The notes under the pieces are model-generated. The model was not told the origin of the DNA. It was given only the letters and a program-made list of their open reading frames with translations, and ran no database searches. A stretch of DNA of 35,621 bases, taken from positions 51,349-86,969 of the forward strand of contig CACSIN010000027.1 in the NCBI GenBank assembly GCA_902705835.1, in the 5' to 3' direction. Both the position numbers and the translations under genes were made by a program. Positions 1 through 35,621 of the stretch are shown in pieces. The DNA comes from BD1-7 clade bacterium. GTDB lineage: Bacteria > Pseudomonadota > Gammaproteobacteria > Pseudomonadales > DT-91. How positions within the stretch are numbered: the stretch's first letter is position 1; the number at the start of each line of letters is the position of its first letter.

Positions 1-592
1 CGTAATCTGGGTCGGTAATGTTATCTTCGACATGAGTAAACAAAGACTGCCGTGAAGGGAAGCTTGACGGTGTTTCAAGATCGAGCATGCGTGGCAAGAC
101 TCTACCAAAGCCACTGGCATCAAGAACATACTTGGCTTGATATTGCAGTGTCTCTCCGGCTTGGTTTTTCGCGGTGACGATTGGGGATGGACCGTCCATA
201 TCGACTGCAGTGATTTCTTCCTGATAGCGTATCTCTACGCCGGCGGCGGAGGCATTATCCGCAAGAATTTGGTCAAAACGGGCGCGTTGAACCTGAAATG
301 TTGTACCGGGCCCTTCAGATGATTTTTTACGGAAATCAAACGTCGACTTATTTCCGTTTTCAAGAAATACGGCACCGTCTTTGTACTGGAACCCTTCGTT
401 AACAACATCGTCAAGCATTCCCGCTTGTTCGAGGTATACCATTGCCTGTGGTAGCAGGCTCTCGCCGATTGAAAATCTCGGAAACTGTGCACGTTCCAGC
501 ACAATGGTGCTGATCCCCTTTGCGTGCAGGAGTTTCGAGGCAAGTGCGCCGGATGGGCCGGCACCAATTATGACTACATCTGTCTTGCGCAT
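1..592 (-). CDS. FAD-dependent oxidoreductase, flavin-halogenase-like (partial, N-terminal 197 residues)
   Basis: The reading frame stays open to the window edge, so only the first 197 residues are visible. Residues 5-18 form a Rossmann dinucleotide-binding fold with GAGPSG at 10-15. GESLLP follows at 43-48, a mid-domain QVQRARFD at 100-107, and the second FAD motif DASGFG at 158-163. This is the fold of flavin-dependent halogenases and geranylgeranyl-reductase-like monooxygenases. Lys71, in the context GFQYKDGAVF, sits where the catalytic lysine of flavin halogenases is expected. The diagnostic WxWxIP motif would lie outside the window. The ATG at 592 is 3 nt after the exporter stop, so the gene is translationally coupled to the APE operon. 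It may hydroxylate or halogenate the aryl head group, which is inference. A reductase without halogenase activity is an equally possible reading. Confidence 0.85.
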   Translation of the reverse strand, partial: MRKTDVVIIGAGPSGALASKLLHAKGISTIVLERAQFPRFSIGESLLPQAMVYLEQAGMLDDVVNEGFQYKDGAVFLENGNKSTFDFRKKSSEGPGTTFQVQRARFDQILADNASAAGVEIRYQEEITAVDMDGPSPIVTAKNQAGETLQYQAKYVLDASGFGRVLPRMLDLETPSSFPSRQSLFTHVEDNITDPDY

Positions 593-595
593 GAG

Positions 596-2938
596 TTACT
601 GACTTCTTGACGGAGTTAAGGGGGCGATGATAGCGGCACTGATTACGCCCAGGGTTAAAGTTATGCCAAAGGCACTGATAACAGAGGTATCGCTGACGCC
701 CAGCATGCCAAAAGCGAGCAAGGTAGTAATCAGCGACAACAACACCGCAAGCGCAGTGCTGTGTTTGTGGCCACTGCTTAAATGATAAAAGATGGCGTAA
801 TCGAGACTTATGCCAAGGATCAAAAGCAGTGCAAATACATTAAAAAGTGTGATCGGTGCATCACCATAACCGAGTGCAGCCAAGGTCAGCATGATCGCAG
901 TGACCGGAGTCATCAAAATCGCGATAGCCGATTTAATGCCGACCACCAGAGAAAGAATAACCAGTATCAAGGTTACGATGACGACAAGAAATTGTCCGGT
1001 TTGTTGTCGGTAGTGTTTCAGCAAAGCGGAGTAGTCGGCAACCTGATCAACCCAAAGGATGTGGTTTCCGTCTGCGAGACTTTTAAGTGATTCGACCCCC
1101 GACTGTCCACTAATACCTGACAGTGTCACCATGCTGGCACATTCTGGTTTACAGCCAAGCCAGTAGCCAGCGATATGCTCGGGCATTGCGGCAACAAATG
1201 TACCGACATCCAGTTTTTGCGGGGCTTCCTTGAACGCTGAAAGAATGCCTTGCTGTTCGGTTTCTGCCATCCCCAATTGTGCTAAGAACCCGGAGATTAC
1301 CGCTGTATCGAACAGTGTTTGATACAGTTTGTAGTTGCTTTTTTGTTCTTGTGTTATTGGGTAGTAGTCGGTCAAGCTATGCATTCCGGCAAGCTGTTTT
1401 TCGTGTATTTGGGTCTCAATGTGTTTGCGTAAATGGCTCTCGTTTTGGGCAACGTCATCGGGTGTTTGGCCCGTCACGAGAAAAAATCGAGAGTCTGTCT
1501 GTGCGCCTAGGAGAGATTTAATGCGGTCTTCTTGTTGTTTGAGCTCGCTCGGTACATCTTGAAAGTGGCGGATATCATCATCAACGCGATTTTGTATTGA
1601 GCCAAGGAGAATAAACACTGCCGCAGCGCCCACCAGAACGCCGGGCCGCCGAAAGAAAATCGCGGGCCAATCAACAGTTAAACGATGGGTAATGCCATTG
1701 AGTGGCATGGCGTGTTTAAAAATGCAACCGTGAAAACAGAAGGGGAATAGCAGTACAACGGTCGCCCACGCACCAAGCAAACCCGCCGCTGAAAACACAG
1801 CAATTTGCTGGAGCCCCGGGAATGGTGAAAAATACAAGCCGCTGAATGCAAACACTGAGGTTGCCATGCCTAATGTAATGCCGGGGAATATTTCAGCCAG
1901 GCGTTGCAGGGCAGAGCGATCCTGTTTCTCAAAAAATGCGCAAAAATAATGAAATGCATAATCGACTGAAATGCCGATCAAACTGCTGCCGAACACTAGC
2001 GTCAGTAAATGGATTTCGGAGAATAAAGCCATAGATGCTGTGAAACCACAACTTACCCCAAAACCGATTGACGTGAGTGTTAAGAAAAGCGGGCGTGCTG
2101 AGCGAAACGTGACAAATACCAGCAAAACAATTGTAAGAATCGAAATCGTGCCAACGGTCGATATTTCAGATTCAGCACTTTGCGCGCCAAAGGCGGTATA
2201 CAGAGGTAAACCGGCGGCCAATACCGTTTTCTTTTGTTGGCTGGCAGTGGTTTTGATATTCGAATAGACACCCAAAAGTTGGCGGTAATAGCCCATGCCT
2301 GTCGCTTTGCCTGATGCATCGGTTGTGATTAGGGCGAAATAGGTACCGGTATCTTTGTCTTTAACGATAGGGGTTTCATCGAAGAGCGATAATTGATCCG
2401 GGCTAAGGCTGGCGAGGTAGTCGCCAAAGGTATGAAGTGGATCTTGTTGCAAAGTCGCGAGCCGTTCCAAACCCAGAGGGCTGTAAATAACTTGAAGGCC
2501 CTGTTGGATATATTCTGCGGGCGAAAGTGTGAGTGCGTCTTGATCCGCAGGTGTCATCAACAAAAAGCGATACGGGGATAATTTTTGGTAAACCGAGGCT
2601 TGATCACCGAGCTTAATGGCCCGTTCGACCTCAGTGAACAGGTCGCTCGCTAACAGATCCTTTTCAATGGACTTAGCGTGTTTTACGGCATCTTCAGCAG
2701 TTACGCCCGATGCCATGAAAATAACCCGATTGTTGAGTCTTTCTTTCTGGCGCGCGACGGCAGCTTGCACCACCGGACGTTGATCCGCTGCGGGTAGTAA
2801 AGAAAAAATGTCGCTCGAAAGCTTGAGGCTCGACCACTGGGATATTGCCGCAGCGCCAATACACAGCACCAATAGGAACCATACCAGCAGTCGGGATATC
2901 GCCGAAAAGCGTGAGTCGGCGTCAGTTTTTGAACGCAT
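596..2938 (-). CDS. MMPL/RND-family exporter of the aryl polyene cluster (ApeM position)
   Basis: This 780-residue protein has the internally duplicated RND layout. There is one N-terminal helix (about 15-36), a large extracytoplasmic domain (about 45-255), a helix bundle (about 260-440), a second extracytoplasmic domain (about 445-640) and a final helix bundle (about 645-775). Both bundles contain the same signature, GISVDYAFHY around Asp326 and GISLDYAIFY around Asp713. These in-membrane aspartates are candidate proton-relay residues. Family members export lipids and polyketide-lipids from the inner membrane. Here the likely cargo is the lipid-linked polyene, handed to the LolA-like protein encoded just upstream. 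The ATG overlaps the lolA-like gene by 17 nt, and the flavoprotein gene starts 3 nt after the stop. Family assignment is firm; cargo is inferred from context. Confidence 0.92.
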   Translation of the reverse strand: MRSKTDADSRFSAISRLLVWFLLVLCIGAAAISQWSSLKLSSDIFSLLPAADQRPVVQAAVARQKERLNNRVIFMASGVTAEDAVKHAKSIEKDLLASDLFTEVERAIKLGDQASVYQKLSPYRFLLMTPADQDALTLSPAEYIQQGLQVIYSPLGLERLATLQQDPLHTFGDYLASLSPDQLSLFDETPIVKDKDTGTYFALITTDASGKATGMGYYRQLLGVYSNIKTTASQQKKTVLAAGLPLYTAFGAQSAESEISTVGTISILTIVLLVFVTFRSARPLFLTLTSIGFGVSCGFTASMALFSEIHLLTLVFGSSLIGISVDYAFHYFCAFFEKQDRSALQRLAEIFPGITLGMATSVFAFSGLYFSPFPGLQQIAVFSAAGLLGAWATVVLLFPFCFHGCIFKHAMPLNGITHRLTVDWPAIFFRRPGVLVGAAAVFILLGSIQNRVDDDIRHFQDVPSELKQQEDRIKSLLGAQTDSRFFLVTGQTPDDVAQNESHLRKHIETQIHEKQLAGMHSLTDYYPITQEQKSNYKLYQTLFDTAVISGFLAQLGMAETEQQGILSAFKEAPQKLDVGTFVAAMPEHIAGYWLGCKPECASMVTLSGISGQSGVESLKSLADGNHILWVDQVADYSALLKHYRQQTGQFLVVIVTLILVILSLVVGIKSAIAILMTPVTAIMLTLAALGYGDAPITLFNVFALLLILGISLDYAIFYHLSSGHKHSTALAVLLSLITTLLAFGMLGVSDTSVISAFGITLTLGVISAAIIAPLTPSRSQ

Positions 2939-3599
2939 ATAACAGCTCTTTTGGAGCGCTGCCGTAGTGTTTCAAATTATTGAAACGGATGTCTGTGTGA
3001 TCGCCGGTCGCTTCGTTGAGCGTCAAACTTTCTATCAGCTGATCTCCACGCAGGGTGATGTGTGTTATCGCTTTGCGCATAATCGCCGAATTTGGCGTTA
3101 ACACCAATTCCCAGCCGGCGTTATCGATATGATTGATTTTGGCCGAAAACTGTTGTTCGAGTGCATTTAAATCACCGGCTAATACATGATTGAAAATACC
3201 ACCAATATACTGCATGGATTTTGCCACACGAGCTGAGTTAGCCTGGGAGAAACGGGTTTCCTCCGGGGTGATAATCAGGCGTGAGGCAACAGGCTTGTTG
3301 ACCTGCCAAATAATGCCTTCACCTTTAACCACAATAAAGTAGCCGGATGAGTTAAGCGGCCGGGTAAGGACTTTAAGGTGTTTTTCTTGCGTAAAATCGC
3401 CTTTGATAGCCGCAGGCTGTATCAGACGACTTTCAATTGTTTGCAGCGCTTGTTCTGTGGAATCATTTGCGTGTAAAAGTGCTGATGCAGCGAGCAACGT
3501 GAGTAGCACGAGAACAGACAGTCCATTTTTCATCAGTGGTCTGTTTGTTAATCCTGCTGCAGTAGCTGCCATGTCTACCGACGGCATGTTAGAACGCAT
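2922..3599 (-). CDS. LolA-like outer membrane lipoprotein carrier protein (ApeL position)
   Basis: This protein of about 225 residues has a hydrophobic signal segment (LSVLVLLTLLAASALLHA) followed by a LolA-type domain. Recognisable parts are the GDFTQEKHL segment, a GYFIVVKGEGIIWQV strand pair and a C-terminal ITLRGDQLIESLTL region. LolA-fold proteins are periplasmic carriers of acylated cargo. In APE clusters the gene accompanies the MMPL exporter and is presumed to carry the lipidated pigment or its precursor to the outer membrane. I chose ATG 3599 because a GGAG lies 6 nt upstream and the resulting 11-nt overlap with the thioesterase matches the overlap one gene earlier. ATG 3533 would give a more canonical signal peptide but has a poor ribosome-binding site. 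The longer upstream extension to 3719 is unlikely because it lies within the thioesterase gene. Confidence 0.88.
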   Translation of the reverse strand: MRSNMPSVDMAATAAGLTNRPLMKNGLSVLVLLTLLAASALLHANDSTEQALQTIESRLIQPAAIKGDFTQEKHLKVLTRPLNSSGYFIVVKGEGIIWQVNKPVASRLIITPEETRFSQANSARVAKSMQYIGGIFNHVLAGDLNALEQQFSAKINHIDNAGWELVLTPNSAIMRKAITHITLRGDQLIESLTLNEATGDHTDIRFNNLKHYGSAPKELLYAFKN

Positions 3600-4041
3600 A
3601 AGGAACTCCGACTTTATCAAACAGGATTTTTGGGCTGGCCAAACACATTTCCTGTTTCTCCATATCGACGGCGACCTGAACCGTATGCCCTTTAGTAAGG
3701 CGCTTGCCGGTTTTGGCATCCGTTACCAAGTACTTTACTTTTAACCGATACTCGCATTCTACCAGTGTAGCTTTGACACGAATGATTTGCTGAAACTCAG
3801 AAGGTTGGGCATAACGCACATGCAAGTCGATGACCGGCCAGGCAAAGCCGGATGCCTCCATTTGTTTGTAGTTGTAATCCATCTTATCGAACAAGGCGCA
3901 ACGTGCGATTTCGAAATAGCGCACGTAGTGGCCGTGCCAAGCGATTGCAAGCAAGTCGACATCGTGAAACGGGATTTCAATATCAACTTCTGCGCTCCAC
4001 TTTTCTTGCAGCGCTTTGTCGATTGATGCCTTATTGGTCAT
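3589..4041 (-). CDS. apeK: Acyl-CoA/acyl-ACP thioesterase, 4HBT hot-dog family (ApeK type)
   Basis: The predicted 150-residue protein is a single hot-dog thioesterase domain of the YbgC/4-hydroxybenzoyl-CoA thioesterase type. The N-terminal signature FHDVD (25-29) followed by WHGHYVRYFE (35-44) matches the D-x-D...YHANYLKFFE pattern of YbgC, with Asp27 and Asp29 as catalytic candidates. APE clusters carry one such thioesterase, thought to hydrolyse stalled or misprimed acyl-ACPs or to release the polyene chain. ATG 4041 has a GGAG about 6 nt upstream and overlaps the ammonia-lyase gene by 11 nt. An ATG at 4116 would extend far into the lyase gene and adds sequence unlike the family. Its stop overlaps the lolA-like start by 11 nt, so translation of lyase, thioesterase and carrier is probably coupled. 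Confidence 0.9.
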   Translation of the reverse strand: MTNKASIDKALQEKWSAEVDIEIPFHDVDLLAIAWHGHYVRYFEIARCALFDKMDYNYKQMEASGFAWPVIDLHVRYAQPSEFQQIIRVKATLVECEYRLKVKYLVTDAKTGKRLTKGHTVQVAVDMEKQEMCLASPKILFDKVGVPYAF

Positions 4042-5575
4042 ACAGGCTCCAGTGCTGGTGCTGAATTTTGGCAACAGTATCACGCAAGTCGTGTTCCAGT
4101 GCTCGGTCTTGTTCAAGAAACTCGAAGTACTCAGAGACTTGGTTCATGGTCGCCACAACGGCGCTAGAAAGCTCTGCACCGTCGATGTCATTTTGACGAA
4201 TACGAAGGTGAACGCCCTGAGTTGCTGCCAGTAACATGGCCGCAGCCACTTGCTCGGTCAGCTGCAAGACGCGCATGCAATCGCGTGCCGCGATGGTTCC
4301 CATGCTGACTTTGTCTTGGTTGTGGCATTCGGTGCTGCGAGAAAACACACTGGCTGGCATGGTGTGCTTGAGTGCTTCTGCGGTCCAAGCGGATGCACCA
4401 ATTTGCACCGCTTTAAATCCGTGATTGATGGCCAGAGTATCGCCTTCAGCTCCTGATAAATTAGCGGGTAAACCGTGATTGAACTTAGGGTCCACCAATT
4501 GTGCTAGCTGGCGATCTAGCAGATCAGCAAGGTTAGCAACCGTGTTTTTCATGCTGTCCATGGCAAAAGCAATGTGACCGCCATAAAAGTGGCCACCATG
4601 AAGCACTTGCTCGGATTCGCCATCGATAATCGGGTTGTCGTTGGCGCTATTGAGTTCGTTTTCAATCAGCTGGCGGAACATCGGTAGTGTGTCTTGCAAC
4701 ACGCCGATAACGTGGGGCGCACAGCGTAGAGAATATCGGTCTTGCAGTCGTGATGAGTGGCGAGGTGCGTCACCAACGTTCAAATCGTCATGAATCCAGG
4801 CCGCGATCTGGTTTTGCCCAGGGTGCGGTTTGACGGCAAATAGTCGAGCATCAAAATGATAGGCGTTACCGTCTGTTGCAATGGAGGCCAGTGACGTGAT
4901 CCGAGCTGAGAGCTTGGCTAAGTATTGCGATCGGGTAAAGGCCAAGCACGCCAGTGCAGTCATCACCGCGGTGCCATTCATAATGGCGAGACCTTCTTTT
5001 GGGCGTAACGTCAGTGGCTCGATATCGAGTTTGCTGAATACCGTTGCGGTTGGTTGACGTTGCCCCTGATACATCACTTCCCGTTCACCACAGAGTACCG
5101 CAGCAATATAAGACAGCGGCGTCAGATCACCACTGGCGCCAACAGAGCCTTCTTGAGGGATAATTGGCAGGATATCTTCCTGAATTAACGTCACCAATTG
5201 TTGCAGCAGCTCTATACGTACCCCTGAGACACCCTGAGCCAGGCTGTTCAGTCGCACGGCGAGAATGGCGCGTGTCTCGGCTTCGCTGAAAATATCGCCC
5301 AAACCACATCCGTGGAATGTGTACAGGTGCTTGGGTAGTTGTTCAACCAACTCGGCAGGCACAGATCGTGTGCACGAATCGCCATAGCCGGTAGTGACGC
5401 CATAAATCCGCCCTTCTTCTTCGAGTAGGGTGTCGAGAAAAGCACAGCCTTTATCGATTTTGTTGATGAATTCAGGGCTATCGCCGAGAACAACATCAAT
5501 ATCCTGTTGCGATATAGCTTGGATATGCTCAATCGAGAGAGGGGTGCCGTCAAAAGTCAAAGTGGATCGTGTCAT
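4031..5575 (-). CDS. Aromatic amino acid ammonia-lyase (HAL/PAL/TAL, MIO family)
   Basis: This 514-residue protein is a full-length member of the histidine/phenylalanine/tyrosine ammonia-lyase family. Ala147-Ser148-Gly149 (GSVGASGDLTPLS) is the triad that cyclises into the MIO electrophile. Tyr58 in IYGVTTGYG is the conserved catalytic tyrosine. NDNPII and QDRYSLRCAPHVIG are also present. The substrate-selectivity pair, aligned by eye to His89-Leu90 of Rhodobacter TAL, is Phe87-His88. That is unlike the Ser-His of histidine lyases and resembles a phenylalanine-preferring pocket. There is no hut gene nearby; the gene lies within the APE operon between an acyltransferase (6-nt gap) and the thioesterase. 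The inferred role is making cinnamate or coumarate from Phe or Tyr as the polyene starter acid. Family is certain, substrate is not. Confidence 0.95.
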   Translation of the reverse strand: MTRSTLTFDGTPLSIEHIQAISQQDIDVVLGDSPEFINKIDKGCAFLDTLLEEEGRIYGVTTGYGDSCTRSVPAELVEQLPKHLYTFHGCGLGDIFSEAETRAILAVRLNSLAQGVSGVRIELLQQLVTLIQEDILPIIPQEGSVGASGDLTPLSYIAAVLCGEREVMYQGQRQPTATVFSKLDIEPLTLRPKEGLAIMNGTAVMTALACLAFTRSQYLAKLSARITSLASIATDGNAYHFDARLFAVKPHPGQNQIAAWIHDDLNVGDAPRHSSRLQDRYSLRCAPHVIGVLQDTLPMFRQLIENELNSANDNPIIDGESEQVLHGGHFYGGHIAFAMDSMKNTVANLADLLDRQLAQLVDPKFNHGLPANLSGAEGDTLAINHGFKAVQIGASAWTAEALKHTMPASVFSRSTECHNQDKVSMGTIAARDCMRVLQLTEQVAAAMLLAATQGVHLRIRQNDIDGAELSSAVVATMNQVSEYFEFLEQDRALEHDLRDTVAKIQHQHWSLYDQ

Positions 5576-5581
5576 GCTGAA

Positions 5582-6577
5582 TCAATCAATCTTCGGGGAT
5601 GTTTTTTCTGCAGAGGTTGCCTGCGGAGTATCCCAGTAATAGTAAAAGTTAAACCATTGCTTCGGTGCTTTGAGGCAATGGTGTTCGAGTCTTGTAGCAA
5701 ATGTTTGCACATAGCCCCGCAGTGCTTCACTGCGTGTTTTGCGCGGCATGGTAATGCGATCTGCGAAGTGTTCAAAATAAAGATGGTAAGCACCGGATTC
5801 CTTGACACAGAACAGGGTGTAAACCGGGCATTTCAACAATGCAGCGAGAATAAACGGCCCTTGTGCGAATTGTGCGGGCTTGCCTAAAAATTCAGCCATC
5901 GAAGTACGGCCATTGTTGTTGACGGGGACGCGATCGCCAACGATATAAATAAACTCACCAGCGGCGATTCGCTGTTCAAGCAAGATCGCGATATCCGGCC
6001 CCATATCGGTCACTTGAATGAGTTCAGTCGTATGATTGGGGTTGGCTTCAGACAAAATGCGATTAAAGTTCTGAGCGTGTTTGGTATGTACCAAGATCGT
6101 CAGCTTGGTATTGTGATTAAGTGTCACCAATGCTCTGCATATTTCGACATTACCAAGATGAGAGCCAAGTAGGATAGCGCCATGATTTTTCTTGGCAGCT
6201 TGGTAAAACTCTTCTCTGCCCTGAATGACCACGTCTTCAAATTTAATCTTGTTATTCCAGGCAGATACTTTGTCGACCATGCTTTGCGCAAACTGGATAA
6301 AATGCTGGTAGCTCTGCCAATAGGTTACAGAGGCCGGGTTTTTGCCGGTAAATCGAGCCACTTGGTGCAAATAATCCATGGATGCGCCACGTGCGAGTTT
6401 GTTCATGAAAAAGTAATAACTAACGACCGGGTAGAGTATTAGTAAGAAAATAAACTTACCGAATACGCTATGCACCATTAACATGAATTTCATGCACCAG
6501 TAGACACCGGCTTCTTCTATATTGGCCCAGTGTTTTTTCTCTTGTGTATTCGCTTTTTCGTTCTGCGGTGCTGCCAT
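5582..6577 (-). CDS. LpxL/HtrB-like lysophospholipid acyltransferase
   Basis: This 331-residue protein has a membrane-anchoring hydrophobic stretch at about 32-58. The acyltransferase catalytic signature HLGNVE (His140, Glu145) sits in LGSHLGNVE, followed later by a GDRVPV segment. These are hallmarks of the lipid A biosynthesis lauroyl/myristoyl acyltransferase family, which uses acyl-ACP donors at the inner membrane. In APE clusters such an enzyme is believed to attach the aryl polyene or a fatty acid to the lipid carrier. It starts 2 nt after the glycosyltransferase stop, in a different frame. As I recall, the two activities are fused into one polypeptide (ApeJ) in the E. coli cluster, so this looks like the split form. 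The lipid substrate cannot be read from sequence. Confidence 0.9.
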   Translation of the reverse strand: MAAPQNEKANTQEKKHWANIEEAGVYWCMKFMLMVHSVFGKFIFLLILYPVVSYYFFMNKLARGASMDYLHQVARFTGKNPASVTYWQSYQHFIQFAQSMVDKVSAWNNKIKFEDVVIQGREEFYQAAKKNHGAILLGSHLGNVEICRALVTLNHNTKLTILVHTKHAQNFNRILSEANPNHTTELIQVTDMGPDIAILLEQRIAAGEFIYIVGDRVPVNNNGRTSMAEFLGKPAQFAQGPFILAALLKCPVYTLFCVKESGAYHLYFEHFADRITMPRKTRSEALRGYVQTFATRLEHHCLKAPKQWFNFYYYWDTPQATSAEKTSPKID

Positions 6578-6579
6578 TG

Positions 6580-7347
6580 TCAGTGGTTTCCTTCCGCTGA
6601 TAGTTTTCTGCGCGTATTTTGCACCAGTATTTTGGGCAAGCGAACTAACATGCCAAAAAACAAACGTGTGTGCATTGCGGTGATCAAAAGGTTGTCTTGA
6701 AGCAGATTAAAATGAGAGACACCGTCAATGGGGTACTGCACTTTTGTGGGTAGATTGACGATAGGGACGTTTTCCCAGTGTAATTTTACCAATACTTCAA
6801 CGTCGAAATTCATACGCTCGCCGGTGTAAATTCGTTCAAGCATACGGTTAGTTGCTATTAGCGGGTAAACCCGATAGCCACACATGGAATCTTTTATATC
6901 CAGTGACAGGGTGTTGATCCATACCCAAACGTGGGTGAGGTAGCGCGCGATCAGACGATGTCTCGGCACAGTTTCGTCATAATCAGGAATGCCACAAATC
7001 AGGGCATCCGGGCGTTGCCGACAAGCATCAATAAAACGAGGTATATCTGCAGTGTCGTGCTGACCGTCTGCATCGACCTGAAGTGCGTGTGTAAACCCTC
7101 TCTTCTCAGCGATTGTTAGCCCAGTTTTAACTGCGCCGCCTTTACCACGATTCTGTGGGTGCACTTCCAAAATGACATCCGCATGTTCATCAGCCAATGT
7201 TCTGAGTACCTTGGCGCAACCAGGTTCACTACCATCGTCAACCAGAATAACGGTCAAATCGCGTTCGAGTATGCGATTGACGGTAATACCAATGGCATGT
7301 TCATGGTTATAAACAGGGATAACGACGCAAATAGTGGGCTCAGTCAT
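6580..7347 (-). CDS. Family 2 glycosyltransferase
   Basis: This 255-residue GT-A fold protein begins with VVIPVYNHEHAIG (about 8-20). It has the nucleotide-binding VDDGSE (35-40 region), a KGGAVKTG segment and the metal-binding VDADGQHD around residue 93. This is the dolichol-phosphate-mannose-synthase-like subgroup of GT2. It probably transfers a sugar to a lipid or polyene acceptor at the cytoplasmic face of the membrane. The C-terminal part is amphipathic rather than clearly membrane spanning. It follows the dehydratase by 28 nt and precedes the acyltransferase by 2 nt. The pairing suggests both act on the same glycolipid anchor of the pigment, which is inferred from neighbourhood. Sugar donor and acceptor are unknown. 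Confidence 0.92.
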   Translation of the reverse strand: MTEPTICVVIPVYNHEHAIGITVNRILERDLTVILVDDGSEPGCAKVLRTLADEHADVILEVHPQNRGKGGAVKTGLTIAEKRGFTHALQVDADGQHDTADIPRFIDACRQRPDALICGIPDYDETVPRHRLIARYLTHVWVWINTLSLDIKDSMCGYRVYPLIATNRMLERIYTGERMNFDVEVLVKLHWENVPIVNLPTKVQYPIDGVSHFNLLQDNLLITAMHTRLFFGMLVRLPKILVQNTRRKLSAEGNH

Positions 7348-7375
7348 GGTGGGTCCTGTTGGGCAATCCAGTCGT

Positions 7376-7747
7376 TCAGGTATCTGTCTGATTTACTAAA
7401 ATGCGACCTGAGCAATGCTCTCCCTGGTCGGACGAAATCACGTAGTAAACGCGTTCGTTTCGGTATTCAACGTCGAGCGTAATCGTAATGCCGGGCTGAA
7501 CAACGTTTTTGAATTTGACGACTTCCATTTGCATGGGCTCAAATGCTTCCAATGGCAACTCGAAGTGTGATTGAGCCAGTTGCATGACCCAGTCAATCAT
7601 TGCAAACCCGGGTAAAATGGGCTGGCCGGGGAAATGACCGGGAAAGTAAAGCAGGTCGTCAGTAATGGCAATATCAGCACGTACCTTGTTATCCTGCTTT
7701 TCACATTGCAGAGGAGTAGGCATTGGCTGAGTGGATGAATTTGGCAT
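7376..7747 (-). CDS. apeI: 3-hydroxyacyl-ACP dehydratase, FabA/FabZ-like hot-dog (ApeI type)
   Basis: The 123-residue protein carries the FabZ-type signature FPGHFPGQPILPG (35-47), with His38 as the catalytic histidine. Where housekeeping FabZ has a catalytic glutamate, this protein has Asp52 (FAMIDWVMQLAQ), a feature I associate with ApeI-like dehydratases. In APE biosynthesis it would remove water from 3-hydroxyacyl-ACP intermediates to create each conjugated double bond. A second dehydratase (ApeP type) is expected beyond the window. It lies 17 nt after the ligase gene. Its short length fits a single hot-dog domain that works as a dimer. Confidence 0.9.
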   Translation of the reverse strand: MPNSSTQPMPTPLQCEKQDNKVRADIAITDDLLYFPGHFPGQPILPGFAMIDWVMQLAQSHFELPLEAFEPMQMEVVKFKNVVQPGITITLDVEYRNERVYYVISSDQGEHCSGRILVNQTDT

Positions 7748-7764
7748 AGTGTAAATTAGGGCTT

Positions 7765-9207
7765 TTATTGGATACGCGGTTGCGTGTCAGTTTCAACAAA
7801 TAGTGTTTCGAACTCGGTAGTATCTATCTTGCCTTGGCTATTTACCGGCAAAGTATCAACAAACCGCCACTTTCTTGGCAGTAAACTGAGTTCAAAATAT
7901 TGCTGCAAAAAGTCCTTAATCCCTTTGACTATTTCGCGCTTGGGTAGTGTGGTTATCAACGCCTTGCCCTGATCATTCAGTACAACCACTGCACATAGCA
8001 GATCTCGGCTTGCGGAGTTTATCACGCGACAGCTGTTTTCTTTCACCCACAATTGGTTGTTCATTGTCGATTCGAGCTCAACCAATGATAATCGCTTTTC
8101 TTCCAGTTTAACGATGCGGTCGGTGCGTCCGAGTAACTCGAAGCTGCCGTCGGGCAAAAACTTGACTGCATCATCCATGAGATAACGTGATTCTTGTAGG
8201 TGTTCTGATGCCAACACGAGGCGCTTATCTTCTGCGGCACTGACGATAACATCATCGAATGCTTGCCAATATTGCAGTTGGCTAAATTGACGTCGAATAG
8301 CGACACCCCCGGTTTCAGAGCTGCCAAAGATCTCCAATGCGCTAGCCCCGGCATTATCGTTGAGTAACGATGCAGCCTCTGTGGAAAACGGCCCTCCAGA
8401 AGACGTAATATCAACTAAATGCTGGCGTGCTTGCTGCCACGGGAGTTGGTCAGGCAGTCGCTTTAAATGGGCTGGGCTGGCTATCCATAAAACGGGTTTG
8501 CTCTGGTCAATGGCGTATTTCAGAATTTGGCCAGCATCAAGATATTGTTGGCTATGGAAAACGTTGCCTTGATAGAGGGGCATGAGTACTCGAAAAATCA
8601 TGCCATAGATATGTTGATGGCTGACGGTGCCAAGAATTTCCACCGATGCTGGCCATGCAACGCCATTTTTCTTGAGCGTTGTTGAGAACGCTGAAATTTC
8701 TTGTTCAAACTGCCAAAGCTGTTTTTCGATGGCCTTGGGTTCTCCACTGGAACCAGAGGTGAATACGATGATTCGGGCTTGTGAAGATGGAGCTGGCGAG
8801 CAACTCGTCTGCTCTTGTGTTTTATAGGACGTGCTTTGAACATCGGCGGCGTTCAATGGGAGGTAATGTTCTGTATCAATAGCGGATGCTGAGGTGTCCC
8901 AATGGCCTAAAAACGCCTGGCAATGATCACCTAATCGATTTGCAGTTTCTGGCGTGTTATTACCGGGTAGATACACGTCTTTGCTCGCGTCGATTAAGGC
9001 AAACAGGCCAATCGAAAAGCTTAACGCATCATCGGTAAATAGCGCCCACTGCTGCTCGTTTCGCATTGTTAGTGCGCTAGAGAGTGCTTTAACCTGCGTG
9101 CACCAGTGCCCGAAACTTATTGAGGCTGCACTTTTATCAGGAGTAGCTTGATGTGCACAAACCTGTTTCGGGTCACGTGACTGGAATATGGCCTTGAAGT
9201 TATTCAC
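7765..9207 (-). CDS. apeH: Aryl/acyl-ACP synthetase, AMP-forming (ApeH type)
   Basis: This ANL-superfamily adenylating enzyme has about 480 residues. The P-loop-like TSGSSGEPK is at 150-158, IFGSSETGG is the adenylate-binding motif, LLGRTDRIVKLEEKRLS is the hinge region, and PVNSQGKID is the C-terminal catalytic-lysine motif. ApeH enzymes activate the aromatic starter acid and load it on the cluster's own ACP. Here the acid is presumably the product of the ammonia-lyase. The start is uncertain. A frame open to 9318 includes an ATG at 9297, but these would overlap the upstream membrane-protein gene by about 100 nt and lack a ribosome-binding site. GTG 9207 overlaps that gene by only 8 nt and gives a family-typical length, so I prefer it. 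Confidence 0.88.
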   Translation of the reverse strand: MNNFKAIFQSRDPKQVCAHQATPDKSAASISFGHWCTQVKALSSALTMRNEQQWALFTDDALSFSIGLFALIDASKDVYLPGNNTPETANRLGDHCQAFLGHWDTSASAIDTEHYLPLNAADVQSTSYKTQEQTSCSPAPSSQARIIVFTSGSSGEPKAIEKQLWQFEQEISAFSTTLKKNGVAWPASVEILGTVSHQHIYGMIFRVLMPLYQGNVFHSQQYLDAGQILKYAIDQSKPVLWIASPAHLKRLPDQLPWQQARQHLVDITSSGGPFSTEAASLLNDNAGASALEIFGSSETGGVAIRRQFSQLQYWQAFDDVIVSAAEDKRLVLASEHLQESRYLMDDAVKFLPDGSFELLGRTDRIVKLEEKRLSLVELESTMNNQLWVKENSCRVINSASRDLLCAVVVLNDQGKALITTLPKREIVKGIKDFLQQYFELSLLPRKWRFVDTLPVNSQGKIDTTEFETLFVETDTQPRIQ

Positions 9208-9877
9208 GGTTTGCGGTCTTTGTTTTGTCTGTTTTTTTGAGGTCGGTCTTTTTGATATCGGAACTGGGCCGGTGGATATTGTGAGCACGTTTAACATACA
9301 TACGTACGATAAACTCAATGGCGAACAACAACCCCATCGCGATATAGCTGATCAAACCGTTATACAAGCTCCAGACTTCGATCGTACTGTACAGCGAGGT
9401 ATACAGCGCGATGCTTCCATTGATGATAAAAAACAGGCACCAGATGACGGTAACATTGCGGGTGTAAGGAATGGCTTCCGCGGGAAGATCCGGCTCAGTG
9501 AGCCGTGCCAGACGCTCGATCATGCTCGGCGGTTTCGCGAGGGTCGCGGCGAAAATGGTCAGCATGACACTATTAATGACTACCGGATAAAAAAGTAAGC
9601 TGATCTTCGAGTTCAAAGCCGCCACAATGGCGATAAAAACTGTACCGACAATCAACGGTAGCTGCAGTGGTTGAATCCGATTTTTGTGTTCAGATGTTGT
9701 CTTGGCTATTTTCGGCGCAGTTTTGCTCGCGATGCCGAGAATAATTCGCAGTCCAAAAAGAACAAGAAGAATCAGTGCAATTCCGCGAGGCTCCATCGTT
9801 TGGAGGCCCAAATAAATAGCAACGGGATACAACAGCGTAAGCACGACGAGTATCCCGTTAAAAACGGCTTTCAGCAT
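9200..9877 (-). CDS. APE-cluster integral membrane protein (COG4648-like, ApeG position)
   Basis: The 225-residue protein contains about six hydrophobic helices, beginning with VFNGILVVLTLLYPVAIYL and GIALILLVLFGLRIILGI. It ends in a lysine/threonine-rich hydrophilic tail. The sequence and its place between the ACP genes and the adenylating ligase match the predicted membrane protein carried by nearly all APE clusters. Its biochemical role is not known to me; a scaffold for the PKS enzymes at the inner membrane or a lipid-handling function are possibilities. It starts 12 nt after the second ACP gene, and its end overlaps the preferred ligase start by 8 nt. Confidence 0.82.
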   Translation of the reverse strand: MLKAVFNGILVVLTLLYPVAIYLGLQTMEPRGIALILLVLFGLRIILGIASKTAPKIAKTTSEHKNRIQPLQLPLIVGTVFIAIVAALNSKISLLFYPVVINSVMLTIFAATLAKPPSMIERLARLTEPDLPAEAIPYTRNVTVIWCLFFIINGSIALYTSLYSTIEVWSLYNGLISYIAMGLLFAIEFIVRMYVKRAHNIHRPSSDIKKTDLKKTDKTKTANRE

Positions 9878-9889
9878 GAAGTTAGGCCG

Positions 9890-10165
9890 TTATTGGGCGA
9901 GATCCTGAACATCGCCATCTTCTGCCATTAGCGCATCAACAGCGTCCAATACATCTTGAATGGTGCGAACAGATTTAAAATCTTCGGGTTTGATTTTTTT
10001 GCCGGTCAACTCGCGTAGTTGTACGACGAGATCAACAGCATCAATGCTATCGATATCAAGATCTTCGTAAAGGCTGGCTTCAGGTGTAATATCGTCGGCT
10101 TCAATTTCGAAGGTATCTACCAAAATAGCTTTAAGTTGGTCGAAATACGGGCTGGTATTGCTCAT
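9890..10165 (-). CDS. apeF: Acyl carrier protein (ApeF type)
   Basis: This 91-residue acidic helical protein carries the phosphopantetheine attachment site DSIDAVDL with Ser40. Clusters of this type encode two ACPs that shuttle the growing aryl polyene chain; which one takes the starter and which the extender units cannot be read here. ATG 10165 lies just after the stop of the first ACP. A GTG at 10171 would form a GTGA overlap with that stop and add only two residues. The C-terminal extension EDGDVQDLAQ is unusually acidic. A phosphopantetheinyl transferase must act on it but is not encoded in this window. Confidence 0.93.
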   Translation of the reverse strand: MSNTSPYFDQLKAILVDTFEIEADDITPEASLYEDLDIDSIDAVDLVVQLRELTGKKIKPEDFKSVRTIQDVLDAVDALMAEDGDVQDLAQ

Positions 10166-10167
10166 GA

Positions 10168-10419
10168 TCACTGCTGGCTTTGAATGAATTTGGCGAGGTT
10201 GGCGACAGAGGCAAAGTGGTTCTTTGTTTCTTCGTTTTCAGCGTCGATTTTCACATCATATTTTTTGGAAATCGCAAGGCCGAGTTCCAATGCATCGATA
10301 GAATCTAAACCGAGGCCGTCGCCAAAGAGCGGGGCGTCTGTTTCGATTTCATTGACTGTAATATCTTCAAGATCAAGACATTCAATGATCATTGCTTTAA
10401 GTTCAGTTTCCAGACTCAC
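10168..10419 (-). CDS. apeE: Acyl carrier protein (ApeE type)
   Basis: An 83-residue acyl carrier protein with DSIDALEL around Ser40, preceded by a strongly acidic first helix loop. It forms the tandem ACP pair with the next gene. GTG is the start codon: the GAGGT ribosome-binding site lies 6 nt upstream, and the GTG overlaps the TGA of the upstream acyltransferase gene (GTGA), a classic coupling arrangement. It carries intermediates for the type II PKS enzymes of the cluster. The low identity to its partner suggests the two ACPs have different jobs. Confidence 0.93.
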   Translation of the reverse strand: MSLETELKAMIIECLDLEDITVNEIETDAPLFGDGLGLDSIDALELGLAISKKYDVKIDAENEETKNHFASVANLAKFIQSQQ

Positions 10420-11177
10420 TGTGGTACCTCAGGAAAAAAATAATGGCTAAACGTTTTTGTCAGCTCTCTGGCTGCTTTTGGTGTTGAACCTTCACCCGGA
10501 ATACCCAGCGGTTCGCCAGCGTCAAACGTCCAATGCGGGCGATTATAAGGTATCTGATACCATTTTTCGCCCTTTCTTAGTGTTGGCGGATCGCATTTTA
10601 TAGTAATTGGGGTCGGTTCAATGTTTGCGGCAAGCGCAATATTGGCTGCGCCGCGCTGAAGCTTCGGCTTTTTACAGCCTGGTGGAGTTCGCGTTCCTTC
10701 CGGAAAAATTATCAACGAGTCGCTTGCAGCGAGTGTTGATGCGCAGTCGTCAATTAGCTGTGTGGCATCCCGATTCGGGATATAACCCGCATTGGCCAAG
10801 GGGCCACGGGTGAACGGGTTGATAAACAAGCCGCTGCGAACGATGCAATTTGCGTTCGGGACAAAGCTGATCAAAAAAACAACATCAATAAGGCTTGGGT
10901 GGTTGGCAATAATAAGTTGTCCAGGACGCTGCAATGTTGTTTTTACACGTTCAGCGTCATAGGTCAGAACTCCCAGCCAGCGCATTTGCCCGATAAAAAG
11001 GCGCATTGCCCAGTGAATGACCTTGCGTGCGCGTTTATGTCGAGTCTGCGGTGAGCCGGGTGCCAGAGACAATATCGGGAAGATAAAAAAGCGCAGAATA
11101 AGACCGCCAAGCCCAAAATTGAAAAAACTCAATCCTGTTGCAAATAGCCGCCAGTAATAAAAATCATCCTTGGTCAC
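10416..11177 (-). CDS. 1-acyl-sn-glycerol-3-phosphate acyltransferase-like (PlsC family, ApeD position)
   Basis: This 253-residue protein has an N-terminal hydrophobic anchor (about 15-40). The PlsC catalytic motif NHPSLID contains His93 and Asp98, and the acceptor-binding FPEGTRTPPG lies further on. Family enzymes acylate lysophosphatidate or related lysolipids at the inner membrane using acyl-ACP or acyl-CoA. Housekeeping PlsC is usually encoded elsewhere. As the second gene of the APE operon, this copy likely helps build the lipid that anchors the pigment. The start is a GTG, 3 nt after the chain-length-factor-like gene, with only a weak ribosome-binding site, consistent with translational coupling. 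Confidence 0.9.
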   Translation of the reverse strand: MTKDDFYYWRLFATGLSFFNFGLGGLILRFFIFPILSLAPGSPQTRHKRARKVIHWAMRLFIGQMRWLGVLTYDAERVKTTLQRPGQLIIANHPSLIDVVFLISFVPNANCIVRSGLFINPFTRGPLANAGYIPNRDATQLIDDCASTLAASDSLIIFPEGTRTPPGCKKPKLQRGAANIALAANIEPTPITIKCDPPTLRKGEKWYQIPYNRPHWTFDAGEPLGIPGEGSTPKAARELTKTFSHYFFPEVPQ

Positions 11178-11180
11178 AGA

Positions 11181-11900
11181 TCAGTTACTCAACTTCCATG
11201 GTCCGAGACTGCATTCACTCGTCAATCCCGAAAAAAATCGGATCATATTCATCAACGGTATTTCAGTTTCAGACTCGTGCATTGAATTTCCATCATAGGA
11301 CAGCGTCAATGCCATGTCGTCATGGTTATTCAGTGAAATTTTGACCGCAAGTGCTACCGGATAGGGCGATGTGCGGATGTACTGTTGATAGAATTCAGGT
11401 ACTGCTTCTTCGTAGAATACGAGCAGAACTTGATCAGTACCTTCGAGCAGCTGCCCGATAGCATCTGCAAAGCCACCAAGGTAGCTTTCTTTACCTGGTG
11501 CTACGGCAATAGTGGGTGATTTTAACCCTTGTAGAATACTAAACTGGCCTGAAATAGCGTTGTGAACGGACAAGCTGAATGCCATTGGTGATAGATCTTC
11601 ACGCGCGACGATATCCGAAAGTATGTCGTAGGTACGTTGCGATTCACCGTACATCGAGCTGAATATTGTCGATGGTTGTTCGCCGGGTTCGAGGCATTTA
11701 TCGGCAGCGTAAAAAGCCGCGCGAGCAAGCACGGATAAGCGACGTCTCTTCATCGCGGGAATAAAAGCGACATTGGCTTTGTGATCGTCGGCAATGACGA
11801 AATTTTCTGGGTCTGTGAAGTAACATTGCCAGTCTTCTTGAGTCTCGATGCCTGGAGCCCAAGCAAAAAAACGATCAACCTTGAAATTCAGTGCAGCCAT
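11181..11900 (-). CDS. apeC: Ketosynthase-like chain-length factor, half-length (ApeC type)
   Basis: About 239 residues matching only the N-terminal half of a beta-ketoacyl synthase (Ketoacyl-synt_2 type). FSLSVHNAISGQFSI aligns with the structural SxHN...G segment of KAS enzymes. The nucleophile-elbow cysteine is absent: that position reads SPTIAVAPGKES. In the APE system described from Xenorhabdus, ApeC is a truncated, Cys-less partner of the active ketosynthase ApeO and acts as chain-length factor. The same is inferred here, with ApeO expected beyond coordinate 1. It is the first gene of the operon, 30 nt downstream of the likely transcription start. A TTG at 11918 would add six residues; ATG 11900 is preferred although its ribosome-binding site is weak. 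Confidence 0.85.
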   Translation of the reverse strand: MAALNFKVDRFFAWAPGIETQEDWQCYFTDPENFVIADDHKANVAFIPAMKRRRLSVLARAAFYAADKCLEPGEQPSTIFSSMYGESQRTYDILSDIVAREDLSPMAFSLSVHNAISGQFSILQGLKSPTIAVAPGKESYLGGFADAIGQLLEGTDQVLLVFYEEAVPEFYQQYIRTSPYPVALAVKISLNNHDDMALTLSYDGNSMHESETEIPLMNMIRFFSGLTSECSLGPWKLSN

Positions 11901-11935
11901 GAACGGGTTTACTTTCAACCTTGAAATTTGCGGGC

Positions 11936-11966
11936 AATTATAGGGATTTTCGTTTTTCGCATCGAC
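11936..11966 (-). promoter_or_regulatory. Predicted promoter of the aryl polyene operon
   Basis: On the minus strand a perfect TATAAT (-10 box) occupies 11942-11937. A poor -35 (TCGATG-like) lies about 17 nt upstream. Transcription would begin near 11930, leaving a leader of about 30 nt before ATG 11900. It is the only strong -10 in front of the fourteen-gene operon. The weak -35 suggests an activator may be needed. Confidence 0.45.
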
Positions 11967-12047
11967 CGAATTGTGAATAATTCGTGACTATTTCTTGTGA
12001 GTAATTCCTACGGGTAATGGATCTGCAGTCTGGATTCCTTAATTCTT

Positions 12048-12080
12048 CTGTGAGCCGCTGGGTTTTCTCAGGTATAATTC
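12048..12080 (+). promoter_or_regulatory. Predicted trpS promoter
   Basis: A perfect TATAAT lies at 12073-12078, 57 nt before the trpS ATG. An imperfect -35-like CTGTGA lies at about 12048-12053 with a 19-nt spacer. It is divergent from the aryl polyene promoter in the same 234-nt intergenic region. Confidence 0.42.
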
Positions 12081-12134
12081 CGCCCGTTTTGTATATAGCT
12101 TTCTGTACGCCTGCAACCAATTAGATCCTGGATC

Positions 12135-13145
12135 ATGACTAAAACACGTTACCTTACTGGCATTACAACAACTGGGACTCCGCACCTCGGCAACTATGTT
12201 GGGGCTATTCGCCCAGCGATCGAAGCAAGTCGCAACGAGAATTTTGAGTCGTTCTATTTTTTGGCCGATTATCACGCGATCATCAAATGCTTTGAGCCGG
12301 AGCAAATTCGTCGCTCTACCCGCGAGATTGCTGCGACTTGGCTAGCGTTGGGTTTGGATACCAGTAATAGTGTGTTTTACCGCCAATCTGACGTTCCCGA
12401 GATACCGGAGCTGTCGTGGATTCTGACATGCATGGCTTCAAAAGGGCTCATGAATCGGGCGCATGCTTATAAAGCTGCTGTTCAGGAGAATACCGATGCT
12501 GGTACTGAGGATCAGGATAAAGGCATCACGATGGGCTTGTTTAGCTATCCCATTTTAATGACTGCCGATATTCTGATGTTCAATGGTCAGAAAATACCCG
12601 TGGGCAAAGATCAGATCCAGCATGTTGAAATGGCGCGCGATATCGCGCAACGTTTTAACCATCATTTTGGTGAAACCTTTGCATTGCCTGAAGCCGTTGT
12701 TGGTGAAGCAGCGGTGTTGAAAGGTCTTGATGGTCGCAAGATGTCGAAGTCATACGGGAATACCATCCCATTGTTTGATACACCGAAGAAATTGCAGAAG
12801 TCGATTAATAAGATCAAGACTAATTTGCTCGAGCCCGGTGATCCGAAAGACGTTGCGGATTCAACCTTGTTCGAGGTTTGGCAGGCGTTTGCCAATGAAG
12901 AACAAGTTCAATATATGCGTGATCAGTATGCCGAAGGGATCGCATGGGGACAGGCCAAAAAAGAACTATTTGCTTTGATCGATGCAGAAATCGGTGAGGC
13001 CCGTGAGCGCTACTTCTACTTTATGGATAACATGGATGAAGTTGAAGAGATTCTGCAAGCCGGAGCAGTGAAAGCGCGCGCTCACAGTCAAGATATGTTG
13101 GCGCGTGTGCGAGATGCTATTGGTATCCAACCAGTCAATCGTTAA
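12135..13145 (+). CDS. trpS: Tryptophanyl-tRNA synthetase
   Basis: This 336-residue class I aminoacyl-tRNA synthetase charges tRNA-Trp in the cytoplasm. The HIGH-equivalent motif TPHLGN lies at 15-20 and KMSKS at 202-206. A tryptophan-pocket region DYHAIIKC follows the first motif, and [16 protein letters not shown] is characteristic of bacterial TrpRS. The length matches the standard compact bacterial enzyme. It is transcribed alone, from a promoter divergent to the aryl polyene operon, and ends in an intrinsic terminator about 30 nt downstream. There is no visible trp leader peptide. Confidence 0.98.
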
Positions 13146-13171
13146 GCGATAGTTTAAGCTGTATGTCGTTG

Positions 13172-13196
13172 AAGCCGGAATTCTCCGGCTTTTTTG
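13172..13196 (+). terminator. Intrinsic terminator of trpS
   Basis: An 8-bp stem AAGCCGGA (13172-13179) pairs with TCCGGCTT (13184-13191) around a 4-nt loop, followed by a T run to 13195. Confidence 0.9.
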
Positions 13197-13417
13197 TGCC
13201 TGTTAACTCAGCATGCCTAGCGATGTTGCTGGATGGCCGATTTTATTGACTCAATCGCCTTGAATTCCGCCAATTCGGGTGGAATCCGCTGCGTCGCGGC
13301 AGTATGCTTATATTAACGCGGTTGTCAGCGAAAACGTCCGATATGCCTATTTGGCGTTTGAATGGTAAACCGCGGTTTAAAGCCTGATTTATAACAATCC
13401 TATAAGAGAGACAGGTC

Positions 13418-15016
13418 ATGGATATCTTCAGTCGCGCCCTCGCAATAGCGGTTCCCGTTCTTGAAGTTCTCGCCATTTTATTTGTGTTTGGTTTGGGGTG
13501 CTTGATCATCAGTGTGGGGGTGATGTATTTGGTTGATCGTCATCAATCGACACACACTATTCGACGGAATTACCCTGTTATCGGTCGCTTTCGCTATCTT
13601 TTTGAGCATATCGGAGAGTTTTTTCGCCAGTACTTTTTTGCCATGGATCGTGAAGAGTTGCCATTTAACCGTGCTGAGCGTGCATGGGTTTATCGCGCCG
13701 CTAAAAATGTTGATCGTACAATCGCGTTCGGCTCCAGCAAAAATCAGAACCAAAAAGGGTCATACATATTTCTGAACAGTGCATTCCCTTTTGATTCTTC
13801 GCGCCATTCTGTTGATGAAAAATCCGATCGGTTTCCTGTATTTGGTTTTGGTTATGTGGATTTTCCTTACCAGCCGGCATCTCGATACAACATTTCAGCT
13901 ATGAGTTTTGGTGCACTGTCGAAACCGGCTGTTCGCGCTCTGTCACATGGTGCTGCGCGTGCTGGTGTTTGGATGAATACGGGTGAAGGCGGTTTGTCGC
14001 CGTATCATTTGGAGACAGGCTGTGACTTGGTAGTGCAGATCGGTACTGCAAAGTACGGTGTTCGTGATGATGACGGTGGCTTAAGTGCTGAGAAATTACA
14101 GGATATTGCCAGCTACGAACAAGTGAAAATGTTTGAAATCAAGCTTAGTCAAGGTGCCAAGCCGGGCAAGGGCGGTATTTTGCCGGGTGCAAAGGTGACT
14201 GCCGAGATTGCGAGTATTCGCGGTATTCCCGAAGGCCAGGACTCTTTGAGCCCTTGTGCACATCCGGAATTCAAAACGGTCGGCGATATGCTCGATATGG
14301 TGGCATTTGTGCGAGAGCAAACACACAAGCCTGTTGGTTTTAAACTGGTATTAGGTGCATCGCGCTTCCTTGATGATTTGTTTATGGAAATCGTCAAGCG
14401 TGGTAAAGCATCAGCGCCTGATTTTATTACTGTTGATAGCAGCGATGGTGGTACTGGTGCAGCTCCGCAAACGCTGATGGACCAAGTCGGTTTGCCATTG
14501 GCAAATAGTCTGCCGACGTTGGTTAGGAAACTGCAGGAATATGGATTGCGTGATAGGGTCCGCGTCATCGCCTCCGGCAAGTTGATTAACCCTGGTAATG
14601 TTGCTGCAGCTTTGTGTCTTGGGGCAGATTATGCAGTGTCGGCGCGTGGATTTATGTTCGCGTTGGGTTGTATTCAGGCATTGCAATGTAATAGCAATAC
14701 GTGTCCAACCGGTATCACAACACATAATAAGAAGCTGCAACACGGTCTGGATTGGCATGATAAGGCCAAGCGAGTAGAAAGCTATATCAACAATATGCAC
14801 AAAGAGTTGGTAGTACTGGCTAACTCCTGTGGTGTGGCGCATGAAGGGTTGTTAAGTAAAGAGCATCTGTGCATCGTCGATCCTTTGGATATAGTTGATG
14901 CAGAAGATTTGTTTCCTGCGCAGTCGGAAAAAACAGATTTGATCAAGGTTGTTGAAGCATCCAGTGTTGGCGTGGCTGAAGGTGGCCTTGAAGAATTACC
15001 GGGTAAGGCGGGGTGA
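13418..15016 (+). CDS. Membrane-anchored FMN-binding glutamate synthase-like protein
   Basis: The 532-residue protein has one or two N-terminal hydrophobic segments (about 7-40). These are followed by a domain homologous to the central/FMN domain of glutamate synthase large subunit. Visible family features include ISAMSFGALSKPAV, GEGGLSPYH, KLSQGAKPGKGG and DSSDGGTGAAPQTLMD. A 3Fe-4S cysteine pattern C-x5-C-x4-C is present at Cys418, Cys424 and Cys429 (GCIQALQCNSNTCPTGI). The glutaminase domain of true GltB is missing, and there is no GltD partner next to it. It is therefore probably not a standard glutamate synthase but an uncharacterised flavin/Fe-S oxidoreductase on the inner membrane. A cytochrome c gene lies 184 nt downstream, which hints at a redox link. 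ATG 13418 follows an ACAGG-like ribosome-binding site. Confidence 0.92.
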   Translation: MDIFSRALAIAVPVLEVLAILFVFGLGCLIISVGVMYLVDRHQSTHTIRRNYPVIGRFRYLFEHIGEFFRQYFFAMDREELPFNRAERAWVYRAAKNVDRTIAFGSSKNQNQKGSYIFLNSAFPFDSSRHSVDEKSDRFPVFGFGYVDFPYQPASRYNISAMSFGALSKPAVRALSHGAARAGVWMNTGEGGLSPYHLETGCDLVVQIGTAKYGVRDDDGGLSAEKLQDIASYEQVKMFEIKLSQGAKPGKGGILPGAKVTAEIASIRGIPEGQDSLSPCAHPEFKTVGDMLDMVAFVREQTHKPVGFKLVLGASRFLDDLFMEIVKRGKASAPDFITVDSSDGGTGAAPQTLMDQVGLPLANSLPTLVRKLQEYGLRDRVRVIASGKLINPGNVAAALCLGADYAVSARGFMFALGCIQALQCNSNTCPTGITTHNKKLQHGLDWHDKAKRVESYINNMHKELVVLANSCGVAHEGLLSKEHLCIVDPLDIVDAEDLFPAQSEKTDLIKVVEASSVGVAEGGLEELPGKAG

Positions 15017-15200
15017 GCCAGAAAGGGATTGTTAATCCTTAATTTATCGTTATTTGATCAGGAACAGGTTTTACATTGGCAGAATCTGCTAGCCTGAGAT
15101 TCAAGCCACAAATCGAATAATAACGAAAACGTTGTACCCTCTAAGCTGTGGCCCGTTGTCGGGCTATATTGGGTAAATTGGGGATTAATAGGGATTTATT

Positions 15201-15638
15201 ATGTTAAAACTTCGTCTGAATTCTGTAACCAAATGGATGCTTGCACCCGCACTCGCTGGTGTGCTCGCTACGCCGGTTCTTGCTGCCGATGCCGGTAGTA
15301 TTGAATATCAGGAATACTGTGCTGCTTGTCATGGCGCTGATGGGAAGGGTATGGGGCCACAGGCTCAAGCGGAAAATCTCAAGCCGATAGATCTGACCAT
15401 GCTTTCGAAGAACAATGGTGGATATTTTCCGTATTCGCGTATTCGTAGTCTACTTGACGGTCGTGTAGAAAAGGGCAAGGTTCGCCCACATTCAGATAAA
15501 GGCATGCCGGTTTGGGGGCGTGTTTTCATGGCTGAGAACCCTGGCAGTACAGCTGGTGATGTGATGCATCAGGAAGCTGTCGTTAAAGTGCGGATTCTTA
15601 ACCTTGTTGACTATCTTGTGAGCATCCAGGCAAAGTAA
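15201..15638 (+). CDS. Periplasmic c-type cytochrome, monohaem class I
   Basis: The 145-residue protein has a signal peptide (about 1-29, ending PVLAADA). A single haem-binding CAACH follows (Cys40, Cys43, His44), with Met102 in GMPVWG as the likely sixth ligand. Such small cytochromes shuttle electrons in the periplasm to oxidases or reductases. The partner is not evident; the only redox neighbour is the upstream flavin/Fe-S protein, 184 nt away on the same strand. A TAGGGA ribosome-binding site precedes the ATG. A hairpin with a T-rich tail follows the stop. Confidence 0.93.
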   Translation: MLKLRLNSVTKWMLAPALAGVLATPVLAADAGSIEYQEYCAACHGADGKGMGPQAQAENLKPIDLTMLSKNNGGYFPYSRIRSLLDGRVEKGKVRPHSDKGMPVWGRVFMAENPGSTAGDVMHQEAVVKVRILNLVDYLVSIQAK

Positions 15639-15667
15639 CTTGCTTATCCTTCCTCAGTAAAGCCCGT

Positions 15668-15708
15668 AAATGCGCCGGACAAGATTAAAGTCGGCGCATT
15701 TTATATTT
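15668..15708 (+). terminator. Probable terminator of the cytochrome c gene
   Basis: AAATGCGCCG (15668-15677) pairs with CGGCGCATTT (15692-15701), with a 14-nt loop and a T-rich tail (TTTTATATTTG). The loop is long, so strength is uncertain. Confidence 0.65.
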
Positions 15709-15712
15709 GTTG

Positions 15713-15754
15713 GCTTGTTGCTTGTTGCTTGTTGCTTGTTGCTTGTTGCTTGTT
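15713..15754. repeat. Six-copy perfect 7-bp tandem repeat (GCTTGTT)
   Basis: Six uninterrupted identical copies of GCTTGTT run from 15713 to 15754, followed by a partial GTT. The array lies outside any gene, just downstream of the cytochrome c terminator. Short perfect arrays like this change copy number by slipped-strand replication. There is no sign that it is translated. Confidence 0.97.
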
Positions 15755-16192
15755 GTTGAATCTCTGAATTTTCTCTCCCAGTAGCTTAGAAACATCCTTC
15801 GTCTTCTACCGGTGAAACGTCCCAGTGTTTCTTTTTTGCCATCCTAGCTAGCTCTTTATTGAGGTGACTGTCTTTCGTTCTATGGATCGGTGGTGCAGAT
15901 TGAACTCTGGGCTGCCCCGTTTTTCCTATACATGATCCTTCGTCAATGAGTTCAGGCGGGATGATCAGTTATGACATGAAATTAAACCCTTTTGACGTTC
16001 TCCTGCTAGCAAAATCCGTTACAATCGAGCGTTAAAGTGTTTTCCGCATGCTTGAAATTCACAGTCACAGACCACCTTACATATTCAGTTGGGCTTGCAC
16101 TCTGCAGGCGTACGGCCCTTGTTGCGGTTGGCCGATGACGACTAAGTGTGCTTTTGATGTGACTGTTAACATAACAAAGGTAAGGAATGACA

Positions 16193-17827
16193 ATGGCAAC
16201 GCCAAAATTTGATGCGACTTATTCTGCACAGCTGTATACCTTTGCAGGTAAAGATGTTCCATGGTTGATGAAGAAGTGGGCTGAGCAAACGCCTGAAAAA
16301 GAGTTCCTGATCTGGGAGCCAAAAGACGGTAATACCAAAACTTGGACATACCAAGGCTTTTGGGAAGAAATCAACAAAGTTGCATGTGGCCTGATCGAGA
16401 AGGGTGTTAAGAAAGGCGACAAGTTGCTGATTCATTCTGAAAACAGCCCTGAAATGATGATTGCTTGGTATGCATCTGCCATTGTTGGTTCTTGTGCAGT
16501 AACTACCAATACTCGCTGTGTTGGGGATGAGCTTACTTATTTTGCCGAGCATTCAGACGCTGTTGGTTGTATTACTCAACCAAAATTTATTAAAGAACTG
16601 GCGAAAAATGCGACCAGTCTGCCTTGGTTTATTGTTACCGATGATAACTCTGGTGAGCCTGCTGCAGATGATCAAAAAGATCACCGCTATGACGGCTGGG
16701 CGAGTTTATACGGTTTTGGTGATGTTGCTCCAGAGCGCCCTGTTGAGCCAATGCTACCTGTAGGTATCCAGTTTACCTCTGGCACCACGTCTCGTCCGAA
16801 AGCGGTTGTTCACACACATGCAAACGCAATGTGGGGTGGCATGAATGGTGCTCAAAACTTGGATATCGATAGCTCAGATGTTTACTTGTGCTATTTGCCT
16901 TGTTTCCACGTGAACGCGCAAAGCTGGACATTCTGGACCATGGCTTGGGCTGGCGGTACTGTTGTGTTGCAGCCTAAGTTTTCATCATCACGTTTTTGGG
17001 AAGTTTCTTTGAAGCATAAGTGCACACGCGCTTCGATGATTCCATTCTGCTTCAAAGCAATTGGCGCACAAGAAATTCCTGAGCATTCCTACAAAAGCTG
17101 GTCGACGGGTGTGAAACTGCACAATGTTGAAAACTACTGGAAGGTTCCAACATTCGCGACGTGGGGAATGACTGAAACGGTAACTCATGCGACGCGTTCA
17201 TTCTTGCCTCAAGATTGCCCGGAAATGAACATTGGTATTCCGAGCCCAGGCTATGAATTTGCCATTATGAATCCTGAGACGGGCGAATACTGCGACATCG
17301 GTGAAAACGGTGATTTGTATATTCGTGGTACACGTGGTGTTCATATCTTCTTGGAATACTACAAAAATCAGGAAGCTATGGATAAGAGCTTTACTGACGA
17401 CGGTTGGTTCATGACAGGTGACCAGGCACGCTTGGGTGAAGACGGTTATATGTATTTCGCTGACCGTGACAAAGATGTATTGAAAGTTGGCGGCGAAAAC
17501 GTCTCTGCGCGTCAGGTGGAAGAGTTCATCGGTGAATTGTTGGGTATGGGTGTTCTTGAGGAGCATGCGATTGTTGCTCAGAAACATGACATGCTGGATG
17601 AAGTGCCTGTGGTATTTGCGATCAAGAGTGCTTGGACTCAGCTGACTGAAGAAGAGATCACAGAGAAAATTATGAAGGGCTGTGAAGAAGGCTTGGCTGA
17701 TTTTAAACGCCCTAAGTCGATCTACTTTGTTGAAGAAATGCCGCGCGCTACGCTTGAAAAAGTTGCTAAAAACAAGCTGCGTGAGATGGCGGACGAACTT
17801 GCTGATAAGGAAAAGGCTGAGGGTTGA
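16193..17827 (+). CDS. AMP-dependent acyl-CoA synthetase/ligase
   Basis: This 544-residue ANL-superfamily enzyme activates a carboxylic acid to its CoA thioester. TSGTTSRPK (195-203) is the phosphate-binding loop, with Ser-Arg where most members have Gly-x. WGMTET is the adenylate motif. DRDKDVLKVGGENVSARQVE is the hinge region, and a C-terminal EKVAKNKLRE contains the likely catalytic lysine. The overall pattern resembles CaiC-type and medium/long-chain or methylmercaptopropionyl ligases; the substrate cannot be named. An ATG at 16187 directly abuts the TAAGGA ribosome-binding site. ATG 16193 has proper 6-nt spacing and is preferred. The gene stands alone and ends in a strong terminator. Confidence 0.93.
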   Translation: MATPKFDATYSAQLYTFAGKDVPWLMKKWAEQTPEKEFLIWEPKDGNTKTWTYQGFWEEINKVACGLIEKGVKKGDKLLIHSENSPEMMIAWYASAIVGSCAVTTNTRCVGDELTYFAEHSDAVGCITQPKFIKELAKNATSLPWFIVTDDNSGEPAADDQKDHRYDGWASLYGFGDVAPERPVEPMLPVGIQFTSGTTSRPKAVVHTHANAMWGGMNGAQNLDIDSSDVYLCYLPCFHVNAQSWTFWTMAWAGGTVVLQPKFSSSRFWEVSLKHKCTRASMIPFCFKAIGAQEIPEHSYKSWSTGVKLHNVENYWKVPTFATWGMTETVTHATRSFLPQDCPEMNIGIPSPGYEFAIMNPETGEYCDIGENGDLYIRGTRGVHIFLEYYKNQEAMDKSFTDDGWFMTGDQARLGEDGYMYFADRDKDVLKVGGENVSARQVEEFIGELLGMGVLEEHAIVAQKHDMLDEVPVVFAIKSAWTQLTEEEITEKIMKGCEEGLADFKRPKSIYFVEEMPRATLEKVAKNKLREMADELADKEKAEG

Positions 17828-17849
17828 TTTTGCCTTTCAGCTAGTTGAA

Positions 17850-17876
17850 AAAGCCGGGTTTATCCCGGCTTTTTTG
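17850..17876 (+). terminator. Intrinsic terminator of the acyl-CoA ligase gene
   Basis: AAGCCGGG (17851-17858) pairs with CCCGGCTT (17864-17871) around a 5-nt loop, followed by a T run. The stem shares the AAGCCGG core of the trpS terminator. Confidence 0.92.
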
Positions 17877-18039
17877 TTGGCGTTGTTTGGTCTTGTTACG
17901 TTGAGGTTTGGTGCGTTTCAAGCTGAGTGCTGTGTTATTGGGTGGCTGCTTACAATAACGATTAACCTTTGCTGTGAATCTTCGGTTAAGATAGTTGCCT
18001 TATAATTCAGACCCGTTGAATTCAGGATATATTTATTCC

Positions 18040-19311
18040 ATGTATATACCTCCCTATTTCAAGAAAAAAACCCGTGACTTCTTTCGTGCCATCGATGTGC
18101 CCGAAAATCTGACGCCCTTGATCGATATTGATGACGACTCCGAAGTGGAGGCTGAACAGGCGGGTTTGTCTCAGTCGTCCGTTAATACTATCTGGCGTTC
18201 ATTTGAAGACTTTTACCGGACAGGCATGCACCCGGCGATGTCTGTGTGTTTGCGTAAAAACGGTAAGGTTGTGTTAAATCGATCAATAGGATATGCCAAA
18301 GGTGTCGACCCAGTTGAAGCCTTGGAATCTCCGGTTCCGATGACGGTTGATACGCCAATTTGTCTTTACTCTGCGTCCAAAGCTGTGATGGCTATGTTGG
18401 TACATAAATTGGCAGAAGAAGGTTATGTAAACCTGCTAAATCCAGTCGCATACTATTTGCCTGAATTTGGTCGATTTGGTAAAGATAAAATATCGATTTT
18501 CCAAATGTTATCTCATCGGGGTGGTTTCCCTGTGATTGATGCGGATGTGCCACTGGACACCGTTTTTGACCGTGATGCCGTACTGGAATTGATATACAAC
18601 ACCGAATCTCTTTGCCCAGAAGGTCGTGTTCAGGCATACCATGCAATTACCAGCGGCTTTATTGCCGATGAGTTAATTCGCACAATCACTGGCAAAACCA
18701 TCAATGAGTATCTGTTTGAAAAATTTGCAGAGCCGATGGGAATGACAAACTTTTCATTCGGCGTTAGTAAGAATAACAAGGCAGATGTTGCTCGGAACTA
18801 TGTATCCGGCATGCGCAACGGCAAGCTAATTGGCAATGTGCTTGAGAAAGCGCTGGGAGTGTCAATTGAGGAAGCTGCATTATTGAGTAACTCCGACGAT
18901 TTTATGACTTCGGTTATACCCTCTGCCAACCTATATACGACGGCAGAAGAGATTGGTCGCTTTTATCAAATGTTGTTAGATCGCGGTGAATACGAAGGTC
19001 GTCAGATATTGAAACCTGAGACTGTCGACATTGCAGTGAAGGAGGCGGGGAAAACGCGCTTGGATAAAGGTATCTTTTTACCCATGCGTTTTAGCGCTGG
19101 TTTCATGTTGGGTGGCAAGCCTGCGGGGATGTACGGATTGGACACGCACAATGCATTTGGACACCTTGGTTTCTCGAATATCTTTTGTTGGGCTGATCCA
19201 CAGCGGAATATCTCTGCTGCAATTCTGACGACCGGTAAGCCTGTTCTTGGGAGTCATATTCTTGGATTGCCCAAAATGATGCACGCGATCAGCTCCGAGT
19301 GCCTAGATTAA
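18040..19311 (+). CDS. Beta-lactamase-fold serine hydrolase (class C / EstB-like)
   Basis: This 423-residue protein has the class C beta-lactamase/DD-peptidase fold. The active-site serine and lysine are in SASK (Ser111-Lys114). A tyrosine motif YHAITSG contains Tyr200, and the third motif is HLG (375-377), all in order and with normal spacing. Members of this group are usually esterases or lipases rather than antibiotic-degrading enzymes. No signal peptide is visible, so it is probably cytoplasmic. ATG 18040 is preferred; a TTG at 17995 would add 15 residues with no better ribosome-binding site. Substrate unknown. Being beside an acyl-CoA ligase fits acyl-ester metabolism but is weak evidence. 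It ends in a strong terminator. Confidence 0.92.
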   Translation: MYIPPYFKKKTRDFFRAIDVPENLTPLIDIDDDSEVEAEQAGLSQSSVNTIWRSFEDFYRTGMHPAMSVCLRKNGKVVLNRSIGYAKGVDPVEALESPVPMTVDTPICLYSASKAVMAMLVHKLAEEGYVNLLNPVAYYLPEFGRFGKDKISIFQMLSHRGGFPVIDADVPLDTVFDRDAVLELIYNTESLCPEGRVQAYHAITSGFIADELIRTITGKTINEYLFEKFAEPMGMTNFSFGVSKNNKADVARNYVSGMRNGKLIGNVLEKALGVSIEEAALLSNSDDFMTSVIPSANLYTTAEEIGRFYQMLLDRGEYEGRQILKPETVDIAVKEAGKTRLDKGIFLPMRFSAGFMLGGKPAGMYGLDTHNAFGHLGFSNIFCWADPQRNISAAILTTGKPVLGSHILGLPKMMHAISSECLD

Positions 19312-19352
19312 GCACCGTAGAAAGCTAAGTAACCAACCACTACCTGTCAGAG

Positions 19353-19386
19353 AAAGCCGGTAAAACGCAGTTTTACCGGCTTTTTT
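19353..19386 (+). terminator. Intrinsic terminator of the serine hydrolase gene
   Basis: A 14-bp perfect stem, AAAGCCGGTAAAAC (19353-19366) with GTTTTACCGGCTTT (19370-19383), has a 3-nt loop and a T run to 19386. It is the strongest terminator in the window. Confidence 0.95.
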
Positions 19387-19456
19387 GTGCCAGATTAAAG
19401 TGTTTTTTAGCAAATACGAAATAACGCATCTAACCATATGATTAATAAGAGGAAAA

Positions 19457-19540
19457 ATGGAGCGTATTCATGCTCATCGTGATTCGCAAGCTGAATATAA
19501 ACGTTTGCATAACTTAGAAACGCTCAGTGTTTATCGTTGA
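19457..19540 (+). CDS. Possible 27-residue small protein
   Basis: A 27-codon ORF starts at ATG 19457 after an AAGAGG ribosome-binding site with 4-nt spacing. It ends in TGA inside the first arm of an inverted repeat. The peptide is hydrophilic and charged (begins MERIHAHRDS) with no membrane segment. I do not recognise it. It follows the serine hydrolase terminator, so it would need its own promoter. The good ribosome-binding site is the only positive evidence, and chance is a real alternative. Confidence 0.25.
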   Translation: MERIHAHRDSQAEYKRLHNLETLSVYR

Positions 19541-19562
19541 TACGATAATTATCGAACTAACG
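19531..19562. repeat. Overlapping TTATCG inverted repeats
   Basis: TTATCGT (19531-19537) pairs with ACGATAA (19542-19548) around a 4-nt loop. A further TTATCG and ACGATATT follow immediately, so alternative pairings exist. There is no T run, so it is not an intrinsic terminator. It could be an operator or an mRNA structure. Confidence 0.5.
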
Positions 19563-19770
19563 ATATTAATATGTTGATTAAGCGGTCGTTCTCATTAGAA
19601 TGCCTGCGTTGGCACAAAGCTTGCCTTTCTTCTATATGAAAAACAAAGGTTTAGCTCGTTCTGTGCCTAACGGAACGTAATAATCTTGCAATCAGGTTGT
19701 CTTATGATTGCGTCTAGTTTCGCGATAGGGATATGCGGGGTCTATTTGTCTTTTGAGTCGGGGGGCTTCA

Positions 19771-20055
19771 ATGGATAAACAGAAGGAAGTTTTGCATATT
19801 GTTATATCCGCATCTGTTAGCTTTGCGCTGGTGTTGCTGAGTGCACTGTGGGTGTCGATTCACTTGCCTGTTGCACCGCTGATACGTATTTCAATTGCCG
19901 CACTTATTATACCTTGGGTATGGGTACCGCTGTTTTACTACCTTATTCATAGTCGACGTACTTGGCCGCGCTTTGTGGTTCATTCTATGATAGCCAGTAT
20001 TTGGGCATTCCCACTGCTGAAGTTCTTTGTTATTGGGGCGACATTGATACAATAG
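19771..20055 (+). CDS. Small three-helix membrane protein, hypothetical
   Basis: This 94-residue protein is almost entirely hydrophobic. There are helices at about 10-30, 35-58 and 65-92, and short basic loops (HSRRTWPR) that would lie in the cytoplasm. I do not recognise the family. ATG 19771 is preferred over an upstream TTG at 19753 because the GGGGGG tract at 19760-19765 is correctly spaced for the ATG. Its 3' end overlaps the convergent sensor-kinase gene by 26 nt. The long AT-rich leader suggests it is expressed from its own promoter. Confidence 0.72.
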   Translation: MDKQKEVLHIVISASVSFALVLLSALWVSIHLPVAPLIRISIAALIIPWVWVPLFYYLIHSRRTWPRFVVHSMIASIWAFPLLKFFVIGATLIQ

Positions 20056-22495
20056 GGTGCGTATCTTTGGCACTCTGCTGATTTTCTGATGCAGGTTGAT
20101 AGAGTGCTAGGACCTTACGTACAGATGCTTTTGTAATTGGTTTTAATAACAAATCATCCATGCCTGCCTGATAACATTGTTGCAGTTCTTGATGCCAAGT
20201 GTGGGCTGTCAGCGCAATGATAGGGGTTGGCTTCAAGTCTTGTTGTTGTTCAAATGCTCTTATCGCGCGTGTCGCTTCGAACCCATTCATAGTTGGCATT
20301 TCACAATCCATAAGAATGACATCGACATCTTGAGCATTCATTTGGTAGTACTTCAGTGTTTCTTCCCCGTTTGCTTCAATATGGCAAGGCACACCCAAAT
20401 TCGCGAGAATACTACTGATCACCATTTTATTAACCTGATTGTCTTCCGCGATCAATATGCGATTGAAATTAAGTGGTGCGTGTTTGTCTTCTTCAATATC
20501 TGTGGTCTCCACCAGTTTCGGATCCAGAGTGATCGGCAGCGGCAAGTTAAGTGAGAAAACGGAGCCGTGGCTGACGCGTGATTGAACCTGGATGCTGCCA
20601 TTCATCAGTGCAGCGAGCTCTGAACAGATAGCGAGACCCAGCCCGGTGCTGCTGTCGCGGCCTAGGTTGTTGCTGATGGCTTGTTCAAAAGGAGCAAATA
20701 GGCGTTCTAGATCTTCTGGTGCAATGCCTATCCCGGTATCACTAACATCGAAACGCAAGTACTTGTTGTCCGATACCTTGATTTTTACCTGCCCGTCATG
20801 GGTATATTTGATGGCGTTGCCGAGCAGGTTGATGAGCAGCTGTCTTACTCGGGTTGCGTCACCGATATAGAAATCCGCGACGTTATCGTGGATTTGTACT
20901 TTCAGTACCAAGCTCTTTTCATGGCACTCCAATTCAAACATGTCGCAGACATCCCTGACTAGATGTCTCAAGTTGAACGGCTTTTGTTCCAGTTCGAGTT
21001 TACCGGCCTCGACCTTTGAGTAATCTAGAATATCATTGATGATTTTCTCTAACGATTTTGCGCTGCCGTGAATAATATCAATGTAGTGTTTGTCGGTTTT
21101 ATCATTCAAGCGCCTGGATAGCAGGTCGGATATCCCTAATATACCGTTCATAGGTGTTCGAATTTCGTGGCTCATTCGCGCCAGAAACTTCGATTTCGAA
21201 TCGGCTTTTGCGTTGGCGAAGCTCTCGTTGATTTTCAACTGAGTGATGCGATTGGCAAGCGCCATGGATAGAGCGACGACTTCTAACGCATGAGAAATCT
21301 GTACCGTAACGAAAATCGACACAGGGAAAATAGGATAGATGGCCTCATGTGCTAACGTCAGGATCGACATCAGAATCAGGATGCTCCAGGCACTAGTGAA
21401 AATTCTGGAGGGTGTATCGCCGACCTTTATCCATGTCATAACGCCTGCTGTCCAGCACAGCATAAAGATCGGTATTGAGATCACTGACAAGACCCTTACC
21501 AAAAAGTACTTGTTGTCAAACGGGGTGGTGAGATAGATAAAAAGAACCGCGTAGCAGCTAACACATAGCGCACTAAGTACGCTTGCAAGTCGTGGAAAGT
21601 GCTGCCGAAGGGATAAGAACTCAATACTGAACCACCCAGCAAACGAAAACATCACTGCCATGCCCGTATAAGAAATACGTTGGTTGAATAGCGTGGTATT
21701 GGGCCACACGAGCTGATAGCCCCAGCCGGTGACACTTAAAAATACCGCCATTGCTCCGGTTACATAGAGACTGTAATAGAGGTAGCTTTTGTCTTTGGTC
21801 ATGACAAAAATAACGAGGTTATAGCAAATCATCACGAATATGATGCCGAAATAGAACAGCTCCCAAAGATCCATCTTCTTTACTGATTCAAAGAATTGTT
21901 GGCGGTCCCACAGGTACAATCGATGGGTGTTATCGTAAGCAGCGATGCTCGAATAGAGGTAGAAGGTTTGGCTGGATCCGGCTTTGATTGTGAGGGGTAA
22001 CAGAAACAGGTGATAGTCGATCGGGCGTTCTGCGAACGGGAACATTTCGCCGACTTCAAAAAGGGGGATGAAGGTATCTCCTTGTTTCTCCCACAGCGTA
22101 ATGTCGCGAAGTTGCGGGTTTTGTTGAAGGAGTAAAATCTGTCGATCTTTATTGCCAGTGTTAGCTAGCGTGAAACGGCTCCAGGATGCGCCACTGAAGT
22201 TGGTTAGCTGCGCTTCTCTAGCGGACATCCACCCGGTTAACTGTTCAACCTCTTTGGGCGTTTTTATCGACGTGTCGGGTTGAATAATACTGATGTAATT
22301 CAGCATTCTTGTGGCGGAATCATCGGTAATGGAATTAACGTCCAGAACAGTTCGCGCGTTGGCTAATGTTGGTGTAACCCAGGCCGTAAATAATAGAAGT
22401 AGAGTGAATTGCAGGAAGGTCGAATACTGACGGATAAGATGGGATCTGCAGCGCCCGCTGTTCCAATACCTGCTTGATGCGGGGAGGGGCGTCAT
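20030..22495 (-). CDS. 7TMR-DISM hybrid sensor histidine kinase with receiver domain
   Basis: This 821-residue hybrid kinase has a signal-like N-terminal helix (about 27-45). A periplasmic 7TMR-DISM extracellular domain (about 50-200), a seven-helix membrane block (about 208-400), a HisKA domain with His443 in MSHEIRTP, and a HATPase domain (DTGIGI, TGLGL) follow. A C-terminal receiver has phospho-acceptor Asp730 in ILMDCEMP and the conserved lysine in LLLKP. DISM receptors are thought to sense carbohydrates or other small ligands. No HPt domain or response regulator is nearby, so the output is unknown. ATG 22495 has an AAAGGA ribosome-binding site; a TTG at 22579 would add 28 residues with no better signal. 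The 3' end overlaps the convergent small membrane-protein gene. Confidence 0.93.
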   Translation of the reverse strand: MTPLPASSRYWNSGRCRSHLIRQYSTFLQFTLLLLFTAWVTPTLANARTVLDVNSITDDSATRMLNYISIIQPDTSIKTPKEVEQLTGWMSAREAQLTNFSGASWSRFTLANTGNKDRQILLLQQNPQLRDITLWEKQGDTFIPLFEVGEMFPFAERPIDYHLFLLPLTIKAGSSQTFYLYSSIAAYDNTHRLYLWDRQQFFESVKKMDLWELFYFGIIFVMICYNLVIFVMTKDKSYLYYSLYVTGAMAVFLSVTGWGYQLVWPNTTLFNQRISYTGMAVMFSFAGWFSIEFLSLRQHFPRLASVLSALCVSCYAVLFIYLTTPFDNKYFLVRVLSVISIPIFMLCWTAGVMTWIKVGDTPSRIFTSAWSILILMSILTLAHEAIYPIFPVSIFVTVQISHALEVVALSMALANRITQLKINESFANAKADSKSKFLARMSHEIRTPMNGILGISDLLSRRLNDKTDKHYIDIIHGSAKSLEKIINDILDYSKVEAGKLELEQKPFNLRHLVRDVCDMFELECHEKSLVLKVQIHDNVADFYIGDATRVRQLLINLLGNAIKYTHDGQVKIKVSDNKYLRFDVSDTGIGIAPEDLERLFAPFEQAISNNLGRDSSTGLGLAICSELAALMNGSIQVQSRVSHGSVFSLNLPLPITLDPKLVETTDIEEDKHAPLNFNRILIAEDNQVNKMVISSILANLGVPCHIEANGEETLKYYQMNAQDVDVILMDCEMPTMNGFEATRAIRAFEQQQDLKPTPIIALTAHTWHQELQQCYQAGMDDLLLKPITKASVRKVLALYQPASENQQSAKDTHPIVSMSPQ

Positions 22496-22648
22496 AGAGG
22501 ATCCTTTTCTATTTGCCGCATTCGAACCCTGAATACGGTTTATGATATTGGAATTGAGCGCAGTGTAGTGGACAAGCAATTGTAATCGATCGCCTGATTC
22601 ATCTATGGCTTCGGAGCCAGCTTACCCCGAAATCACGAGCCGAAAATC

Positions 22649-22687
22649 GATTCAAACGAATTGAATCAGGCTACCGATTCAATTCGT
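22649..22687 (-). repeat. Mutually exclusive inverted repeats built on GATTCAA/TTGAATC
   Basis: GATTCAA (22649-22655) can pair with TTGAATC (22661-22667). The overlapping ACGAATTGAATC (22656-22667) can instead pair perfectly with GATTCAATTCGT (22676-22687) around an 8-nt loop. They lie between the DUF2505-like gene and the sensor kinase on the transcribed strand. There is no T run. Confidence 0.7.
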
Positions 22688-22707
22688 CTCATACATAAAG
22701 TCGACTA

Positions 22708-23184
22708 TTATCCGGCAAGACGCTTTGTAAGAAAATCGATTTCTTTCTGTGTGCCTTCTTCGCAGTTAGAAACGATAAACTTCTCAACTTTACCACCTAC
22801 CAAAGGGATATCGGCTTTTGCTTTATAGCTGATTGTGTATTCACAGCCATCACCTGATGGTTTCAGTGTCATATCTGTGTTTACTTTTACGGGCTGGCCT
22901 TCAACGGTGAATTCTGATTTCCCGACAAAATTGTCGCCAACTTGCTGCCAAGTTTCAGTCAGATGCAGGACTTGCTGAGGGTTAAATAGTTTTGCCAGGA
23001 ATTTGGGTAAGTCACGTGTGACTTCGCGACGCATCGAAATAATAATTTTAGAACCTTCTTCTTCAACTTCTGCGTCAGCGCTCAATTCGCCCAAATCGAT
23101 AGAGCGTTCTACCAGGAAGTCAGGATCACACAGCATGTCAATAACGGTGTCAACATCGTGCTGAAGTTTGTAAGTGGTGCTCAT
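22708..23184 (-). CDS. DUF2505-family protein (SRPBCC-like)
   Basis: This 158-residue protein matches the DUF2505 pattern. It begins YKLQHDVDTVIDMLCDPDF, continues through an alternating strand region with an EEEGSKIIISMRRE segment, and ends with a long helix (KEIDFLTKRLAG). The fold expected is START/SRPBCC, a helix-grip barrel that binds hydrophobic ligands; this is family knowledge. No signal peptide or catalytic motif is visible, so it is probably a cytoplasmic lipid- or ligand-binding protein. ATG 23184 was chosen. The tesA stop is 49 nt upstream, so the two may be co-transcribed. Function unknown. Confidence 0.85.
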   Translation of the reverse strand: MSTTYKLQHDVDTVIDMLCDPDFLVERSIDLGELSADAEVEEEGSKIIISMRREVTRDLPKFLAKLFNPQQVLHLTETWQQVGDNFVGKSEFTVEGQPVKVNTDMTLKPSGDGCEYTISYKAKADIPLVGGKVEKFIVSNCEEGTQKEIDFLTKRLAG

Positions 23185-23232
23185 GTCTGTCCTCAGAATT
23201 GTTGGTGTTGTTATGTTGCTAAATGTGCCATC

Positions 23233-23883
23233 TTATTCGGGCTGCTGCAACAGCGGTTTTAGATATTTCAATACGTTACGCGCGATAGTAGGTTGTGCTT
23301 CGGCATTAGGGTGGAGGCCATCCTGCTGCATAAGGCTGGGTTCAAGTGCCACTTCATCGAGAAGGAAGGGCATCAATATGATGTTTCGTTGATCGGCGAT
23401 GTGACTGAAGCTTTCGTTAAAGGCTTTGCTGTAGCGACTGCCGTAGTTCGGTGGAATATGCATGCCGACCAATAGTACATCCGCCCCAGCTGCCTGGCTT
23501 TTGTCGATCATTTCATTCAGGTTTTGGCGCATGGTTTTTAGTGAGTTACCACGCAATCCATCATTGGCGCCGAGCTCCAGCACAATGACGTCTGGCTTGT
23601 GTTTGTTCAGATTGTTTTGCAAGCGCAATAATCCGCCGGTGGTTGTTTCTCCACTGATGCTTGTATTGATTACTATGAACGTGTTCGGGGCAGATTTATC
23701 CAAATTCTGTTGCAACAAGGTTGGCCAATCTTGTTTATGTTCCAGACCGAATCCGGCACTAAGGCTGTCTCCGTAAACCAGAATGCGTGTTGCACAGGCT
23801 TGCGCGCTGATCAGCGAGAGAATGAAAAACGTAAGCAAAATGAATGCATTTGGTGAACGGTGAGATGCTGTGCGGGGTATCAT
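23233..23883 (-). CDS. tesA: Periplasmic GDSL esterase / lysophospholipase L1 (TesA)
   Basis: This 216-residue SGNH hydrolase has a signal peptide (about 12-31, ending AQACA). The four SGNH blocks are visible: GDSLSAG with nucleophile Ser40, SGETTTGG, GANDG, and the DGLHPN Asp-His pair near the C-terminus. The E. coli counterpart is thioesterase I/protease I/lysophospholipase L1, which hydrolyses acyl-CoA and lysophospholipids in the periplasm. The divergent arrangement with ybbA-ybbP, 300 nt away, is the same as in E. coli and pseudomonads and supports the assignment. A DUF2505-like gene follows closely. Confidence 0.95.
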   Translation of the reverse strand: MIPRTASHRSPNAFILLTFFILSLISAQACATRILVYGDSLSAGFGLEHKQDWPTLLQQNLDKSAPNTFIVINTSISGETTTGGLLRLQNNLNKHKPDVIVLELGANDGLRGNSLKTMRQNLNEMIDKSQAAGADVLLVGMHIPPNYGSRYSKAFNESFSHIADQRNIILMPFLLDEVALEPSLMQQDGLHPNAEAQPTIARNVLKYLKPLLQQPE

Positions 23884-24183
23884 ATAGGCTGATGATCCTG
23901 ATTGATTGTGTCGGGCGGTTCTGTACCCGACTATTTGCCGATCTTAGCGAATAACAGCAAGCGTAAACGGTGTTTGATTGATGCGAGCGCGAGCTGAGTA
24001 GGCATCCAATAGGAAATTATGCCACAAAAAAGACGGTAGTCAGTGATTAGCCACTGCCATCGAGCAGGATAATATTCTTAAAATTACGCAATGGAGCGGT
24101 TTTTTTGTGATCAAGGCTGACGTCTATCGCATGACTCAACGTACAATGCGTCGACAGCAATATTCCTTTGATTCGGGAGCACT
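23884..24183. other. Divergent intergenic region between tesA and ybbA
   Basis: These 300 nt must hold promoters for both directions. On the plus strand a TACAAT at 24142-24147 with CTGACG 19 nt upstream is a possible ybbA promoter, and TCGGGAGC just before the ATG is the likely ribosome-binding site. No RNA gene or ORF was seen. Confidence 0.5.
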
Positions 24184-24891
24184 ATGATTCAGGTTGATGA
24201 TCTTTCGCACCAGGTCGTAACGGGTGATGAGCAATTACACATTCTCAGTGATATAAACCTTCAGATCAATGACGGTGAAACCGTTGCTATTACAGGCAGT
24301 TCAGGTTCCGGTAAAACGACGCTTTTGGGGATGTTGGCAGGTCTTGATGTACCATCAACCGGTAATATTCGTATCGATAGTCAATGTATCAGTGCAATGA
24401 CCGAAGACCAGCGGGCTGAATTTCGCGCTGCGCAAGTCGGCTTTGTATTCCAATCTTTTCATTTGCTGGCTGGTTTATCTGCACTGGATAACGTGATGTT
24501 GCCCTTGGAGTTAGCGGGTGTGGTTAACGCGCGTGGCGAAGCCGAAGCATTTCTTGAACAGGTGGGGTTGGGTCATCGCTTGCGCCACCACCCGACGCAG
24601 TTGTCTGGCGGAGAACAACAGCGTGTCGCTATTGCCCGTGCGTTTGCCTCTCGCCCCAAATACCTATTCGCCGATGAGCCGACGGGTAATCTGGATGCTG
24701 CGACCGGTGAAAAAATTATCGAGTTGCTGTTTGCGTTAAACCAATCCTCTCAGGCAACTCTGGTCATGGTGACGCACGAAGAACGACTCGCTGCGTTGTG
24801 CCAGCGTCATTTGGTTATCGAGCGAGGTCGTTTATCTGATGTTGGTGGTGGTCGTGATAAAAACCACGGTCAGGCCACTTCAGGGGGGTGA
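24184..24891 (+). CDS. ybbA: ABC transporter ATP-binding protein YbbA
   Basis: This 235-residue ABC ATPase is of the LolD/MacB type. Walker [10 protein letters not shown] lies at about 38-46, the Q-loop in FVFQSFHLL, the signature [15 protein letters not shown], Walker [14 protein letters not shown], and the switch histidine in VMVTHEE. It powers the FtsX-family permease encoded directly downstream. The exported cargo of YbbA-YbbP is not established, though its fixed partnership with tesA suggests a lipid-related job. The stop lies 17 nt before the preferred permease start. The C-terminal glycine-rich tail after the fold is not conserved. Confidence 0.95.
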
Positions 24892-24908
24892 GAAGGGTGA
24901 GAGGTGGT

Positions 24909-27500
24909 ATGTCTGCATCAGAAACAAAACTTGCGTTGAAACAGTTGGCGACAGATTGGCGTAGCAACAGGCTTCAGCTTTTAGTTATTGCGTTGATCTT
25001 ATCGGTAACGGTTGTTGCCGGGTTGAGTGCCTTTGTTTCTCGACTCGAGGTTATGTTGGTGGGGCAGAGCAGCCAATTTTTGGCCGCAGACCGTGTCCTG
25101 TCGGACCCTTATCCTGCAAGCCCGGAATTATTGGAAAAGGCGACTGAACTCGGTTTGCAGCAGGCTAGCCATTTATCTTTTCGTTCCATGCTTTATAAAG
25201 ATGACGAACCGGTACTTGTTAGTGTTAAGGCTGCGAGCGATCAGTATCCATTGATAGGGGAATTAACCTATCGAGAGGGTATCGATGGCCCTGAAATCAC
25301 CAGTCAACAAGGCCCCGAACTTGGCACAATATGGCTTGAACAACGCCTCTGGCAGCAGCTGAGGCTGAAGGTGGGTGACCCGGTTTATATTGGTGATGCA
25401 CTGTTACGGGTGAATCGTTTGTTAGTCGCTGAGCCTGATCGAGGTGCTGGATTTATTACGATGGGCAGCCGCGTTTTGATGCATCTCGATGATGTGCCCG
25501 CAACGAATGTTATTCAGCCGGGCTCACGATTAACCTATCGTTACCTGTTTGCCGGCGATACCAATGCGATTAGCGACTACGAAGATTGGTTGTTGCCGCA
25601 GCTGAGTGATAGTCAGCGATGGTTGGATCTTGAAAAGTCTCAGCCGACAGTAGCGACATCGCTTGAGCGGGCTAAGCGGTTTTTTCTGTTGGCGAGCAGT
25701 ATTGTGGTTGTGTTGGCGAGCATTGCTATTGCCATGGCGAGCAGCCGGTATGCACGGCAGCACATTAAACAGGTCGCTGTGCTTAAAACTCTGGGCATGA
25801 CGTCACAGCGTATTCAAAATTTGTATCTGACGATGTTGGTCTTCCTTTGGTTAGGAGTGACGGCAGTGGGTTCTTTGATGGCTTATGGATTGCAGGAAGT
25901 TGTTATCCGTTATGCTACAGCGTCGCTGGATGTGGCGATGCCAGCTATTTCGCTTCAGCCCTTTATTTTAGGCGGTGTGTGCGCGTTAATCAGCCTTGGG
26001 TGCTTTGCGCTTCCGCCGTTGATTACGTTGAAAAATATTCCTGCCGTTCGAATATTTCAGCTGGATGCAACGGCTGATATTCCCGTTGTTTGGCGTTCTC
26101 TAGCCGTTGCTGGGATTGGTCTGGTTGCACTGTTAATCATATATACACGCTCTCCGATTTTGTCTTTGCTCATGCTCGCAGGTCTTGTTTTGCTGGTATT
26201 TATTGTTGCGCTGCCGGTTCGATTTTTGCTTGGTTATCTGCTTGGCAAGGGGTTAAGAGCAGGTTCATTTTGGTCATTGGCGAAAGCGAACATTCAACGA
26301 CGCATGACCACTAACGTGGTTCAAGTAGCGGTATTTGCAACGGCATTGATGTTGTTAGTTACTTTGATCGGCGTACGAGATTCGCTTTTTACACAATGGC
26401 AAAATCAGTTGCCCGAAAAAACACCCAATCACTTCATTGTTAATCTTCAGAAACATGAATTAGCGATATTTGATGACTGGCTTGTGCAGCTTGGGCTGGA
26501 ATCTGAGCCTGTGGCTGTGTATCCAATGTTGCGTGGTCGCTTGATTGAAGTGAATGGAACGCCAGTAACAGACCGTGTGAGTAAAGAGGTATTCCAGCGC
26601 TCCGGTGCTAATCGAGAACTTAATCTGTCATGGTCGTCCCAATTGCCGGCCGACAACGCCATTGTTGAAGGCGAGTGGTTTGCTGACAGTGGACTCGTTG
26701 AGAGTGAAGCAGTTATTGAACGAGTTGAAGATGCTGAGATTATCGGAGATGTAATAAACACCGAAGATACCGCTACTAGGGTCGAGCCGATTCTGGGTGT
26801 TTCGGTAGAGTCTCAACTGGCTGAACGGCTGAATATCGTCATGGGTGACGAGCTGAGCTTTATGGTGACTGCAGAGCTGGTTAGTGCACGAGTCACCAGT
26901 ATTCGCGAAGTTGAATGGGACCGTATGCACCCCAATTTTTACATGATGTTTGCGCCTAGGGCGCTGGATCATATGGCACATACCTATATGACCAGTTTTT
27001 GGGTTCCGGATGATCGGAAAGCCGAGGTCAATCAGGTCATGACGATGATTCCTACTTCAGTGGTAATTGATGTAGCAGCGGTGATCCAGCAAATTCGCTC
27101 AATTGTTCATCATGTATCGCAGGCACTGCAGCTTGTGCTTGTATTCGTGATGGTTGGTGCATTGGTTGTGATGTGGGCCACTGTGCAGGCAGGGTTGGAT
27201 CTGCGTACCAAAGAAAACACCATTATTCGTGCCTTGGGAGGCAAGCGCGGTTTAATTATTGGCAGCTTACTGTGCGAATTTGCGCTGTTGGGTTTTATTG
27301 CCGGGCTGGTTGCTACGATTATGAGCGAATTGATACTGGTTGTTTTGCAAGCCTTTGTGTTTAAGCTGGATTTTGCTCTGCACCCTGAAATCTGGTGGAT
27401 TGCGCCGGTCATGGGGGTTGTTATGGTTGGGGCGGGTGGATATTTGAGCGCACGTCGTGTTGTCAGTACAACACCGATGGAGTTGCTACGCGAAGCTTGA
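24909..27500 (+). CDS. ybbP: FtsX-like ABC transporter permease YbbP
   Basis: The 863-residue permease has two FtsX/MacB-type membrane units. There is an N-terminal helix (about 20-45), a periplasmic domain, a helix cluster (about 250-470 in total), a second periplasmic domain (about 490-730) and three final helices (about 735-860). It pairs with YbbA. The second periplasmic domain carries an acidic stretch (about 595-627) that looks like an insertion compared with E. coli YbbP. GTG 24888 would overlap the ybbA stop as GTGA and add seven basic residues, but ATG 24909 has a better placed GAGAGG. Substrate unknown; a lipid or lipoprotein is suggested by the neighbourhood. Confidence 0.93.
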   Translation: MSASETKLALKQLATDWRSNRLQLLVIALILSVTVVAGLSAFVSRLEVMLVGQSSQFLAADRVLSDPYPASPELLEKATELGLQQASHLSFRSMLYKDDEPVLVSVKAASDQYPLIGELTYREGIDGPEITSQQGPELGTIWLEQRLWQQLRLKVGDPVYIGDALLRVNRLLVAEPDRGAGFITMGSRVLMHLDDVPATNVIQPGSRLTYRYLFAGDTNAISDYEDWLLPQLSDSQRWLDLEKSQPTVATSLERAKRFFLLASSIVVVLASIAIAMASSRYARQHIKQVAVLKTLGMTSQRIQNLYLTMLVFLWLGVTAVGSLMAYGLQEVVIRYATASLDVAMPAISLQPFILGGVCALISLGCFALPPLITLKNIPAVRIFQLDATADIPVVWRSLAVAGIGLVALLIIYTRSPILSLLMLAGLVLLVFIVALPVRFLLGYLLGKGLRAGSFWSLAKANIQRRMTTNVVQVAVFATALMLLVTLIGVRDSLFTQWQNQLPEKTPNHFIVNLQKHELAIFDDWLVQLGLESEPVAVYPMLRGRLIEVNGTPVTDRVSKEVFQRSGANRELNLSWSSQLPADNAIVEGEWFADSGLVESEAVIERVEDAEIIGDVINTEDTATRVEPILGVSVESQLAERLNIVMGDELSFMVTAELVSARVTSIREVEWDRMHPNFYMMFAPRALDHMAHTYMTSFWVPDDRKAEVNQVMTMIPTSVVIDVAAVIQQIRSIVHHVSQALQLVLVFVMVGALVVMWATVQAGLDLRTKENTIIRALGGKRGLIIGSLLCEFALLGFIAGLVATIMSELILVVLQAFVFKLDFALHPEIWWIAPVMGVVMVGAGGYLSARRVVSTTPMELLREA

Positions 27501-27603
27501 TTATTTTATCGACTCGCAATGTTCACTAGCCGCTTCTCGTGAGCTTGGGTAAGTGAATGAGCTTTCGTTGTTACACACGTGTTTTTACGACATCGGAGAA
27601 ATG

Positions 27604-28398
27604 ATGGATCTTCAAATAGCGGGTAAAACCTTTCTTGTAGCCGGTGCGAGTAAAGGCTTGGGATTTGCCATTGCCGAGCGTTTAGTGCGTGAAGGGGCGA
27701 ATGTTGCCATTAGCGGTAGTGATGCCGCTCGGATTGAGGCTGCCGGTGAAAAACTTACTGCCGTGGCGCAGACACCAGAGGCAGTTTATGCCGCTGTTTG
27801 TGATGTTCGCCTTGCGCAAGATGTTACTCGTTGGGTGACCACTGTTGAAAATCGTTATGGAGTAATTGACGGGCTTGTTGTGAATGCCGGAGGGCCACTG
27901 GCAGGACGCTTTGACGATTTCAGTGATGAAGATTGGTTGGCCGCCTTCAACTTAACGTTGATGTCCGCCATTCGTTTGATTCGGGCTGCATTGCCAGCAC
28001 TACGAGCGTCAAAAGGGTCGATTGTGACGTTAACCTCCTCGTCGGTGAAGGAGCCTATCGATTTCCTGTTATTATCGAATGTCATGCGTTCAGGCGTAAC
28101 GAGCTTGGCAAAATCGTTGTCAAAAACAGAAGCAAAGCATGGGGTGCGATTCAATAACCTCGTGCCAGGATTGATAGCGACAGATCGCATGAAGCACTTG
28201 GATGAAGTTCAGGCGCAAGCACATGGCCGAAGTATTGAGGCGCAGCATCAGGCAACAGCATCACAGATTCCCCTTGGCCGATACGGTGATCCGGCGGAGT
28301 TTGCTGACGCTGCAGCTTTTCTTCTTTCTGGATGCGCAAGCTATATCACCGGTGCAACCCTAGTGGCTGATGGTGGGACGATGAAAACCCTGTTTTAA
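27604..28398 (+). CDS. Short-chain dehydrogenase/reductase-like protein lacking the catalytic Tyr/Lys
   Basis: This 264-residue Rossmann-fold protein has the nucleotide-binding motif GASKGLG (14-20), the NAGG motif at 94-97 and the SDR serine region LTSSS (143-147). It ends ITGATLVADGGTMKTLF, as FabG-like proteins do. The YxxxK catalytic pair is not conserved: the aligned segment reads SNVMR (158-162), so Tyr is Ser158 and Lys is Arg162. A BKR-like subgroup of SDRs without the catalytic tetrad is known, so this may be a divergent enzyme or a binding protein. ATG 27604 has a GGAG with 5-nt spacing; ATG 27601 is too close and GTG 27553 is unlikely. It follows ybbP by 103 nt with no terminator between, so co-transcription is possible. 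Confidence 0.9.
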   Translation: MDLQIAGKTFLVAGASKGLGFAIAERLVREGANVAISGSDAARIEAAGEKLTAVAQTPEAVYAAVCDVRLAQDVTRWVTTVENRYGVIDGLVVNAGGPLAGRFDDFSDEDWLAAFNLTLMSAIRLIRAALPALRASKGSIVTLTSSSVKEPIDFLLLSNVMRSGVTSLAKSLSKTEAKHGVRFNNLVPGLIATDRMKHLDEVQAQAHGRSIEAQHQATASQIPLGRYGDPAEFADAAAFLLSGCASYITGATLVADGGTMKTLF

Positions 28399-28629
28399 TC
28401 AAGTAACTGTTAGTGGTCTCTGGTCGTAAATTGGTGAAATTTCCGTGTCAACGGCTGCGAAATATCATCCTCTGGGGAAAGTTAGGTTACAATGTCGAAG
28501 CTAACTATTTTAGGCATTGTAATCATTGGTTATTTACGTGACATTGTTTCAAGATTATAACGATACACATTGTTCGCGTTTGCAGGGCTTGCGAATGCAT
28601 AGCACGCACAAGGAAATTCAGGAGTACGT
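28399..28629. other. Leader region of the GAF hybrid kinase gene
   Basis: These 231 nt have no ORF. TTACAATG (28487-28494) can pair with CATTGTAA (28515-28522). A competing GTTAG/CTAAC pair lies at 28481-28505. Neither has a T run. The promoter was not identified. Confidence 0.4.
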
Positions 28630-31600
28630 GTGTTAAGTCGCCTTTCTATTCGATATAAAATTGGCTTTATTGCGCTGATTGGTTTTATCGGTTTTGTAGT
28701 TTACCAAGCTGCAAGCTATCGCATGTCCATCAGTATTCGTGATCAGCTACAACAGATACGCACTGACGACTTTGCTATTCTGAAGTTCTCCAATGACATC
28801 CAGGTTAATTTTTCCGAACTCGACAAGCTGTACCAGTCATCGCTTGCGGAAGCAGATATGGATCTGCTGATTGAAGCAGACGGTCGTGCCCGACGTATGA
28901 AGCTGGATTTCGAAACGCTACGACAAACTTATAATATTGAAGACCTATTATTTCACGAACTCTATAGTCTTTTTAATAGTTATATCGACAAAACCTCCAG
29001 CCATACTGTTGCCGTTTTAGGGAATGCCGTTGACTACGAGCGCACGCTTGAGGGGTATGCGCAAATAGGGCTTTTACGGGAGCGCTATGAAGATGCTCAA
29101 AGTCGATATCTTGAGGATCGATACCGAGCATTTGAAAATCAGCTCAACAAGATTGAAGCAGAAGAAGCCTACATGGTTCAGTTTGGTTTGGTTCTCGGTG
29201 CCATACTGACGCTGGTTCTTGGTGTGTTCTCCATCCTTATTATTCGTAATCTCATCAGTGCATTTGGCAATGCTGTGAATGTGGCGGAACAAATTGCCAG
29301 TGGTAATCTGACTCAGCAAATTCAAACTGTTGCGCAAGATGAAACAGGTCAGCTAATGCGGTCGTTGCATGCAATGCGCGATGCATTAACAACGCAAAGT
29401 GAAGATAACCAACAGCGCGAAAGTGTGCAGGATTTTCTGGGCGGGTTGAATGAAACCATGCGTGGTGACAAAACCTTGGACCAGTTAACACATGGTGTTC
29501 TTGAATACTTGTGTCGCCATTTTTACGCGCAAATAGGCGCATTCTATTTGCTCGATAGCAATCATCTCGAAATGGTAGCCAGTTATGCCTATCGCATTGA
29601 TGATACACACCAAACCTGTTTTGACATTCGCGATACCCTTGTTGGGCAGGTCGCGGTTGAAAAAAAGCCCCGGATTATCGACGATGTACCCGACGAATAC
29701 GTGCAAATCAGCTCTGGTCTCGGGCAAGCTCGTCCACGTACGTTAATGCTGGTTCCCATCCTTTTTGAGGGCGGGTTAAAAGGCCTGATAGAGATCGCTG
29801 CGTTCAGACGTTTTTCAGAAGACGATCTCTATTTGATGCGTCGTTGTAATGACGCCATCGCAATCTCGGTTAACTCAGCTCAGTCAAGGCTCAAGGTTTC
29901 GCTGATGTTGAAGCAAACCCAAGAGCAAGCCAGAGAATTACAAAACCAGCGAGAAAAGCTCGGAGACATTAACCGCAAGCTGGAAGAGCGAACGAAGGAG
30001 CTGGATATGCAAAATAGCCAGTTGGAGGATTCACGTGGTGAGCTGCTAGAAAAATCTCAAGCGCTTGAGCTCAGTGGTAAATACAAGTCACAGTTCCTGT
30101 CGACCATGTCTCATGAATTACGCACGCCGTTGAATAGCATTTTGATTTTGTCTGAATCATTAAAAGACAATAGTCATTCGAATTTGGGTTCTGACGAGGT
30201 ACAACACGCTGAGGTTATTTATACCGCAGGTACCGAATTGCTGACCCTCATTAACGATATTCTTGACCTCAGTAAAGTGGAAGAGGGCAAAATGGATATT
30301 GTTCTTGAGCCTGTGCGGATTCGCCAATTGGCACAATCGCTGGTTCCCGGCGCCGAAATCATTGCGAGAAACAAAGGCCTCGAGTATCAAGTTGATGTTG
30401 CACCCAATGTGCCTGAAACCATTTTTACCGATTCGCAGCGTGTTAAACAGATTGTTCGGAACTTTATTTCCAACGCAATTAAGTTCACCAACGTGGGCGG
30501 TGTGTACGTCGGCTTCGCTATGCCAGATGACGAAACGCGTTTTCGTTCAAAATCGCTGTCTTTGGATAACAGCTTTATGGTGACTGTTAGGGATACCGGG
30601 ATAGGCATTAGTCGGAATGTTCAAGAGCGTGTTTTCAATGCGTTTGAGCAAGCGGATGGCACTACAAGTCGTCGTCATGGCGGCACAGGGTTGGGGCTAA
30701 CAATCTCTAAAGAGCTTGCAATATTGCTCGGTGGTGAGATTCAGCTGCATTCAGACGGTGAAAATCAAGGCGCGACATTTACGCTTCTGGTGCCTCTGGA
30801 TGCGAGGGAGAGTGTGCCGAAGGCTTTAATTGCCAATGTAGCACCCGCAGAAAATCTGCCCGCCGTAACCATCGACTCGCCAACGGTTCGAGCCCTATTA
30901 ATTGAGGATAACCCGGTATTTCATCAAGTCTTTAAGACGGTCTTTAAAAAAGCCGGTTTTGAGCTGGCTGTTGCCGAAGACGGTGCGAGAGCTTTGGCAT
31001 TGTTGCAGGAGCGAGAGTTTGATGTGCTTATTGTGGATCTCAACTTGCCAGATTATTCCGGTACCCGATTACTGTCTTTGATTCGTCGGTCTAGCGGTTA
31101 TGACAAGACTCCCTTATTTGTGTTTACCGCACAGGATCTTGAGGGTAGTGAGTTGGAAGATGTCATGATGTATACCAATGAGATTATTCCTAAGAGCCCT
31201 ACATCGGTTACGCGTGTCGTGGATGTTATTGAGCAGATCCGGGTAACTGCACCGACGCTAGCGACCCCAGCGGAATATTTAAGCGTGCTCGATGGCTGTA
31301 AAATATTACTGGTCGACGATGACGAACGTAATTTATATTCGATCTCGGCAGCATTGCAGCGCTATGGATGTGAGCTTGTTCTGGCTGGTAGCGGCGTCGA
31401 CGCAATAGAGAAATTGCAAAAAATCCCTGATATTCAGATCATGCTTCTCGACATTATGATGCCAAACATGGACGGTTATGAGGTATTGGAGAAGGTTCGT
31501 CGTGGTCTTAAAAACACGGCGTTACCCATCGTTGCCTTAACTGCCAAGGCGATGGTCGGCGATCGGGAGAAGTGCCTGAAGGCCGGAGCAACCGGCTATT

Positions 31601-31680
31601 TGTCGAAGCCTGTTGATACCCAAGAGCTATTGCAGTGCATCGCCCAGCACCTTGCAGAGGCCGAAATATCGATTGCATGA
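28630..31680 (+). CDS. Hybrid sensor histidine kinase: HAMP-GAF-HisKA-HATPase-two receivers
   Basis: This 1016-residue protein has TM1 (about 11-28), a helical periplasmic domain (about 30-180), TM2 (about 183-204), HAMP (about 205-258), GAF (about 282-417) and a coiled coil (about 425-485). HisKA follows with His495 in MSHELRTP, then HATPase with Asn615 and motifs DTGIGI and GGTGLGL. Two receivers complete it, with phospho-acceptors Asp803 (IVDLNLPD) and Asp941 (LLDIMMPN). It would sense a periplasmic signal plus a cytoplasmic GAF ligand and pass phosphate onward, but no HPt domain or output regulator is seen here. The GTG start is well supported by AGGAG 5 nt upstream. The nearest downstream gene, an AarF-type protein, is 176 nt away. 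Confidence 0.95.
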   Translation: MLSRLSIRYKIGFIALIGFIGFVVYQAASYRMSISIRDQLQQIRTDDFAILKFSNDIQVNFSELDKLYQSSLAEADMDLLIEADGRARRMKLDFETLRQTYNIEDLLFHELYSLFNSYIDKTSSHTVAVLGNAVDYERTLEGYAQIGLLRERYEDAQSRYLEDRYRAFENQLNKIEAEEAYMVQFGLVLGAILTLVLGVFSILIIRNLISAFGNAVNVAEQIASGNLTQQIQTVAQDETGQLMRSLHAMRDALTTQSEDNQQRESVQDFLGGLNETMRGDKTLDQLTHGVLEYLCRHFYAQIGAFYLLDSNHLEMVASYAYRIDDTHQTCFDIRDTLVGQVAVEKKPRIIDDVPDEYVQISSGLGQARPRTLMLVPILFEGGLKGLIEIAAFRRFSEDDLYLMRRCNDAIAISVNSAQSRLKVSLMLKQTQEQARELQNQREKLGDINRKLEERTKELDMQNSQLEDSRGELLEKSQALELSGKYKSQFLSTMSHELRTPLNSILILSESLKDNSHSNLGSDEVQHAEVIYTAGTELLTLINDILDLSKVEEGKMDIVLEPVRIRQLAQSLVPGAEIIARNKGLEYQVDVAPNVPETIFTDSQRVKQIVRNFISNAIKFTNVGGVYVGFAMPDDETRFRSKSLSLDNSFMVTVRDTGIGISRNVQERVFNAFEQADGTTSRRHGGTGLGLTISKELAILLGGEIQLHSDGENQGATFTLLVPLDARESVPKALIANVAPAENLPAVTIDSPTVRALLIEDNPVFHQVFKTVFKKAGFELAVAEDGARALALLQEREFDVLIVDLNLPDYSGTRLLSLIRRSSGYDKTPLFVFTAQDLEGSELEDVMMYTNEIIPKSPTSVTRVVDVIEQIRVTAPTLATPAEYLSVLDGCKILLVDDDERNLYSISAALQRYGCELVLAGSGVDAIEKLQKIPDIQIMLLDIMMPNMDGYEVLEKVRRGLKNTALPIVALTAKAMVGDREKCLKAGATGYLSKPVDTQELLQCIAQHLAEAEISIA

Positions 31681-31856
31681 GGGTGAAAAACGATTTCCTC
31701 ACTTGCAATCCGCTGACTTTTCAGAAAAATGACAGGTTCGATTCCCGAATTCAAACCGGATAGTCGGGCACTCAACAGGGCGCGACCGATATGGCTGAGG
31801 ATGCCTGACGTCGGATAGCTGCCACCCCATTTCGATATTCCCATTGGATTTTTGAC

Positions 31857-33137
31857 ATGCTTCAGGAAGTGATTACCACGATGCGATCGGCCAAACGGAT
31901 TGGCCAAACCAGTCTTGCGGTCAACAAGCTGGCTTTTCGTTGGCTCCGTAACCAGCGAACTCACCGTGAAACCTTACCCATCATGCTGCGTGATACCATG
32001 CAGGATTTGGGGTCTACCTACATCAAATTAGGGCAGCTGGTTGCCAGCTCTCCGACGTTATTTCCTGATGAATATGTCGAAGCGTTTCAATTTTGTCTCG
32101 ATCAAACGCGCACGTTGCCGTTTGAAGAGCTGGAGCCTTTGCTTGAAGAAGAGCTGGGGACACGTCTCAAAACCCGTTTTAAGAAGATTGAACGTACGCC
32201 GTTAGCATCCGCCTCGATTGCTCAGGTTCATGCGGCAGAGTTGATCAATGGCGATAAAGTTGTCATCAAGATCCAGAAGCCAGGTGTAAGAGAGATTCTC
32301 GAGACAGATTTTCAATTTTTGTATTTCGCTACCCAATTGCTTGAGATGCTGAACACTAAGGCATGGAAATCTTCCATGCTGGATATCGTTCAAGAGATAC
32401 GTAACGGCATGTTGGAAGAATGTGATTTCTATCAAGAAGCCGATAATATCGAGGAATTCGATCGATTCCTCAAAGGCAATCATATTGAACATGTTGCTGT
32501 TCCGGCAGTGTATCGTGATCTGTCGACCGAAAAAATATTGGTGATGGAGCGTTTTTATGGCGTGCCGTTGACGGATGTTGATGGCATAAGAGCGATAACC
32601 ACGGATCCCGAAGTCGCATTGGTCAAAGCACTGGATACTTGGTTTATGAGTCTCAAGCAGTGTCAGATTTATCACGCTGATTTGCACGCCGGTAACTGCA
32701 TGATGCTCAACGATGGGCGTGTTGGCTTTATCGATTTTGGTATTGTCGGTCGTTTGTCAGAGTGCACATGGGAAGGCTTGATGTCGTTTGCCGTTTGTAT
32801 TCCCGCGGAAGACTTCGATGGGGTCGCTCTCGCGTTAACCAAGATCGGTGCAACTCGCAAGGAAGTTGACCTGAAGCTGTTTGCTGAAGATTTACGCAAG
32901 CTGTGGAGCCAACTGTCGAGCGATGATTTGCTGGATAATGAAGACCCTGATAGCTTCTGGCGCCAGGTTACTGTGAGCTTTTCGAGTATCAGTAGTCGAC
33001 ACGGAATCCGCTTCCCACGCGAATTTACGTTACTGGTTAAACAGTTCCTTTATTTCGACCGTTACATCCGGTTACTGGCACCGGAAGTTGAGATGTTTGA
33101 TACAGAACGCATGGATATCATTGGCTTGGGCGTATAG
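31857..33137 (+). CDS. ABC1/AarF (UbiB-family) atypical kinase-like protein
   Basis: This 426-residue member of the ABC1 kinase-like family has the KxGQ motif in YIKLGQLVASSP, the alanine-rich loop ASASIAQVH and the VVIKIQKPGV lysine strand. The HADLHAGN catalytic loop (usually DPHPGN-like in UbiB) and the DFG metal motif in GFIDFGIVG are also present. Family members support ubiquinone synthesis as atypical ATPases/kinases. However, this one lacks the C-terminal membrane helices of true UbiB and is not next to ubiE/ubiJ, so it is probably a paralogue with unknown substrate. ATG 31857 has only a weak ribosome-binding site. A small acidic-protein gene follows closely. Confidence 0.92.
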   Translation: MLQEVITTMRSAKRIGQTSLAVNKLAFRWLRNQRTHRETLPIMLRDTMQDLGSTYIKLGQLVASSPTLFPDEYVEAFQFCLDQTRTLPFEELEPLLEEELGTRLKTRFKKIERTPLASASIAQVHAAELINGDKVVIKIQKPGVREILETDFQFLYFATQLLEMLNTKAWKSSMLDIVQEIRNGMLEECDFYQEADNIEEFDRFLKGNHIEHVAVPAVYRDLSTEKILVMERFYGVPLTDVDGIRAITTDPEVALVKALDTWFMSLKQCQIYHADLHAGNCMMLNDGRVGFIDFGIVGRLSECTWEGLMSFAVCIPAEDFDGVALALTKIGATRKEVDLKLFAEDLRKLWSQLSSDDLLDNEDPDSFWRQVTVSFSSISSRHGIRFPREFTLLVKQFLYFDRYIRLLAPEVEMFDTERMDIIGLGV

Positions 33138-33198
33138 AATGGATCTCTTTGCCGTGTAAAAACGGCTGATGTTCAATCGGCAATATAGGTACTGTCCC

Positions 33199-33453
33199 GT
33201 GAATGAGACCGCACTGTTGGAAATAATTGAGTTGGCTGATGGCGACGTTGCGCTAAAACCCGTCGAATCTGAAGCCTCTGATTCCGATGCGCTGGTAACT
33301 ATTCGTTTCTCCGATGAGTCGCTGGATATGTTGGGCGACGTTAAGATGCTGGTCGCTAGAGCAATGTTGGAAGCCGGTATCAATGCGTTTGCTGAAGTGA
33401 ACACTGCTGAAACACACGTTGAGCATGAAGAGAAGCCGGTACAGCTTCACTAA
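33199..33453 (+). CDS. Small acidic conserved protein, function unknown
   Basis: The 84-residue cytoplasmic protein begins NETALLEIIELADGDVALK, has a middle RFSDESLDMLGD and a helix VKMLVARAMLEAGINAF. I recall similar small proteins with LLEIVELxDGD starts in pseudomonads, none with a known function. GTG 33199 fits that N-terminus and has an AGGT 8 nt upstream; ATG 33169 would add ten unconserved residues. It lies 61 nt after the AarF-type gene without a terminator between, so the two are probably co-transcribed. A bidirectional terminator follows. Confidence 0.75.
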   Translation: MNETALLEIIELADGDVALKPVESEASDSDALVTIRFSDESLDMLGDVKMLVARAMLEAGINAFAEVNTAETHVEHEEKPVQLH

Positions 33454-33593
33454 GATTTGTGCGGAAGTCGTTGTAATGTCTTCATAGCTATCTTATTGAG
33501 AGATCAAATGCCCGTCAGTACAACTCGGCATCGCTACTCGAAAAGAGAAGATCATACAGACTGATAACATATACTGATTTCTACCGTATTATC

Positions 33594-33621
33594 AAAAAAG
33601 GCGCTTATTAGCGCCTTTTTT
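33594..33621. terminator. Bidirectional intrinsic terminator
   Basis: AAAAAAGGCGCT pairs with AGCGCCTTTTTT around a TATT loop. It is flanked by A and T runs, so it can stop transcription from both the small acidic-protein gene (plus strand) and dapE (minus strand). Confidence 0.93.
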
Positions 33622-33672
33622 GTGTCTGTTCATCTGCCTGTCATTCATTGGTCGACGGCAAGGGCGTTCGGC

Positions 33673-34875
<1,203 letters not shown>

Positions 34876-34940
34876 TCATTATGTGATGGGGTTTTGACGG
34901 GCGCTCAACGGTGTGCTGAGGCCCGGTCGTCAGTGATACT

Positions 34941-34969
34941 GTAGGCTTGAAACTGTTGTTCAAGCTTAC
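34941..34969 (-). repeat. Hairpin between dapD and dapE
   Basis: GTAGGCTTGAA (34941-34951) pairs with TTCAAGCTTAC (34959-34969), 11 bp with one G-U, 7-nt loop. In the direction of dapD-dapE transcription no T run follows. It may be a weak terminator, an RNA-stability element or a processing site rather than an intrinsic terminator. Confidence 0.6.
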
Positions 34970-34979
34970 GCTACTGACA

Positions 34980-35621
34980 TCAGTTGTGTGCGTGAAGCTC
35001 GTGGTTAAGCTCGATTGCAGACTTATTGGTCAGTGCTTCGATTGCACCGGTCACGGAGTTGCGACGGAACAACAGGTCTGATTTACTGGCCAAATCGCGA
35101 GCTTTGACCTTTTCAGCCACTTTTCCATCGCTATCCAATACGTGAACAACAGCGCCTGCCGTTACGTAAAGGCCCGCTTCTACGGTGCAGCGATCACCCA
35201 GAGGGATGCCAACACCGGCGTTTGCGCCAACCAAGCATTCTTTACCAACGCTGATAATGACGTTGTTGCCGCCAGACAGTGTGCCCATGGTTGAGCAGCC
35301 GCCGCCAAGGTCAGAGCCATCGCCGACCCAAACGCCGGCAGATATACGGCCTTCGATCATTGCAGTGCCTTCGGTACCAGCATTAAAGTTAACAAAACCT
35401 TCATGCATGATGGTGGTGCCTTCGCCGAGGTAAGCACCTAAGCGTACGCGTGCGGTATGCGCAACGCGAACGCCGGCAGGAACCACGTAGTTCGCCATTT
35501 TAGGGAATTTGTCGACAGACATAACTTCCAATAAACGGCCTTCAACACGGGCTTGTAGTTGACGCTCAGGCAGTTCGTCGATGTCGATCGCGCCTTCATT
35601 AGTCCAGGCAGTGTTTTTCAG
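34980..35621 (-). CDS. dapD: Tetrahydrodipicolinate N-succinyltransferase (partial, C-terminal 213 residues)
   Basis: The frame is open to the window edge, so the N-terminus is missing. The visible part is a left-handed beta-helix built from hexapeptide repeats. GRISAGVWVGDGSDLGGGCS and the following NVIISVGKECLVGANAGVGI are typical of the longer DapD found in Pseudomonas and relatives rather than the 274-residue E. coli form. The enzyme transfers succinyl from succinyl-CoA to tetrahydrodipicolinate, the step two before DapE. The acyl-acceptor-binding region is intact here. The C-terminal tail is histidine-containing (NHELHAHN). A TTG/ATG around 35531-35522 is internal, not the start. Confidence 0.96.
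   Translation of the reverse strand: MKNTAWTNEGAIDIDELPERQLQARVEGRLLEVMSVDKFPKMANYVVPAGVRVAHTARVRLGAYLGEGTTIMHEGFVNFNAGTEGTAMIEGRISAGVWVGDGSDLGGGCSTMGTLSGGNNVIISVGKECLVGANAGVGIPLGDRCTVEAGLYVTAGAVVHVLDSDGKVAEKVKARDLASKSDLLFRRNSVTGAIEALTNKSAIELNHELHAHN

Follow-up and report, generated by a model that had tools for sequence, protein, structure and literature searches.

Organization of the locus

Aryl polyenes (APEs) are common bacterial membrane pigments. The window analysed here, a stretch of 35 621 nucleotides from a BD1-7-clade bacterium, holds the right-hand 14 genes of an APE operon that comprises 20 genes (~18.6 kb) in the source genome. Fourteen ORFs, all on the minus strand, run from position 11918 down to the window edge in the order ApeC-D-E-F-G-H-I-J-lyase-K-L-M-FAD, and Pfam assigns 13 of the 14, the exception being the ApeG-position protein. 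The ApeC-to-M order of fourteen genes proposed in the initial annotation is borne out by the ORFs and Pfam matches, save that ApeJ is encoded by two genes, a glycosyltransferase and an acyltransferase.

The operon begins with ApeC (11181..11918; PF13723, E 4.9e-53), a KS-like chain-length-factor (CLF) partner, which is divergent from an ORF at 12135. It is followed by ApeD, a lysophospholipid-type acyltransferase (10416..11177; PF01553), the two acyl carrier proteins (ACPs) ApeE (10168..10419; PF00550) and ApeF (9890..10171; PF00550), and a protein assigned to ApeG by position (9200..9877), which has no Pfam match and scores 40% and 38% against the genes in the same place in records L034 and L035. 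ApeH (7765..9318; PF00501) is an AMP-forming ligase predicted to load the aromatic starter, with a weak match to the NCBIfam 4-coumarate ligase model (74.9 bits, cut-off 334.7). ApeI (7376..7747) is a hotdog dehydratase (DH), and ApeJ consists of a family 2 glycosyltransferase (6580..7347; PF00535) and an LpxL-type acyltransferase (5582..6577; PF03279). An ammonia-lyase (4031..5575) separates ApeJ from ApeK, a 4HBT thioesterase (3589..4116; PF13279), beyond which lie ApeL, a LolA-like carrier (2922..3719; PF03548), and ApeM, an MMPL-type exporter (596..2938; PF03176). For ApeH, ApeK and ApeL the start codon is uncertain, as each was listed as an ORF that runs into an adjacent one; for ApeK and ApeL the true start is probably downstream. 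The last gene encodes a halogenase-like flavoprotein, FAD1 (1..592), which is cut by the window edge: positions 2-592 encode the first 197 of its 409 residues, and the full gene lies at G000:C27:50711-51940 in the source genome (L002:17712-18941 in the extended locus).

The operon continues leftwards beyond the window with the remainder of FAD1, then ApeN, ApeO, ApeP, ApeQ, ApeR and a second flavoprotein of 561 residues, FAD2 (L002:11676-13361). The identification as an APE cluster had been tied to ketosynthase (KS) and ketoreductase (KR) genes being found on this side; Pfam places both there, together with a second DH and a second KS, and the objection foreseen in the initial annotation therefore does not arise. 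A single operon thus encodes KS, CLF, KR, two DHs, two ACPs, ligase, thioesterase, acyltransferases and exporter. The ApeP-like (PF22817) and ApeI-like (PF22818) dehydratases both exceed their cut-offs, as does ApeR (NF006587, 677.8 versus 470), and neither ApeA nor ApeB was seen in the operon. The locus is a complete APE operon of the APEVf (Vibrio fischeri) type, a likeness in gene order that was read in Acinetobacter baumannii and Pseudoalteromonas records rather than in V. fischeri itself.

The ammonia-lyase

The enzyme between acyltransferase and thioesterase is, as first annotated, an MIO ammonia-lyase: it matches PF00221 (E 3.2e-161; 537.6 bits for a cut-off of 27.3), carries the Ala-Ser-Gly MIO triad within GASGDL, and is the sole PF00221 match reported in the source genome. 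Its other motifs are FHGCG and HNQDKVSM. It falls under the curated cut-off of all eight NCBIfam models that it matches, including HutH (392.1, cut-off 539.15), FlxA (NF053541; 338.2, cut-off 700) and tyrosine aminomutase (330.8 bits, cut-off 501). The first selectivity stretch reads FHGCG in the lyase versus SHAAG in HutH, and the second has Gln (HNQD) versus Glu (NQED) in HutH-type copies (n = 6, one of which was checked and exceeds the hutH cut-off at 693.7 bits). The MIO triad and HNQD are kept in all of 15 aligned APE-type lyases, and FH in 14 of them; one of the 15, from genome G130, sits outside any APE cluster. These residues favour a Tyr/Phe lyase over a His lyase. A HutH serving histidine breakdown was discarded given the score below the hutH cut-off, the other selectivity residues and the location in the operon.

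The best PDB sequence match is a tyrosine aminomutase, and an aminomutase would give a β-amino aromatic starter; we regard this as very improbable, considering the score well below the tyrosine aminomutase cut-off and the fact that APE pigments are not known to bear an amino head group. The lyase may instead, judging from its residues, work like the flexirubin enzyme FlxA without being a member of that family; FlxA itself is described as combining a HAL-like motif 1 with a TAL/PAL motif 2 (PMC3992019, as far as the text was available).

The lyase family is not restricted to APE clusters. The copy in genome G088 adjoins an AMP ligase, a KS III-like gene and a TPP enzyme, and that in G130 adjoins unrelated genes.

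Distribution of the lyase, FAD1 and XanB2

We surveyed 293 genomes drawn evenly from the order, some of them incomplete, taking matches of at least 56% identity as APE-type lyases (the remaining matches lie at 26-38%, save the second pieces of two broken genes) and setting the E-value limit to 1e-60 for FAD1 and 1e-110 for ApeR, thresholds at which distant copies are missed. The lyase is carried by 40 of the 55 genomes with ApeR, and 36 of the 43 APE-type lyases have ApeR no more than 25 kb away. Four of the 43 are fragments (G120, G092, G292 and G045), and the matches of G069 and G088 were each given with a single internal stop, yet their ORFs are listed as open. In nearly all lyase-bearing clusters examined the gene stands between ApeJ and ApeK (L070 is an exception). 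The lyase, to which attention was drawn at first, is no oddity but the majority state among APE genomes of this order. A published definition also counts ammonia lyase as a characteristic APE gene, and an ammonia lyase is named for APEVf-type clusters in the literature (PMC8719888, PMC5851621).

An in-cluster XanB2 was found in four of the 55 ApeR genomes, none of which has the lyase (0/4 versus 40/55 overall; hypergeometric 0.004, a value from only four XanB2 genomes that ignores kinship). In genome G250 PF21168 is matched (44.6 bits) ~3.5 Mb away from the lyase cluster. Eleven of the 55 lack both the lyase and an in-cluster XanB2, so a cluster does not need a dedicated starter enzyme.

This bears on the source of the starter. 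A UbiC-type chorismate lyase is encoded in the source genome, so 4-hydroxybenzoate (4-HBA) is available and could serve as the starter, as in the E. coli and Xenorhabdus APEs, the lyase then supplying a minor starter or a signal, or being an idle relic. The 11 genomes just mentioned fit such a scheme, as do the loading of 4-HBA by Xenorhabdus ApeH (reported in the portion available of PMC8253772) and the 4-hydroxybenzoyl starter modelled for the A. baumannii APE enzymes (PMC8358021, likewise in part), one A. baumannii record having the lyase in its cluster. We nevertheless judge it unlikely, though the strongest of the competing explanations: the MIO triad is intact in 15/15 aligned lyases, the gene keeps its place between ApeJ and ApeK in nearly all clusters that have it, and it was not found together with an in-cluster XanB2.

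Two flavoproteins

The halogenase-like flavoprotein annotated after ApeM is indeed present (PF04820 and PF01494). Its best PDB match is 3nix (E 3.5e-107), and WxWxIP and a Lys two residues before Gly, which we take to be halogenase-marking residues, are invariant across the 20 distinct FAD1 copies among 26 aligned rows. FAD1 occurs in 48 genomes of the order sample, 36 of them with ApeR within 25 kb. We therefore dropped it as a novel element: FAD1 is a routine APE flavoenzyme, and the distinctiveness initially given to it belongs to FAD2, outside the window, which looks like a lineage-specific addition.

In FAD2, residues K99, W261, W263 and I265 are kept in 94/94 sequences and P266 in 93/94, all rows being distinct, with several paralogues from one locus. 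Structural comparison of FAD2 puts mainly halogenases at the top, among them PltM, Bmp2 and PltA; p-hydroxybenzoate hydroxylases (PHBHs) follow closely (Z about 28, versus 32.7), and the FAD2 fold is about equally near the uncharacterised flavoprotein 3nix (Z 32.2). FAD2 thus combines a halogenase fold with WxWxIP and a catalytic-type Lys, and on these sequence features it probably halogenates the phenol ring. The likeness of both flavoproteins to PHBH-type hydroxylases as well as to halogenases, and the Phe at the first selectivity position of the lyase, would also suit a lyase acting mainly on phenylalanine, with FAD1 or FAD2 hydroxylating the ring and no halogenation. We find this improbable, because WxWxIP and the Lys are kept throughout FAD1 and at 93 or 94 of 94 in FAD2, and because FAD1 found no match at E 1e-60 in two of the lyase clusters (G225 and G028).

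Lyase and FAD2 were seen together in one cluster in only three genomes, all of one genus (BD1-7 clade), and no APE-type lyase was found in the 28 other FAD2-bearing genomes tested (seven from the class sample, three from the order sample and those of 18 of 80 named loci; with FAD2 neighbourhoods inspected outside the class sample, two of the 28, G011 and G015, have FAD2 away from ApeR). Among the best 80 of at least 277 FAD2 loci, those with names, 36 have at least three Ape homologues and 58 a KS homologue, within flanks of up to 10 kb on each side (28 of the 80 loci being shorter than 21 kb). In G188 the lyase cluster lies ~2 Mb from a FAD2 relative (34%), so that lyase and distant FAD2 relative share one genome, not one cluster. 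Our literature search, most subscription papers lying outside it, yielded no report of a lyase and a xanthomonadin-type halogenase in one cluster in the texts available. For arcuflavin, the available part of the source describes a non-brominated pigment from clusters in which one gene is named a halogenase (PMC3949708).

Proposed pathway and product

Gene content, order, motifs and distribution were observed directly; every chemical step that follows is predicted from them. The lyase would deaminate tyrosine (phenylalanine being less likely) to an arylacrylate, which ApeH would activate onto an ACP. Extension with malonyl units would be carried out by ApeO-ApeC and ApeR, reduction by ApeQ and dehydration by ApeI and ApeP. 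The polyene acid would then be released and attached to lipid by ApeK, ApeD and ApeJ and transported to the outer membrane by ApeL, ApeM and ApeN, while FAD2, a relative of the flavoproteins of xanthomonadin-type clusters, would probably halogenate the phenol ring. The product is predicted to be an aryl polyene derived from Tyr and possibly halogenated on the ring. The earlier proposal that the cluster makes its own arylacrylate starter is favoured by the Tyr/Phe-type residues and the FlxA precedent, and is tempered by UbiC, which keeps 4-HBA in play. A Pseudoalteromonas produces trans-cinnamic acid, traced by the authors to TAL homologues with no link to APE in the text available (PMC3853003), an analogy that may lend weak support to a lyase-derived starter.

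An APEVf-type operon with a Tyr/Phe lyase starter and ring halogenation by FAD2 is in our view the best overall explanation (probability about 0.65). A bolder version, which we put forward tentatively and hold to be somewhat doubtful, is a hybrid pigment of the BD1-7 clade: a lyase-started Tyr aryl polyene whose ring would be halogenated by a xanthomonadin-type FAD2, plausibly brominated in seawater, the lyase replacing XanB2 as dedicated starter enzyme. If true, a single conserved polyene machinery would accept either lyase or XanB2 as an exchangeable starter module.

The core is that of an ordinary APE cluster, and the modest new part is a lyase cluster that also holds FAD2. An in-cluster ammonia-lyase is not exotic for APE clusters, being usual in this order, and there may be a rule, open to testing, that APE clusters draw their aromatic starter mainly from a single source, be it lyase, XanB2 or UbiC. 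The pairing of a lyase-bearing cluster with a xanthomonadin-type flavoenzyme in one lineage predicts a pigment that we did not find recorded in the literature searched, as far as its texts were available.

Comparison with known systems

E. coli APEEc shares the core gene set with the source operon and is described as using a 4-HBA starter and having the methyltransferase ApeB; its gene table, in the part available, which omits K to M, has no lyase and no flavoprotein (PMC8253772).

Flexirubin clusters of Bacteroidetes start the polyene with the tyrosine ammonia-lyase FlxA and the ligase FlxY, as tested biochemically (PMC3992019, in part), a lyase-plus-ligase start like that proposed for the source operon; the solved structure nearest to FAD1, 3nix, is from Cytophaga hutchinsonii. 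Flexirubin differs in that the source lyase is far below the FlxA cut-off and the genome has no DarB above its own, with two weak matches only (29.8 and 21.8 bits, cut-off 550). A dialkylresorcinol ester of the flexirubin/arcuflavin type was rejected on this last ground.

Xanthomonadin-type clusters (Lysobacter, Luteimonas, Hydrogenophaga, Variovorax and relatives) share the flavoprotein family of FAD2, and a halogenase gene is reported for two Xanthomonas clusters (PMC3691225, available in part). They draw their starter from a XanB2-type chorismatase, whereas the source genome has no match to PF21168, the XanB2-type family found in four of four FAD2-bearing control genomes, and has the lyase instead.

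The closest likeness is to the APEVf type of V. fischeri ES114 (MIBiG BGC0000837; PMC8719888, in part), as read in the A. baumannii and Pseudoalteromonas records: the core genes and their order are the same, ApeJ and ApeK flanking the lyase there too and FAD1 following ApeM, so that lyase and FAD1 do not set the cluster apart as was first thought. The APEVf-type records L034 and L035 are without FAD2, whereas the source operon carries it after ApeR.

Completeness of the operon

The 14 minus-strand genes that the initial annotation assigned to the aryl polyene (APE) cluster were all recovered in the window (source contig C27, 51349-86969) from open reading frames and Pfam matches. Their operon, whose start adjoins a divergent ORF at window position 12135, continues beyond the left edge with the remainder of the flavoprotein FAD1 (409 aa at full length), ApeN (DUF3261), ApeO (KS), an ApeP-like dehydratase (PF22817 over its cut-off), ApeQ (KR) and ApeR (KS; NF006587, 677.8 bits against a cut-off of 470). 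A second halogenase-like flavoprotein, FAD2 (561 aa; 11676-13361 in L002, the locus extended leftwards, or C27:44675-46360 in the source genome, G000), follows 58 bases after ApeR and closes the operon, which comprises 20 genes on a single strand over about 18.6 kb (C27:44675-63266) in a genome of 5.06 Mb and 30 contigs. The initial annotation had proposed to look left of coordinate 1 for KS, KR and a second dehydratase, counting a lack of KS and KR against its reading; all three are there. No ApeB-type methyltransferase was seen in the operon, and the sole methyltransferase among the scanned left-flank genes is histidine-specific (PF10017). By Pfam, it adjoins a sulfatase-modifying-factor-like protein (L002:1654-3926), a pair that we take to resemble ergothioneine genes.

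Distribution of the ammonia-lyase and FAD1

Lyase matches of any strength occur in 107 of 293 genomes of the source's order, and 43 genomes have a match of at least 56% identity; the other matches are 26-38% identical, except where two broken genes each contribute a second piece. The copy of the sister genome G142 is 98% identical to that of the window. ApeR is found in 55 of the 293 genomes, 40 of which carry the lyase. For 36 of the 43 lyases, ApeR is on the same contig at a distance of no more than 25 kb. Among the remaining seven, G108 and G292 were outside the neighbourhood inspection, which covered G027 (in an APE cluster broken off at a contig end), G120 (a fragment adjoining ApeJ), G224, and G088 and G130 (non-APE neighbours). 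FAD1 is matched in 48 of the 293 genomes at E 1e-60, in 36 of them with ApeR within 25 kb, and lies within 25 kb of the lyase in 32 of 43 cases. The same gene order, with lyase and FAD1, is seen in records of Pseudoalteromonas sp. THAF3 and Acinetobacter baumannii VB31459. Among published accounts, one passage makes homologues of characteristic genes, 'including ammonia lyase', the definition of an APE cluster (PMC8719888), another names an ammonia lyase among genes held in common with the Vibrio fischeri APE cluster (PMC5851621), and a third includes a 'histidine ammonia-lyase' in the gene list of flavobacterial APE clusters (PMC5932025). The in-cluster ammonia-lyase, the headline feature of the initial annotation, is thus known and common, and together with FAD1 it is routine rather than distinguishing.

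Several arrangements vary on this theme. The G224 lyase belongs to a short APE-like cluster (L070, G224:C4, 6699-13350; ApeC, ACP, ligase, ApeI, lyase, ApeO, ApeP and ApeQ) in which homologues of LolA, the MMPL exporter and ApeJ were not found; judging from its genes, its product may be an arylpolyene that does not leave the cell by the usual export route. In the lyase-bearing APE clusters of G173 (L063:3372-5687) and G045 (L177:5691-8019), an O-methyltransferase and a sulfotransferase take the place of FAD1, which suggests differently tailored head groups. In G088 (L064, contig C136), a 68% identical APE-type lyase lies outside an APE cluster, adjoining genes for an AMP ligase, for a KS III-like protein and for a TPP enzyme, and in G130 (C22) a 61% identical lyase (L174:9442-10971) stands amid unrelated genes, with the FAD1 match on another contig.

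Likely role of the lyase

The lyase (window 4031-5575, minus strand) is a full MIO enzyme with the motif GASGDL and is the sole PF00221 match reported in the source genome. It falls under the cut-off of all eight NCBIfam models matched, among them HutH (392 bits against 539), FlxA (338 against 700), tyrosine aminomutase (331 against 501) and PAL (322 against 519). The alignment set 15 APE-type lyases, 14 of them encoded in APE or APE-like clusters and one (G130) elsewhere, against six lyases of HutH type from related genomes. The one of these six that was checked exceeds the hutH cut-off with 693.7 bits; a seventh non-APE copy is without the MIO triad. HNQDKVSM in 15/15 APE-type sequences stands against ANQEDHVSM in 6/6 HutH-type sequences, and FHGCG in 14/15 (YHGCG in one) against SHAAG in 6/6. 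Replacement of Glu by Gln in the NQED-type stretch is typical of tyrosine/phenylalanine lyases. The flexirubin enzyme FlxA is described, in a passage of PMC3992019, as HAL-like in its first motif and of TAL/PAL type in its second, with a preference of about 1000-fold for tyrosine. The APE-type lyase likewise shows a TAL/PAL-type second motif, albeit with a score under the FlxA cut-off. These selectivity residues and the FlxA precedent make it likely that the lyase is an arylacrylate maker, its predicted product most likely being 4-coumarate, which would provide the ring and the first double bond of the polyene.

FAD2, an apparent lineage-specific addition

The unusual part of the operon is FAD2, outside the window. 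Lys99, Trp261, Trp263 and Ile265 are present in 94/94 family members and Pro266 in 93/94; the same motif residues occur in 20/20 distinct aligned copies of FAD1. The structure predicted from the FAD2 copy of L074, the locus of the sister species (mean pLDDT 89.9), best matches halogenases (PltM mutant, Z 32.7; Bmp2 mutant, 32.2; PltA, 31.6), with Z 32.2 for the uncharacterised Cytophaga hutchinsonii flavoprotein 3nix and about 28 for p-hydroxybenzoate hydroxylases. The invariant residues and the modelled fold indicate that FAD2 is probably a halogenase. In Xanthomonas, a halogenase gene is reported in the clusters and the pigments carry 0-2 Br, according to a passage of PMC3691225. Halogenase activity of FAD2 cannot be assumed, since the arcuflavin pigment is described in part of PMC3949708 as non-brominated despite a gene called halogenase.

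FAD2 is matched in seven of the 293 genomes of the order and, in the class sample, in eight of 369 (G000 counted). Within the order, it lies inside an APE operon in G000, G142 and G116 only, three of the five sampled genomes of one genus; in G047 it is near ApeR in a different APE-like cluster, with the chorismatase XanB2, and in G011, G015 and G188 it is distant from ApeR. Among the best 80 of at least 277 named relatives, 36 have three or more Ape homologues (including Lysobacter, Luteimonas and Hydrogenophaga), 58 have a KS homologue, and only L074 (CACSIO010000012.1; BD1-7 clade bacterium SB11_3, Spongiibacteraceae in the NCBI taxonomy) has the lyase within 10 kb. No APE-type lyase was found in the 28 other FAD2-bearing genomes searched, the best match being partial at 42%; G188, outside these 28, holds a lyase cluster and a 34% identical FAD2 relative about 2 Mb apart. 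In several FAD2-bearing genomes (G293, G296, G662, G666, G671, G674 and others), the lyase search met relatives that are not of the APE type; their open frames span at least about 640 residues, and the alignment is interrupted near query residue 270. The novelty is modest. It consists of an APE operon with a lyase that, in one lineage, also carries a flavoenzyme of xanthomonadin type, and of a distribution in which the lyase and XanB2 seem to be alternatives for starter supply.

Lyase and XanB2 as possible alternative starter sources

A lyase that serves as a dedicated starter source would be expected not to co-occur with XanB2, the chorismatase of xanthomonadin clusters. PF21168, the XanB2 family, is found in seven of the 293 genomes and within 25 kb of ApeR in four, none of which has the lyase, against 40 of the 55 ApeR genomes overall (hypergeometric 0.004, for four genomes and uncorrected for kinship). 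It has no match in G000, while the same search was positive in 4/4 genomes with a xanthomonadin-type FAD2. Against a dedicated starter count the presence of the chorismate lyase UbiC in G000, the 11 of 55 ApeR genomes with neither lyase nor in-cluster XanB2, and the lyase in the A. baumannii cluster, despite the 4-hydroxybenzoyl starter modelled for this species in a passage of PMC8358021. The distribution suggests that the lyase and XanB2 are two alternative modules for starter supply. Of the initial interpretation, the APE cluster stands, with its KS, KR and dehydratase to the left and lyase residues that fit an arylacrylate starter, but not the special character of the lyase and the window flavoprotein. 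The APE-like cluster of G047 (L058, contig C26) has FAD2, a XanB2-type chorismatase and ApeR, without the lyase; of the arrangements seen in the order sample, it comes nearest to a xanthomonadin-like one.
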